Source: Limosilactobacillus oris (GTDB taxonomy: Bacteria; Bacillota; Bacilli; Lactobacillales; Lactobacillaceae). From it: a stretch of DNA of 64,000 nt. The stretch lies in the NCBI RefSeq assembly GCF_025311495.1, contig NZ_CP104398.1:868001-932000 (forward strand), read 5' to 3'. This document shows, piece after piece, positions 1-64,000 of the stretch. A program made the position numbers and the translations under genes. Below the pieces are notes generated by a model. That model made no database searches, was not told where the DNA came from, and was given only the letters and a program-made list of their open reading frames with translations. How positions within the stretch are numbered: the first letter of the stretch is position 1; each line of letters starts with the position of its first letter.

Positions 1-298
1 CTCCTAATATGAATAGCCAAGTAACAATGGCTGCTTCATTAAATTCACCAATAATGAAGGCACCGATTACCGCCAGCGATACTAAAACATCAATAGAAAT
101 TAATTTAACCCTTAAAGATGAAATAGCCGTCAAAACAATTGGAAGCACTCCAACAATCCCCACTATAAGCATTAAAGCCTGGTATGGTAAATTCATGTGC
201 AATAGCCATTTAGATCCTTCAGCAAGCAACAGCAGAATAGTATTAACAAGCAAAAGCTGCTTTTTGTACCTCATAAAAAATTGTTGTAACTTAATCAT
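1..298 (-). CDS. heavy-metal P-type ATPase, N-terminal part (runs off the left edge)
   Basis: Only the first 99 codons are inside the window. The minus-strand frame begins MIKLQQFFMRYKKQ at 298 and shows hydrophobic helices at about residues 14-28 and 38-57. The stretch SIDVLVSLAVIGAF and the following TWLFILG form the conserved N-terminal membrane block of P1B-type ATPases (CadA/ZntA-like exporters that pump soft or divalent metals using ATP). No HMA metal-binding domain precedes the membrane part. The start is supported by an AAAGGAAG ribosome site 9 nt upstream. The phosphorylation and ATP-binding domains would lie outside the window, so substrate metal cannot be judged. The family call rests on the short N-terminus only. 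Confidence 0.82.
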   Translation of the reverse strand, partial: MIKLQQFFMRYKKQLLLVNTILLLLAEGSKWLLHMNLPYQALMLIVGIVGVLPIVLTAISSLRVKLISIDVLVSLAVIGAFIIGEFNEAAIVTWLFILG

Positions 299-328
299 TT
301 TTCACCACTTCCTTTCTTGACACTACAT

Positions 329-371
329 ATTATAGGTAAAAAACAATTTAGGTAACTTGACTGTTATCAAG
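329..371 (-). promoter_or_regulatory. probable promoter and dyad upstream of the P-type ATPase
   Basis: On the minus strand a perfect TATAAT (329-334) lies about 30 nt before the ATPase start. No good -35 is seen at 16-18 bp, which would suit an activated promoter. A dyad CTTGA-N6-TCAAG (356-371) sits just upstream and could be an operator for a metal sensor. This is inference; the sensor gene is not in the window. Confidence 0.4.
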
Positions 372-393
372 ATACTAGTGTCTTTTTATATTT

Positions 394-420
394 GGCAGAT
401 TGTAAAATTTAAGTTGAACA
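394..420 (+). repeat. left terminal inverted repeat of the IS30 element
   Basis: Begins GGCAGATTGT and ends with AAGTTGAACA. It pairs with 1422-1448. Confidence 0.8.
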
Positions 421-494
421 TTTAAGTGGACAGAAAAGCCCATCAAGGTCTTTAATGGTGTTACCTCAACATTCCATTAGAAAGAAGGACCTTG

Positions 495-1418
495 ATGAGC
501 ACCACTATTTTATCATTCCAGCACCGCGTTGTCATTGAAACGCTTCATAATGAAGGACGTTCCTTGCGATACATCGCTAACTACTTAGGCTTTAGTAAGG
601 CCACCATCTTTAACGAACTTCACCGGCTAAATAGTGAGTACCAGGCTGAGCTAGCGCAAACTGACTTTGAACAAAAGGTTAGTCAACGGGGGCGGAAGCC
701 TTCGCTCACTAAAAACCTTAAACACTTGGTCGAGGAAAAGATTCAAGTCCAGAAGTGGTCCCCTGAACAAGTTGCCCATGTGGTTGGGATTGCCTACAAG
801 ACGGTTTATAACTGGATTGATCAAAAATGGCTTGATGTGCAGTTATCTGATTTGCCTGATCATGGAATACGTCGCCATCACGCTAAAGAAAAGCGTGGTA
901 CATTCAGTCACGGCCGCTCAATTGAGGAGCGTCCTCATAAAATCGAAACTCGCCAGGAATTTGGCCACTTTGAAGCTGACACCGTGCTTTCTGGCAAGCG
1001 TAAAGGTCAAGCTGTGGCTACTTTTGTGGAGCGTAAGAGTCGCCTGACAATGGTTAAACGGCTCCATGGTCGCGACAGTCAGTCCATGACTCAAGCCGTA
1101 CTTGAACTAGCTAGTCAACTTCAAGACAAACTCAAGACGCTGACCGTAGATCATGGTAAAGAGTTCGCTAACTACCAGGCAATTGAACAGCGAACTGGTA
1201 CTCCGGTTTATTTTGCCCATGCTTATTCACCACATGAACGCGGTAGTAATGAGAACCGTAACCGAGTTTTACGGCGCTTTATTCCTAAAGGCCAAGCCAT
1301 TGAAGAACTAAGTGAGCACCAACTGGTTCAAATTAATTGGTATTTGAATTCACGGCCACTTAAATATCTTAACTGGCATACACCAATCGAGATCTTCCTG
1401 CTTAATTTACGTCATTAA
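495..1418 (+). CDS. IS30-family transposase
   Basis: A 307-residue DDE transposase that cuts and joins the element's ends. An N-terminal helix-turn-helix (SLRYIANYLGFSKATIFNEL, about residues 22-42) binds the repeats. The catalytic triad is visible as D in FEADTVLSGKRKG (about 159), D in TVDHGKEFANY (about 218) and E in GSNENRNRVLRRF (about 253). The ATG at 495 is preferred over a TTG one codon earlier, with an AGAAGGA ribosome site before it. The reading frame is complete, so the element may be active. An overlapping out-of-frame ORF (667-1047) is a shadow. Confidence 0.92.
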   Translation: MSTTILSFQHRVVIETLHNEGRSLRYIANYLGFSKATIFNELHRLNSEYQAELAQTDFEQKVSQRGRKPSLTKNLKHLVEEKIQVQKWSPEQVAHVVGIAYKTVYNWIDQKWLDVQLSDLPDHGIRRHHAKEKRGTFSHGRSIEERPHKIETRQEFGHFEADTVLSGKRKGQAVATFVERKSRLTMVKRLHGRDSQSMTQAVLELASQLQDKLKTLTVDHGKEFANYQAIEQRTGTPVYFAHAYSPHERGSNENRNRVLRRFIPKGQAIEELSEHQLVQINWYLNSRPLKYLNWHTPIEIFLLNLRH

Positions 1419-1421
1419 ATT

Positions 1422-1448
1422 CGTTCAAGTTATTTCTTGCAATCTGCC
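1422..1448 (-). repeat. right terminal inverted repeat of the IS30 element
   Basis: Its complement begins GGCAGATTGC and ends ACTTGAACG, matching the left end except at about six inner positions. Confidence 0.8.
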
Positions 1449-1560
1449 TTTTAGAATAGTTTTGATTAATTATCGTAATCTTTATCTTCTCCTTTCTTCG
1501 ATCAACTTAATAAAACGCAATGGGCAAAAAATAAGTACCATATGTTAAAATTTCTAGATA

Positions 1561-1580
1561 GTTGGCTATACATAACTAAC
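1561..1580. promoter_or_regulatory. imperfect 20-bp palindrome upstream of the DUF389 gene
   Basis: GTTGGCTATA/CATAACTAAC is a near-palindrome about 90 bp before the DUF389 start; roughly 8 of 10 positions per half match, counting the weak pair. A further GTTAGT downstream (about 1629) could pair with ACTAAC here. It may be an operator or part of a leader fold. No known motif was recognised. Confidence 0.25.
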
Positions 1581-1671
1581 AAGTCTTAATACATCTCGCT
1601 ATTTTTTAATGGCGGGACCTTATTATCAGTTAGTCAATAAGTAATTAAAATTACAAGGAGGCAGGACCATT

Positions 1672-2898
1672 ATGTTAACCAATACTTTTATCAAAAAGCT
1701 TACGAATGACAGTAAACTAAATATTGAGAATCTTGTAATCCTAACATGTGCAATATTCATTGCTAGTATTGGATTGAACATGAACTCAACAGCAACGATT
1801 ATCGGGGCAATGTTGATTTCACCACTTATGTCTCCTTTATTAGCTATTGGTACTGGACTGGCTATTTACGACATAAAATTAATTAAAAACGGTAGTACGA
1901 CAATCCTCGTAGAAATCATTATTAGTCTTTTAGCTTCAACCAGTTATTTCTTTTTTTCACCGCTTTCTTATGCAAGTAAAGAAATTATCGCTCGAACTAG
2001 CCCAACTATTTGGGACGTAATGATTGCATTCTTCGGAGGAGTAGCAGGAATTATTGGTGCTAGCAAAAAAGAAGCTACTAACATTGTACCAGGCGTTGCT
2101 ATCGCTACGGCATTAATGCCTCCGCTTTGTACAGTCGGCTATGGAATTGCTTCGCATAATTTAACATTCTTTCTAGGTGCCTCTTATCTCTTTTTAATTA
2201 ATGCAGTATTTATCATTTTAACTGCATTTTTAGGAGTTAAGACTATGCGGTATTTAAGCCATGCTAATAATTATTCTACTAGCTTTTTTCGTTTGCCTAC
2301 TAGAAAAGAGTTTTTCTTTATAATTGCCATATTATCATTGACTATTCCAAGTATATTTTCTGCAAAACAAATGGTACAACAATCAATTATTGAAAATAAT
2401 GTCCATAAATTAGTTGCGTCCGAATTTGCTGATTCACTAGTTATTAAAGAAGATATTGATAACCAAAATAAAACTATTAACCTGACAATCTCTGGCTCCA
2501 AAGAAAATTCTCAAAAAATTAAACGTATCAAAAAAAGATTAACCAATTATAACCTTAAAGACTATTCATTAAATGTTATCCAGGTAGCGCAGCTTAATGC
2601 AGCAACTGAGACGCAGCTAAATAATCAGGTAACAAGTATCATTAACCGACAAAGACAAACAGAAGATGAGAAGAATAAAAGGCGTTTAATCAAGCAAAAT
2701 AAACAAAACAAGAAAATTGCTAAGTTATCACATAATATTAATTCTGTCACTTCAGTTAGTGACACTAACAACAATCATTCCATCATTGTGGAACTTCACA
2801 AGAAAATAAATCGTGAACAGAAGGAACAATTGACGATAAAAATAAAAAAGAACTTTCCTCATATTGATAAAATTGAATATGTATTAGAGGATTCCTAA
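1672..2898 (+). CDS. DUF389 family integral membrane protein
   Basis: A 408-residue protein. The N-terminal half (about residues 18-235) has six or seven membrane helices and the DUF389 hallmarks IGAMLISPLMSPL (about 44-57), FFGGVAGIIGAS (about 120) and VPGVAIATALMPPL (about 139-152). The C-terminal 170 residues are Lys/Asn-rich and soluble, with a region rich in Lys and Gln. The family (related to TIGR00341/TIGR00271) has no established biochemical function. An AAGGAGG site precedes the ATG. The gene is AT-rich like its neighbours and stands alone on the plus strand between an IS30 element and a recombinase remnant, which suggests acquisition with the accessory segment. Confidence 0.85.
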   Translation: MLTNTFIKKLTNDSKLNIENLVILTCAIFIASIGLNMNSTATIIGAMLISPLMSPLLAIGTGLAIYDIKLIKNGSTTILVEIIISLLASTSYFFFSPLSYASKEIIARTSPTIWDVMIAFFGGVAGIIGASKKEATNIVPGVAIATALMPPLCTVGYGIASHNLTFFLGASYLFLINAVFIILTAFLGVKTMRYLSHANNYSTSFFRLPTRKEFFFIIAILSLTIPSIFSAKQMVQQSIIENNVHKLVASEFADSLVIKEDIDNQNKTINLTISGSKENSQKIKRIKKRLTNYNLKDYSLNVIQVAQLNAATETQLNNQVTSIINRQRQTEDEKNKRRLIKQNKQNKKIAKLSHNINSVTSVSDTNNNHSIIVELHKKINREQKEQLTIKIKKNFPHIDKIEYVLEDS

Positions 2899-3049
2899 AA
2901 AAGCTACTATTAACAAAGATTATTGCTTAATATCTGTCATAAAGCGTAATGAAACACAAAATAGTAATTCAATTACTATGTCGATCTCTTTGTGATTTCT
3001 AAAGACTTGCTTCGCTTCGACGGAGGGTTCCCTACAGGCTAGCTTCGTG

Positions 3050-3087
3050 TCGAAAAACGAACTAGCAAGCTAGTTCTGTCTCCTTTT
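3050..3087 (+). terminator. hairpin terminator of the GGAG...ACAGAACTAG repeat family
   Basis: GAACTAGC-AA-GCTAGTTC (3059-3076) is a perfect 8-bp stem followed by TGTCTCCTTTTTC. The complement resembles the longer terminators at 53393-53442 and, more distantly, 21562-21615. The outer GGAGTGGG arm is missing here, so this is a reduced copy. It would end transcripts coming from the DUF389 gene. Confidence 0.55.
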
Positions 3088-3224
3088 TCAGTCTGTGATA
3101 TTTAACTTGAAAGCGATTCGATGCGGATCTGTTTTATAATCATATCGAAAATTCGCAGGAGAGTTGTATACTCGACGTATATGACAAAAATATTCGGCTT
3201 TATGGTTAGAATCTTTATTTTACA

Positions 3225-3981
3225 AAAAGTGAAGAATGAAGGCATTATGCCACAATACTACGTGGAGAATGATCACCCGGCGATTATTCCCAAGTCTGTT
3301 TTCATGCAAGTCCAGCAGATCATCAAGCAGCGACATAACAGAATTACCACTAAAAATGGCAAGCACAGGCGACTTAATGGTAAATATTGCTTCTCTCAAA
3401 AATTATTCTGCGGTAAATGCGGTGATATCTTGCAACGGAACATGTGGTATCGACCGGAAAAAGTGGTAGTCCGGCGATGTGCAAGCCGCGTAAGACGCAG
3501 TAAGACTGGCCGGCGATGCATGATTCGAAACGTCAAAGAACCATTGCTGAAGGAAGCCACCGTTGAAGCATTCAATCAGCTCATTGAAGGGCATGAGTTG
3601 GCCAGTAAACAAATTAAAGCTAACATCATGAAGGTCATTAAGAACTCTAAAGGCCCAACACTTGATCAAATCGACCAACAGTTGGAAGAGGTGCAGATGA
3701 AGCTTATCCAGGCTGCTAACCAGCACCAGGACTGTGATGCCCTTACACAACAAATCATGGACCTGCGGAAGCAAAAGGAAAAAGTCCAAAGTCGTGAAAC
3801 TGATCAACAAGCCAAACTACACAGCCTTGATGAAATCAAGGAATTAGTCGAATTGCACAAGTATGGCTTAGTGGATTTTGATGAACAACTGGTTCGTCGT
3901 TTGGTAGAAAAAATCACCATCTTCCAACGCTACATGGAGTTCACGTTTAAAGATGGTGAAGTAATTAGGGTTAATATGTGA
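3225..3981 (+). pseudogene. large serine recombinase, C-terminal remnant
   Basis: From about 3225 the frame encodes VKNEGIMPQYYVENDHPAII, a stretch typical of the Recombinase domain of large serine integrases/resolvases. A zinc ribbon follows (CGKC ... C ... C, about 3412-3520), then a coiled-coil region (about 3650-3850) and the usual C-terminal end. The N-terminal resolvase domain with the catalytic serine is absent. The 100 bp before this point can be read from 3121 but resemble nothing. The gene therefore cannot be functional and marks an old integration event. A complete family member would have about 450-550 residues; here about 250 remain. Confidence 0.75.
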
Positions 3982-4003
3982 AAATAATCTGGCAATACAG
4001 CAC

Positions 4004-4414
4004 TCAGCTATTTTGGCTGGGTGTTATTTTAATAGGCCAGTTTTTAAATGGATCTAGTTCAGGATCTATTTTTACTGGTTTAGGAAACTCAAACTTGTTA
4101 GTCGGTCCCGTACCCCAGCGTGGATTACTATGTAAAATTGCTTCAAGTTTAGTAATTCTGCTTGTCGGGACAAAAGTTACTATGCTATTGAAGCTTCTTA
4201 ATTTAGAAGTTTCTTCATCCAAATCATACTGACTAATTTCGACTGTTTGAACTTTTCCTTGCCCAAGAAAAGTATCCCAAAATCCAACACATATTTTACC
4301 GTCGTCCATTGTTACTCTAACTTTTTCGCCAATTGGATTAGCCTTTAGCTGATCAAAGTCACAAGAATATTGCTCAACAGCTTTTCCAGCTAAATTGTAC
4401 TGAATAAATTTCAT
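4004..4414 (-). CDS. small protein of unknown function next to mrr
   Basis: I do not recognise this protein. From the ATG at 4414 it has 136 residues (MKFIQYNLAGKAVEQ), with GAGGA 6 nt upstream. An alternative ATG at 4426 adds four residues and lies 4 nt after the mrr stop. Residues about 27-55 (EKVRVTMDDGKICVGFWD) alternate like a small beta-barrel of the Sm/SH3 type. The C-terminus is rich in Pro and Lys. No signal peptide or membrane helix is seen. The tight spacing behind mrr implies co-transcription, and the product may be a partner or accessory of the nuclease. That role is inference from position only. Confidence 0.65.
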   Translation of the reverse strand: MKFIQYNLAGKAVEQYSCDFDQLKANPIGEKVRVTMDDGKICVGFWDTFLGQGKVQTVEISQYDLDEETSKLRSFNSIVTFVPTSRITKLEAILHSNPRWGTGPTNKFEFPKPVKIDPELDPFKNWPIKITPSQNS

Positions 4415-4430
4415 GATTTTCCTCATTAAT

Positions 4431-5318
4431 TTAATCCTTATCCAGGTAAAAATCTTTCAATCGGTAAGTAGTTACCGGGTTAACATAATAGTTGTATTTT
4501 GCTACCAAGTCACAAACTTGATCGCCATTAATCAATGTGATGATGCGAGTTCCTTCTCGAGCCGTCCTGACTGCTTCTCTTGTGAAGTCGGAATTAGTAA
4601 TAAAAATACCAAATTCAGCATTAAACTTGTCCATTGCACCGCGAAATTTATCGATCTCCGGTGCTGATACTTTACCCTGCCAACGCTTAGCCTGAAGCGC
4701 TACCCGCGTAGTCCGATAATCATCAGAACGAACATATCCGAATCCGTCGATTCCTCCATCAGCCACGTATTGAACACCCTTTTCATCGTCGACATCTATT
4801 CCCATTTTGGTAAGTAACCCACGACAAAAGAGTTCAAATTTTTTAGGATTCATCTTCATTAATGCATCCAATAACTGTTGACGCCAAGGGGCTTCTATTT
4901 CATCCGAATCGTTACTATCTTCAATATTGGTTTTCTCAGGGACGGATGCCTTATTTTGTTTTTGTTTTGAAATCATCTTTTCTACTACTGGTCGAACATC
5001 ACGATCACCATCAAAAGACGACAAATCAACATTACGGCCCTTCTCTGATAACTCAAGTAGTCGTCCATCTTGTATAAGATACCCAGTCATAATCAGATAC
5101 TTAACGGCATAATTAAGCGTCCACGCAAACGGACTGTATTTATTCCCCGTCTTTTTAGAAACCTTAATTTTATCTACTTCATCCTCTGAAATAGCATTTG
5201 AGTTATCGTGAATGTCCTGACGTATTTCTTTCCTAGTAACCTGCCCGCCTAACCGATGCATTGATTTCAGTATTTCGTTCATCGTTAGATTTTCAATATT
5301 GATTTGTCTATTTGCCAT
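4431..5318 (-). CDS. mrr: Mrr-type restriction endonuclease (type IV)
   Basis: A 295-residue protein with the two-domain Mrr layout. An N-terminal winged-helix region (about residues 10-100, TMNEILKSMHRLGG) is joined by an acidic linker (about 120-142) to an Mrr_cat nuclease domain (about 150-285). The PD-(D/E)xK-like site is visible as D191 in ADGGIDGFGY and Q209-x-K211 in ALQAKRW; E162 in KFELFCRGLL is the usual helical acid. Family members cut DNA carrying foreign methylation. The gene precedes the unknown small gene at 4004-4414 and lies beside recombinase and IS relics, a typical defence-gene setting. Base composition is lower in GC than the core genes to its right. Confidence 0.88.
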   Translation of the reverse strand: MANRQINIENLTMNEILKSMHRLGGQVTRKEIRQDIHDNSNAISEDEVDKIKVSKKTGNKYSPFAWTLNYAVKYLIMTGYLIQDGRLLELSEKGRNVDLSSFDGDRDVRPVVEKMISKQKQNKASVPEKTNIEDSNDSDEIEAPWRQQLLDALMKMNPKKFELFCRGLLTKMGIDVDDEKGVQYVADGGIDGFGYVRSDDYRTTRVALQAKRWQGKVSAPEIDKFRGAMDKFNAEFGIFITNSDFTREAVRTAREGTRIITLINGDQVCDLVAKYNYYVNPVTTYRLKDFYLDKD

Positions 5319-5353
5319 CCTGTTTACCGCCTTAATAATCTTTCAATATTAAT

Positions 5354-5359
5354 ATTATA
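5354..5359 (-). promoter_or_regulatory. -10 box of the mrr promoter
   Basis: TATAAT on the minus strand about 36 nt upstream of the mrr start, inside the short palindrome AATATTAATATT. No convincing -35 is seen. Confidence 0.4.
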
Positions 5360-5533
5360 CGTCAAGTACACAACTGTCCTGCAAATTTTCTAATTTTCAA
5401 TCAAAATACAATATTGCTTCCATCTACTCAACCCTCAGCACCAAATTCACCCTTTTTTACACCAGTTATATTTACCTTCATATCAACGCTCACCTCTACT
5501 TTCACTATCCTAATCAGCACGACCTGCCAAACT
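5360..5533. other. intergenic stretch without recognisable gene
   Basis: Pyrimidine-rich on the plus strand, with no open frame supported by a ribosome site. I see nothing coding between mrr and the direct repeats at 5534. Confidence 0.5.
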
Positions 5534-5580
5534 GGACATTCACCTACTCGACTATCGAAATAGGACATTGAACACTCGAC
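5534..5580. repeat. two direct repeats, possibly an IS21-type end relic
   Basis: GGACATTCACCTACTCGAC (5534-5552) and GGACATTGAACACTCGAC (5563-5580) are imperfect copies 29 bp apart. On the minus strand they read TGTCCTATTTCG and TGTCCAGTTTGG, like the multiple internal repeats at ends of IS21-family elements. No istA/istB is nearby, so at most this is a relic. Confidence 0.4.
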
Positions 5581-5599
5581 CCGCCAGCTCCAAATAGAA

Positions 5600-5644
5600 A
5601 AAGTGTACTAATCCCGCTCGTCAAAATCAGAATTAGTACACTTT
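5600..5644 (-). terminator. rlmD terminator
   Basis: A perfect 13-bp inverted repeat, AAAGTGTACTAAT and its complement, with a 19-nt loop (arms 5600-5612 and 5632-5644). On the minus strand it is followed by TTTCTATTT, about 40 nt after the rlmD stop. The stem is AT-rich but long. Confidence 0.65.
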
Positions 5645-5682
5645 CAATCAGCTATAAATGCCGTCATACCGGCGTTTATCGG

Positions 5683-7059
5683 CTATTTTTCTGTACGTTC
5701 AATGACAGTAACGCTCTCAACATGCGTCGTCTGCGGGAACTGGTCGACGGGCTGGATGGGCTTCGTGACGTGGTAGCCAACTTCCGCAAAGCGTTGAATG
5801 TCCCGCACCAGGGTCGCTGGATTGCAAGACACGTAGATCACTTTTTGCGGTGCCATCTTGCCGGTGGCCTCAATCAGTGACTCCGCCAAGCCCTTGCGCG
5901 GTGGGTCGACGATCACCACGTCCGGTTTCAAGCCTGCCGCCTGCCACTTGGCAAACTGCTCTTCGGCCTTACCGACCACGAATTCAGCGTTCTTAATCCC
6001 GTTTCGCTTGGCATTGTGCTTGGCGTCCGCAATCGCGGCGGGCACGATTTCGACCCCATAGACCTGCTTGGCGTGCTTAGCCACCGCCAGCGAAATCGTC
6101 CCGATCCCGCAGTAGGCGTCAATCACCGTCTGGCTGCCATCCAGGCCCGCATTGTCAATCGCCGTCTGGTACAGCCGCTCCGTCTGCTGGGGATTCACCT
6201 GGTAGAAGGACAGCGGCGAAATCGCAAAGTCAATGCCGAGCAACTGATCGTGGATTTCGTCCTTGCCCCACAGCGTCTTATTGGTATCGCCCAACAGCTT
6301 ATTTGTCCGCTTATCGTTGATGTTCTGCACAATGCTCTTTACTTCCGGCACCCCGGCCACGATGCCGTCGACAATCTGCTCCGCCATCGGCAGGCGCTTC
6401 GTGTTCGTGACCAAAACGACCATCACTTCATGGCTGTAATAGCCCCGCCGCACCATCACCGTCCGGATAACGCCCTTGCCGGTCCGTTCATCATACGGCG
6501 TCACGTGGTACTTTCGCAATAAATCGCGGACGACGACAATTGCCTCGTCAATCTTGGGATCCTGGATGTAAAAGTCCTCGATTGGTACCAGGGTGTGGCT
6601 GCCCCGCTTATAAAAGCCGGTTTCCAGTTTGCCCCGGACCAGCTTGACGGGTACCTGGGCCTTATTCCGGTAGTGGTAAGGCCGCTCCATCCCCATTGTC
6701 GGCGCCACCTTAATCCCATCCAAGTGGGCCTTCGCCAATAATTCTTCAATCTGGTGCTGCTTAAAACGCAACTGTGCCGGGTACTTCAAGTGACCCAGTG
6801 GGGCGATTCCAGTCTGGATGTACTTCTTATCCTTCACGTCCACCCGGTCGGCGCTCTTCGTCTGCCAAGCCATCACCCGGCCCCAGGCAAAGTGGCGGGT
6901 CACCTTGGTTATCCGCACCGTCACTTCTTCTCCGGGCAGGGCGTTGGACACAAAGACTGGGAAGTCATCAATCTTGACGACCCCGTTACCCTCATATGTC
7001 AAATCAATTACCTGAGCCTGGTATTCTTCGTTTTTATGTACCGGAACGTTTACTTTCAC
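5683..7059 (-). CDS. rlmD: 23S rRNA (uracil-5-)-methyltransferase, RlmD/RlmCD type
   Basis: A 458-residue RumA-family enzyme that methylates C5 of a uridine in 23S rRNA using S-adenosylmethionine. It has a TRAM RNA-binding domain (about residues 10-68), the SAM loop VIDAYCGIGTISL (about 315), DPPRKG (about 386) and the catalytic cysteine motif YVSCNPATLVRD (about 410). The cysteine cluster that holds the 4Fe-4S centre in E. coli RlmD is absent: the equivalent region reads KKYIQTGIAPLGHLKY. GTG start at 7059 with GGAGG 7 nt upstream. Which uridine(s) are modified cannot be told; Gram-positive members may do two. It is transcribed alone, between two terminators. Confidence 0.9.
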   Translation of the reverse strand: MKVNVPVHKNEEYQAQVIDLTYEGNGVVKIDDFPVFVSNALPGEEVTVRITKVTRHFAWGRVMAWQTKSADRVDVKDKKYIQTGIAPLGHLKYPAQLRFKQHQIEELLAKAHLDGIKVAPTMGMERPYHYRNKAQVPVKLVRGKLETGFYKRGSHTLVPIEDFYIQDPKIDEAIVVVRDLLRKYHVTPYDERTGKGVIRTVMVRRGYYSHEVMVVLVTNTKRLPMAEQIVDGIVAGVPEVKSIVQNINDKRTNKLLGDTNKTLWGKDEIHDQLLGIDFAISPLSFYQVNPQQTERLYQTAIDNAGLDGSQTVIDAYCGIGTISLAVAKHAKQVYGVEIVPAAIADAKHNAKRNGIKNAEFVVGKAEEQFAKWQAAGLKPDVVIVDPPRKGLAESLIEATGKMAPQKVIYVSCNPATLVRDIQRFAEVGYHVTKPIQPVDQFPQTTHVESVTVIERTEK

Positions 7060-7140
7060 GATTCTGCCTCCATTAACGCTTATTCGATATGACTATTATT
7101 ACAAAATCCGCCCACTGCTTCAAGCAAAGGCGCACCCAGA

Positions 7141-7176
7141 CAAAAAGCCGAGAGAAAACAGCATTTCTCTCGGCTT
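7141..7176 (-). terminator. terminator behind dagK
   Basis: Perfect 13-bp stem AAGCCGAGAGAAA (7145-7157) with its complement at 7164-7176. On the minus strand it is followed by five T (7142-7146). It lies about 155 nt after dagK and just upstream of rlmD, ending the gatCAB-dagK transcript. Confidence 0.85.
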
Positions 7177-7330
7177 CGTTATTATATTGTTGATTCGACT
7201 TTCATCAAGATAACGTGCTTCGCCAGCACAGGATCGTGCCCTAGGTGTGAATACTCGCTCGGCCTGTTGCCATGCCAAGCAATGTTCTAGCTAGTCGTAC
7301 GCTCTGTCGAGGAACTGGCTCCGTACTTCT
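7177..7330. other. dagK 3' region, no gene seen
   Basis: About 150 nt between dagK and its terminator. It has a small hairpin GTGCT-N5-AGCAC and an inverted pair GTACG/CGTAC near 7297-7325, but no supported open frame. Confidence 0.4.
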
Positions 7331-8335
7331 TTACTTATCTTCATCACTAATCTTGCCGACACCTTCCACGAAGTCCTTTTCGACCCGTTGGAAGTCGGCT
7401 GAATCAGTAATCGCGTCATCTGGAATCTCATCCAGGTTTGCGACCACCTCAATGTGCTTTTTCAAGTCGTGGAACTTCATCGGTGCGTCCCCACCGTATT
7501 CACCATCAAGGTTGATCATCAACCGGTCTTCCTTGCTCAATGGGGTTACATCCACATCGGTCGCCTTGGCATAGATAATCCGCGGGTCGTCGAGGTGCTT
7601 TCCCTGCAAGGCCTTCGCCATCAGCGCCAGCATGTCGGCCAGACTACTCTTCTTGACGATAATCATGGTGAACTTACCGTCATCCAGCGACGCGTCCGGC
7701 ACAATCTGTTCAAAGCCACCGACCGAATTAGTCAGCGCCAGCAAGATCATCGACGCCGTACCCCGGTATTCCTGGTCATCGTACTTGATTGAAACGTCCA
7801 CCGGCTTGATTTGCGGCAGCAGTTCGGCCCCCTTTGCCAGGTAAGCCGCGTAGCCAAAGAGGGACTTCATCGATGACGGCACGTCATAGGTCAGCTCGGT
7901 CAGGGTTCCCCCCGCCGCAATGTTCATAAAGTAGTTGTCACCGGCCTTGCCGATATCGATTTTGAACTTCTTGTTCTTCTTCAAAATCAGCTTAGCGGCA
8001 GCAATCGGGTCATCACGGGGAATCCGCAGCGCCCGGGCGTAGTCATTAGTAGTCCCAGCCGGAATGATTGCCATCGTTGGCCGGTGTTCCAGACCGGCGA
8101 TCCCATTGATGACCTCATTCAAGGTCCCGTCACCACCGGCGGCCACAATCAGGTCAAACCCTTCCTTGGCCGCCCGCGTCGCCTCGTTCTTTGCCGAATT
8201 CGGCGCAGGGGTTGTCGCAAAGGCACTGGTCTCGTAACCGGCCTTTTCGTAGATATCCAAAATATCGACCAGGTCTTTGCGGAGCGCCTCACGACCAGCA
8301 GTCGGGTTATAAATAATCCGTGCTCGTTTACGCAT
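7331..8335 (-). CDS. dagK: diacylglycerol kinase (soluble, DgkB type)
   Basis: A 334-residue lipid kinase that phosphorylates diacylglycerol from lipoteichoic acid synthesis, returning it to phospholipid synthesis as phosphatidic acid. The DAGK catalytic domain begins RARIIYNPTAG (residue 3) and carries the nucleotide motif AAGGDGTLNEVINGI (about 65-79) and PAGTTNDYARAL (about 95). The second domain contains LDDGKFTMIIV and MINLDGEYGG, both typical of the YegS/DgkB fold. ATG start, 10 nt after gatB, so it is the last gene of the gatCAB operon. The acidic tail is typical of lactobacilli. Confidence 0.9.
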   Translation of the reverse strand: MRKRARIIYNPTAGREALRKDLVDILDIYEKAGYETSAFATTPAPNSAKNEATRAAKEGFDLIVAAGGDGTLNEVINGIAGLEHRPTMAIIPAGTTNDYARALRIPRDDPIAAAKLILKKNKKFKIDIGKAGDNYFMNIAAGGTLTELTYDVPSSMKSLFGYAAYLAKGAELLPQIKPVDVSIKYDDQEYRGTASMILLALTNSVGGFEQIVPDASLDDGKFTMIIVKKSSLADMLALMAKALQGKHLDDPRIIYAKATDVDVTPLSKEDRLMINLDGEYGGDAPMKFHDLKKHIEVVANLDEIPDDAITDSADFQRVEKDFVEGVGKISDEDK

Positions 8336-8345
8336 CGTTAGCCTC

Positions 8346-9770
8346 CTACATTGCCTTTAGCGATTTCATCAACAGCTGGGTAACAATCTTCGGGTTGGCC
8401 TTTCCGTGAGTCTGCTTCATAATCTGCCCCATCAGGTAGCCAACAGCCCGGTCCTTACCATTCTTGTAGTCGTCAACTGATTGCTGGTTATTAGCCAGAA
8501 CGTCGTCAACGATTGGCTGCAGCTGAGCAGGATCAGACAATTGTACCAGACCGTGCTCCTTGGCGTAGGCCTGCGGTTCTTCCCCATTCAGAATTCCCTT
8601 GAAGACCTTCTTCGCCATCTTAGAAGAAATCGTTCCGTCGTCGATCAGCTTAACCATTCCGGCCAGGTTGGCTGGCGTCAGCTTAGTGTCCTGGAGGTCA
8701 ACGTGCTGGTCATTCAGGTAGGAGTTGACATCGTTCATTAGGTAGTTGGCCACCCGCTTTGGATCGCCGCCATCCTTGATTGCTTCCTCAAAGAAGTCGG
8801 ACATTTCCTTAGTCTGGGTCAGTACCATGGCGTCGTAGTCGGATAGGCCAAGGTCGTCAACGTAGTGCTTCCGCCGTTCACCCGGCATTACCGGCATTTC
8901 GTCCTCGATTTCCTTAATCCAGTCTTCGCTAACTTCCACTGGCGGCAGGTCCGGTTCTGGGAAGTAACGGTAGTCATCGGCCCCTTCCTTAGACCGCATC
9001 GAAATCGTTGTTCCGGTTGGTTCGTCGTAACGCCGCGTTTCCTGGGCAATCTGCCCACCTGACATTATGACATTCTGGTGCCGCTTCTCTTCAAAGGCCA
9101 GGGCCTTACGAACGTAGTTGAAGGAGTTGATGTTCTTCATTTCGGTCTTGGTTCCAAACTTATCAGAGCCGATTGGCCGGATCGAGATGTTGGTGTCAAC
9201 CCGCATTGACCCCTCTTCCATTTTCACGTCGGAAATCCCGGTGAATTGGATTCGTTGCCGGAGTGCTTCCAAGTAGGCCACCGCTTCTTCTGGCGAAGCG
9301 ATGTCCGGCTTAGAAACAATTTCGATCAGTGGCGTCCCCTGCCGGTTCAAGTCGACGTAGGAATACTTGCTGGTGTGGGTGTTCTTACCGGCATCTTCTT
9401 CGATGTGCATCTCTTCGATCCCGATTTTCTTCTTTTTACCGTCGACCTCGATTTCAATCCAGCCGTCGTGGGCGATTGGCGTCGCGGACTGGGTAATTTG
9501 GTAGGCCTTTGGGTTATCCGGGTAGAAGTAGTTCTTCCGGTCAAAGTGCATCCGCCGTGCGATTTGGGCGTGGAGGGCCAGGCCGGCCATAATTCCATCA
9601 CGGACAACGCCCTTGTTCAACGTCGGCAGTACCCCGGGGTACCCCCAGTCAATAACGTTGGTATTAGCGTTCGGCTGGTCACCATATTCGACCGGTGAAG
9701 GACTGTAAATCTTGGAATTCGTCTTTAATTCCACGTGGACTTCAAGCCCAATGGTTGTTTGAAAGTTCAT
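8346..9770 (-). CDS. gatB: aspartyl/glutamyl-tRNA amidotransferase subunit B
   Basis: A 474-residue GatB, the tRNA-binding and kinase subunit of GatCAB. It phosphorylates mischarged Glu-tRNAGln or Asp-tRNAAsn and passes it to ammonia from GatA. The N-terminal cradle domain shows [19 protein letters not shown] (about residues 5-23), [17 protein letters not shown] (about 146) and [10 protein letters not shown] (about 193). The C-terminal helical and YqeY domain (about 330-474) is complete. It starts 1 nt after gatA, and dagK follows after 10 nt. Length is normal for the family. Confidence 0.96.
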
Positions 9771-9771
9771 C

Positions 9772-11244
9772 TTAGTTCTGTCCTCCTAACTGTGGAGTCT
9801 TCTTGTGGAAGTCCGTCGTCTGTTCAAAGACGTAACCGGTGTTGTAGATCGTCTGTTCATCAAACGGCTTCCCGATTAATTGGAGACCAACTGGCATCCC
9901 GTCTTCAGCGGAGAAGCCGGCAGGCAGTGACATTGCTGGCAACCCGGCCATGTTCACCGGCACGGTCAGCACATCGTTCATGTACATCGTCTTCGGGTCG
10001 TCGATCTCGGCGCCAATCTTGAAGGCCGTGGAAGCCCCGGTAGCACCGACAATCAGGTCGTAATCCTTGAAGACCTTCGTGAAATCGTCACTAATCAGGC
10101 GACGAACCTTCGCGGCCTTGTTGAAGTAGGCATCGTAGAAACCGGCCGACAGGGAGAAGGTCCCCAGCATGATCCGACGCTTAACTTCATCCCCGAATCC
10201 TTGGGAACGGGACTTAACGTAAACTTCTTCCAGGTTCTTCGCTTCTGGAGCACGGTAGCCGTAACGAATCCCATCATACCGTTGCAAATTCGATGAGGCT
10301 TCGGATGAGGCCAGGATGTAGTAAGCCGGAACACCATCGTGAGTGTGAGGCAGGCTCACTTCGTCCACGGTCGCGCCCAAGGACTCTAAATGGTCCAGGG
10401 CGGCCTTAATAACTTCCTTCACGTCAGCACGCAGACCATCATAGTATTCCTTTGGCACGGCAATCTTGAGGCCCTTGATACTCGTGGAGTCATTCAGCTG
10501 GGCAGCCCAGTCTGGAACCGCCTTGAGTGAGGAGGTCGTGTCGTGCTCATCGTTGCCGGCAATCAAAGCGGTCAAGTAGGCGTTGTCCTTAACGGACCGG
10601 GTCAGCCAGCCAACCTGGTCAAAACTGGACCCAAAGGCGATGATTCCCCAACGAGAAACCCGCCCGTAAGTTGGCTTCATGCCGACAATCCCGTTGAAGG
10701 AAGCGGGCATCCGGATGGAACCACCGGTATCAGTACCAAGCGCACCAAGAACGTCACCAGCGGCAACGGCAGCCGCAGAACCACCTGAAGAACCACCTGG
10801 TACCCGGGTCAGGTCCCATGGATTATGGGTGGTGAAGAAGGCAGAGTTTTCCGTAGAAGAACCCATGGCAAATTCGTCCAGGTTGGTCTTCCCAACGTTA
10901 ACGTAGCCCGCCTGCTTCAACTTTTCAACGACCGTAGCATCGTAAACGGGATTGAAGTTTTCCAGTATCTTGGAAGCCGCAGTCGTCCGCAGGCCCTTGG
11001 TCAGAATGTTATCCTTAACCGCCAGCGGAATCCCGGCAACCAGCTGGTCAGCGCTAATCCCGGCTTCATCAACTGCCTGGGCCTGCTTCATGGCCCCTTC
11101 TTCGTCCAGGGTCAGGAAGGCCTTGACCTGGTCGTCATTGGCCTTGATGTGGTCAAAAGTTTCCTTGGTCAGTTCCGTGGCGCTGATCTTCTTGTTCACC
11201 AGGTCATCGTGGAGCTGGCTGAGGTCAGTTTCGTAAAAGTCCAT
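9772..11244 (-). CDS. gatA: aspartyl/glutamyl-tRNA amidotransferase subunit A
   Basis: A 490-residue amidase-signature enzyme that releases ammonia from glutamine for the tRNA amidation reaction. The Ser-cisSer-Lys triad is visible: Lys in [10 protein letters not shown] (about residue 77), then the Ser pair in [15 protein letters not shown] and [16 protein letters not shown] (about 150-180). The start codon overlaps the gatC stop by one base (TAATG), and gatB follows after 1 nt, so the three subunits are translationally coupled. Family length is normal and there are no disruptions. Confidence 0.97.
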
Positions 11245-11564
11245 TATTCGCCATCCTCACTTTCATCAATGATTACTGGAACCCGGATGTAACCGTCATC
11301 TGCGTCCGGAGCGTTCTTCAGCAAGGCAGCAGTTTCTTCCTTGCTGGCCTTGACTGCCTTGTCCTCGCGCAGGGCGTTGACCCGGTCAGTGGCGTTCGTC
11401 ATTGGCTCGACACCGTCCGTATCTTCGTTTGCAATTTCCTCAAACATATCGATAATACTTCCCAGCTGAGTCGTGAATTGTTCAAGCTCATCCTGGGGGA
11501 ATTCCAGCTTAGCAAGTTCTGCAACGTGCTTTACTTCCTGCTCAGTGATTTTACTGGCCATCAT
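11244..11564 (-). CDS. gatC: aspartyl/glutamyl-tRNA amidotransferase subunit C
   Basis: A 106-residue GatC, the small belt subunit that stabilises the GatA-GatB complex. It contains [18 protein letters not shown] near the N-terminus and the Pro/Arg-rich tail seen in the family ([13 protein letters not shown]). The frame is open further upstream to a TTG at 11600, but family length (about 100) and the ribosome site AAGAGG just before the paired ATGs at 11564 and 11561 favour a start here. It is first gene of the gatCAB-dagK operon. Confidence 0.92.
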
Positions 11565-11606
11565 TTCGACCTCTTTTCTCAAAATTAAGTATATATACAA
11601 TTAACA

Positions 11607-11612
11607 ATTCTA
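11607..11612 (-). promoter_or_regulatory. extended -10 of the gatC promoter
   Basis: TGCTAGAAT on the minus strand about 43 nt upstream of gatC. The TG extension can compensate for the lack of a clear -35. Confidence 0.4.
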
Positions 11613-11661
11613 GCACAGAATGGGCAATTTTTTTATTGATTTATGTGCTGGAATAGCAAAG

Positions 11662-11679
11662 GGGCTGTGACATAAGCCC
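11662..11679. repeat. GGGCT/AGCCC intergenic hairpin
   Basis: GGGCTGTGACATAAGCCC forms a 5-bp GC stem with an 8-base loop. It lies downstream of camS (beyond the IS3 element) and upstream of gatC, and belongs to the same 3' region as the split hairpin at 11719/13432. Confidence 0.45.
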
Positions 11680-11718
11680 GATTACTTTAATAAAAGGCGA
11701 ATAGCGCAGTACACAAAT

Positions 11719-11735
11719 GGGCTCCAGTGCTCGGC
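11719..11735 (-). repeat. distal arm of a hairpin split by the IS3 element
   Basis: This 17-base arm pairs with 13432-13448 (14 Watson-Crick matches, remaining positions mostly G-U). The two arms are now separated by the 1.69-kb IS3 element plus AAA. Confidence 0.7.
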
Positions 11736-11782
11736 AAATGAACTGCACCCTGTCAAGTAGACAGGTAATTATACAATGAATG

Positions 11783-12646
11783 TTAGGCAGCTTGATGCCG
11801 GTATTCTACCGGGGTCAGGCTGTTTAATTTTACTTGATAACGTTGATGATTGTAGAAGTAGATATATTGATCAATTGAAGTGACTAGTTCTTCATAGCTT
11901 CGGAAGATTTGTCCATAGTAGGCCTCGTCCTTATAGTGGCTCCAAAAACTTTCCATCGGGGCATTATCAATGCACTTCCCGACGCGGGACATACTGCGAC
12001 TAATACCATGTTCGGCCGTCAAACGAGCAAACTCCTTGGAAGTGTATTGGAAACCGCGATCACTATGAAGTAATGGTTTGGCAGTCGGATAGAGTTTTAA
12101 AGCCTGTTCAAGCGTCTTCATTACCAATGGGTTGTCATTGCGCTGGCTAACGACATAACTAATAATCTCGCCGTTGTATAAGTCCTTAACAGCACTGAGA
12201 TAGGCTTTTTGACCATTACCATAAGTCAGATATGTTACATCAGTTACCCACTTTTCATTTAACCGTTTAGCTGTGAAATCGCGGTTAAGGAGGTTCGGCT
12301 CATAGCTTTGTCCACGAGCGATTGTGCAGCTGTGACGAGGACGACAAATCACCGCCCGCAGGTTCATTTCAACGAGAAGTCGCCGAATGCGCTTGTGGTT
12401 GTAGTGGCAGTTATAGCGGCGATTAATGAGCATCGTTAGTCTGCGGTAGCCCCAGGTACCCTTCATTTCCCAATAGGCCTGTCTGAGCCGCGCTTTTAGT
12501 TGCTTATTGACTGCTTCTTTAGTAGGAAGTGGTCGGGAAAGCCAGCGATAGTAAGCTGATCGTGAGACCTGGGCAAGAGCACAAAGTCGCTTGACTAATT
12601 GCCCTGGAAAAGCCTGACAAGTAGCCTGAATGGCCTGATATCGCAT
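11783..12646 (-). CDS. IS3-family transposase OrfB (DDE integrase domain)
   Basis: A 287-residue integrase-core part of the IS3 transposase. After an HTH_21-like segment (TKEAVNKQLKARLRQAYW, about residues 40-57) comes the DDE domain: D in NEKWVTDVTYL (about 136), D in LLHSDRGFQYTS (about 196) and E in APMESFWSHYKDEAYY (about 232). It ends with SLTPVEYRHQAA. The active protein is probably an OrfAB fusion: the OrfB frame is open upstream of its ATG as far as the A7 run at 12697-12703 in orfA. Independent translation from 12646 is also possible. Confidence 0.92.
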   Translation of the reverse strand: MRYQAIQATCQAFPGQLVKRLCALAQVSRSAYYRWLSRPLPTKEAVNKQLKARLRQAYWEMKGTWGYRRLTMLINRRYNCHYNHKRIRRLLVEMNLRAVICRPRHSCTIARGQSYEPNLLNRDFTAKRLNEKWVTDVTYLTYGNGQKAYLSAVKDLYNGEIISYVVSQRNDNPLVMKTLEQALKLYPTAKPLLHSDRGFQYTSKEFARLTAEHGISRSMSRVGKCIDNAPMESFWSHYKDEAYYGQIFRSYEELVTSIDQYIYFYNHQRYQVKLNSLTPVEYRHQAA

Positions 12647-12663
12647 CAGATGACTACGATTAT

Positions 12664-13359
12664 TTACTTCTTGTCTTCGTCCTCCAGGGCACTTAATTTT
12701 TTTAGGAAGAAGTTTTCCGCGGCGAGGTCTTGATTGCGGGCTTCTAGTTCCTTAATCCGCCGTTCCAATTGTTCTTCTTTACTTAACTTAGCCAAAGCCG
12801 GTTTTTGCATTTGATGTCCGCGATGATCAACGAGTGCTTTTCGACCGTCACGTTCATATTTCCGAACCCAGCTATAAACCTGGCTGTAAGAAACACCATA
12901 CTTCCTCACCGCTGTTTGGTAGTCCTTATCATTGGCAAGCGTGAAGTGGACAATTTCCAGCCGTTGATCGTAAGTAGTTTTCCGCGGTGTTTTCATCTTG
13001 GTAGAACCTCCCGTAATCTTCTTCAAGGTTTTACCGTTAGTATACTGGTTCACCCAACGCATGAGAAGACTACGACTGGAGATATTATACTTACGACAGC
13101 ACTCTAGTTGCGAGTAATGATTGTCCAGATAATCCAGGACCGCCGCTCGCTTGAGGTCAGTAGGATAACGGCGACAAGTGTGTGACTCCTTTAAGCCCGC
13201 CACCCCATTATTCTGGTAGTTAACGATCCACCTTCTTAAAGTTGTCCTGGCAATTCCCAGTTCTCGGGCCACCCCGCTTAAAGAGTGCTTTCTCTCCAGA
13301 ACCTTTACCACGGCTACTAGCCGCTGATTTAGAGTATGATTACTAGTTCGATTGGACAT
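12664..13359 (-). CDS. IS3-family transposase OrfA (DNA-binding part)
   Basis: A 231-residue protein with two helix-turn-helix repeats (GVARELGIARTTLRRWIVNY about 28-47 and TAVRKYGVSYSQVYSWVRKY about 150-170) and a C-terminal leucine-zipper-like coil (EEQLERRIKELEARNQDLA), the layout of the IS150 group. The start MSNRTSNH at 13359 has an AGGGGGA ribosome site; the longer frame to a TTG at 13398 lies inside the terminal repeat. OrfA binds the ends and dimerises OrfAB. Confidence 0.9.
   Translation of the reverse strand: MSNRTSNHTLNQRLVAVVKVLERKHSLSGVARELGIARTTLRRWIVNYQNNGVAGLKESHTCRRYPTDLKRAAVLDYLDNHYSQLECCRKYNISSRSLLMRWVNQYTNGKTLKKITGGSTKMKTPRKTTYDQRLEIVHFTLANDKDYQTAVRKYGVSYSQVYSWVRKYERDGRKALVDHRGHQMQKPALAKLSKEEQLERRIKELEARNQDLAAENFFLKKLSALEDEDKK
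12697..12703 (-). promoter_or_regulatory. slippery A7 for -1 frameshifting between orfA and orfB
   Basis: On the minus strand the orfA codons CTA AAA AAA TTA contain seven A. Shifting back by one base enters the orfB frame (AAA AAA ATT AAG), which stays open to the orfB ATG. IS3 elements commonly make OrfAB this way. The slip site is 50 nt before orfB. Confidence 0.65.
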
Positions 13360-13431
13360 AAAAACTCCCCCTAGAGTTAGATACAGAATTTTGTACAATT
13401 CCGTGTCTACTCTAAGGGGAGCATATCAAAA

Positions 13432-13448
13432 GCCGAACTCTGAAGCCC
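13432..13448 (-). repeat. camS-proximal arm of the hairpin split by the IS3 element
   Basis: On the minus strand it reads GGGCTTCAGAGTTCGGC, 8 nt after the camS stop. Its partner is at 11719-11735. Confidence 0.7.
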
Positions 13449-13456
13449 TATTAAGA

Positions 13457-14566
13457 TTAGTATGAATCCAAAATGTGGGTCCGGAAGGTATCAGAACCGG
13501 CATCCCGGTAAACGATTGCCTGCATTTCAGAATCCGACTGAATCCGGATATCAATCGGAATCCCGCTCGGCAGGTAACGTTTAGCAGCCCGGGCAATGTA
13601 CTGGGTAAAGCTGGTAATTTCCGTCTGACTGTAAAACTGCGTCGTTACCGTAATGTGCATCCCCGAAAGGTTGCCGTTGTGGTACTGAGCCTGGGCGGTC
13701 ACCCCACTCAGGTTCGGGAAGAAGTTCTGAATCTGGCTCTTAAAGTTAGCGAAGTTGTCGTTATCGGTTGAGTCCGCACTATTTTGCGCATTCGTGGCGG
13801 ACGCCTTTGGCAGCACCATCGTCTTGTAATCAAGCTTCGTCCAGCCGCTAACCTTGTTGCCATTGTTCTTGCTGTAAGCAAAGAAGCTCCCGCCGACTAG
13901 GCTGTCATCTGGAGCCTGCTTGTAGAGGGCAATCACGATTGGCACGTTCTTCAGGGCCTTCTTCTGCCGCAGCCGGGTCAAAATTTTCTGGGCAGCAATC
14001 TTGCCCTGGCGTTCCATCTCGTCCTGGCTAATCTTCTTCGTATAGGACGGCCCGTCCGTCTTCTTTTGGTAATTGTACTCGGAGTTGATCCCGACCCCGA
14101 TTACCACTCCCTTGAGCTTCATCGACCGGCCATTATCCGTCATGTAGTCCTGCTCTTCAATCTGCTGGACGTACTCAGGATTCGGGTCACTCTTCTTCCC
14201 CTGGGCCGGGTTGAGTCCCTCAGGATTCTTAGCGGACTTGCGTGCTAGCCAGCTTTGCAGGGTACTGGTATCCAAGTATTGCCCTTCCTGGAAAATATAG
14301 TTCTTCGGTGAAAAGACCCGCTTGGAAACCTGGGTCAGGCCGCTTTCAAAGCTCTTCTGGTTAAGCTGGTTATCGTTTTGGGCCACGTTAATTCCGCGGG
14401 CCTTGCTAGTCTTGTAACGGCCGTTTTGAATGACCCCTTGGTAGTTGCCATTGCCCGACCCGGTAGTGCTGTAATTCTTCGACGAATTTTTCCCACATGA
14501 GGCCAGCACGACCATGCTCACCAGCAACGCCGTGGCGGTTGCAATTTTCTTGATAGTTAGCTTCAC
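13457..14566 (-). CDS. camS: CamS family sex-pheromone-precursor lipoprotein
   Basis: A 369-residue secreted lipoprotein. Residues 1-24 form a lipoprotein signal peptide (MKLTIKKIATATALLVSMVV, then lipobox LASC with Cys24), so the protein is anchored outside the membrane. The rest matches the CamS family, whose signal peptides give rise to cAM373-like pheromone peptides in enterococci and staphylococci. Typical segments are RGINVAQNDNQLNQKSFESG and VIALYKQAPDDSLVGGSFFA. It lies 3 nt after ligA, the usual pcrA-ligA-camS order in Firmicutes. Function of the mature lipoprotein is not established. The 3' hairpin just behind the stop is broken by an IS3 element. Confidence 0.9.
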   Translation of the reverse strand: MKLTIKKIATATALLVSMVVLASCGKNSSKNYSTTGSGNGNYQGVIQNGRYKTSKARGINVAQNDNQLNQKSFESGLTQVSKRVFSPKNYIFQEGQYLDTSTLQSWLARKSAKNPEGLNPAQGKKSDPNPEYVQQIEEQDYMTDNGRSMKLKGVVIGVGINSEYNYQKKTDGPSYTKKISQDEMERQGKIAAQKILTRLRQKKALKNVPIVIALYKQAPDDSLVGGSFFAYSKNNGNKVSGWTKLDYKTMVLPKASATNAQNSADSTDNDNFANFKSQIQNFFPNLSGVTAQAQYHNGNLSGMHITVTTQFYSQTEITSFTQYIARAAKRYLPSGIPIDIRIQSDSEMQAIVYRDAGSDTFRTHILDSY

Positions 14567-14569
14567 GAT

Positions 14570-16612
<2,043 letters not shown>

Positions 16613-16631
16613 TTAGGCCTCACTTCTCTAA

Positions 16632-18920
16632 TTAATCCGTCACCTTTTTAATCGGGGCAAAACTGGCAAGGAGGCGTTTAACCCCCTGGTTAGGAAAGGC
16701 GATATCCAATTCCATGTCGTTACCGGTGCCGCTAATCTTAACAACCGTTCCCTGGCCCCACTTCTTGTGCGTGACCTTATCGCCGGCCTTCCAGCTCAGC
16801 TTATCCGCGCCGGTTCCAGTGTTGGTAACGGGGGCCACCCGCTTGCCGGCATCGCGGTAGTGGTGTTTGGACTGCTGACTACGGTAGGTCGGCTTGAGGG
16901 CTGCCCGCTTGTCAAACGGCAGGCTGCTGCCAAAGCTATTCATCCCGCCGCCCTCTTCTTCGAGCAATTCGGGGCTAATTTCCTCCACAAAGCGGGACGG
17001 CTGGTTACGCTGTACCCGCCCGTACAAGAGACGGGAAACGGCATTAGTTAGGTAGAGCTTCTTTTTGGCCCGGGTAATCCCCACGTAGGCCAGGCGGCGC
17101 TCTTCTTCTAGCTCGTCATCCTCCAGCAGGGCCCGGGACAACGGGAAAATCCCCTCTTCCATCCCGACCAGGAAGACGACTGGGAACTCCAGCCCCTTGG
17201 CCGCGTGCAGGGTCATCAGGGTCACTGCCGGCGCCTGTTCGTCAACATCGTCCTGGTCGGACACCAGGGCCAGGTCGGCGAGGAAGTTCACCAGCTTCTG
17301 GCGGTTATCAACGTCATCGTCGGCGTGCTGCTTGTCGTATTCCTGGGTCACTGACTTGAATTCGTCCAGGTTCTCCTGCCGGGCCTGGGCCTCCAGACTA
17401 TTGTCCTTTTGCAGCATCTTATTATAGCCCGACCGTTCCAGAATTTGGTCGGTTAATTCGGTAATGCTGAGAAATTCTGCCTGCTTATCCAGGTCCTTGA
17501 TCAGTTGACCGAAGTCCGTCAGCTTGTTCCGGGTCCGGGCGGTAATCGTGTTGGCAATATCAACGTTTTGACTGGCTTCTAGCAGGGACCAGTGGTTGTC
17601 GTTGGCAAATTCACGCAGGTGTTCCACGCTGGTCAGACCAATCCCCCGCTTTGGTGTGTTGACGACCCGGCTAAAACTCATCGAATCCTGGTGGTTGACG
17701 ATCAGGGTCAGGTAGGCCAGAATGTCGCGGATTTCCTTCCGGTCATAGAACTTGTGACCGCCAACCATCGTGTAGGGCACGCTCGACTTCATAAATGTTT
17801 CTTCGATCACCCGTGACTGAGCATTGGTTCGGTAGAGGATGGCAAAGTCATTATAATGATAGCCGTGCTTATCATGCTCCTCCTGAATTTTGGAGACGAT
17901 GTACTGGGCCTCGTCGTGCTCGTTTTGGGCCTGGTAGTAACTAATCTTGTCTCCCTGCCCGTTTTCGGTCCAAAGGTTCTTATCCTTCCGCCCGTTGTTA
18001 TTCTTAATGACCTCGTTGGCGGCATCCAGAATATTCTGCGTGGACCGGTAGTTCTGCTCCAGCATTACCGTGTGGGCGCCGGGGTAGTCGCGTTCAAAGT
18101 TCAGGATGTTTTCAATGTTAGCACCCCGCCAGCCGTAGATACTCTGGTCGGCATCCCCGACGACGCAGATGTTTTCATACTTGTCCGCCAGCATGTGGAC
18201 CAGCTTGTACTGGGCGTCGTTGGTGTCCTGGTACTCGTCGACGTGGATGTAGTGGAAGCGGTCCTGGTAGAATTCCAGTGTTTCCGGGTCCTGCTCAAAC
18301 AGCTCGATGGTTTTCATAATCAGGTCGTCAAAGTCGAGGGCCTGGTTGGCCTCTAATTGCTCCTGGTAGAGCTTATAGGCCCGGGCCACGACCTGACTGT
18401 ACATGCTGTGGGGATTATTGTCACTGCCGGCCTTGGCGGCGTAGTCCTTAGGCGTCAGCAGAGCATTTTTAGCGTTGGAAATGGTACTGAGAATGCTCCG
18501 CGGGTCAAACTTCTTCGGGTCAATGTTGAGTTCCGCACAGACCTGCTTCATCAGCGTCCGCTGTTCGCTCGTGTCGGCAATCGTAAAGGCCCGGTTATAA
18601 CCAAGCTTTTCAATGTCGCGCCGCAAAATCCGGACACACAGAGAGTGGAAGGTTGACACCCAGATGTCATGGGCACCTTCACCAAGGAGCTTGCCGACCC
18701 GTTCCTGCATTTCCTTGGCAGCCTTGTTGGTAAAGGTAATTGCCAGGATATTCCACGGCAAAACACCCTTTTCCTCAATCAGGTAAGCAACCCGGTGCGT
18801 TAACACCCGGGTTTTCCCTGAACCGGCTCCAGCCATGACCAGCAGTGGCCCCTCCGTCGTCAGAACCGCCTCGGCCTGCTTATCGTTCATTCCCTCTAAT
18901 AATGCTTGACTATTGCTCAC
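16632..18920 (-). CDS. pcrA: ATP-dependent DNA helicase PcrA (UvrD/Rep superfamily)
   Basis: A 3'-5' superfamily 1 helicase of about 762 residues acting in repair and plasmid replication. Helicase motifs are clear: AGAGSGKTRVLTHR (Walker A), VDEYQDTN (Walker B), GDADQSIYGWRGA, EQNYRSTQNI, TLHAAKGLEFPVVFL and YVGITRAKKKLYLTN. The C-terminus carries the Tudor-like segment VTHKKWGQGTVVKI that binds RNA polymerase. I place the start at the GTG at 18920 (product MSNSQALLEG), with AGAGGA about 10 nt upstream; an upstream TTG at 18947 would add nine unlikely residues that overlap the ribosome site. First gene of pcrA-ligA-camS. Confidence 0.95.
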   Translation of the reverse strand: MSNSQALLEGMNDKQAEAVLTTEGPLLVMAGAGSGKTRVLTHRVAYLIEEKGVLPWNILAITFTNKAAKEMQERVGKLLGEGAHDIWVSTFHSLCVRILRRDIEKLGYNRAFTIADTSEQRTLMKQVCAELNIDPKKFDPRSILSTISNAKNALLTPKDYAAKAGSDNNPHSMYSQVVARAYKLYQEQLEANQALDFDDLIMKTIELFEQDPETLEFYQDRFHYIHVDEYQDTNDAQYKLVHMLADKYENICVVGDADQSIYGWRGANIENILNFERDYPGAHTVMLEQNYRSTQNILDAANEVIKNNNGRKDKNLWTENGQGDKISYYQAQNEHDEAQYIVSKIQEEHDKHGYHYNDFAILYRTNAQSRVIEETFMKSSVPYTMVGGHKFYDRKEIRDILAYLTLIVNHQDSMSFSRVVNTPKRGIGLTSVEHLREFANDNHWSLLEASQNVDIANTITARTRNKLTDFGQLIKDLDKQAEFLSITELTDQILERSGYNKMLQKDNSLEAQARQENLDEFKSVTQEYDKQHADDDVDNRQKLVNFLADLALVSDQDDVDEQAPAVTLMTLHAAKGLEFPVVFLVGMEEGIFPLSRALLEDDELEEERRLAYVGITRAKKKLYLTNAVSRLLYGRVQRNQPSRFVEEISPELLEEEGGGMNSFGSSLPFDKRAALKPTYRSQQSKHHYRDAGKRVAPVTNTGTGADKLSWKAGDKVTHKKWGQGTVVKISGTGNDMELDIAFPNQGVKRLLASFAPIKKVTD

Positions 18921-18956
18921 GCCGTTCCATCCTCTCTTCAAATTCAATCGGCTAAT

Positions 18957-18962
18957 ATTATA
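18957..18962 (-). promoter_or_regulatory. -10 box of the pcrA promoter
   Basis: TATAAT on the minus strand about 37 nt before the pcrA start and directly after the terminator of the preceding cluster. The -35 is weak. Confidence 0.45.
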
Positions 18963-19002
18963 ACAAAAAAGCCGCGAGAAAAATAACCAAGGGCCTCGCG
19001 AC
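18963..19002 (-). terminator. terminator of the glucosaminidase-xpt-purK-like cluster
   Basis: On the minus strand, stem GTCGCGAG/CTCGCGGC (8 bp including one G-U, arms 18995-19002 and 18971-18978) is followed by a T6 run. It lies 40 nt after the PurK-like stop. Confidence 0.8.
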
Positions 19003-19042
19003 TAGCTAGCCGTCCGGCCCTTTTTGACAGGTTATTCAGATC

Positions 19043-20221
19043 TTATAAAATTTCATCATCATCGTTATTCTGCGGGGCGTCATTCGGGGCAATCGGCTCG
19101 TCCCAGACCTCCGTGTCGTCGACCTGGTCTTCCAGCTCGTCCAGGCTGCTGCTGCCAGTCACCCAGACAAAGCCAATCAGACTATCGTCATCAACCGCGG
19201 GCAGGTCGAACAAGCGGAACTGCCAGTTATCCTTGAGCAGCCATTGCCGTTGGATTGCGGCCTCCTGTTTCTTCCGAATCACCATCAGGAGGGCCGGCTG
19301 CAACGACCGCACAATATGCAATGGCATGCCGACCGCGGCCCGGAGCTGTTCCTCGTACTGGGTCACGTTAGCGGAGCTGTCGTAGACGTTGGCAATGGAA
19401 GTCATCCCCAGCTCAATGTTCTTCACGTACAGAGAGCCATTAGCCGTGACGTAGAAGTTCAGTGAGAACACCCCGTGGTATTCCAACGAACTGGCAACGC
19501 TCTTCACGATCCGCTGCATTTCCGTTAAGAGGTCATCGTCAACCACGGCGGGAGCGGCAACGGCAATCAGCTGCCGGTCCGCGGAAAATTGCAGCTTCGC
19601 TAGGGGATAGATTTCCACCTGGTCCCCATCCGTAGCCGCCGTCATTGTATACTCCGCGGTGTGGTCGATCCACGACTCCAAGAGGTAGGTCCCCGTACTA
19701 ATGAAGTCCGCCGCCCGGGCAATATCCGACTGGCGAGAAATCATCATCGATTGTTCCCCAATTCCCCGCTGAATCGGCTTTAGGAGGGCCGGGTAGCCGA
19801 TAGAGTCAATGGACTGGTAGACGTCGTCAAGACTAACCACCGTCACGTACGGAGCGATATTAATGTTGATCTGGTCCAGGAAGGCCCGTTCCATCAGCCG
19901 GTCCTGAACGATTTCCAGGCCATTGATCCCCTGGGGAACCGCTGCAAATTGGCTCAGAAAACGGATTACCCGGGAATCGATATTCGGCGTTTGGTAAATC
20001 ACCGCATCGCTATTTTCGCCAAATTCCGTCAACTTATCCTTATCGTTGTAGGCGCCAACGAGTGTAAAGTCGGCCATCTTGGTAATTGCCGGCTGAGCGT
20101 GGTCGACGTATACTCCCACGTTAAAGCCCGCCTTTTTAGCCGCGGCAATCAGCGCCCCGCCGTTCCGGTTGATTCCAATAATGCCAAGCGTACTTCCTGG
20201 ATACAGTGCATCCCCACTCAT
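19043..20221 (-). CDS. PurK-like ATP-grasp protein, probably catalytically degenerate
   Basis: A 392-residue relative of N5-carboxyaminoimidazole ribonucleotide synthase. Family landmarks are an N-terminal Rossmann-like domain (STLGIIGINRNGGALIAAAK), an ATP-grasp core (IGYPALLKPIQRG) and the block ending TQYEEQLRAAVGMPL. The catalytic region has diverged: the Glu of VxExF is Asn255 (FSLNFYV), the metal-binding Asn-Glu of NEIAPRPHNSGH is Lys267-Asn268 (YVKNIELGMTS), and the HNSGH loop is gone. The P-loop GYDGKGQ is replaced by GIGEQSM. CAIR synthesis is therefore unlikely. A 25-residue acidic tail is added. It follows xpt by 12 nt, suggesting a role tied to purine salvage, but the actual function is unknown. 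Confidence 0.8.
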   Translation of the reverse strand: MSGDALYPGSTLGIIGINRNGGALIAAAKKAGFNVGVYVDHAQPAITKMADFTLVGAYNDKDKLTEFGENSDAVIYQTPNIDSRVIRFLSQFAAVPQGINGLEIVQDRLMERAFLDQININIAPYVTVVSLDDVYQSIDSIGYPALLKPIQRGIGEQSMMISRQSDIARAADFISTGTYLLESWIDHTAEYTMTAATDGDQVEIYPLAKLQFSADRQLIAVAAPAVVDDDLLTEMQRIVKSVASSLEYHGVFSLNFYVTANGSLYVKNIELGMTSIANVYDSSANVTQYEEQLRAAVGMPLHIVRSLQPALLMVIRKKQEAAIQRQWLLKDNWQFRLFDLPAVDDDSLIGFVWVTGSSSLDELEDQVDDTEVWDEPIAPNDAPQNNDDDEIL

Positions 20222-20233
20222 TTAATAACCCCC

Positions 20234-20830
<597 letters not shown>

Positions 20831-21463
20831 TTACTTATCATAATTATATAACTTATAGGTCTGGATGACCGAAATTAACTTTTGCGCGTAGTTCGGGTCG
20901 GTCGCATAGCCAGCCTTCTGCAGTTCTCGGGCCGCCTGCTGGTAGCTGGTAGCCTGGACCACGGCTTGGTAGTTTTCCTTATTCGTGTCGGTTCCGTTTA
21001 ACATCAGCTTGGTATGGTCTTTGATAGAGTCGCTCCAGCTGTCATAGACCTTAAACCGCCCCTTGGTAACGATCCAGTGGCCGTTGATGTACTCCTTAGT
21101 AGTCAACACCCGGGAAGTGTTCGGGTCAGTCCCCTTGATACCAAAGAGATTGTGGTATTGGGAAGCGAGCTGGCTAGTCCCCCACTGCGACTCGAGAATT
21201 GCTTGAGCAATCGTGACGGACGCGTACACGTGGTAAGAGTTTTGCATGGCCTGGGCTTCGGGGGCCACCTGCTTAATGAACGCCTGCTTAGCCTGCTGGT
21301 CCTGGCGCTGCAGCTGCTTTTCAATCCGCTGCTGGTTCCAGATCCGGTAATAGTGATGGGCCGCATAAACGCCCAAGAAGAGCGCGATAATGACGAGGAT
21401 CCAGATAAGGACCTTGAGTCCCGAATTATTCTTCCGTGATTTTCTTCTCTTCCGCTTTGCCAA
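20831..21463 (-). CDS. membrane-anchored N-acetylglucosaminidase (GH73)
   Basis: A 210-residue peptidoglycan hydrolase. A basic cytoplasmic N-terminus (MAKRKRRKSRKNN) leads into one membrane helix (about residues 17-36, VLIWILVIIALFLGVYAA), a short coiled segment and then the glucosaminidase domain. The catalytic Glu lies in TIAQAILESQWGTSQLAS (about 97), followed by HNLFGIKG and the family's YDSWSDSIKDHTKLML. It would cut glycan strands outside the membrane. The start is a TTG at 21463 with GGAGG about 10 nt before. It appears to be first gene of a unit with xpt and the PurK-like gene, an odd mixture. Confidence 0.87.
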   Translation of the reverse strand: MAKRKRRKSRKNNSGLKVLIWILVIIALFLGVYAAHHYYRIWNQQRIEKQLQRQDQQAKQAFIKQVAPEAQAMQNSYHVYASVTIAQAILESQWGTSQLASQYHNLFGIKGTDPNTSRVLTTKEYINGHWIVTKGRFKVYDSWSDSIKDHTKLMLNGTDTNKENYQAVVQATSYQQAARELQKAGYATDPNYAQKLISVIQTYKLYNYDK

Positions 21464-21523
21464 TGGTAGTGTCCTCCCTGAGTAATCGTTCGTTCAATCA
21501 TAATTTAAAAATAACCACTGTTG

Positions 21524-21532
21524 ATTATAGCA
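21524..21532 (-). promoter_or_regulatory. extended -10 upstream of the glucosaminidase gene
   Basis: TGCTATAAT on the minus strand about 60 nt before the gene, with no clear -35. A GAACGAACGATT stretch (complement of 21485-21496) between promoter and start resembles a PurR-box core, but this is weak. Confidence 0.45.
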
Positions 21533-21561
21533 TTTTTCCCGGGGGAACTGGTTTACGATTT

Positions 21562-21615
21562 AAAAACAAAAGGGAGTGGGGCAGAAGTCGTGAGCGACTT
21601 CGTTTCCCCACCCCC
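21562..21615 (-). terminator. long nested hairpin of the GTGGG-ACAGAA repeat family
   Basis: Outer arm GTGGGG/CCCCAC and inner arm GAAGTCG-TGAG-CGACTTC. On the minus strand it ends CCCTTTTGTTTTT. It is a second terminator between rpsI and the glucosaminidase gene. The layout and outer sequence match 53393-53442. Confidence 0.7.
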
Positions 21616-21690
21616 GCAAGGATGGCTACGTCGCGCAGCAAGCCTATTTGGGGTAGCTACTGTGCTGCTTTCTTTGTTATCTGTGATAAC

Positions 21691-21722
21691 AAAAAAGCCG
21701 GGAACAAAATCCCAGCTTTTTT
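21691..21722 (-). terminator. rplM-rpsI terminator
   Basis: AAAAAAGCCGGGA and its near-complement around a 6-base loop, with T6 on the minus strand, about 20 nt after rpsI. Confidence 0.9.
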
Positions 21723-21743
21723 GTTTGAAACGCCAATCGAATA

Positions 21744-22139
21744 TTAACGCTTACTGAATTGAGCAGCCTTACGAGCCTTCTTCAGACCTGGCTTACGACG
21801 TTCCTTCATCCGAGGGTCACGAGTCAACAGACCGGCCTTCTTCAAAGCGTCACGGAAGTCAGGGTCAACGGTGAGCAGGGCACGGGCGATACCGTGACGA
21901 ACTGCACCGGCTTGACCAGAGAAGCCACCACCGTTGATGTTAGCGATAACGTCATATTGACCGTTAGTCTTAGTAACATCAAATGGTTGGTTAACAATAG
22001 CACGTAAGTTGGCAAATGGAATGTAGTCTTCGATTGCCTTGCCGTTCATAGTAATCTGACCAGAACCTGGTACTAAGCGAACACGTGCGGTAGCGTCCTT
22101 ACGACGACCAGTACCTCTGTATTGTACAGTTTGAGCCAA
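21744..22139 (-). CDS. rpsI: 30S ribosomal protein S9
   Basis: A 131-residue S9 with the family's [19 protein letters not shown], an internal [20 protein letters not shown], and the C-terminal Lys-Arg tail KAAQFSKR that reaches tRNA in the P site. I use the TTG at 22139 (MAQTVQYRG): AAGGAGGG lies 8 nt before it, whereas the ATG two codons upstream (22145) is only about 2 nt from that site. Follows rplM by about 14 nt. Confidence 0.93.
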
Positions 22140-22152
22140 TTCCATTCCCTCC

Positions 22153-22596
22153 TTAGATTAAGTTTGTAATGTCCAATGCTTCAGGCTTTTGTGCGGCGTG
22201 CTTGTGGTCTTCACCAGCGTAAACATGCAGCTTTAAGCCCATCTTGTGACCAAGGGAGTTGTGTGGAAGCATACCCTTAATAGCAGTTTCCAATAACTTC
22301 TCTGGTTCCTTAGCAAGGAAGTCACCGGCAGTCCGTTGCTTCAAACCACCAGGGTAGTTTGAGTGACGGTAGTACATCTTTTGGGATGCCTTCTTACCAG
22401 TTAACTTAACTTGAGCAGCGTTGATAACGATAACGTTGTCACCAGTATCAACGTGGGGAGTAAATGTTGGCTTGTTCTTACCACGCAGGATAGATGCGAC
22501 GACGGTGGCCAGACGACCCATTGGGACATCCTTAGCATCGACAACGTACCACTTGCGATCAACTTCACCAGGTTTAGCGATGTATGTCGTTCTCAC
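22153..22596 (-). CDS. rplM: 50S ribosomal protein L13
   Basis: A 147-residue L13, an early-assembly protein of the large subunit. It shows [38 protein letters not shown] and the C-terminal [17 protein letters not shown]. The GTG at 22596 gives the normal N-terminus and has GGAGGA 7 nt upstream; a TTG at 22611 would overlap that site. First gene of rplM-rpsI. Confidence 0.95.
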
Positions 22597-22675
22597 GATT
22601 AGTTCCTCCAATTTTGTTTTCTTTTACATATAATAGTGTACCGAGTTATTAGATGGAAAAGAAATACCAAGTGTT

Positions 22676-22704
22676 AGTATACCTTCTTCTCGATTGTTCG
22701 TCAA
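22676..22704 (-). promoter_or_regulatory. sigma-A promoter of rplM-rpsI
   Basis: TTGACG (complement of 22699-22704), 17-bp spacer, TATACT (complement of 22676-22681). It begins inside the last codons of truA and gives an untranslated leader of about 70 nt. Confidence 0.85.
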
Positions 22705-23471
22705 TTGTTTTTGCCGTCAGGGCCGTAATCAACGCTGACCAGGTACAAGCCGCTCGCGGGGGCGGTCATCCGGGCCTGGGTTCGGTCCTTCGCCGCTAAC
22801 ACCCGTTGAACATCGCTAACCGGGCGCTGGCCGCTGCCCACCTCCAGGAGGAAGGCGACCATAATCCGGATCTGGTTGTACAAGAAGCCATTACCGGTAA
22901 ATTCAAACACGACCTCGTTTTGCGCTGGATCACGGTCAACGGTAATCTTTTCCACCGTCCGAACATTGCTCTTTGCCTGGCTCCCCGAGGCCACAAAGCT
23001 CGTAAAGTCATGTTCACCAATAAAGTCCTTAGCGGCCAAGCGCATCTTATCAATATCGACCGGCACCTTATAGTGCGCCGTGTAGTTACGCTTGAAGGGG
23101 TCAACAAAGTCCCCCTGGTCGACCCGGTACCGGTAAGTTTTTCGGTGGGCGCTATACCGGGCGTGAAAACTTTCGTCGACCCGCTCGGCCTTTTTTACCA
23201 GAATATCTAAGGGTAGCAGACTGTTAAGGGCCTTCCGCATCGACTCGTCGCTCAGCTGGTAAGGAAGGTCAAAATGGGCGACCTGGTTAAGGGCGTGGAC
23301 CCCAGCATCAGTCCTCCCGGAACCAATCACACTGATCGGCGGGTCAGGATACTTGGCGATTTTATTAACCGCGTTTTTCAGGACCTGCTCTACCGTTCGC
23401 TTGTGGGGCTGGATTTGAAAGCCCGAGAAGTTCGCCCCGTCGTAGGCAAAGGTAATTTTATAACGATACAT
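22701..23471 (-). CDS. truA: tRNA pseudouridine(38-40) synthase
   Basis: A 256-residue TruA that converts uridines 38-40 in the anticodon arm to pseudouridine. The catalytic Asp is in GSGRTDAGVHALNQVAHF (about residue 53), with the N-terminal YKITFAYDGANFSGFQ and later FIGEHDFTSF and GNGFLYNQIRIMV. The ATG at 23471 with GAAAGGA upstream is preferred to the longer frame from 23495, which would overlap ecfT. Last gene of ecfA1-ecfA2-ecfT-truA. Confidence 0.95.
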   Translation of the reverse strand: MYRYKITFAYDGANFSGFQIQPHKRTVEQVLKNAVNKIAKYPDPPISVIGSGRTDAGVHALNQVAHFDLPYQLSDESMRKALNSLLPLDILVKKAERVDESFHARYSAHRKTYRYRVDQGDFVDPFKRNYTAHYKVPVDIDKMRLAAKDFIGEHDFTSFVASGSQAKSNVRTVEKITVDRDPAQNEVVFEFTGNGFLYNQIRIMVAFLLEVGSGQRPVSDVQRVLAAKDRTQARMTAPASGLYLVSVDYGPDGKNN

Positions 23472-23491
23472 TTGCTTTTCCTTTCTAACAG

Positions 23492-24295
23492 TCAAATTAC
23501 GAAACGGAGGATCAGTACCGCTACTGCCAGGGCCAACAGCAGCAACAGACTGACCGTGTCCCGCCGGTACCAGTGCAGCTGCCGGTAATGCGTCCGCGGA
23601 GCCGCTGGATCATACCCCCGGGCCTCCATTGCCGTTGCCAGCTCCTCCGCCCGTTTAAAGGAATCCACGAATAACGGGATAAGGATTGGTACCATCCGGG
23701 TCAGACGCCGGATCAGTCCCCCCTCGTCAAGGTTCATCCCCCGGGACCGCTGAGCATTGGCGATTTTGACCGCCTCATCCATAATGGTCGGAATAAACCG
23801 CAGGGCAATCGAAATCATCAGGGTAATCTGGTTCACGGGAACCTTAATGGCCTTCAGCGGCTGCATCAACCAGGAGAGGGCGTCCGCAATCCGCAGGGTC
23901 GGCGTGGTCGCGGTCAAGACCGTCGAGGCAGTAACGATCACCATGAAGCGGAAGAAAATAATGAGTGAATTGACTAATCCATCCCGGGTCACGGTAAATA
24001 GCCACCAGCGCCAGTAAACCGGTCCCCCGGTGCTAAACAGGACTTGAAAAGCCACCGTTAACAGAATGATCCATGCCAGGGGGAGAAGCCCCCGCCAGTA
24101 AAGCCGAAAACTGACCCTGCTCATCACCATGGTCACCAGCAGCGCAGCTACCAGTAACAGACAGGTTGCCCAGCTATTGGCAAAGAAAACGAGGATAACA
24201 TAGGCGATACATAGCAGCAGCTTTGCCCGGGGGTCAAGGCGATGAAGACGTGAATCACCGGGAACGTAGGAACCAAAAACAATCGCGTTAGTCAT
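23492..24295 (-). CDS. ecfT: ECF transporter transmembrane subunit EcfT
   Basis: A 267-residue membrane coupling protein of energy-coupling-factor vitamin transporters. About five hydrophobic helices are present (for example LLLCIAYVILVFFA at 27-40 and FMVIVTASTVLTA near 112). The two coupling helices carry the Ala-Arg-Gly signatures NAQRSRGM (about 180) and AMEARGYDP (about 221), which contact the two ATPases. The start overlaps the ecfA2 stop by 1 nt (TGATG). Substrate-binding S subunits must be encoded elsewhere. Confidence 0.95.
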   Translation of the reverse strand: MTNAIVFGSYVPGDSRLHRLDPRAKLLLCIAYVILVFFANSWATCLLLVAALLVTMVMSRVSFRLYWRGLLPLAWIILLTVAFQVLFSTGGPVYWRWWLFTVTRDGLVNSLIIFFRFMVIVTASTVLTATTPTLRIADALSWLMQPLKAIKVPVNQITLMISIALRFIPTIMDEAVKIANAQRSRGMNLDEGGLIRRLTRMVPILIPLFVDSFKRAEELATAMEARGYDPAAPRTHYRQLHWYRRDTVSLLLLLALAVAVLILRFVI

Positions 24296-25146
24296 CAGTC
24301 CGTTCCCCCTTTCAGCCGGGGTGCCAGGACCTTCGCTAGCTGGTCAAGGGTCAGCACTGCCGGCAAGTCGACGCCCCGCTTCCGCAGCTGATGAGCAATC
24401 TGAACCGCGGCCGGCCGGTTCAGCTGGTTAGCCGCCATGAGCTGGCTATCAGCAAACAGTTGCTCCGGGGTAGTCGCGGTCACCAGCTGTCCGTGGTTCA
24501 TTACGACCACCTGGTCGGCATAGCGCGCCACCTGTTCCATCTGGTGGGTAATCAAGATAATCGTCCGGCCTTCCTGGTGGAACGTGGCAATTAAGTTCAA
24601 TAACTGCTCCGTTGACTGGGCATCTAATCCCGCCGTCGGTTCGTCCAGGATCAGGACCTCCGGCTGCATTGCCAGAACCCCGGCAATCGCTACCCGCCGC
24701 ATCTGGCCTCCGGAGAGCATAAACGGTGACCGTTCCGCCAGGTCCGCGGGCAGGCCAACCGCGTTCAGCGCTTCCTGAACGGCTGTAGCCACCTGTTCCT
24801 GATCCCAGCCAAGGTTTTCTGGACCAAAGGCGATATCCTTAGCGACAGTTTCTGCAAATAATTGCTGCTCCGGGAACTGAAAGACGAAGCCCACGTGCTG
24901 GCGAAGTTTAGCCAGGTCCTGGCGCCGAGCGCTTGCATCAACAGTCTGTTTCCCTACCGTGATCTGCCCCGCCGTCGGTTTCAGTAGGCCGTCAATCAAG
25001 GACACGAGTGTTGATTTACCGCTACCAGTATGACCTACCAAGGCGGTATAGCTCCCTGCCGGAATTGTCAGGTTAACTTCCGTCAAAGCACGCTGCTTAC
25101 TATTGGAATACTCAAAGGCGACGTTATTTAGCTTAATTTCCGGCAT
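24295..25146 (-). CDS. ecfA2: ECF transporter ATPase EcfA2
   Basis: A 283-residue ABC ATPase powering the shared ECF module. Walker A GHTGSGKSTLVSLIDG, Q-loop FVFQFPEQQLFAETV, signature LSGGQMRRVAIAG and Walker B VLILDEPTAGLD are intact. The C-terminal extension is the ECF type. I choose the ATG at 25146 (MPEIKLNNVAFEY), with GGTGG 7 nt upstream inside ecfA1; another ATG two codons earlier sits too close to it. The overlap with ecfA1 is 19 nt. Confidence 0.94.
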   Translation of the reverse strand: MPEIKLNNVAFEYSNSKQRALTEVNLTIPAGSYTALVGHTGSGKSTLVSLIDGLLKPTAGQITVGKQTVDASARRQDLAKLRQHVGFVFQFPEQQLFAETVAKDIAFGPENLGWDQEQVATAVQEALNAVGLPADLAERSPFMLSGGQMRRVAIAGVLAMQPEVLILDEPTAGLDAQSTEQLLNLIATFHQEGRTIILITHQMEQVARYADQVVVMNHGQLVTATTPEQLFADSQLMAANQLNRPAAVQIAHQLRKRGVDLPAVLTLDQLAKVLAPRLKGGTD

Positions 25147-25955
25147 AACCATTCCACCATTTCGTTTGTTGTTAAGTACCCCGCTGGAACAGCGACTCCC
25201 AGGGCAGCCAGCCGTTCGCTCAGGTCTTGAGCCACGGGAATACCGACTCCCAGACGGTGCAGCAAATCGGCTTGGCAGAGAATCTCGCCGGCCGGGCCTT
25301 CATCAGCAATTCCCTGCTGGTCAACCACCACGATTTTATCGGCCATCGTCATTTCCACCGGATCATGGGTAATTGTAATAATAGTCAGTGACTCCTCCTG
25401 CCGCAACTGGGCCAGGAGATTTAGCACGGTCTGCCGGCCAGCCGGGTCGAGCATTGAAGTGGCCTCGTCCAGGATAATCACCTGGGGTTCTAAGGCGAGA
25501 ATCCCGGCAATCGCCACTCGCTGTTTCTGTCCCCCAGAGAGGAGGCTCGGTTCGGTATCCGCTAGCTGACTCATCCCTACCCGGGCCAGGGCCTTGTCAA
25601 TCCGTCTGGTCATCTCGTCCCGTGGCAGTTGCTGGTTTTCAAGCCCAAAGGCAATGTCATCGGCGACCGTCGCCCCAACAAACTGGTTATCGGGATTTTG
25701 AAAAACGATCCCCACTTGACGGTGGAGCGTCGTTAAGTGGTCTTCGGTCACAGTCAGGCCGTTGACGACGACCTGCCCCTCATCAGCCACCAGCAGCCCA
25801 TCGATCAGCCGGGCAATGGTACTCTTCCCGCTCCCGTTTTTACCAATCAGGGTCGTCCATTGCCCCCGGGGAAGCTGGAGGTTGAGCTTTTTGAGCACCG
25901 GTTGGCTTGCCCCCGGATATGTATACGTAATGTTTTCTAACTTGATCCCGTCCAC
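25128..25955 (-). CDS. ecfA1: ECF transporter ATPase EcfA1
   Basis: A 275-residue ABC ATPase, partner of EcfA2 and EcfT in vitamin uptake. Walker A GKNGSGKSTIARLIDG, Q-loop FQNPDNQFVGATV, signature LSGGQKQRVAIAG, Walker B VIILDEATSMLD and the His switch ITHDPVEM are present. GTG start at 25955 with AAAGGAA upstream. In related genomes it usually follows rplQ; here the gad locus intervenes, and a new or residual promoter near 25988 must drive it. Confidence 0.94.
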   Translation of the reverse strand: MDGIKLENITYTYPGASQPVLKKLNLQLPRGQWTTLIGKNGSGKSTIARLIDGLLVADEGQVVVNGLTVTEDHLTTLHRQVGIVFQNPDNQFVGATVADDIAFGLENQQLPRDEMTRRIDKALARVGMSQLADTEPSLLSGGQKQRVAIAGILALEPQVIILDEATSMLDPAGRQTVLNLLAQLRQEESLTIITITHDPVEMTMADKIVVVDQQGIADEGPAGEILCQADLLHRLGVGIPVAQDLSERLAALGVAVPAGYLTTNEMVEWLCRKLS

Positions 25956-25987
25956 GCCGTCGGTTCCTTTCCAAATTAATCCTCTTT

Positions 25988-25996
25988 ATTCTAACA
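25988..25996 (-). promoter_or_regulatory. extended -10 for ecfA1
   Basis: TGTTAGAAT on the minus strand about 33 nt upstream of the GTG; the -35 is poor. A local promoter is needed because rplQ is 3.8 kb away. Confidence 0.35.
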
Positions 25997-26252
25997 AAGA
26001 CCGCGCTAAGTTACAGGAATTTTGCTGGAAAAGTTAGTAAATTGGGAAATCTTTCCAAAACACCACCCGTATATTTCACTTCTCTGCCTGCTTTTAGCAA
26101 TTATTTGGGAACGATTTCTTATATATTTTCCATTCGTTATCAGGCGAAAGCAAAATCCCGTAATTAATTCTCAGCTCATATCAGGTTATTATTTGGCATT
26201 TCGCTCAATACCGGATATACCATAATCAAGGTAAACACCCCTATGTTTGGGG

Positions 26253-26286
26253 TTTTAGTTTAATAATCTTTGTGATTAAACTAAAA
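26253..26286. promoter_or_regulatory. perfect 12-bp inverted repeat upstream of gadC
   Basis: TTTTAGTTTAAT (26253-26264) and ATTAAACTAAAA (26275-26286) around a 10-base centre, starting just 26 bp before the gadC -10. It is symmetric and AT-rich, like an operator. It could also be a terminator hairpin, but no gene is transcribed into it. Confidence 0.5.
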
Positions 26287-26311
26287 GTATTATTTTGATT
26301 GTAATTGATTT

Positions 26312-26317
26312 TATAAT
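26312..26317 (+). promoter_or_regulatory. -10 box of the gadC promoter
   Basis: TATAAT 52 bp upstream of the gadC ATG. No good -35 at 17 bp (ATTATT), so activation may be needed. Confidence 0.45.
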
Positions 26318-26369
26318 AATAAAACGTGGGTAAAGTGTTTATCAAATCATAAACAGAAAGGAGAAGCTC

Positions 26370-27935
26370 ATGGATAGTAATGGCAAACAAGTCGCCCGAA
26401 ACCTAACTTTATTTGGTTTCTTTTCACTCACCGCATCAATGGTCTTGACGGTGTATGAGTACCCAACTTTTGCTACCGCCAAGCTGCACCTGGTATCCTT
26501 CCTGGTCCTTGGGGGAATCTTCTGGTTCCTGCCAGTTGCACTCTGTGCCGCCGAAATGGCAACCGTTAATGGTTGGAACCAGAATGGTGGCGGAATTTTC
26601 AACTGGGTTAAGCACACCCTTGGCGAGCGGTGGGGATTTGCGGCTATCTTCTTTCAATGGTTTCAAATCACGGTCGGTTTTATCACGATGATTTACTTCA
26701 TCTTGGGGGCATTATCATTCGTCTTCAACTGGCCGGCTCTTAACCAGGTTCCCGTCATTAAATTCTTTGGGGTCCTGATTATCTTCTGGCTCCTGACCTT
26801 TTCACAATTCGCGGGAACCAAGTACACTGCACGAATCGCCAAGTAGGGCTTTTCACTTGGGATCTTAATTCCTTCAGTAATTCTCTTTGTTTTAGCAATC
26901 TGGTACATCATCAAGGGAGGTCCCTTGCAGCTCAGCTTTTCAGCCCGGGCCTTTGTCCCTGACTTCGCTCATCTCAATACCCTGGTAGTCTTTATTTCAT
27001 TTGTCTTAGCCTACATGGGGGTCGAAGCCTCAGCTTCGCACATTAACGAATTAAAGCGGCCCAAACGGAATTATCCTTTGGCAATGTTCATCCTGGTAAT
27101 CCTCGCAATCTGTCTGGATACCTTTGGTGGCTTTACTGTCGCCGCGGTTGTCCCAGCCAAGGAAATTTCACTTAGTGCGGGGGTTGTCCAGGCCTTTAAC
27201 TACCTGCTGCTCTATATCAATCCCCAACTCGGCTGGCTGGTCAAGCTGATTGCGTTGATGATTGCCGCTGGGGTCATGGCCGAGATTAGTTCCTGGGTCA
27301 TTGGTCCTTCCCGGGGGATGTTCGCAACCGCCCAGCAGGGAATTCTTCCCCGGTGGTTCCGGAAGACCAACAAGTCGGGAGTACCAATCCCGCTAATCGT
27401 GGTCCAAGGGATCATCGTTTCAATCTGGGACGCGGTCCTGACCTTCGGGGGTGGCAGCGATAACGTTTCGTTCTTCGCCGCCATGTCGCTGACCGTGGTT
27501 ATCTACCTGGTCGGCTACCTGCTCTTCTTCATTGGCTACCTCGTCTTGATTTTCAAGATGAAGCAGCTGAAACGTACCTATAAAATCCCTGGTGGGACCT
27601 TTGGTAAGGCCGTTGTTTCAATTTGTGGATTATTAGTATCCCTCTTTGCCTTCGGTATCTCGTTCGTTCCGCCGAGCACGCTGCCAAGATCATCCGATTC
27701 CGCTTATCTGGGTGTCTTAATCATTAGCTTTATTATTGCGCTGATACTGCCATTCATCATCTACGCCTTCCACCACAAGTGGGGGCACCACCATCACAAT
27801 GATAATCCCCAGCACCTCAGTGCCCAGGATGTCATTCCAGCAGTACCACCAATTGCTCGTGGTGAGCATCACATTGTCTCAGAAGCTGTTTCAGATGAAA
27901 ACGAGACAGCAAGTAAACCTGCACATCAAAATTAG
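26370..27935 (+). pseudogene. gadC: glutamate:GABA antiporter, interrupted by an in-frame stop
   Basis: An APC-superfamily antiporter exchanging external glutamate for internal GABA in acid resistance. The frame begins with an AAAGGAG site and [20 protein letters not shown], but codon 159 is TAG (26844-26846). The same frame continues without any shift to 27935, covering the remaining membrane helices (AYMGVEASASHINELKRPKRNYP, broken here as AYMGVEAS then ASHINELKRP) and the His-rich C-terminal plug (HHKWGHHHH). Total span is 521 codons, normal for GadC. The single base change could have been from TGG, CAG or AAG. Unless suppressed, only 158 residues are made. gadB follows after 14 nt and is also broken. 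Confidence 0.9.
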
Positions 27936-27949
27936 GAGGTTATTTATTT

Positions 27950-29354
27950 ATGGCTGGATTATATGGTAAAACAGTAAAGAAAATCGTAACTTTCTCGATC
28001 CCATTTTTGGTTCCTATTCTTCGGATCACCCTCTTCCAAAGTATCAGCTGAACGAAAAGCCGGTGGAACCGCGGATTACCTACCGGATCGTTAAGGAGCA
28101 CTTCTGGATGAAGGAAACGCCCGTGAAAACCTGGCAACCTTCTGTCAGACTTATATGGAACCAAATGCAACGAAAATCATGGCCGAAACAATGGATAAAA
28201 ACGCCATTGATAAGTCAGAATACCAACGGACAGCTGAACTAGAAAACCGCTGTGTTAACATTATTGCTAACCTTTGGCACGCTCAACCCGCTGAGAACTA
28301 CATGGGGACTTCCACGGTCGGTTCTTCTGAGGCATGTATGCTTGGTGGCCTGGCAATGAAGTTTGCCTGGCGGGAACGGGCCAAGAAGCTGGGCCTGGAC
28401 ATTCACGCCCACAAGCCAAACCTGGTTATTTCTTCCGGCTACCAAGTTTGCTGGGAAAAATTTGCCACCTACTTTGACATTGAACTGCGGACCGTCGCAA
28501 TGGATGAACAGCACCAGTCGCTTAACATGGAAAAGGTAATGGACTATGTTGACGAATATACGATTGGGACCGTTGGTATCATGGGGATTACCTACACAGG
28601 CCGTTATGATAACATTGCTAAGCTAAACGACCTGGTCGAAGCCTATAATAAGACAACCCCTTACAAGGTTTACATCCACGTTGATGCCGCCTCAGCTGGT
28701 TTCTACGCACCGTTCATGGAGCCAGATATCAAGTGGGACTTCCAGCTGAAGAACGTTGTTTCCATTAATTCGTCAGGTCACAAGTACGGCCTGGTATACC
28801 CAGGGATTGGTTGGGTTCTCTGGCGCGACAAGCAGTTCTTGCCAGACAAACTGATCTTTAAGGTCAGCTATCTTGGTGGTGAACTGCCGACCATGGCAAT
28901 CAACTTCTCACGGAGTGCCTCGCAAATCATCGGTCAATACTACAACTTTGTCCGCTTCGGCTTTAATGGCTACAAGGAAATCCAAAAGCGGACCCATGAC
29001 GTTGCCGTCTACCTGTCCAGTGAAATTGCCAAATTAGGCCACTTTGAAATCGTCAATGACGGTTCCGAACTGCCAATTGTCTGCTACAAGCACAAGATTA
29101 ACGATGGCGTTGACTGGACCCTCTACGACCTGGCTGACCGTCTCCGGATGAAGGATTGGCAAGTACCAGCCTACCCACTGCCGGAAAACCTCGACAACAT
29201 CGAAGTTCAACGGATCGTCTGCCGGGCTGACCTGGGAATGAACATGGCCCACGACTTCATCGAAGATATGAAGCGGGCAATTGACGAGTTAAATAACTCG
29301 CACATTGTCAGCCACCAACGGACTGAGCTCAAGAAGTACGGCTTTACCCACTAG
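27950..29354 (+). pseudogene. gadB: glutamate decarboxylase, two frameshifts near the N-terminus
   Basis: A PLP enzyme that turns glutamate into GABA and CO2, consuming a proton. The ATG at 27950 follows AGGAGG by 10 nt and reads MAGLYGKTVKKIVTFSI, then shifts frame at the CCC of 28000-28002. The next frame gives PIFGSYSSDHPLPKYQLNEK up to EHF, then shifts again near 28104. From GNARENLATFCQTYMEP the frame is open to 29354. Each lesion fits loss of one base. Downstream, HVDAASAGFYAPF and the PLP lysine in NSSGHKYG remain. An internal ATG at 28155 would give a product lacking about 65 N-terminal residues. Confidence 0.9.
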
Positions 29355-29393
29355 TATTGAGCTGTGCCTAGCCTGATAATTTAATTCCACCTA

Positions 29394-29434
29394 CTCCCCC
29401 AAGTGACCTGATTAGTTGCTTGGGGGAGCTTTTT
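29394..29434 (+). terminator. gad locus terminator
   Basis: Perfect 10-bp stem CTCCCCCAAG (29394-29403) with its complement at 29419-29428, followed by CTTTTTGTG, 40 nt after the gadB stop. Confidence 0.9.
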
Positions 29435-29617
29435 GTGTGGGGAAGAAAGTTGGTCAAATGTTGCTTCGTCAGCTGCTGCACCATCGCCTTATTATCTTTG
29501 AAATAGCTAAAGGACCGGGGCTTCACTCCCAACTGCTGCCTGCCAACCAAAGGTCTCCTCGACTAGCAGCACGTCCGAACCCATCGCTAGTGGCCGCCAA
29601 AAAACGTTTAAAATAAA
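29435..29617. other. unexplained stretch between gad terminator and rplQ terminator
   Basis: No gene is supported. A minus-strand frame over about 29430-29545 (GRQQLGVKPRSFSYFKD) is open for roughly 40 codons but has no good start. It may be a remnant left when the gad locus arrived. Confidence 0.4.
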
Positions 29618-29714
29618 AAATCACTTACCATTGCGGCGCACGGGGTTTCCGCATTCGAGCTAGACTAGGGTTACCCCACCATCGTAACGCTCTATGCCAT
29701 CAATGATAGTGATT
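29618..29714 (-). terminator. long-stem terminator of the S10-spc-alpha operon
   Basis: AATCACTTACCATTG (29618-29632) and CAATGATAGTGATT (29701-29714) form a stem with about 13 pairs, enclosing about 68 nt with further hairpins. On the minus strand the outer stem ends GTGATTTTTTATTTT, 28 nt past rplQ. Confidence 0.75.
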
Positions 29715-29742
29715 CTTTATTACGTATTTAGTTTGTCAGTAA

Positions 29743-30126
29743 TTAGTCGACGAATTCCAAGATAACCATTGGAGCGCCGTCACCACGACGAGGCATGGTC
29801 TTCAAAATCCGCGTGTAACCACCGTTCCGATCTGCGTACTTTGGTGCAAGTTCTTCAAACAAGTGTTGAAGTGCAGATTGGATCCGAATGTCATCGCCGT
29901 CTTCCTTAACATCCGCAACAACATTACGGATAAAGGCAGCAGCCTTCCGGCGAGAAGCAAGGTCACCGTGCTTAGCAAGTGTAACCATCTTGTCAGCGGT
30001 CTTGCGAACTTCCTTTGCACGTGCTTCAGTAGTGGTAATCTGACCATTAACGATCAAATCAGTAGTTAAATCACGTAATAAAGCTTTACGTTGTGAACTT
30101 GTACGTCCTAATTTACGGTAACTCAT
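29743..30126 (-). CDS. rplQ: 50S ribosomal protein L17
   Basis: A 127-residue L17 near the exit tunnel of the large subunit, recognised by [19 protein letters not shown] and the C-terminal [19 protein letters not shown]. Last gene of the S10-spc-alpha cluster, 32 nt after rpoA. In related genomes ecfA1 comes next; here a terminator and the plus-strand gad locus intervene. Confidence 0.97.
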
Positions 30127-30158
30127 GAACTGGTTCCCTCCTTTGCAATTGGTATCAA

Positions 30159-31103
30159 TTAATCATCCTGGCGGAATGAAACGCCAAGGTCATTTAATTT
30201 GAGCTTAATTTCTTCTAATGACTTCTGTCCTAAGTTCCGAACCTTCATCATGTCAGAAACGGTCCGATCAGTCAGTTCCTTAACGGTGTTAATTCCCGCA
30301 CGCTTGAGACAGTTGTATGAACGAACAGACAAGTCCAGTTCCTCAATCGTCATTTCAAGCGTCTTTTCCTTGTGGGTTTCTTCCTTTTCAACCATCACTT
30401 GGACATTTTGCGCCGTTTCAGTCAGGTTAACAAACATTGCCAAGTGTTCAGTCAAAATCTTAGCACCCAAACTAACCGCTTCGGTTGGTGTAATTGAACC
30501 ATCAGTCCAAACATCCAGGGTCAACTTGTCGAAATCACTCCGTTGACCAACCCGCGCATTTTCCACGGTGTAGTTTACACGTTCGATTGGAGTATAAATG
30601 GAATCAATTGGCAGTACACCGATGGCCAAATCTTCCATCCGGGCCTTATTATCATTAGCTGAAAGGTAACCACGACCTTTATCAGCTGTCATCTTAATGT
30701 GTAATTCTGCACCATCAGCGACAGTTGCAATATGCAAATCAGGGTTCAAGACAGATACTTCGCTATCACCTTGAATATCACCGGCGGTTACTTCAGCAGG
30801 TCCCTTGACGTCTAATTCCAAGTCCTTTTGGTCTTCAGAATTGATTTTCAGCGAAACCTTTTTAAGGTTTAAGATAATCTGGGTAACATCTTCAGTAACA
30901 CCCTTCACCGTGCTGAATTCGTGCAAAACACCATCAATTTGCATGGTAGTAATTGCTGAACCTGGCAATGAAGCAATGAGAACCCGTCTCAGTGAGTTAC
31001 CAAGAGTCGTCCCATAACCGCGCTCAAGTGGTTCTACAACAAACTTGCCGTAGTTATCCGTTTCTTCAACTTTATGAATGTTTGGCTTTTCAAATTCGAT
31101 CAT
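30159..31103 (-). CDS. rpoA: DNA-directed RNA polymerase subunit alpha
   Basis: A 314-residue alpha subunit. The N-terminal domain (residues 1-230; [19 protein letters not shown] at about 30) dimerises and scaffolds beta and beta'. The C-terminal domain (about 245-314; [17 protein letters not shown] and [12 protein letters not shown]) binds UP elements and activators. Length and domains are normal. Confidence 0.98.
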
Positions 31104-31187
31104 TCTATCCCTGTACCCCTTTCAAACGTGGTGCGCATTTTTAACAAAAGACAAATTGTGGAAAACAGGTTCTCCACCAAATGTCCA

Positions 31188-31577
31188 TTAAACACGACGA
31201 CGCTTTGGAGGACGAGAACCATTGTGTGGGACTGGAGTTACATCGCGGATTGCGGTAACTTCCAAACCAGTTGCTTGCAGAGCACGGATTGCAGCTTCAC
31301 GCCCAGAACCTGGACCCTTAACTTCAACTTCAACAGTCTTCATACCGTGTTCCATAGCTTGCTTGGCAGCAGCTTCTGAAGCCATTTGGGCAGCAAATGG
31401 AGTTGACTTCCGTGAACCCTTGAAGCCCAAGACACCAGCTGATGACCAAGCAACGGCGTTACCTTGAACGTCAGTAATCATGATCAAAGTGTTGTTAAAT
31501 GTTGAGTGAATGTGCGCAACACCAGTTTCAACATTCTTCTTTGCACGACGCTTACGCGTACCTTTTTTGGTTGCCAT
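31188..31577 (-). CDS. rpsK: 30S ribosomal protein S11
   Basis: A 129-residue S11 forming the platform around 16S helices near the mRNA exit. It contains [31 protein letters not shown] and the C-terminal [17 protein letters not shown]. 84 nt separate it from rpoA and 34 nt from rpsM. Confidence 0.97.
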
Positions 31578-31611
31578 ATCTAGTACTAACCTCCTTTTTT
31601 ATAAAATTAAA

Positions 31612-31977
31612 TTACTTCTTCTTGTTAGCGATGGTTACCGCCTTACCCTTACGAGTACGAGCGTTGTTCTTCGTGTGTTGACCACGAACTGGTAAACCAC
31701 GACGGTGACGCATACCACGGTATGAACCAATTTCTTGCAGACGCTTGATGTTCATTGAAACTTCCCGGCGTAAGTCACCTTCCACTTGGATGTTTTCAAC
31801 TTGACCACGGATCTTTTCTTCTTGGTCCGGAGTTAAATCACGAACACGAACATCTTCAGAAACACCGGCAGCTTCCAAAATCTTCTTAGCAGTGGAATCA
31901 CCGATACCGTAAATATAAGTTAAGCCGATTACGATTCGCTTGTCACGAGGTAAATCGACACCTGCAATACGAGCCAT
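31612..31977 (-). CDS. rpsM: 30S ribosomal protein S13
   Basis: A 121-residue S13 in the head of the small subunit, contacting the P-site tRNA and L5. Begins [19 protein letters not shown] and ends with the basic [17 protein letters not shown] tail. Upstream of rpsK as usual. Confidence 0.97.
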
Positions 31978-32007
31978 TTAGTGCACCTCCATTCCTATAT
32001 AATAAAA

Positions 32008-32127
32008 TTACTTACCTTGACGTTGCTTGTGCTTTGGGTTAGCAGAGCAAATCACCATAATACGTCCATGACGCTTAATGATCTTGCAGTGCTCGCACAT
32101 CCGCTTGACTGATGGTCTTACTTTCAT
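32008..32127 (-). CDS. rpmJ: 50S ribosomal protein L36
   Basis: A 39-residue zinc-binding L36: [20 protein letters not shown] and [14 protein letters not shown]. The ligand set C-x2-C ... C ... H is present, so this is the zinc-containing form. It lies between rpsM and infA, its standard place. Confidence 0.95.
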
Positions 32128-32166
32128 CCTTAAAAATCCTCCTAAGAGTTCCTAGATCAACAATTA

Positions 32167-32385
32167 TTACTTAAACCGGAACGTGATCCGACCCTTGGTA
32201 AGGTCATATGGAGACATTTCAACCTTTACTCGGTCCCCAGGCAGAATCTTGATGTAGTGCATCCGAATCTTTCCTGAGACATGAGCAAGAATCTCCGCCC
32301 CATTTTCCAGTTCAACTTTAAACATCGCGTTAGGCAGGGTTTCAGTAACCTTACCCTCAACTTCAATCACATCGGCTTTTGCCAC
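32167..32385 (-). CDS. infA: translation initiation factor IF-1
   Basis: A 72-residue OB-fold factor that occupies the A site of the 30S during initiation: [20 protein letters not shown] and [23 protein letters not shown] start at 32385 with AAGGAGG upstream. A separate promoter precedes it (32475-32503). Confidence 0.97.
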
Positions 32386-32474
32386 GAAACGGTTCCTCCT
32401 TGCTTAATCAAGAAATTACGTAAAAACGGTGGAAAGCGCACTACTCCCCACTGTCAGCTAGATAAACCTTGCCT

Positions 32475-32503
32475 AGTTTAGCATAAGTAGCTGTCTAGCG
32501 CAA
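32475..32503 (-). promoter_or_regulatory. internal promoter upstream of infA
   Basis: TTGCGC (complement of 32498-32503), 17-bp spacer ending in TGC, and TAAACT (complement of 32475-32480): an extended -10. It lies in the 132-nt gap between adk and infA and can boost infA to rplQ separately from the S10 promoter. Confidence 0.65.
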
Positions 32504-32517
32504 GTTATCAAGCATCT

Positions 32518-34490
<1,973 letters not shown>

Positions 34491-34491
34491 A

Positions 34492-34926
34492 TTACATCAC
34501 CTCAGTTTTACCGCCAGCAGCTTCAATTGCTGAAACCGCTGAAGCAGAAAACTTGTTAGCCTTAACAGTTAACTTCTTTTCCAGCTTACCGCTACCAAGA
34601 ACCTTAACACCGCTCTTCAAGTTCTTAACGATTCCGTTTTCTACCAGAACTTCTGGAGTAACTTCAGCACCGTCATCGAACTTGTTCAGGGCAGTCAAGT
34701 TAACAATAGCGTATTCCTTGCGGTTGATGTTGGTAAAACCACGCTTAGGAATTTGCCGGTAGAGTGGCATTTGACCCCCTTCAAAACCAAGACGAGTCTT
34801 GCCGTGAGCCTTTTGACCCTTAGTACCACGTCCTGAAGTGAAACCGTGACCTGATGAAAGACCACGACCCTTACGAAGACGCTTTGAACGAGAACCTTCA
34901 GCAGGCTTCAATTCATTTAACTTCAT
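34492..34926 (-). CDS. rplO: 50S ribosomal protein L15
   Basis: A 144-residue L15, a late-assembly protein of the 50S. Gly/Lys/Arg-rich N-terminus ([20 protein letters not shown]), then [18 protein letters not shown]. It is directly upstream of secY (1-nt gap). Confidence 0.97.
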
Positions 34927-34958
34927 TTGGTAGGCACCTCCTTATTATTTAGTTTTAA

Positions 34959-35141
34959 TTACTTAACTTCTTCGATGGAAACTAAGTGTGCAACTTTGAA
35001 AATTTGACCACGTGTTGCGGCATTGTCTGGCAGAATGTTTGAACTGCCGATCTTGCCTAAGCCCAAGGCCTGAACGGTCTTCCGTTGGGTTGGTTCACGG
35101 TGGGCAACACTGTGGATTAAGGTAACTTTAACTTTAGCCAT
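34959..35141 (-). CDS. rpmD: 50S ribosomal protein L30
   Basis: A 60-residue L30: [20 protein letters not shown] and [20 protein letters not shown]. Standard length and position between rpsE and rplO. Confidence 0.96.
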
Positions 35142-35155
35142 AATTAGTGCCCTCC

Positions 35156-35659
35156 TTATTCAGCCAAGTGATCTACTGAAACACCACGAAGCTTAGCAAC
35201 TTCGTCAGCGCTCTTCAATTGCTTCAGACCTTCGAAAGTAGCCCGAACCACGCTGATTGGCGTGTTGGAGCCCAGACGCTTGGAAGTAACATCGGCAACC
35301 CCGGCCAGGTCCATAACGTTACGAACCGCACCACCGGCAGCAACCCCGGAACCTTCAACGGCGGGCTTCAACATGATCTTACCACCGCCGTAAGTACCGA
35401 TAACTTCGTGCGGAATAGTAGTACCAACGATTGGAACAGTAATCAGGTTCTTTTCAGCAGCAGCTTGAGCCTTGCGGATAGCTTCTGGAACTTCTTGAGC
35501 CTTACCAGTACCAAAACCAACGTGACCCTTACGATCGCCGACGATAACAAGGGCAGCAAACCGCATCCGACGACCACCCTTAACAACCTTGGTAATCCGG
35601 TTGATAGCAACAACTTGATCGTCTAAGTCCAACTTTGCTGGATCAATGTATTCTGACAT
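35156..35659 (-). CDS. rpsE: 30S ribosomal protein S5
   Basis: A 167-residue S5, at the mRNA entry site and important for decoding accuracy. The double-stranded RNA-binding fold reads [20 protein letters not shown], and the second domain has [16 protein letters not shown]. 15 nt before rpmD. Confidence 0.97.
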
Positions 35660-35681
35660 TGCAGGTTATTCCTCCTTTTCC

Positions 35682-36038
35682 TTAGAATTTAAGTCCGTTT
35701 TCACGAGCAGCTTCAGCCAAAGCTTGAACACGACCATGGTACAGGTACCCACCACGGTCAAATACAACGTTCGTGATGTTTTGGTCAGCAGCACGCTTGG
35801 CAATCAATGCACCAACGCCGCTAGCTTGTTCAGTCTTCGTCTTACCACTAACTTCGCTGTCGTTTGTGGAGGCACTTGCGAGCGTCACACCCTTTACGTC
35901 ATCAATTAATTGAGCGTAAATGTTTTTGTTTGAACGGTAAACACTTAAGCGTGGGCGCTCCGCAGTACCAGAGATCTTGCCGCGAACGCGCATGTGACGG
36001 CGTTGACGGATCTTGTTCTTATCTGGTTTAGAAATCAC
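35682..36038 (-). CDS. rplR: 50S ribosomal protein L18
   Basis: A 118-residue L18 that binds 5S r[23 protein letters not shown] and [21 protein letters not shown] take the GTG at 36038 (MISKPDKNK), 6 nt after AGAGGTG; the GTG three codons upstream (36047) is itself part of that ribosome site. Confidence 0.94.
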
Positions 36039-36100
36039 AACAGTCACCTCTTATTAAATAGTATAGTTTAATTCGTAGACGGTAGATTAACCTCTCAAGG

Positions 36101-36637
36101 TTACTTACCAGTCTTACCTTCCTTACGGATGATGTGTTCGTTTTCGTAACGAATACCCTTACCCTTGTATGGCTCAGGTGAACGAACGGCACGAACTTGG
36201 GCAGCAAAATCACCAAGGTGTTCCTTGTTGATGGAGCTTAATTCGATAGTAGTGTTGTCAGGAACCTTAATATCAATATCTTCCGGCTTGTCCATTTCAA
36301 CTGGGTTGGAGTAACCAACAGTCAAAATCAGCTTGTTGCCCTTGAATTGAGCACGGTAACCAACACCGACTAACTTCAGGACCTTCTTGTAACCATCAAC
36401 AACACCTTCAACCATGTTGTTAACGTTTGCCCGGGTAGTACCGTGAATCATCTTCATCTTGTTGGAATCATCATCACGGTCAAACTTAATCACGTTGTCA
36501 GCAACCGTCATCTTAATCAAAGGTGAGATTTCACGTGACAAAGTTCCCTTAGGACCCTTAACAGTTACGACGTTGCCTTCCTGGGATACTTCTACGCCTT
36601 GTGGCAAGTCAATTTCCTTGTAACCAATACGACTCAT
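36101..36637 (-). CDS. rplF: 50S ribosomal protein L6
   Basis: A 178-residue L6 with two related domains next to the factor-binding centre: [17 protein letters not shown] and the C-terminal [19 protein letters not shown]. The ATG at 36637 with AGGAGG upstream is the family start; the frame is open to 36673 but that part is not conserved. Confidence 0.96.
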
Positions 36638-36666
36638 GCGTGCACCTCCTAACTTTATATAATATC

Positions 36667-37065
36667 TTACCAAATGTAAGCGATAACTTCGCCACCGATT
36701 TTCTTGGCGCGAGCTACCTTATCGGTTACAACACCCTCAGATGTTGAAATAATAGCAATACCTAATCCGTTAAGAACCTTTGGCACAGCATCAGCCTTAA
36801 CATAAGACCGCAGACCAGGCTTTGAAATCCGCTTCAAGCCAGAAATAACGCGTTGACCGTCGTTGCCATATTTCAAGAACACACGGATGATGCCTTGCTT
36901 GTTATCGTCAACATATTCAACATCGCGAACGAAACCTTCATTCTTCAAGATTTCGGCGATGTCCTTCTTCATCTTAGATGCAGGAACCTCAACTGATTCG
37001 TGTTGTGCCATGTTAGCATTACGAATCCGCGTTAAGAAATCTGCAATTGGATCGCTCATAGACAT
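36667..37065 (-). CDS. rpsH: 30S ribosomal protein S8
   Basis: A 132-residue S8, a primary 16S binder in the central domain: [20 protein letters not shown] and the C-terminal [20 protein letters not shown]. The first ATG is 9 nt from AAGGAGG. It also could repress the spc genes as in other bacteria, though no site was identified. Confidence 0.97.
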
Positions 37066-37096
37066 CGATGTTTTCCTCCTTTTGTCGGTGATTTGT

Positions 37097-37282
37097 TTAC
37101 CAGCTAGCCTTCTTTAAACCAGGAATTTGTCCCTTGTGGGCAAGTTCACGTAAGCAAATCCGGCATAGGTGGAATTTACGGTAAACTGAGTGCGGACGTC
37201 CACAACGTGCACAACGCGTGTATTCACGACTTGAGAACTTCGCTGGACGGTTGCACTTAGCAATCATTGATTTTTTAGCCAA
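37097..37282 (-). CDS. rpsZ: 30S ribosomal protein S14, zinc type
   Basis: A 61-residue S14 with two zinc-binding Cys pairs (CARCGRPH and CRICLRELA) and the family end [11 protein letters not shown]. This is the short zinc-containing form usual in the Firmicutes spc operon; zinc-free paralogues (rpsN2) may exist elsewhere. Confidence 0.96.
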
Positions 37283-37296
37283 TTTGTGGAACCTCC

Positions 37297-37839
37297 TTAT
37301 TTAGCAAATGGCATGCCGAGTTGGGCAAGTAATTCATGTGATTCTTCATCACTTTCAGCAGTAGTAACAATGACTACGTCCAAGCCCCGAACCCGGTTAA
37401 CCTTATCGTAATCAATTTCAGGGAAAATTAATTGTTCATGGATACCAAGAGTGTAGTTACCACGACCATCAAAGGCCTTGTTGCTTACACCGTGGAAGTC
37501 ACGAACCCGTGGCAATGCTACGTTGACTAACTTGTCCAAGAAATCATACATCCGTTCACCACGTAAGGTTACCTTAGCACCAATTGGCATTCCTTCACGA
37601 AGACGGAAGCCGGCGATGGACTTCTTAGCCTTAGTGATCAATGGCTTTTGACCAGCAATCAAGCCCAATTCTTCAACGGCTTCGTCCAAGTTCTTGGAGT
37701 TAGTAGTGGCATCACCAACACCCATGTTCAAGACGATCTTGTCGACCTTTGGCGCTTGCATCGTTGAAGTGTAGTTGAACTTTTCAATCAATGCAGGACG
37801 GATTTCGCTTTCGTACTTAGCTTTTAAACGGTTTTCCAT
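37297..37839 (-). CDS. rplE: 50S ribosomal protein L5
   Basis: A 180-residue L5, which binds 5S rRNA and the P-site tRNA elbow. Contains [39 protein letters not shown] and the [20 protein letters not shown] end. 15 nt before rpsZ. Confidence 0.97.
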
Positions 37840-37864
37840 TAGTAATTATTCCTCCTTTCCTCGA

Positions 37865-38173
37865 TTAGTCGATGGTCTTGCCAGATTTCTTGGCAACCCG
37901 AACCTTCTTGCCATCAACGAACTTGTAACCAACACGGGTTGGTTCGTTGGTAGAAGGATCAATCAGCATTACGTTTGAAGCATTGATAGCAGCTTCAGTT
38001 TCAATAACGCCACCGTTAGGATTTGCGTTGCTTGGCTTTTGGTGTTTCTTAACCATGTTAATGCCTTCAACGATTACACGGTTTTGGGCAGCGAAGATTT
38101 GCTTAACGTTACCTTCCTTACCCTTGTCTTTACCGGCGATAACGCGAACTTTGTCACCTGTTTTAATGAGCAT
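37865..38173 (-). CDS. rplX: 50S ribosomal protein L24
   Basis: A 102-residue KOW-domain protein that starts 50S assembly: [20 protein letters not shown] and [20 protein letters not shown]. Start MLIKTGDKV with AGGAGGTG upstream. Confidence 0.97.
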
Positions 38174-38206
38174 GTTGATTGTGCACCTCCTTATTTTTGG
38201 TTAATC

Positions 38207-38575
38207 TTACAGAACTTCTGGAGCCAGAGAAACGATCTTCATGAAGTCATCGCCACGAAGTTCACGAGCGATTGGCCCAAAAATACGGGTACCCTTAGGG
38301 CTCTTATCGTTGTTGATCAAAACAGCGGCGTTTTCATCAAACTTGATGTAAGAACCATCCTTACGGTGCAGACCATGCTTAGTCCGTACAACGACAGCCT
38401 TAACAACGTCACCTTTCTTGACAACGCCACCTGGTGTTGCCTGCTTTACAGTAGCAACAATAATGTCACCGATGTTACCAGTCTTAACTCGGGAACCACC
38501 CAAGATCTTGATGACAAGGATTTCACGAGCACCGGAATTATCAGCGACCTTCAACCGACTTTCCTGTTGAATCAC
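38207..38575 (-). CDS. rplN: 50S ribosomal protein L14
   Basis: A 122-residue L14 at the subunit interface: [20 protein letters not shown] and the C-terminal [23 protein letters not shown] start with GGAGGA upstream. Confidence 0.97.
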
Positions 38576-38639
38576 GGTTAATGTCCTCCTTCCATTTACA
38601 AATAAGAATTAGAATACGAATTTAAGAGTTATCTGCTAA

Positions 38640-38906
38640 TTAAAGGGTAGCAGCCTTTTCGACAACTTTTACAAGACGGAAACGCTTCTTAGCTGATAAT
38701 GGCCGAGTTTCCATGATTTGTACAGTGTCGCCGGTCTTTGCTTCGTTGTTTTCATCGTGTGCGTAGAACTTCTTTGAGTACTTAACACGCTTGCCGTAAA
38801 TTGGGGCACTCTTGTAAGTGTCGATTACGACAGTGATGGTCTTGTCCATCTTGTCAGAAACAACGCGGCCTTGATAAACCTTGCGTGCATTACGTTCTTC
38901 ACTCAT
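38640..38906 (-). CDS. rpsQ: 30S ribosomal protein S17
   Basis: An 88-residue OB-fold S17, early 16S binder: [39 protein letters not shown] and [20 protein letters not shown]. Normal length. Confidence 0.97.
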
Positions 38907-38930
38907 GCGCTAATCCTCCTTTTCGTATTC

Positions 38931-39137
38931 TTATTTGTTTAATTCTTGTTGACGAAGAACTGTCTTAACCCGTGCAATGTCCTTACGTACTTTTTTAAGG
39001 CTTGCAGTGTTTTCCAATTGACCAGTAGCTAATTGGAAACGCAAGTTAAACAATTGTTCCTTCAATTCCTTTTCACGGTCAAGTAGCTTGTCAGTGGTTA
39101 ATCCATTCAGTTCTTGTACGTAATCTTTACTTTTCAT
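38931..39137 (-). CDS. rpmC: 50S ribosomal protein L29
   Basis: A 68-residue two-helix L29 at the tunnel exit, a docking point for SRP and trigger factor: [20 protein letters not shown] and [20 protein letters not shown]. The ATG at 39137 lies 8 nt after AGGTGG and 11 nt inside rplP; a GTG at 39149 would lie within that site. Confidence 0.94.
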
Positions 39138-39561
39138 TAGATTGTCCACCTACTTCCTCACGTTGTACGATCTTAGTGCGAACTGGCAACTTGTGACCGG
39201 CAAGACGTAAAGCTTCACGAGCGACTTCTTCAGAAACGCCCCCTACTTCGAACATTACCTTGCCGCGCTTAACTGGAGCAACCCATCCTTCAGGAGCACC
39301 TTTACCGTTACCCATCCGGACACCAACACCTTTACTGGTGTAGGAAAGTTGAGGGAAGATCTTAATCCAAACCTTCCCACCACGCTTCATGTAACGAGTC
39401 ATCGCAATACGAGCGGCTTCGATTTGCCGGTTGCTGATCCAGTGGGAATCAAGTGCTTGCAAACCAAATTCACCAAAGGTAACCGTCTTGCCACCCTTAG
39501 CTTCGCCACGCATGTGACCACGTTGAACCTTACGGTGCTTTACTCGCTTTGGTACTAGCAT
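39127..39561 (-). CDS. rplP: 50S ribosomal protein L16
   Basis: A 144-residue L16 near the A site: [20 protein letters not shown] and [20 protein letters not shown]. It overlaps rpmC slightly and follows rpsC by 3 nt. Confidence 0.97.
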
Positions 39562-39564
39562 GTT

Positions 39565-40230
39565 TTACTTCCCTCCTTGTTCATCATCATTTTCATTCTT
39601 CTTGGTAGGAAGAACTTCACCACGGTAGATCCAAGTCTTAACACCCAGGACACCATAAGTAGTGTTTGCTTCATCCCAAGAGTAATCAATGTCGGCACGG
39701 AGAGTGTGCAATGGAACAGTACCGTCAGAGTATGATTCAACCCGTGACATATCAGCACCGTTCAAACGACCAGCAACTTGAGTCTTAATGCCCTTAGCGC
39801 CGGCACGCATAGCCCGTTGCATTGCTCCACGCATTGCACGACGGAAAGCAATCCGCGCTTCGAGTTGCCGTGCGATGCTTTCACCAACCAGGTGTGCATC
39901 CAAGTCTGGCTTCTTGATTTCCACAATGTTGATGTGGACACGCTTGCCAGTTAACTTGTTTAATTCCTTACGAAGTGCTTCAACTTCTGAACCACCCTTA
40001 CCAATAACCATTCCTGGCTTGGCAGTGTGAATTGAAACGTTGACGCGGTTTGCGGCACGTTCAATTTCAACGGTTGATACAGAGGCATCAGCAAGTCGCT
40101 TTTCAATGTACTTACGGATCCGAAGGTCTTCGTTCAGGTAGTTAGCAAAGTCTTTATCAGCGTACCACTTTGCAGTCCAATCGCGAATGACTCCGACACG
40201 AAAACCATTAGGATTGATCTTTTGACCCAC
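39565..40230 (-). CDS. rpsC: 30S ribosomal protein S3
   Basis: A 221-residue S3 of the mRNA entry channel with the KH domain ([20 protein letters not shown]) and [18 protein letters not shown] at the start. GTG start at 40230 with AGGAGG upstream. Short acidic tail. Confidence 0.97.
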
Positions 40231-40242
40231 TATTTATTCCTC

Positions 40243-40590
40243 CTATCGTTCTGTAACAACCACTGTGATGTGACTAGTCCGCTTGTTAATTGGTGAAGCA
40301 GAACCCTTTGCACGAGGACGGAACCGCTTTAAGGTTGGTCCTTCGTTTGCGTAGGCTTCGCTGACAACCAATGAAGCACGATCTAAATCAAAGTTGTTTT
40401 CAGCGTTTGCAACAGCAGAATTTAAGACTTTTTGAACATCTGAAGCGGCACCACGGCTGGTGAACTTCAGAATAGCGAATGCTTCAGCAACGCTCTTGCC
40501 GCGAATTGCGTCTAAAACAAGGCGAACCTTACGGGCAGGAACACGGACCATCTTGGCAGTTGCCTTAGCGGAAGTGATGTTTTCAGCCAT
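40243..40590 (-). CDS. rplV: 50S ribosomal protein L22
   Basis: A 115-residue L22 lining the exit tunnel: [20 protein letters not shown], and the tunnel loop [20 protein letters not shown]. No macrolide-type deletion is seen in the loop. 12 nt before rpsC. Confidence 0.97.
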
Positions 40591-40608
40591 TTCTTAATTC
40601 ACCCTCCT

Positions 40609-40887
40609 TTACTTGCCTGTCTTCTTGTCATCATTTGCGTGACCGTGGAAAGTACGAGTTGGCACGAATTCGCCCAACTTGTGACCTACCATGTCTTCTT
40701 GTACGTAAACTGGTACGTGCTTCCGACCATCATAAACAGCAAATGTGTAACCAATGAAGCTTGGGAAAATGGTAGAACGACGTGACCAGGTCTTGATGAC
40801 CGTCTTCTTTTCAGAACCTTCCTGCTCCTTAACCTTCTTCAGTAATGAAGCATCAGCGAAAGGTCCCTTCTTCAAACTACGACCCAT
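40609..40887 (-). CDS. rpsS: 30S ribosomal protein S19
   Basis: A 92-residue S19 of the 30S head: [39 protein letters not shown] and [20 protein letters not shown]. Standard. Confidence 0.97.
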
Positions 40888-40923
40888 TTAGTGTACCTCC
40901 TCTCGGGTAATAAACGTAATATA

Positions 40924-41769
40924 TTAACGAGTGTGTGGACCGCGCTTCCGACCACGAACAATGAACTTGTTTGAACGAGCCTTGTGTGAACGGGTCTTCT
41001 TACCAACGGTCTTCTTACCCCATGGAGACAGAGGAGATGGTAAACCAACTGGTTGCTTACCTTCACCACCACCATGTGGGTGATCATTAGGGTTCATAAC
41101 AGAACCACGGACGTGTGGACGTTGACCAGCGTAACGGGTCCGACCAGCCTTACCCTTGATTAAAAGGGCGTGTTCGTCGTTACCAACAGTACCGATAGTG
41201 GCACGGCAGGTAGCAAGAACCATCCGTACTTCACCAGATGAAAGACGTACCAAGACGTACTTCTCATCCTTACCAAGTAATTGAGCAGAAGCACCTGCTG
41301 AACGAGCAAGCTGACCACCCTTGCCTGGCTTTAATTCAATGTTGTGAATAACAGTACCAACTGGAATGTTCTTCAATGGAAGAGCGTTACCAACCTTGAT
41401 ATCTGCATCTGGACCAGATTGAACAGTCATGCCAACCTTCAGACCCTTAGGAGCGATGATGTATGACTTGGTACCATCAGCGTAACCCAAGAGTGCGATG
41501 TTAGCAGTACGGTTTGGATCGTATTCGATGGCCTTAACAGTTGCAGGAACATCATCCTTAATCCGCTTAAAGTCAATGATCCGGTATTGACGCTTAACAC
41601 CACCACCACGGTGACGAACAGTAATGTGACCATAGCTGTTCCGGCCGGCAGTGTGTTTTAATGGAGCCAACAATGACTTTTCAGGCGTCGTCTTCGTGAT
41701 TTCAGCGAAGTCGTAACCGTTCATGTTCCGGCGACCGTTAGTAGTAGGTTTGTACTTACGAATTCCCAC
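40924..41769 (-). CDS. rplB: 50S ribosomal protein L2
   Basis: A 281-residue L2 needed for peptidyl transfer and subunit joining: [20 protein letters not shown], and the conserved [20 protein letters not shown] containing the active-centre His. GTG start with AAAAGGAGG upstream. Confidence 0.97.
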
Positions 41770-41794
41770 TATGTTTTCCTCCTTTTTTTAATGA

Positions 41795-42091
41795 TTAGTT
41801 TTCACTGTTGTCGTTGAACAGCTTAATTTCATCTGAATCAGCAGAAAGAGTAACGATTGCCTTACGACGACGCTTAGTGTAGCCGACGTAACGACCTTGA
41901 CGCTTCTTCTTGCCCTTAACATTCATGATGTTAACCTTAACAACCTTCACACCGAAAATTTCTTCAATGGCGTTCTTGACCTGAGTCTTAGTTGCCCGTA
42001 AATCAACATCAAAAGTGTAACGCTTGTCGTCCATCCCAGCCATTGAGGCTTCAGTAACAACTGGACGTAAAATAATATCGCGTGCTTCCAT
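41795..42091 (-). CDS. rplW: 50S ribosomal protein L23
   Basis: A 98-residue L23 at the tunnel exit, docking site for trigger factor and [23 protein letters not shown] and [20 protein letters not shown]. Its start overlaps the rplD stop by 1 nt (TAATG). Confidence 0.97.
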
Positions 42092-42714
42092 TATGCGAGC
42101 ACCTCCTCTACTTGAGAAAGAGCTGACTTAGTAATGATTACCTTTTGGGCGTCAGCAACGTTTAAGATGTTAACCCCGGCAGGAGTAACAACAGTTGCGT
42201 TTGCCAGGTTGCGTGCTGATAATGCAGCGTTCTTGTCGTCGTCAGTAACAACGATCAAGGCCTTTTCAGCAACGTTCAGGTTGTTCATTACCCCAGCAAA
42301 TTCCTTGGTCTTTGGTGCATCAAAGTTCAATGCATCAACAACAACTAATGCATTGTCGAGAACCTTTTGGGAAAGTGCTGACTTGATAGCAAGTTGACGA
42401 ACCTTACGAGGAAGGTTGTACTTGTATGAGCGTGGAGTAGGTCCGAAGACGATACCACCGCCACGGAACTGTGGTGCCCGGATAGAACCTTGACGAGCAC
42501 GACCAGTACCCTTTTGACGCCATGGCTTCTTTCCACCACCGCTAACAGCTGAACGGTTCTTAACGGCGTGGGTGCCTTGGCGCAAAGAAGCACGTTGACG
42601 CAGGATAGCATCAAATTCAGCGTTTTGGTTTGGTTCAATTCCAAACACAGCGGCGTTCAATTCGATAGTGCCGTTTTGGCTACCATCTTGCTTGTACAAA
42701 TTAACGCTAGTCAT
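42091..42714 (-). CDS. rplD: 50S ribosomal protein L4
   Basis: A 207-residue L4 with the tunnel loop [20 protein letters not shown] and the C-terminal Rossmann-like part. L4 represses its own operon in some bacteria. No resistance-type change is obvious in the loop. 21 nt after rplC. Confidence 0.97.
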
Positions 42715-42735
42715 TGTTAACTTCCTCCTTTCTGA

Positions 42736-43398
42736 TTATTTGTTGTGTTGCTTGCTCAGGCTCTTCTTAGTGTTAGCCTTCACAGAGTTCTTAATCGTAA
42801 CGTATGACTTGTTAGCGCCAGGAACGTTACCCTTGATGAGCAAGACGTTGTTATCCAGGTCAACCTTAACAACTTGTAAGTGTTGCATCGTAACAGTCTT
42901 GTTACCCATCCGGCCTGGGAGCTTCATGCCCTTGAAGACACGGTTAATGATGGCACCCAGCGAACCTGGACGACGGTGGTAACGAGAACCGTGAGCCATT
43001 GGTCCACGGGACTGGTTATCCTTGTGAATGTTACCTTGGTAACCATGACCCTTGGTAACACCCGTAACGTCGACAGTTTCACCTTCAGCGAAGACGTCAG
43101 CCTTAACTTCGTCTCCTACCTTGATGTCATCCCCTAATTCAGCGTCACGGATTTCACCGATGAAGCGCTTAGGGGTCGTATTTGCTTTTGCTGCATGACC
43201 TTGTTCAGGCTTGTTGCTCAAGATTTCGCGCTTGTCATCGAAGCCCAGTTGAACAGCGTTGTAACCGTCATTTTCAACGGTCTTGATCTGCATAACAACG
43301 TTTGGCGTTACGTCGATAACAGTAACTGGAACTAATTCACCATTGTCAGTGAATACTTGAGTCATTCCAACCTTTTTACCTAAGATTCCTTTGGCCAT
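42736..43398 (-). CDS. rplC: 50S ribosomal protein L3
   Basis: A 220-residue L3, one of the two assembly initiators of the 50[21 protein letters not shown] and [20 protein letters not shown] reaching the peptidyl transferase centre. Standard. Confidence 0.97.
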
Positions 43399-43443
43399 GA
43401 GTACACCTCCAATTTAATTGTTTTAATAAATAAGTAGAAATAA

Positions 43444-43752
43444 TTACAACTTGATTTCGATGTCAACACCACTTGGCAGGTCGAGCTTCATTAATGCGTC
43501 AACAGTCTTTGGTGTTGGGTCAATGATATCGATCAGACGCTTGTGAGTCCGCATTTCGAATTGTTCCCGAGACTTCTTGAACTTGTGTGGTGAACGGATA
43601 ACAGTGTAGATAGTCCGTTCAGTTGGTAACGGGATTGGACCTGAAATCTGAGCACCTGTCCGCTTAGCGGTATCCACAATCTTGTCTGCTGATTGGTCAA
43701 GGATACGGTGTTCATAAGCCTTTAACCGAATACGAATCTTTTGATTTGCCAT
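43444..43752 (-). CDS. rpsJ: 30S ribosomal protein S10
   Basis: A 102-residue S10 (also NusE, antitermination partner of NusB): [20 protein letters not shown] and [20 protein letters not shown]. First gene of the S10-spc-alpha operon, with a 160-nt leader. AAGGAGGG precedes the ATG. Confidence 0.97.
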
Positions 43753-43914
43753 TATGTTCCCTCCTTCGTCAGATTTAAAATTTGACTAGCTCCGCGGAAA
43801 TTACCGCCACATCCTGTGGCAAAGCGGCCGGGTGTGTCGCAACCTTCCGCATCAACGCTTCGCAGCTTAAACCAGTATGGGGGCAGGGCAAAACTACCCG
43901 CCAATGCTCAAGCA
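43753..43914 (-). promoter_or_regulatory. structured 5' leader of the S10 operon
   Basis: About 160 nt between the promoter and rpsJ. It contains a perfect hairpin GCCACA-N3-TGTGGC (43806-43820) and other GC-rich inverted segments. Ribosomal-protein leaders that bind L4 occur in several phyla. This may be such a regulator, but I could not match it to a known fold. Confidence 0.45.
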
Positions 43915-43921
43915 CTTATCC

Positions 43922-43950
43922 ATAATACTAAAGAATCCCCGTCATATCAA
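43922..43950 (-). promoter_or_regulatory. sigma-A promoter of the S10-spc-alpha operon
   Basis: TTGATA (complement of 43945-43950), 17-bp spacer, TATTAT (complement of 43922-43927). Confidence 0.85.
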
Positions 43951-44075
43951 GTGTTTAAATCAATTTATTTCCTTTGAAATGATTTTGTAAAAATAAAAAA
44001 ACAGGTAAGCGGAAACTATTTTATCCGCAAACCCGCATAATTTAAAATTATTTGCTGTTTTGTAGCAAATTCTTC

Positions 44076-44786
44076 CTAGCGCAGGAGGACCTCCTTCGTC
44101 GAGCGGGCTAGTTCCTCAATCAGGCTGACACCGGATGCATAGTCCCGGTTATTCCGGGTGTAAATCGCAATGATGAAACTCTGTTCGCCCGCTGGGAGGT
44201 AGCCCATGCTATGAACCTCCCACTTCCCGTTATCGCTTGCGGGCCGCCAGCCATTCTTTAAGTAGTAGTCGTCGCTCCCTGCGGACATCCCCCACTGCTG
44301 GTCAAAGGAAACGGTGTGCATCAGCATCTTCACGTAATCCTTCGACCGTTGGTTAAGGTAGCCATCATGGTGGTCGTAGTAAATCATTTGGAGGAGCTTC
44401 AGCTGGTCAGTCGGCACGGTCAATGTCTTCCCCCACCAATCGTCAGCCCTGGTCTCCATCATCCCTAGTTCATCATAGAGCGACTGGAGGGCCAGCATCC
44501 CACCGAGGTAGTCGGTCACAATTGCAGTCGTCGCATCATTGTCGCTATACCGGATCATCTGCTTAGTCAGGGTCTCTTGGCGGTCATCCAACTCCCCACC
44601 CGTGATGTGGAGGAGCATGGTTAGGACCGCCACCTTAACCGTGCTGGCCGTCTCATAGCGAAGGCCGGGCGCATTGGTCGTCGCATATTTTGCCCCACCG
44701 TTTTCCATCTTCACCGCAATTGAGGCCGGGTTCCCGTAGCTGGCCATCACCTCCTGCCAGCTTTCCGTTAGCACTTGGTCAATCAT
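44076..44786 (-). CDS. class A beta-lactamase-like serine hydrolase, no signal peptide
   Basis: A 236-residue protein of the beta-lactamase/transpeptidase fold. The motifs are in order: S48-T-V-K51 (SxxK, in YETASTVKVAVL), S81-D-N83 (in RYSDNDATTA) and K177-N-G179 in place of KTG. The omega-loop Glu of true class A enzymes is not obvious. There is no N-terminal hydrophobic signal, so the product seems cytoplasmic, where neither beta-lactams nor peptidoglycan are hydrolysed. A non-lactam amidase or esterase activity is possible. It is 32 nt downstream of the POT transporter gene and is probably co-transcribed, hinting at a peptide substrate. The true function is unknown. Confidence 0.82.
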   Translation of the reverse strand: MIDQVLTESWQEVMASYGNPASIAVKMENGGAKYATTNAPGLRYETASTVKVAVLTMLLHITGGELDDRQETLTKQMIRYSDNDATTAIVTDYLGGMLALQSLYDELGMMETRADDWWGKTLTVPTDQLKLLQMIYYDHHDGYLNQRSKDYVKMLMHTVSFDQQWGMSAGSDDYYLKNGWRPASDNGKWEVHSMGYLPAGEQSFIIAIYTRNNRDYASGVSLIEELARSTKEVLLR

Positions 44787-44818
44787 ATTATGTCATCTTC
44801 TTTCTTATTAAATAGTAA

Positions 44819-46318
44819 CTATTCTGTATCAGCTATTGCCTGAATCTTCTTAGAGAAAATTACGAGGACTAAGCCGACGATGACACCCAGCGCCCCGATA
44901 ATCAGGAAGTACTGGACTTCGGTTGCGCTAGAGTAAAACTTAACGATTTGGGCGTTGACCGCTTGCCCGGCAGCGTTAGCCAGGAAGTACATACTCATCA
45001 TCTGTGACTTAAATGCTTTCGGTGCAAACCCAGCCGTAATCGAAAGGCCAACTGGGGAGAGGGTCACTTCCCCCAGTTCAACCAGGAACCAGGAGCCGAC
45101 CAACCAGAACGGGGAAACCCGGCCAGCAGTCGTCCCGTGAATTAAGCCCGGCAATGCCATGAAGGCGTAGGACAAGCCGGCAAAGACCAGGGCAGCGGCA
45201 AACATGTGCGCCGCGGATGGGTGGTGCTTAATCCGGTCCCAGAGGTAAGCAAAGAGTGGCGTCAGCATCATCATAAAAATCGGGTTCAGGGTCTGGAAGT
45301 TTGCGGCGGCAAAGTGCCAGGCCCCCAGGTGGAGGATTGTCCGCTCTTCAGCAAACAGGGCCAGGACGACGGAACCAGACTCCTGGATGATCCAGAAGAT
45401 AACGGCAGACAGGAAAAGCGGAATGTAGGCGGCAACCCGCTTCTTTTCAACCTTCGTAACCTTCTTGGACTTGAGCATTAAGACGAAGTAGTAGACAGGC
45501 AGTCCAATGGCAATAATTGTAATAATGGTAATAACATTATTGATTGTCAGTTGGTCAAAGGCCGCCATGATCAAGAGGATAATTGCAAAACCAGCTACAA
45601 CTGCCAGGGTCCGGAAGATTACCGGCCGTAACTGCTCGTGGCTAATCGGGTCGTCCGGGGTCAGGCCATCCTTGGAAAGGAACTTCCGCCCGTCAATCGA
45701 GTACTGAACCAGTCCGAAGAACATCCCGAAAGCAGCCAGGGCAAACCCGACGTGGAAGTTCATCTGCCCGTGGAAGAGATTCAGGCCAAAACCACTAGCA
45801 GCCCATGGCACGGCCCACGGTGCAATCGCAGCCCCCAGGTTAATCCCGAAGAGGTAAATACTGAACCCCGCATCCCGCCGGCGGTCATTTTCACTATACA
45901 AGTTCCCCACCATCGAGGACACGTTTGGCTTCAGGAGCCCTGTCCCGATGACGATTAAGGCAATTGATACCAGCAGGGCTTGCTTGCCAAACGGTAGTGA
46001 CAGGGCAATGTGCCCAAACATGATTAGGACCCCGCCGTAGAAAACAGTCTTCCTGGAACCCCAAATCCGGTCAGCCAGCCAGCCGCCGACCACCCCGGAG
46101 AGGTAAACGAGGGCCCCATAGATTGACATGATCGACGCGGCGGTAACCTGGTCCATCCCCAGGCCACCCTTAGTAACGGCAAAGTACATGTAGAATAGTA
46201 AGATTGCCCGCATCCCGTAGTAACTGAACCGTTCCCACGTCTCCGTGAAGAACAGGGTCGATAAGCCCCGCGGGTGTCCAAAGAACGCGGTATCTAAACT
46301 CTTTTGATTATTTGCCAC
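44819..46318 (-). CDS. dtpT: proton-dependent oligopeptide transporter (POT/PTR, DtpT type)
   Basis: A 499-residue MFS-fold carrier importing di- and tripeptides with protons. The ExxER proton-coupling motif appears as FFTETWERFSYYG (about residues 23-35), followed by the PTR signatures GGWLADRIWG and SIYLFGINLGAAIAPW. About 12-14 membrane helices are visible. GTG start at 46318 with GGAGG 8 nt upstream. A strong promoter with an internal inverted repeat lies upstream. The downstream serine hydrolase may act on its cargo. Family call is secure; exact substrates are not. Confidence 0.92.
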   Translation of the reverse strand: MANNQKSLDTAFFGHPRGLSTLFFTETWERFSYYGMRAILLFYMYFAVTKGGLGMDQVTAASIMSIYGALVYLSGVVGGWLADRIWGSRKTVFYGGVLIMFGHIALSLPFGKQALLVSIALIVIGTGLLKPNVSSMVGNLYSENDRRRDAGFSIYLFGINLGAAIAPWAVPWAASGFGLNLFHGQMNFHVGFALAAFGMFFGLVQYSIDGRKFLSKDGLTPDDPISHEQLRPVIFRTLAVVAGFAIILLIMAAFDQLTINNVITIITIIAIGLPVYYFVLMLKSKKVTKVEKKRVAAYIPLFLSAVIFWIIQESGSVVLALFAEERTILHLGAWHFAAANFQTLNPIFMMMLTPLFAYLWDRIKHHPSAAHMFAAALVFAGLSYAFMALPGLIHGTTAGRVSPFWLVGSWFLVELGEVTLSPVGLSITAGFAPKAFKSQMMSMYFLANAAGQAVNAQIVKFYSSATEVQYFLIIGALGVIVGLVLVIFSKKIQAIADTE

Positions 46319-46409
46319 GATAACCCACCTCCGTACGCTTTAGTTTTCAAGTAACACAATTTCTTGGCATATTCCGCGCCTCTTTCGATAGCGTTTTCAT
46401 ACCAATTTC

Positions 46410-46439
46410 ATTATAGTGGACCCTTCCAAACGTCCACAA
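46410..46439 (-). promoter_or_regulatory. dtpT promoter with inverted repeat in the spacer
   Basis: TTGTGG (complement of 46434-46439), 18-bp spacer, TATAAT (complement of 46410-46415). GTGGAC-N10-GTCCAC (46416-46437) occupies the space between the hexamers, an ideal repressor position. Leader of about 85 nt. Confidence 0.6.
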
Positions 46440-46557
46440 TCCCATAACGAACATTTAGTATTAAGATGCAACAAATCAATATTTTTGTTCATATAGTTAC
46501 TTAATAATATTAACTTTTGCGTAATCAATAGTTTGTTTAGTTAAGTGTGCCTAGCAA

Positions 46558-46592
46558 ACAAAAACCCCACCCGAGAAATCCCGAGCAGGGTT
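46558..46592 (-). terminator. terminator of the NCS2 permease gene
   Basis: Stem of 46563-46576 with 46579-46592 (about ten pairs with G-U), followed by a T-run on the minus strand. It starts 12 nt after the permease stop. Confidence 0.65.
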
Positions 46593-46603
46593 CTAGCAAA
46601 TTC

Positions 46604-47929
46604 CTATAAGTGCTGGCGCCGGGGCATCAGAAGATTGAGGATGATTGCTGTGATGGCTGCAATTGCGATTGGTGATCCCAACAGGTATTGCAACATCTGC
46701 GGTGCCGCGTTTAGGACGTGCTTAGGCAGCAGAACCAGGGCAATCGTCAGGATAATTGGCAGGCCGATAACGTAAATGTCGCTTTCGCCCGTATCTAAAT
46801 TACGAATGACGTTCAAACCATTCAGCATGATCGTCACGGTAATGATGGCAAATACTCCCCCGATAACCGGTGCCGGGATCGCTGCTAGAAACGCTGATAA
46901 CTTAGTAAAGAAGCCGAGGAGAATGAACCAGCAGCCGGCAGAAATAAAGGCCCGCTTGCTGGCAACTCCAGTAATCGAGATAATTCCGGCATTAGTGGAG
47001 TAACCCGTTACGGGGGTTGTCCCGGCAAAGGCAGCAATCAGACAGCTTAGCCCCTCGCCGACGATTCCGTGATTCCATTGCTTCTTTGTAATCGTGTGGT
47101 TGGTGACGGCGCCCATGGCAAACCAGGTCCCGGTCGTCTCAGTCGTCAAAATCGCGTAGATAATAATAAAGGTAAAAATCGCCGTAAGGTCAAAATGGAT
47201 TCCCCAGTGGAGAATCATTCGTTGGGGCAGGCTAAACCAGGGGGCGGTCGCAACAGAGTGCCATTCAAAGCGGCCCATGCTTGCACTGAGCGCGGTTCCA
47301 ACTAATAGGGCAATGACAATCGAACCGGCCTTAAAGAGCTTTTGGACTCTTGGAAAGCGAATACTAATGCCGACACAAATTAGCAGAGTCAGCGCGGTCA
47401 CCGCTGCCAGCTCCATATTCTGGTAGACGTTGCCGGCCGCCTCAAAGATATTATCATTCAGAGCAGACGGGATTAGTGATAGGCCCACACAGGTGATAAT
47501 GGTTCCCCCGACCACCGCCGGTACTAGGTAGTTAATAATCTTTTGAAATACTCCGCTCAGTCCGAGAAGGATTAGCAGGACGGCCCCGACGACCAAGGCG
47601 CCTAATAAGGTCGCCATTCCAGCTCCTTTGAGTCCCCCGCTGGCCATCACGACACCAGCAGCGGCACTCAGCGGAACAAATGACGGTCCCTGCGACACCG
47701 GCATTTTCATAAAGAGTGCCGTTTGCAAAATCGTGCCGATTCCCGCTGCCAAAAAGGTTGCCTGTAGGAGACCGGTTGAATCAGCGGCCCCCATTGCCAA
47801 CATCCCGGCGAGAATAATCGGCGGCACGTAAACGTCCATTGCCAAGACATGCTGTAGCCCTAGCAGGGTCGCTTCCGTTACCGAAATTTTTTCGTCCGGT
47901 CCAACTAATAGTTGTGCTTTTTCTTCCAT
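46604..47929 (-). CDS. NCS2-family nucleobase permease (xanthine/uracil type)
   Basis: A 441-residue nucleobase:cation symporter with about 12-14 membrane helices. Family marks are TLLGLQHVLAMDVYVPPIIL near the N-terminus, QGPSFVPLSAAAGVVM (about 80), and the substrate-region segments TETTGTWFAMG (about 264) and GTTPVTGYSTNAGIISITGV (about 303). The pattern is closer to xanthine/urate carriers than to UraA, but the substrate is uncertain. It stands between fusA and dtpT, has its own promoter and terminator, and is not part of the ribosomal operons. Confidence 0.88.
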   Translation of the reverse strand: MEEKAQLLVGPDEKISVTEATLLGLQHVLAMDVYVPPIILAGMLAMGAADSTGLLQATFLAAGIGTILQTALFMKMPVSQGPSFVPLSAAAGVVMASGGLKGAGMATLLGALVVGAVLLILLGLSGVFQKIINYLVPAVVGGTIITCVGLSLIPSALNDNIFEAAGNVYQNMELAAVTALTLLICVGISIRFPRVQKLFKAGSIVIALLVGTALSASMGRFEWHSVATAPWFSLPQRMILHWGIHFDLTAIFTFIIIYAILTTETTGTWFAMGAVTNHTITKKQWNHGIVGEGLSCLIAAFAGTTPVTGYSTNAGIISITGVASKRAFISAGCWFILLGFFTKLSAFLAAIPAPVIGGVFAIITVTIMLNGLNVIRNLDTGESDIYVIGLPIILTIALVLLPKHVLNAAPQMLQYLLGSPIAIAAITAIILNLLMPRRQHL

Positions 47930-47965
47930 TTCCTAATTACCTCTCATCAATTCTCAATACCTAAT

Positions 47966-47994
47966 AAGTTAACACGAACTATAACAGCTTTCAA
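47966..47994 (-). promoter_or_regulatory. promoter of the NCS2 permease with a PurR-box-like CGAAC
   Basis: TTGAAA (complement of 47989-47994), 17-bp spacer, TAACTT (complement of 47966-47971) with a TG extension. Between them, AACACGAACTAT (47971-47982) matches the CGAACWWT core of lactococcal PurBoxes. Suggestive for purine regulation, not proven. Confidence 0.45.
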
Positions 47995-48033
47995 TAAGTA
48001 AATCGTTCATTAAAACGTTTAACTAATTTAAAA

Positions 48034-48067
48034 ATAAAAACAGCCGCTGATTTTCATCAACGACTGT
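48034..48067 (-). terminator. str operon terminator behind fusA
   Basis: 12-bp stem ACAGTCGTTGAT with its G-U-containing complement (48056-48067 with 48040-48051), loop GAAA, then TTTTTATTTTT on the minus strand, 26 nt after fusA. Confidence 0.9.
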
Positions 48068-48092
48068 CTATCTATCTCATTTAAGAGAAGAA

Positions 48093-50177
48093 TTAGTTGT
48101 TACCGTTCTTCTTGATAATGTCTTCTTGGATAGCCTTTGGCACAGCTGAGTAGTGGTCAAAGGTCATCGTGAAGGTACCACGACCCTGCGTAGCTGAACG
48201 TAAGGCAGTAGCGTAACCGAACATTTCTGACAATGGAACGAATGAGTGAACCAGTTGAGCGTTCCCCCGTTCTTCCATGCCGTCGATAGTACCACGACGA
48301 GCAGTAACTTGACCCATAACGTCACCCATGTTTTCTTCAGGGACAACGATGTCAACCTTCATGATTGGTTCAAGGATAACTGGGTCAGCCTTCTTCGCAG
48401 CATTCTTCAGAGCAAGGGATGCGGCAACCTTGAAGGCCGCTTCACTAGAGTCGACTTCGTGGTAACTACCATCGTAGAGCTTAGCGTGCATGTCAACAAG
48501 TGGGTAACCAGCAAGAACACCGTTTTGCATAGCTTCCTTCAAACCTTGTTCAACGGCTGGGATAAATTCACGCGGAACAACCCCACCGACAATGGCATCT
48601 TCGAATTCGAAGCCCTTACCTTCTTCAAGTGGCGTAAATTCAATCCATACATCACCGTATTGACCCTTACCACCAGATTGACGAACGAACTTACCTTGAG
48701 CACTTGCTGGCTTAGTAAATGCTTCACGGTAGGAAACTTGTGGCTTACCAACAGTAACTTCGGCGTGGAATTCACGGCGGAGACGTTCAACAATGATGTC
48801 CAAGTGCAATTCACCCATCCCGGCAATCAGAGTTTCACCAGTTTCAGGGTTAGTTTCAGCCTTGAAGGTTGGATCTTCTTCAGCCAGCTTTTGCAGACCC
48901 TTGTCCATCTTATCTTGGTCAGCCTTGGACTTTGGTTCAACAGAAACCTGGATAACTGGTTCTGGGAAGTCCATGGATTCAAGTTGCAGTGGGTGGTCTG
49001 GGTCGGTCAGGGAGTCACCAGTAGTGGTGTTCTTCAGACCGATAGCAGCGGCGATATCACCAGAGAATACTTCTGGGATTTCGTGTTGTTGGTTAGAGTG
49101 CATTTGCAGCAACCGACCAATCCGTTCACGCTTGTCCTTGCTAGCGTTCAGCACGTAAGAACCGGATTGCAGTGAACCAGTGTAAACACGCAGGAAAGTC
49201 AGACGACCAACGAATGGGTCGGTAGCAATCTTGAAGGCCAAGGCAGCGAATGGCTTGTCGTCACCGGCAGTCAGTTCAACTTCGTTCCCATCAGCATCGT
49301 GGGCAACGAATGGCTTAACGTCCAGTGGTGATGGCAGGTAGTCGATAACGGCGTCCAGCATCATCTGGATACCCTTATCCTTGTAAGCTGAACCAGCTAA
49401 TACAGGGAAGAGTTGTTGTTCCAAAGTACCCTTACGGATAGCAGCCTTGATTTCGTCAACGGAAATCTCGTCACCTTCAAGGTACTTTTCCATGATGTTG
49501 TCATCAATGTCGGCCAGCGTTTCGATCATTGCATCGTGACGCTTTTGTGCTTCTTCCTTGAGGTCGTCTGGAATATCAACAGTATCCCAGTTCGTACCCA
49601 GCTTATCTTCATCGTAAACGTAAGCGACCATCTTAACCAGGTCAACGACACCGGAGAAAGTATCTTCGGCACCGATTGGCAGTTGGATTGGCAGCGGAGT
49701 AACGTTCAGACGGTCCTTGATGGTTTGAACAGAGTAGTCGAAGTTCGCACCAACCTTGTCCATCTTGTTAGCAAAGACAATCCGCGGAACGTTGAACTGG
49801 TCAGCTTGACGCCAAACAGTTTCAGTCTGCGGTTCAACCCCGGCCTGGGCATCCAGAACAGTTACGGCACCATCAAGCACCCGGAGCGCACGTTCAACTT
49901 CGACAGTGAAGTCCACGTGTCCTGGGGTATCGATGATGTTGATCCGGTAGTCCTTCCAAACGGCGGTCGTAGCAGCGGACGTGATAGTGATACCACGTTC
50001 CTTTTCTTCGTCCATCCAGTCCATTTGGGAAGCACCATCGTGGGTTTCACCAATCTTGTGAATCTTACCAGTGTAGTAAAGAATCCGCTCAGTAGCAGTC
50101 GTCTTACCGGCATCGATGTGGGCCATGATACCAATGTTACGAGTCTTAGCGAGTGGGTATTCACGTTTATTAGCCAT
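48093..50177 (-). CDS. fusA: elongation factor G
   Basis: A 694-residue translocase GTPase. G1 [16 protein letters not shown]2 region [12 protein letters not shown]3 DTPGHVDF, G4 NKMDKVG, then domains II-V ending with the C-terminal [14 protein letters not shown]. It moves tRNA-mRNA after peptide bond formation and recycles ribosomes. Third gene of rpsL-rpsG-fusA, separated from rpsG by 137 nt with a hairpin. No changes typical of duplicates (FusA2) are seen. Confidence 0.98.
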
Positions 50178-50233
50178 TTTAAGAGTGTATCTCCTTCCAA
50201 AATATGGTTATAAAGTTAATCGTCATTTTTAGA

Positions 50234-50277
50234 AAAAGGGATGACGGTCTTTATTCAAAACTACGTCACCCCTTTAT
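50234..50277 (-). terminator. intercistronic hairpin between rpsG and fusA
   Basis: On the minus strand, AAGGGGTGACG pairs with CGTCATCCCTT around a 17-nt loop and is followed by TTTCTAAAAAT. It has weak terminator features, so it could partly attenuate fusA or protect rpsG mRNA. A second small hairpin CCAGTT/AACTGG precedes it. Confidence 0.55.
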
Positions 50278-50314
50278 TGAAACCAGTTAAGCAACTGGCT
50301 TCAATTGACAGTGA

Positions 50315-50785
50315 TTACCAGCGGTAGTGTGCGAAGGCACGGTTGGCTTCTGCCATCCGGTGCGTATCTTCACGCTTCTTAACTGAAGCACCTGTGTTGT
50401 TAGAAGCATCGATAATTTCACGAGCTAACCGTTCAACCATCGTGTGTTCCCCACGCAGACGTGCGTATTGAACAATCCAACGAAGGCCTAAGGTAGTCCG
50501 CCGGTCTGGACGAACTTCGATCGGCACTTGGTAGTTAGAACCACCAACACGCCGTGCCTTAACTTCCAGAACCGGCATAACGTTGTCCATTGCTTCTTGG
50601 AATACTTCAACTGGGTCGTTACCAGTTTCTTCCTTAATTTGATCGAAAGCTGCGTACAAAATCTTCGTAGCAGTCCCGCGCTTACCATCGATCATCAAGT
50701 GGTCAATCAAGCTCGTAACCAGCTTTGAGTTGTACATTGGATCTGGTAAGATTTCACGCTTTTGTACATGTCCTTTACGTGGCAT
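50315..50785 (-). CDS. rpsG: 30S ribosomal protein S7
   Basis: A 156-residue S7, assembler of the 30S head: [20 protein letters not shown] and [20 protein letters not shown]. In other bacteria S7 represses the str operon. 20 nt after rpsL. Confidence 0.97.
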
Positions 50786-50805
50786 TACTGAACTCCTCCT
50801 TTAAA

Positions 50806-51222
50806 TTACTTCTTCTTAGGCTTCTTAGTACCGTACTTGGACCGTGATTGCATCCGGCCTTCAACACCAGCAGTATCGAGAGTACCACGGATAACGTGGT
50901 AACGAACCCCTGGCAAGTCCTTAACACGACCACCACGAATTAATACAACGGAGTGTTCTTGGAGGTTGTGACCGATACCTGGAATGTAAGCAGTAACTTC
51001 GATCAGGTTGGACAGACGCACACGGGCGTACTTCCGCAAAGCTGAGTTAGGCTTCTTAGGAGTCATCGTACCGACACGGGTAGCAACCCCACGCTTTTGT
51101 GGAGATGGCGTCTTAACTTCTTCTTTCTTGAAAGTGTTGTAAACATAACCAAGAGCTGGTGACTTTGACTTGCCCTTGTGGCTCTTACGGCCCTTACGTA
51201 CCAATTGGTTAATGGTTGGCAT
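50806..51222 (-). CDS. rpsL: 30S ribosomal protein S12
   Basis: A 138-residue S12 of the decoding centre: [20 protein letters not shown], with [19 protein letters not shown] and the loop [20 protein letters not shown]. The streptomycin-sensitive type residues (Lys in TPKKPNS and Lys in GRVKDLPG) are present, so no resistance mutation is visible. First gene of the str operon. Confidence 0.97.
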
Positions 51223-51374
51223 AATTTTTCCCCTTCCTTATTTTAAGTCCACACATCCAGGTGGTTCTTTTTGAAGAATAAAAAAACTGCTGGATGATAT
51301 TAGATTGTTGTGCCTTCGTTGACGCATTCGTCTGCCCAACGACAGACACTCGTTGCTAAAAAAGCACCTTAAAT

Positions 51375-51403
51375 AGGGTATCACGCCCCCTAAAGAATGT
51401 CAA
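51375..51403 (-). promoter_or_regulatory. sigma-A promoter of rpsL-rpsG-fusA
   Basis: TTGACA (complement of 51398-51403), 17-bp spacer ending TGA, and TACCCT (complement of 51375-51380), so a weak but extended -10. It gives a leader of about 145 nt with a palindromic ACGAGTGTCTGTCGTTGGGC stretch. Confidence 0.7.
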
Positions 51404-51460
51404 CGAACACAGATAGTTATTTTCTTTTTTTACGTTTATCTATATTAGGAGGTTTTACCC

Positions 51461-52147
51461 ATGCTTAAACTCTACTTTTTCCTTCTTGGCACGATCCTGG
51501 CCTCGTTCGCTGGGCTCGTCGCTTTCCGTCTGGGAGCTGGTCAGTCTCCGTGGTCGCCGGGACGTTCCTATTGCGACCACTGTCAGCATCGGCTCGCGCC
51601 CTGGCAGCTCATCCCCATCTGCGGCTACCTGCTCCAGGGCGGTCGCTGCCGTTACTGTCAGACCCCCTTGCCTATCTTTTACCCCCTCAGCGAACTCCTG
51701 ACCGGTGGAGCCGCGCTGGTACTCTGCCACACCCTCTCCCCTTATTCCGCCGGCATTTTATTGGTGTTGACCAGTCTCGTCTTCCTTGCCAGTACCGACC
51801 ACTTCTACCAGTTTATCTACCCGGCGGCACTAAGCGGGCTTTTCCCGTTAGGACTTCTTTTTCGGGCGGCGTGCCCTGGAGGTTGGTGGCCGGCACTGGT
51901 ATTGTTTGCTATTTTGCTGCTCTTTGTCCTCCTCTTCCGCTCACTTGGCTGGGGAGACTTAGAGTTCCTCACCGTCCTCCTCTTGGCCCTGGGCTGGTAC
52001 CCAACTGCTCTGGTCCTGCTCACCGCCTGTCTCCTGACCATCATCGTTAATTTCCATGCTCCGCCTCCCCGGCACGGCCGCGTCCCCTTCATGCCAGAGT
52101 TAGCCTTCGCCACCGGCATAATTATGCTTGTCATGTCACCAGCATAA
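51461..52147 (+). CDS. comC: type IV prepilin peptidase (ComC/PilD family)
   Basis: A 228-residue aspartic membrane protease that trims and methylates prepilins such as the ComG pseudopilins of the DNA-uptake machine. An N-terminal domain with CxxC pairs (YCDHC about 38-42 and RCRYC about 63-67) is followed by about six helices. The two catalytic Asp are in FLASTDHFYQF (about 112) and LGWGDLEFL (about 167). AGGAGG precedes the ATG. It lies alone on the plus strand, divergent from rpsL; its targets (comG) are not in the window. Confidence 0.9.
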   Translation: MLKLYFFLLGTILASFAGLVAFRLGAGQSPWSPGRSYCDHCQHRLAPWQLIPICGYLLQGGRCRYCQTPLPIFYPLSELLTGGAALVLCHTLSPYSAGILLVLTSLVFLASTDHFYQFIYPAALSGLFPLGLLFRAACPGGWWPALVLFAILLLFVLLFRSLGWGDLEFLTVLLLALGWYPTALVLLTACLLTIIVNFHAPPPRHGRVPFMPELAFATGIIMLVMSPA

Positions 52148-52184
52148 AAAAGCCCTACCATCTGAAAACACCAAATAGTAGAGC
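52146..52184 (-). terminator. terminator of the 52193-53374 membrane protein gene
   Basis: GCTCTACT pairs with GGTAGGGC (two G-U) and is followed by T6 on the minus strand. It lies between convergent genes and touches the comC stop. Confidence 0.65.
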
Positions 52185-52192
52185 CATATCAA

Positions 52193-53374
52193 TTATTTTT
52201 CTGCCAGGGCCGAGTCTTCTTCCACGACTTTCACTAGAAAGAGGTTATGTCCAAAGCGCGACAGGTTTTCAATATTTTGCAAGAGCAGGAGCAGCCAGGA
52301 AAAGGCCAAACCAAATTCCAGCAGTTCAAAGGCCGTCAACGATAGATAATCAGTCAGTTTGAAAATGATGTACTCGATTCCCATCAAAGTCCCCACCGTG
52401 TACGACAGAATCAAGAACTGCCGCGTTATCCCGGGCAGCAGCCACTTAATTGCGGTAATTAAAATCAGAATAATGTAGACCAGCCACATCGAAATCCGGT
52501 CATGAAGAATGTGGTACTGGGGATCATTAGGGAACAGGCCAATCGACGCAATGCAGGCGGACAGGCCATACAGAAGCCACCGCAACACTAGGAGCTGCTT
52601 GCCGTGGAAACGACGCTGGAGGTTAACGAATAAGTAGTCCACCAGCGTTAACATCAATAGTCCCGAGAAAATCAACGTAATATTAAATTGGAAATTGGCC
52701 GAGTTTTGTGCTGTTCCCAGAAAGCTGAAGTTATGCCGCCACCAATCCCGGCTGGAATTAGTCAGCATGGCGAACACCATCCCCCCAATGATCATAATGG
52801 TCAGCAGGTTAGTAATCACTGCCGGCGTTAAGGTCATTGCAAGGTTGATCATTACGTAATTTACTACCGCGAGGACCATGAACACCATGACCGATGAGGT
52901 ATAGATGTCAAAACTGGCGTCCATAAACATTCGTTCTAACAGCCAGAAGGCCGCCGAAAACGAAAAGACTAGGATTAGGCCGGCCGCCACTACAATCGTT
53001 GGCAAATTTCGCCAATATAGTTCCTTGGTCGGTCCGGTTTTATGCAGCTTCGTCCAAATTGCCGTGATGATGAAAATTATCATCCCGCTAATCGTTCCCA
53101 ACAAGGTAGCAGCGTTGGCAATCGAATAATCCTGCCCATTTAAGGCAATTTGGTGAATAGCCTGACTCTTGGTATAGACAAAAAAGATGACCATCATCAA
53201 GAATGCCGGAACCGTATACAGCCAGATGTTAATTTGCGGCAGCTGTTCCGCCACACCGGTCGGCCGCATATTCAGCTGTTTATGCTCCACACTCAAAGCT
53301 AACTCTTCTCCCGCGTGAATTTCCGTCTCCCGCAAGGCGTCGGCCGGGATTTCAATTTTATACTTAGTAGCCAC
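52193..53374 (-). CDS. multi-pass membrane protein with AbrB-like N-terminus (DUF998-like)
   Basis: A 393-residue protein. Residues 1-35 (MATKYKIEIPADALRETEIH, then GEELALSV) resemble the swapped-hairpin start of AbrB/MazE proteins. They are followed by about ten membrane helices from residue 47 onward. The centre has NSSRDWWRHNFSFLGTAQNS and GLFPNDPQYHILHDRISMW, which recall DUF998/Frag1-like membrane families. The fold call is low confidence. GTG start with AAAGGGG upstream. The gene lies between rpoC and comC. Function unknown; a soluble DNA- or partner-binding head on a membrane body is one possibility. Confidence 0.7.
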   Translation of the reverse strand: MATKYKIEIPADALRETEIHAGEELALSVEHKQLNMRPTGVAEQLPQINIWLYTVPAFLMMVIFFVYTKSQAIHQIALNGQDYSIANAATLLGTISGMIIFIITAIWTKLHKTGPTKELYWRNLPTIVVAAGLILVFSFSAAFWLLERMFMDASFDIYTSSVMVFMVLAVVNYVMINLAMTLTPAVITNLLTIMIIGGMVFAMLTNSSRDWWRHNFSFLGTAQNSANFQFNITLIFSGLLMLTLVDYLFVNLQRRFHGKQLLVLRWLLYGLSACIASIGLFPNDPQYHILHDRISMWLVYIILILITAIKWLLPGITRQFLILSYTVGTLMGIEYIIFKLTDYLSLTAFELLEFGLAFSWLLLLLQNIENLSRFGHNLFLVKVVEEDSALAEK

Positions 53375-53392
53375 TTTTCCCCTTCTTTCTAT

Positions 53393-53442
53393 AAAAAAAG
53401 GAGTGGGACAGAACTAGCTTGCCTAGTTCGTTGTCCCACTCC
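53393..53442 (-). terminator. rpoBC terminator, full copy of the GGAGTGGGACAGAACTAG repeat
   Basis: Nested stem: GGAGTGGGACA (53400-53410) with TGTCCCACTCC (53432-53442), enclosing GAACTAG/CTAGTTC. T7 follows on the minus strand. It is about 115 nt after rpoC and just before the next gene's start. Confidence 0.9.
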
Positions 53443-53498
53443 CACAAAGATGGCTAGGTTAGTCAAAGACTGATTCCTCAGCATTTGGCCTGCCAACC

Positions 53499-53514
53499 AC
53501 TGCTGCACAGCAGT
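53499..53514. repeat. small perfect hairpin in the rpoC 3' region
   Basis: ACTGCTG-CA-CAGCAGT. Part of the 110-nt region between rpoC and its terminator, together with GATGGCTA that also follows the copy at 21562. Confidence 0.5.
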
Positions 53515-53557
53515 TGAGCAGCTGACTTAATTTCCAGCCCCTTTTAATTAATCACCA

Positions 53558-56500
53558 TTAGTTTTGCTTGTCTTCTTCCTTCATCTTGGCCTCAAGGTCC
53601 TTGATGGAGTAAGCAGCAACACTGACTTCTTTAGGCTTAATGTTCCGGTAAGTGCCCATCCCAGTACCAGCTGGAATAATCTTACCAATGATAACATTTT
53701 CCTTCAAACCAACTAATGGGTCGTTCTTGCCCCGAATAGCGGCATCCGTCAATACCCGCGTCGTTTCCTGGAAGGATGCGGCAGACAGGAAACTGTTAGT
53801 TTCAAGCGCTGCCTTCGTGATTCCGAGGATAACCGGCCGAGCAGTAGCTGGAATACCACCAGCATACAGGGTGGACTTGTTAGCGTCACGGAACTGGCTG
53901 ATGTCCATCAGTTCACCTGGCAGGAGGTCAGTATCACCTGGATCCATGACCCGAACCTTCCGCATCATCTGGCGAATCATGATTTCAACGTGCTTATCCA
54001 GCAAGTCAATCCCCTGCATCCGGTAAACACCCTGAACTTGTGCCAGCAGGTAGGTTTCGGTGGACAGAACATCACGAACTTGGATCAATTCCTTTGGATC
54101 GATGGACCCTTCGTTCAGTGCCGTTCCCCGGTGGATGAAGTCGCCTTCCGCAACCCGCATCCGGGCTGTAATTGGCAGGGTGTAAGTCCGCGTGTCAGTT
54201 TCACCCTTAACAGTAACGTCCTTAGTCCGTTCTGCCGGGTTTTCTTCGATGGAAACCACTTCACCAGTTACTTCAGTAATGGTTGCACGTCCCTTAGGGT
54301 TACGTGCTTCCACAATTTCTTGCACACGAGGAAGCCCCTGGGTAATATCTTCGTTTCCAGCAACACCACCAGTGTGGAAGTTCCGTAGAGTCAGCTGGGT
54401 ACCTGGTTCACCGATAGATTGAGCGGCCACAGTACCAACAGCTTCACCGGCTTCTACCCGGTCACCAGTAGCGGCGTTCCGGCCGTAGCAGCGTTCGCAG
54501 ACACCATGTTCAGTGTTGCAAGTAAAGGCTGAGCGAATAGTAACCTTCTTCACACCGGCATCAACGATCTTTTGAGCCATTGCTTCGTCAATCAGGACAT
54601 TCTTGCCCACAATCTTCTCACCAGTTTGGGGATCAAAGACAGACTTCATTGTGTAACGACCCATAATCCGGTCGTACAGTGGTTCAATCATTTCGTTACC
54701 GTTGGTGATTGCCGTTACTTCCAGGCCACGGTCAGTACCACAGTCCTTTTCACGCACAACTACGTCCTGGGCAACGTCGACCAGCCGCCGGGTCAGGTAA
54801 CCTGAGTTGGCGGTCTTCAGGGCGGTATCAGTCATCCCCTTACGAGCACCGTGGGAGGACAGGAACATTTCCAGCACGGAAAGTCCTTCGTAGAAGTTAG
54901 ACAGAACTGGCAATTCCATAATCTTACCGTTTGGTGAAGCCATCAAACCACGCATCCCGGCCAGCTGGGTAAAGTTAGAAATGTTACCACGCGCACCGGA
55001 ATCGGACATCATGTTGATTGGGTTATGAATGTCCATGTGTTCGATCAGCTTGTCCTGCACTTCATCCTTAGCGTCGTTCCAGGCGCCAATTACCCGTTCG
55101 TACCGTTCGTCATCAGTAATCAGCCCCCGACGGAACTGCTTGCTGATCAAGGCAACCTGTTTCCGGGCCTTCTGAATGATTTCCGGCTTTTCCGGTAAGT
55201 CGTGGATATCGGACATCGCGGTCGTCAGACCAGAGATCGTTGATTCGTAGTAACCGAGGTCCTTGATCCGGTCCAGGAATTCAGAAGTCTTTGTAACCTT
55301 GTATTGCTTGTAAACTTCCGCAATTAGGTCAGACAGGAAGCCCTTCTTGAATGGTGGAACCAATGGCGCATTTTCTAGGTATTCATGAATGTCTTGACCA
55401 GGTTCCAAGAAGAAGCGTTCGTCAACACCATCGTGAATGTTGGCGTCTGTTGGTTCGTTAATGTAGGCAAAATCCTTTGGCATGATCCGGTTGAAGAGGA
55501 GCTTACCAACGGAGGTTACCATAATCTTCTTGCGTTGTTCATCGGTAAACGGCTTGTCAGGGAATGATGATGCTTGGACACCGACCCGAGTCTGCAGGGA
55601 AACATAACCATTCTTGTAGGCCATTTCGGCTTCATCGGTGTCGTTGAAGATCATCCCTTCACCTTCACGCCCCTTATCTTCAGTCGTCATGTAGTAGTTA
55701 CCGATAACCATATCCTGAGATGGGGAAACGATTGGTTCACCGTCACGAGGACTCAGAATGTGGGAAGCAGCCAGCATCAGCAGACGGGCTTCCGCCTGAG
55801 CTTCATTAGACAACGGAACGTGGATAGCCATCTGGTCACCATCAAAGTCGGCGTTGTAAGCGGTACATACCAATGGGTGGAGCCGCATGGACTTACCAGA
55901 AACCAGAATTGGTTCGAAGGCTTGGATCCCCAACCGGTGCAGGGTAGGTGCCCGGTTCAGCAATACTGGGTGTTCCTTAATGACATCTTCCAATACATCA
56001 AAGACGTCGTCGTCCCGGCGGTCAATCTTCCGCTTGGCAGCCTTCACGTTGGCTGACAGGCCCCGCTTAACCAGTTCGTGCATGATGAAAGGCTTAAACA
56101 ATTCCAAAGCCATTGGAACTGGCAGCCCCATTTGGTTCATCTTGAGGGATGGACCAACATCAATAACGGAACGGCCAGAGTAGTCAACCCGCTTACCAAG
56201 CAGGTTCTGACGGAACCGTCCCTGCTTACCCTTGAGCAGGTGTGACAGGGACTTCAACGGACGGTTACCAGGACCAGCTACTGGACGACCCCGCCGACCG
56301 TTATCGATCAAGGCATCAACAGCTTCCTGCAACATCCGCTTTTCGTTTTGCACGATGATTCCAGGTGCCTGCAGCTTCAAGAGCCGCTTCAACCGGTTGT
56401 TACGGTTAATTACCCGCCGGTACAAATCGTTCAGATCGGAAGTGGCAAACCGGCCACCTTCAAGCTGAACCATTGGCCGCAAGTCCGGTGGCATTACCGG

Positions 56501-57193
56501 AATAACGTCCATGACCATCCACTCAGGCTTATTGCCGGACTTGAGGAAGGCTTCCAAAATGTCCAAGCGCCGGATAGCCCGCGTCCGCTTTTGACCGGTA
56601 GCTTCTTTCAGCTCTTCCTTTAGTTCAGCAGCTTCCTTTTGCAGGTCTACGTCTGCCAAGAGTTTCTTAATGGCAGCAGCACCCATTTCAGCAGTGAAGC
56701 GGTCGCCAAATTCAGCCTTCTTGTCCCGGTATTCTGCTTCGGACAACAGTTGCTTCTTTTCCAACGGCGTGTCGCCTGAGTCAAGAACAACGTAGGACGC
56801 GAAGTAAATGACTTCTTCCAGGGAACGAGGACTCATATCGAGGACCAAGCCCATCCGACTAGGAATCCCCTTGAAGTACCAGATGTGGGAAACTGGTGCG
56901 GCTAATTCGATATGGCCCATCCGTTCACGACGAACCTTAGAACTGGTGACTTCAACACCACAGCGGTCACAAACTCGGCCCTTGTAGCGAACCCGCTTGT
57001 ACTTACCACAAGCACACTCGTAGTCCTTAGTTGGGCCAAAGATTCGCTCATCAAACAGACCCTGCTTTTCTGGCTTCAGTGTCCGGTAGTTGATGGTTTC
57101 CGGCTTCTTTACTTCACCGTATGACCAGCTCCGGATCTTATCTGGGGAAGCCAGACCGATCTGCATGCTTTCAAATTTATTGACATCAATCAA
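53558..57193 (-). CDS. rpoC: DNA-directed RNA polymerase subunit beta'
   Basis: A 1211-residue beta' subunit. N-terminal zinc finger [20 protein letters not shown] (about 60-80), lid/clamp, the catalytic [15 protein letters not shown] (about 455), bridge helix and trigger loop around [18 protein letters not shown] (about 915), and a second zinc site [17 protein letters not shown] start at 57193 with AAGGAGGA 8 nt upstream; 53 nt after rpoB. Length matches lactobacilli. Confidence 0.98.
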
Positions 57194-57246
57194 AGGATGT
57201 TCCTCCTTATTTCTTAGTACATGAGTGAAGAACTATATCTTAAATC

Positions 57247-60200
57247 CTACTTAGCATTATCTTCGGTGGAAGATGACGAAGCGGTCTTACCCTTGCCATC
57301 CGCACTGTGCTGTTCAGCATACTTAGCAAGAGCGTCAACGCTAACAACTTCGGCGTCATCCTCATCCATGTTCTTCAATTGAACTTCCTTTTGGTTGCCA
57401 TCGAGAACCTTCATGTCCAGGCCAAGTGCTTGTAATTCCTTGACTAGAACCCGGAATGATTCTGGAACACCTGGCTTTGGAATTGATTCACCGTTGATGA
57501 TGGCATCGTAAGTCCGAACACGACCAACGGTATCATCGGACTTGTAAGTCAGGATTTCTTGAAGGGTGTAGGCAGCACCATATGCTTCAAGAGCCCAAAC
57601 TTCCATTTCACCGAACCGCTGACCACCGAATTGGGCCTTCCCACCAAGTGGTTGTTGGGTAACCAGTGAGTAAGGACCAGTGGACCGAGCGTGAATCTTA
57701 TCATCGACCATGTGTGCCAGCTTCAGGTAGTGCATGGAACCAACGGCAATCCGGTTTTCAAATGGTTCACCAGTTCGACCATCGTAGAGGATTGTCTTCC
57801 CGTCTTCTGGAAAGCCAGCTTCCCGCACGGCATCCCAAACATCCTTGTCGGTTGCCCCATCAAAGACTGGAGTAGCCATGTGGATGCCTAAGCGCTTAGC
57901 AGCCATCCCCAGGTGCAATTCCAGCAGCTGACCAATATTCATACGACTTGGCACACCCATTGGGCTCAGCATGATGTCGATTGGTGTTCCGTCTGGCATG
58001 TATGGCATATCTTCTTCAGGGATAACGATAGAAACGGTCCCCTTGTTACCGTGCCGACCAGACATCTTGTCACCGACCTGGATCTTCCGCTTTTGAGCGA
58101 TGTAAACCCGAACCATGGTGTTCACACCTGGTGACAATTCATCCCCGTTTTCTCGGGTAAAGATCTTAACGTCCTGGACAATTCCGCCGCCACCGTGAGG
58201 AACACGGAGGGAAGTGTCACGAACTTCACGGGACTTTTCACCAAAGATGGCGTGCAGCAGCCGTTCTTCGGCTGACAGTTCCGTCATTCCCTTTGGCGTA
58301 ACCTTACCAACCAGGATATCACCATCGTGAACTTCGGCCCCAACGCGGACAATCCCGTCCTCGTCCAAGTCCTTCAATGCGTCATCCCCGACGTTTGGAA
58401 TTTCACGGGTCATTTCTTCAGGCCCCAGCTTCGTCTCACGAGCTTCTGACTCGTAAGATTCGATGTGGATAGACGTGTAAACGTCATCCTTAACCAGCCG
58501 TTCGTTGATGGCAATGGCATCTTCGAAGTTGTAACCCTGCCAAGTCATGAAGGCAATCAGTGGGTTTTGACCTAATGCCAATTCCCCTTCTTCCATGGAT
58601 GGACCATCAGCGAGGACGTCATCGCCATCCACGTGTTCGCCAATCTTAACGATCGGACGCTGGTTGTAGTTCTTACCACCGTTAGAACGACGGAACTTCA
58701 TCAGCCTGTAAGTGTCTAATGAACCATCGTCTTCACGAACACGAACTTCACGTGCGTCAACATATTCAACGGTACCAGGCTTCTTAGCAATCAAGGCCAC
58801 CCCAGAGTCGTGAGCTGCTTTGTAGTCAATACCGGTACTTACCAGTGGTGCGTGTGGGTTGATCAACGGAACAGCTTGCCGCTGCATGTTGGCACCCATC
58901 AGCGCACGGTTAGAGTCATCGTTTTCAAGGAATGGAATACATGCGGAAGCAACGGAAACAACTTGTTTTGGTGAAACGTCCATGTAGTCGACGTTTTCAA
59001 CACTGGTTTCAATGTAGTCATCCTTGTCACGAGCCATAACCTCATCATCAACAAAGGAGCCATCGTCATTCAACGGTGAGTTTGCCTGGGCGATGATGAA
59101 GTTATCTTCTTCGTCGGCCGTCAGGTAGTCGATCTTGTCGGTTACCTTGTGGTCCTTCCAGGATACACGACGGTATGGCGTTTCAATAAAACCATACTTG
59201 TTAACACGAGCGTATGAGGAAAGACTGTTGATCAGACCGATGTTTGGCCCTTCAGGCGTTTCAATCGGGCACATCCGGCCATAGTGGGTATAGTGCACGT
59301 CGCGAACTTCGTAGCCAGCCCGGTCACGGGTCAAACCACCAGGACCAAGGGCTGACAGACGACGCTTGTGGGTCAATTCACCCAGTGGGTTGGTTTGGTC
59401 CATGAACTGGGACAGTTGGGAGGAACCAAAGAATTCCTTGATGGAAGCAACCACTGGCCGAATGTTGATCAATTGTTGCGGTGTTACCGTGTCAGGATCC
59501 TGAATGGACATCCGTTCACGAACGACCCGTTCCATCCGGGCAAGCCCGATCCGGAACTGGTTTTGCAGCAATTCACCCACGGAACGAATCCGCCGGTTAC
59601 CCAGGTGGTCGATATCATCGGTGTTGCCGATTCCTTCTTGCAGGTTGAAGAAGTAGTTCAGGGAAGCAAGAATATCAGCTGGTTCGATGTGCTTGTACTC
59701 CAATGGAATGTGACCATTACCAATAATCGGCACAACCCGGTCTGGGTCATTCTTGGAGTAAACCAAAATCTTTTGCAGTTTTACTGGTTCCGTTACTACC
59801 GCTTCGTCGGATGGCGTGTAGGTAACCATCTTGAAGTCATCACGGTCCAGGTATGGTTCCAGCTTCTTCAGGGTTTCCTTATCAACGGTATCACCCTTTT
59901 GTGCCAACACTTCACCAGTATCTGGGTCAGCTAACGTTTCCGCCAGGGTCTGACCAAGTAGCCGGTACTTCAGCATCAGCTTCTTGTTAGTCTTGTAACG
60001 ACCAACTGGAGCCATGTCGTAGCGCTTCGGATCAAAGAACCGTGCCGTCAGCAGGTTCCGCGCTGAATCAGCGGTCTTTGGTTCACCTGGACGCAGCCGT
60101 TCGTAGATGTCCTTCAACGCCTCCTCAACCCGGGAGTCTTCGGCGTTCTTGTGAACGTCCTTATCCAGGGTCAGGGACAGGGTTTCACTGTCGCCACCAA

Positions 60201-60831
60201 ACATATCAATGATTTCATCGTCGGAGCCGAAACCAAGGGCCCGAACTAATTCAGTCATTGGCAGCTTCCGAGTCCGGTCAATCCGGACGTACGAAATGTT
60301 CTTGGCGTCAGTTTCGTATTCCAGCCAAGCACCACGGTTAGGAATAAAGGTAGCGCCATAGCTTGGCCGACCATTCTTATCGGCTTCTTCATTGTAGTAG
60401 ACACCTGGTGAACGAACTAATTGGGAAACAATTACCCGTTCGGCACCATTAATAATGAAGGTTCCCTGGTCAGTCATCAGTGGAAAGTCACCGAAGAAGA
60501 CGTCCTGGGACTTGATTTCCCCAGTTTCGTGGTTGGTTAACCGTAACGTAACGTGAAGTGGTGCTGAGTAGTTCGCATCATGCTCACGTGCTTCATCAAC
60601 AGTGTACTTCGGTTCTAAAAGTTGATAGTCCACGAATTCCAAAGAGAGCTTTCCTTGGAAATCGTCAATCGGCATAATATCATCAAACATTTCCCGCAAA
60701 CCTTTGTCCATAAACCAATTGTAAGAATCGGTCTGGATTTCAATCAGGTTTGGCAACTCGAGAACTTCTTTAATTCGGGAGTAGCTACGACGGGTACGGT
60801 GCTTACCGTATTTTACTAAATGTCCGGCCAA
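57247..60831 (-). CDS. rpoB: DNA-directed RNA polymerase subunit beta
   Basis: A 1194-residue beta subunit. Marks include [20 protein letters not shown] at the start, the rifampicin region [20 protein letters not shown] then [11 protein letters not shown], and near the C-terminus [20 protein letters not shown]. The residues usually changed in rifampicin resistance look wild type. I use the TTG at 60831, 8 nt after AGAGG; the GTG at 60840 abuts that site. The leader holds a terminator-like hairpin. Confidence 0.97.
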
Positions 60832-60915
60832 ACTGTTCACCTCTCTAATTTGTTGGGTGGGTTCATTTAAATGTTACATTTTGATTACAATTTAACCAAA
60901 ACCCGCATTTTGGGC

Positions 60916-60952
60916 AAAAAAAATCCAAAAACAGTATTGGGACTGTCTTTGG
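60916..60952 (-). promoter_or_regulatory. terminator-like hairpin in the rpoB leader (candidate attenuator)
   Basis: On the minus strand, CCAAAGACAGT-CCCAAT-ACTGTTTTTGG has 10 of 11 stem pairs and is followed by ATTTTTTTT. It lies about 60 nt after the predicted start of transcription and 85 nt before rpoB. Downstream GGTTTTGGTT could pair with the upstream AACCAAA arm, giving an alternative fold. Transcription must pass it to express rpoBC. Confidence 0.7.
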
Positions 60953-61020
60953 TTTTATTGCAGAACCCGATGGACAATAGATCACCAGGTTCAAATGAAC
61001 TCACAATTACATACTTTATT

Positions 61021-61049
61021 AGTATAGTTGAAGCAATTGCGAATGTCAA
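61021..61049 (-). promoter_or_regulatory. sigma-A promoter of rpoB-rpoC
   Basis: TTGACA (complement of 61044-61049), 17-bp spacer, TATACT (complement of 61021-61026): near consensus. It lies immediately behind the tetR stop. Confidence 0.88.
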
Positions 61050-61059
61050 TAATTAAGTT

Positions 61060-61656
61060 TTACTTTCCCCGCTTTGCCAGGCCATTAATGATGCAGTCAA
61101 GAATCAGCTGGTCACGCTCGTCGTCAGAAATGGAGTGTCCACCGATGAGCTGGTAGGTCCCAAAAAGTGGCGACAGGCTCGCCAAGAACAATTCCGCCGC
61201 TTCCTTAGGCAACAAATCTGGACGCAGCTTCACGGACGGTTGCTTAAAGTAATCGCTGATTGGTTCCAAGTAGTCCATGGTGAAAATAATGTTGAGCTTT
61301 TGCTGTGAACTCTTTGAAAGGAGGAGCATCGTCTGCCGGTACTGGTCGTAAATACTCAGTGGGTGGTGCTTCTTGAGAATCTTAACGATTTCTAACAACT
61401 GTTCTTCCGACGCTAGGTCGTGCTTCCGTATCACTTTGTTGATTTCCTGGCGAATCTTTCCTGATAGCTTGTTCATCACGTCCAGGTATAAGACTTCCTT
61501 GTCGCTAAAGTGGTGGTATAGCGCCGGCTGGGTGATTCCAATCTGCTTGGCGATATCCCGGGTTGAGGTTTCACCAAATCCTTTTTGCAAGAATAACTTT
61601 GTAGCCGTCTTGATAATCGCCTGACGAGTTTTTTCTAATTGTTCTGCTCGTTTCAT
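61060..61656 (-). CDS. TetR-family transcriptional regulator
   Basis: A 198-residue regulator. The N-terminal HTH reads ETSTRDIAKQIGITQPALYH (about 29-48), with HHFSDKEVLYLDV following, the classic TetR_N signature. The C-terminal ligand domain is unassigned. ATG start with GAGGAGGA upstream and its own promoter at 61690-61719. It sits between clpC and rpoB and its target is unknown; no obvious efflux gene is adjacent. Confidence 0.88.
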   Translation of the reverse strand: MKRAEQLEKTRQAIIKTATKLFLQKGFGETSTRDIAKQIGITQPALYHHFSDKEVLYLDVMNKLSGKIRQEINKVIRKHDLASEEQLLEIVKILKKHHPLSIYDQYRQTMLLLSKSSQQKLNIIFTMDYLEPISDYFKQPSVKLRPDLLPKEAAELFLASLSPLFGTYQLIGGHSISDDERDQLILDCIINGLAKRGK

Positions 61657-61689
61657 TAACTAACTTCCTCCTCAAATTGGCTAACCTCT

Positions 61690-61719
61690 ATTATAGGACT
61701 AATATTTATCACAAGACAA
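61690..61719 (-). promoter_or_regulatory. promoter of the tetR gene
   Basis: TTGTCT (complement of 61714-61719), 18-bp spacer, TATAAT (complement of 61690-61695). Confidence 0.65.
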
Positions 61720-61736
61720 CCGCTGAATAGGCCAAA

Positions 61737-61778
61737 ATAGCGCTAAATTCGTTTTTCTATTGTCGAATTCAGCGCTAT
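61737..61778 (-). terminator. clpC terminator
   Basis: 15-bp stem ATAGCGCTGAATTCG with its complement (one G-U), arms 61764-61778 and 61737-61751, then TTTT on the minus strand, 11 nt after clpC. Confidence 0.85.
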
Positions 61779-61788
61779 CTGCTAGACA

Positions 61789-64000
61789 TTATTGGTTGGC
61801 TTTGACTAATTTCTTTGCAGCTGGGGTCTTCACTTTCACCGTAATTTCGCCATGGTGGGCACCAACGGTCACGGTATCACCCGGCTTAATTTCACCATCA
61901 ATCAGGTCCGTGCTCAGGCGGTCTTCAATTTTATCCTGAATTGCCCGCCGGAGCGGCCGAGCCCCGTATTCAGGGTCGTAGCCTACCGCAGCGATCAGGT
62001 CGACTGCCGCAGGCGTGACTTTCAGACTAATCTCCTGTTCAGCAACCCGGTCACGCAGTTCGTTAGTCATCAACTTCACGATCTGGTGGAGTTCCTGCTT
62101 ATTTAATGAATGGAAGATGATGGTTTCATCAATCCGGTTCAGAAATTCCGGCCGAAAGTGCAATTTCAGCTGCTGACGAATAGCCCCCGCCATCGCGTTG
62201 TAATCCTGGCTCATGTCCCGGGCCCCGAACCCGACTTCCTTTTCATCCTGGAGCTGGGTCGCACCGAGGTTGGACGTCATAATAATAATCGTGTTCCGGA
62301 AGTCGACCCGGCGGCCCTTGGAATCGGTCAGGTAACCATCATCCAAGACCTGAAGCAGGAGGTTAAAGACGTCAGGGTGGGCCTTCTCGGCTTCATCCAG
62401 CAAGACGACGGAATACGGGTGCTGACGAACCTTTTCCGTCAGCTGGCCTCCTTCATCGTAACCCACATAACCGGGCGCGGCCCCAATCAGCCGGCTGGTG
62501 CTGAACTTTTCCATGTACTCGGACATGTCGATCCGAATCATGTTGTCCTCGGAGCCGAACATCGCCTCGGCCAATGCCTTGGCTAACTCTGTTTTACCAA
62601 CCCCGGTTGGTCCTAAAAACATAAAGGAACCAATCGGCCGGTTCGGGTTCTTCAAGCCGCTCCGGGCCCGGCGAATTGCCTTAGCAACCGCGTCAACGGC
62701 TTCGTCCTGGCCAATCACCCGCTTATGGAGGACCTTTTCTAAGTTGATCAGCCGGTCGCTTTCACTCCGCTTCAACTGGGTTAGCGGCACACCAGTCCAC
62801 TCGGCAACGACCTTGGCAACGTCTTCGCCGGTCACTTTGAGACGGTAGTGCTGCTCTGCCTGCCGTTCACTGACCCGGTCAGCCTGCTGCTCCTGCTTAG
62901 CCCGCAGCGATAATTCCTGTTCCCGCAGGTCTGCTGCCCGGTCAAAGTCCTGCTGCTCAATTGCTGCTTCCTTAGCAGATTGCAGTTCGGCGATTTGCTC
63001 GTCTAATGATGGCTTGCGGGTCTTCTTCTCCTCAGCATTGATTCGGACCATAGCTGCCGCTTCATCCATCAAGTCAATTGCCTTGTCCGGGAGGAAGCGG
63101 TCAGAGATGTAGCGGTCGGAGAGCTTAACAGCCTGTTCCAGCGCCTCATCAGTAATCTTGGCATGGTGGTGGGCCTCATAGCGTGGCCGTAATCCCTTCA
63201 GGATAGCCAGACTTTCTTCTGGGGTTGGCTCGTCGACCTGAACTGTTGCAAACCGCCGTTCCAGAGCTGCGTCAGATTCAATGTACTTTTGGTACTCGTC
63301 AAGGGTAGTCGCCCCGATTGTTTGCAGTTCTCCCCGGGCTAAAGCCGGCTTCAAGATGTTGGAGGCGTCAATGGCCCCCTCAGCACCCCCGGCTCCAATC
63401 AGCGTATGCAGCTCGTCAATAAAGAGGATGACGTGCCCGTCCGCCTGGATTTCGTCAATCACCTTTTTGAGACGGTTTTCGAATTCGCCCCGGTACTTAG
63501 TGCCCGCGACCAACGAACCCATATCGAGGACCATCAGCCGCTTATTAGCCAGCTCAGCTGGAACCGTTCCGGCCACCATCTCTTGGGCTAGGCCTTCAGC
63601 AATAGCGGTCTTCCCTACTCCCGGCTCACCAATCAGCACCGGGTTATTCTTGGTCCGGCGACTGAGGATCTGAATCGTCCGCCGAATTTCAGCATCACGC
63701 CCGACGACAGGATCCAGCTGCTGGTTCCGCGCCATCTGGGTCATGTCCCGAGCCAGCTTATCAAGGGTCGGTGTACCACTCTTGCGGTTGTTTCCCTGAC
63801 GGTTGGTTTGACGCCGGAGCTGGCTTTCCGCTACTCCTAACCGCCGCAGGGTCACCTTCCGAACCTGACGGGGCAAAACATCTAGGCTAAAGAGAATCCG
63901 CGAAGACAGGACACTCTCATCCGCAATCAGCGCCAGCAGCAGGTGTTCAGTCCCAATTTTGAGGGAGTGCATCTGCTGGGCCTCCTGACCAGCCAGGGCC
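61789..64000 (-). CDS. clpC: ATP-dependent Clp protease ATP-binding subunit ClpC (5' end beyond window)
   Basis: About 736 residues of a Hsp100 unfoldase that feeds proteins to ClpP. The frame stays open to the right edge: [12 protein letters not shown] precedes [15 protein letters not shown], so the Met at 63972 is internal and the first part of the N-domain is missing. Two AAA+ modules are complete, with Walker A GEPGVGKT and GPTGVGKT, and Walker [11 protein letters not shown] and [13 protein letters not shown]-like linker ([20 protein letters not shown]) lies between them, a ClpC/ClpE feature. The ClpP-loop region VGFGARD is near the C-terminus. No ctsR or mcsAB is visible in the window. 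Confidence 0.93.

Follow-up and report, generated by a model that had tools for sequence, protein, structure and literature searches.

Is the glutamate-dependent acid-resistance locus of this Limosilactobacillus oris strain a decayed operon, or does its apparent damage stem from faulty sequence? A sequence-only reading of the window, the whole analysed stretch of 64,000 nucleotides (positions 868,001 to 932,000 of contig NZ_CP104398.1), had proposed that gadC and gadB were both inactivated by three separate lesions, in a decay that looked recent and selective, perhaps after the loss of an acid niche. The genome of the window strain is a single contig of 2,007,883 bases and is 99.87% complete. 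We compared its gad locus with that of L. oris DSM 4864, the type strain, with relatives in the genus and with published cases.

Lesions in gadC and gadB

The gadC-gadB pair is flanked by rplQ and ecfA1, both of which are on the opposite strand (window 25128-30126; names assigned by inspection), and its features are collected in Table 1. In gadC, the in-frame TAG at codon 159 had been described from the letters alone, in a frame that is otherwise open. It was confirmed by both the read-through translation and the alignment to the type strain, the latter identifying the stop as a substitution, and the frame following it is open as far as the normal stop. The two halves of the protein match TIGR00910 with 262.6 and 485.2 bits, and the cut-off of 673.5 bits, which applies to the whole protein, is not reached in one frame. 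The GadC of DSM 4864 is whole (521 aa) and exceeds this cut-off with 772.7 bits.

Table 1. Features of the gadC-gadB locus, in window coordinates
Feature	Position	Strand	Basis or remark
gadC (glutamate/GABA antiporter) pseudogene with in-frame stop	26370..27935	+	Read-through of frame 1: single internal stop
In-frame TAG, gadC codon 159	26844..26846	+	The type strain and the other aligned relatives have a sense codon here
gadB (glutamate decarboxylase) pseudogene; two frame shifts close to the start	27950..29354	+	ORF list and type-strain alignment
First one-base gadB shift, in a short homopolymer, no C-run	27963..27969	+	Alignment places it at about 27967
Second one-base gadB shift, beside a substitution, outside any C-run	28096..28102	+	Alignment places it at about 28099
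Open gadB remainder, 399 aa, without the first 69 residues	28155..29354	+	ORF, profile match and alignment
Terminator-like stem-loop of 14 pairs, 3' of gadB	29394..29428	+	Pattern match only; 7 sites found vs 4.6 expected from shuffles

In gadB, the two one-base shifts that had been proposed are both real, but the first lies near 27.97 kb, about 30 bases earlier than the 28.00 kb given for it. Both precede codon 60, and the frame from the start codon is interrupted. The open remainder still belongs to the glutamate decarboxylase (GAD) family, with 578.6 bits against TIGR01788 (cut-off 380.4), as compared to 661.6 bits for the whole GadB of DSM 4864 (468 aa). Since the remainder still exceeds the curated GAD cut-off, a profile match alone would hide the loss.

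Comparison with the type strain

In DSM 4864, gadC and gadB occupy the same site, in the same order and on the same strand, and their proteins are 98-99% identical to those of the window strain, but both frames are whole there. The comparison, of one strain with one conspecific, thus reveals disabling lesions in both gadC and gadB relative to intact orthologs in the same species, the hallmark of pseudogenes. Among 22 loci compared for their placement (21 found relatives and locus L065, with flanks of at most 6 kb for most), the type-strain locus alone shares the position flanked by rplQ and ecfA. Between the two strains, the identity is 99% for the gadB remainder, 98.3% over 13.2 kb of the surrounding DNA and 97.4% over 167,510 aligned bases more widely, which places the window strain in L. 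oris. In the 414-base region upstream of gadC, the divergence from the type strain is 5%, and a 26-base stretch is missing there in the window, an observation from which we draw no inference.

In the open part of gadB, all five replacements (codons at 28224, 28497, 28569, 28695 and 29154) are derived on the window side, as the type-strain residue is present in 14 of 14 relatives at four of the sites and in 13 of 14 at one. For gadC and the open gadB together, changes were assigned to branches mainly by the nearest relative, L003, which left five silent changes unplaceable. The window branch carries 12 replacement changes (the stop included) and 12 silent ones, as compared to 1 and 11 on the type-strain branch. 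Although the numbers are modest, this contrast (Fisher p 0.025; 0.027 without the stop) indicates relaxed constraint in the disabled lineage. In addition, replacements account for 16 of the 45 changed gad codons, whereas their share in the background is 15.6% (p 0.0013). By a crude estimate, with a neutral ratio of 2.5-2.9, constraint would have been relaxed over about one third of the window branch, which speaks against a loss during laboratory culture. With the type strain intact and the window lineage apparently relaxed for that long, the description of the decay as recent holds within the species.

Sequencing error or decay

To place the gad lesions against a background, we surveyed type-strain ORFs from 788,977 fetched bases. 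Mid-gene lesions were found in the window strain for 19 of 510 testable ORFs of at least 100 aa, many of the short ones among which may not be genes. Among the ORFs of at least 200 aa (367 testable of 466), seven were flagged: gadB, gadC, a methyltransferase, a surface protein, a GntP-like permease, a GshA-like ligase (names by inspection) and one more, which was dropped because its flag lies ahead of a later in-frame start. Outside gad, four mid-gene lesions fall in 446,112 bases, giving 0.027 expected per 2,985 bases, the length of the gad stretch. The probability of three or more lesions in this stretch is then 3e-6, or 5e-4 after multiplication by 149 stretches of equal size. Since the survey omits the first tenth of each gene, where one gadB shift sits, the like-for-like count is two, and two or more lesions have a probability of 3.5e-4, which becomes a borderline 0.05 after the same multiplication. 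In the converse direction, the fetched type-strain sequence shows damage in the counterparts of 11 of 506 window-strain ORFs.

Three of the flagged genes, which are methyltransferase-like, GntP-like and GshA-like by inspection (747180-747865, 1073332-1074594 and 1337606-1338946 in the window-strain genome), are whole in the type strain and carry a shift or a stop in the window strain.

These data bear on whether sequencing or assembly error could have created the two shifts, and possibly also the stop, in a working operon. The gadB lesions are indeed both single-base losses, the first of them in a short homopolymer, and the sequence-only reading had allowed for errors in runs of C. However, neither shift lies in such a run, and outside gadB only one plain one-base mid-gene shift, that of the methyltransferase, was found among the 367 testable ORFs of at least 200 aa. 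The gadC stop is a substitution, and the nearby replacements at conserved sites would need a second explanation. Given the clustering of the lesions, the derived replacements at conserved sites and the nature of the stop, we consider error highly improbable. The gadC-gadB pair is, very likely, a real strain-level pair of pseudogenes that arose by ordinary gene decay, a conclusion drawn for one strain against one conspecific.

Back-up copies and residual function

A further question is whether the broken genes could be rescued or replaced. The window-strain genome contains a single GAD gene (one PF00282 match) and a single close GadC (one match to the front part of the protein). Two other matches to the rear part of GadC, among the matches listed, are 21% and 25% identical and are not close copies. 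No CTA anticodon, as required for an amber suppressor, was found among the 61 tRNA genes detected (61 places in an Rfam tRNA search, with ARAGORN run on 21 loci covering them).

The gadB remainder might nevertheless be translated from the ATG at 28155 as a short decarboxylase, or the gadC stop might be read through. The open frame of 399 aa starts with an ATG, holds most of the domain, exceeds the GAD cut-off and keeps what we take to be the lysine-bearing motif. A short decarboxylase would, however, lack the first 69 residues, among them, by alignment, a Thr-Phe pair that has a role in substrate binding in E. coli GadB, and would carry the five replacements at conserved sites. Reading through the stop is opposed by the failure to find a suppressor among the tRNA genes. 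Residual function of either kind seems highly improbable, although a trace of activity of the gadB remainder is conceivable.

With the lesions in both genes, no amber-suppressor tRNA found and no second gadB or gadC found, the glutamate arm of acid resistance is very probably dead in the window strain, which upholds the proposal that the whole locus has been inactivated. We envisage that upkeep of the operon ceased after the lineage had split from that of the type strain, that gadC acquired a stop and gadB two frame shifts, and that, with selection relaxed, the remaining parts of both genes drifted. The predicted outcome would be the absence of both glutamate-for-GABA exchange via GadC and glutamate decarboxylation. 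As for the cause, drift or a lost need would fit equally well as the loss of an acid niche that had been suggested. The finding implies that conspecific Limosilactobacillus strains can be entirely different with respect to a GABA and acid-survival system, and with the window strain and DSM 4864 a suitable pair is at hand to test the worth of such systems.

Damaged gad genes in relatives and in the literature

A GadB relative is present in 14 of 50 genomes of the genus, the window strain's own included. Damaged copies occur elsewhere in Limosilactobacillus: gadB is rearranged in genome G034 (L065), a second gadB and a gadC with stops are found in G008 (L045), and a gadC is split in G037 (C1:582199-584320). 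A gadC shift is also present in G022 (L018), but since this genome is only 75% complete, it may be an assembly fault. These copies resemble the L. oris case in that gadB or gadC is interrupted by stops, split or rearranged, but the lesions themselves are other ones. The distribution of gad in the genus is patchy, and the genes have been damaged there more than once. Outside it, the gadB of Secundilactobacillus paracollinoides (L019:5795-7196) aligns to the L. oris protein in three frames and may be shifted too.

A published parallel is provided by the classical Brucella species, in which gadB, gadC and/or glsA are reported to carry frame shifts and stops, together with loss of the acid-resistance trait (PMC5695133). 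The two cases share the kinds of lesion and the existence of intact relatives, but Brucella is an unrelated genus of pathogens in which the trait was measured, whereas the L. oris case is known from sequence alone. For the GAD genes of lactic acid bacteria, gene loss has been inferred in a study that states that it excluded pseudogenes (PMC9909107). A study on L. reuteri 100-23 reports that deletion of gadB removes GABA formation as well as a 100-fold benefit from glutamate at pH 2.5 (PMC3231934), and in a study on L. reuteri lineages gadB, three glutaminases and urease are among the genes whose distribution is shown (PMC10010030). A further paper contributes general GAD background only (PMC7037312). 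We recognised no description of a gad pseudogene in L. oris in the open-access literature searched. With its parallels in Brucella and in the damaged gad genes of related lactobacilli, the decay of gadC-gadB is genuine but ordinary pseudogene formation.

Other acid-defence systems of the strain

The type strain has two glutaminases, one of which is intact in both strains. The second (C56:42176-43105 in the type-strain genome, G028) has lost 92 bases and carries a one-base shift in the window strain (1455711-1456547; L091). In the type strain, a putrescine-ornithine antiporter gene adjoins an ornithine decarboxylase gene (potE-speF; contig C37; L088:6228-9779). Only end pieces of this pair are left in the window strain (657408-660438; L140 and L141). 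The antiporter ORF is kept over its first 619 bases and the decarboxylase only in its last part, and between the two pieces lie about 1.8 kb of other genes, including acetyltransferase-like and ribose-5-phosphate isomerase-like ORFs by inspection. A PF01276 search detected no decarboxylase in the window-strain genome. Arginine deiminase, urease and agmatine deiminase had no match in the genome of either strain. Calling the decay selective is correct only in part: most comparable genes are intact, but the second glutaminase, the ornithine pair and a few unrelated genes are damaged as well.

The gad decay could be part of a wider, niche-driven surrender of amino-acid-dependent acid resistance, a doubtful reading that would add to ordinary gene decay as the best explanation. 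It draws on the state of the second glutaminase and of potE-speF: of the four further acid-defence genes, the two glutaminases and this pair, three are lost, whereas among 378 background genes of which at least a part is present the number lost is 10 (p 0.0001). When wholly absent genes are also counted as lost, however, the background rises to 92 of 461, and p becomes 0.028 by gene and 0.11 by locus. Moreover, one glutaminase is intact, a single strain is concerned, and the families were picked after gad had been seen, which makes the wider loss a lead and not a proof. It is conceivable, if somewhat unlikely, that the glutamate, glutamine-feeding and ornithine arms have been given up almost whole by separate mutations. 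This wider loss, rather than the pseudogene pair itself, is worth a second look; if true, the window strain and the intact type strain would constitute a natural test of the worth of these systems in the host.
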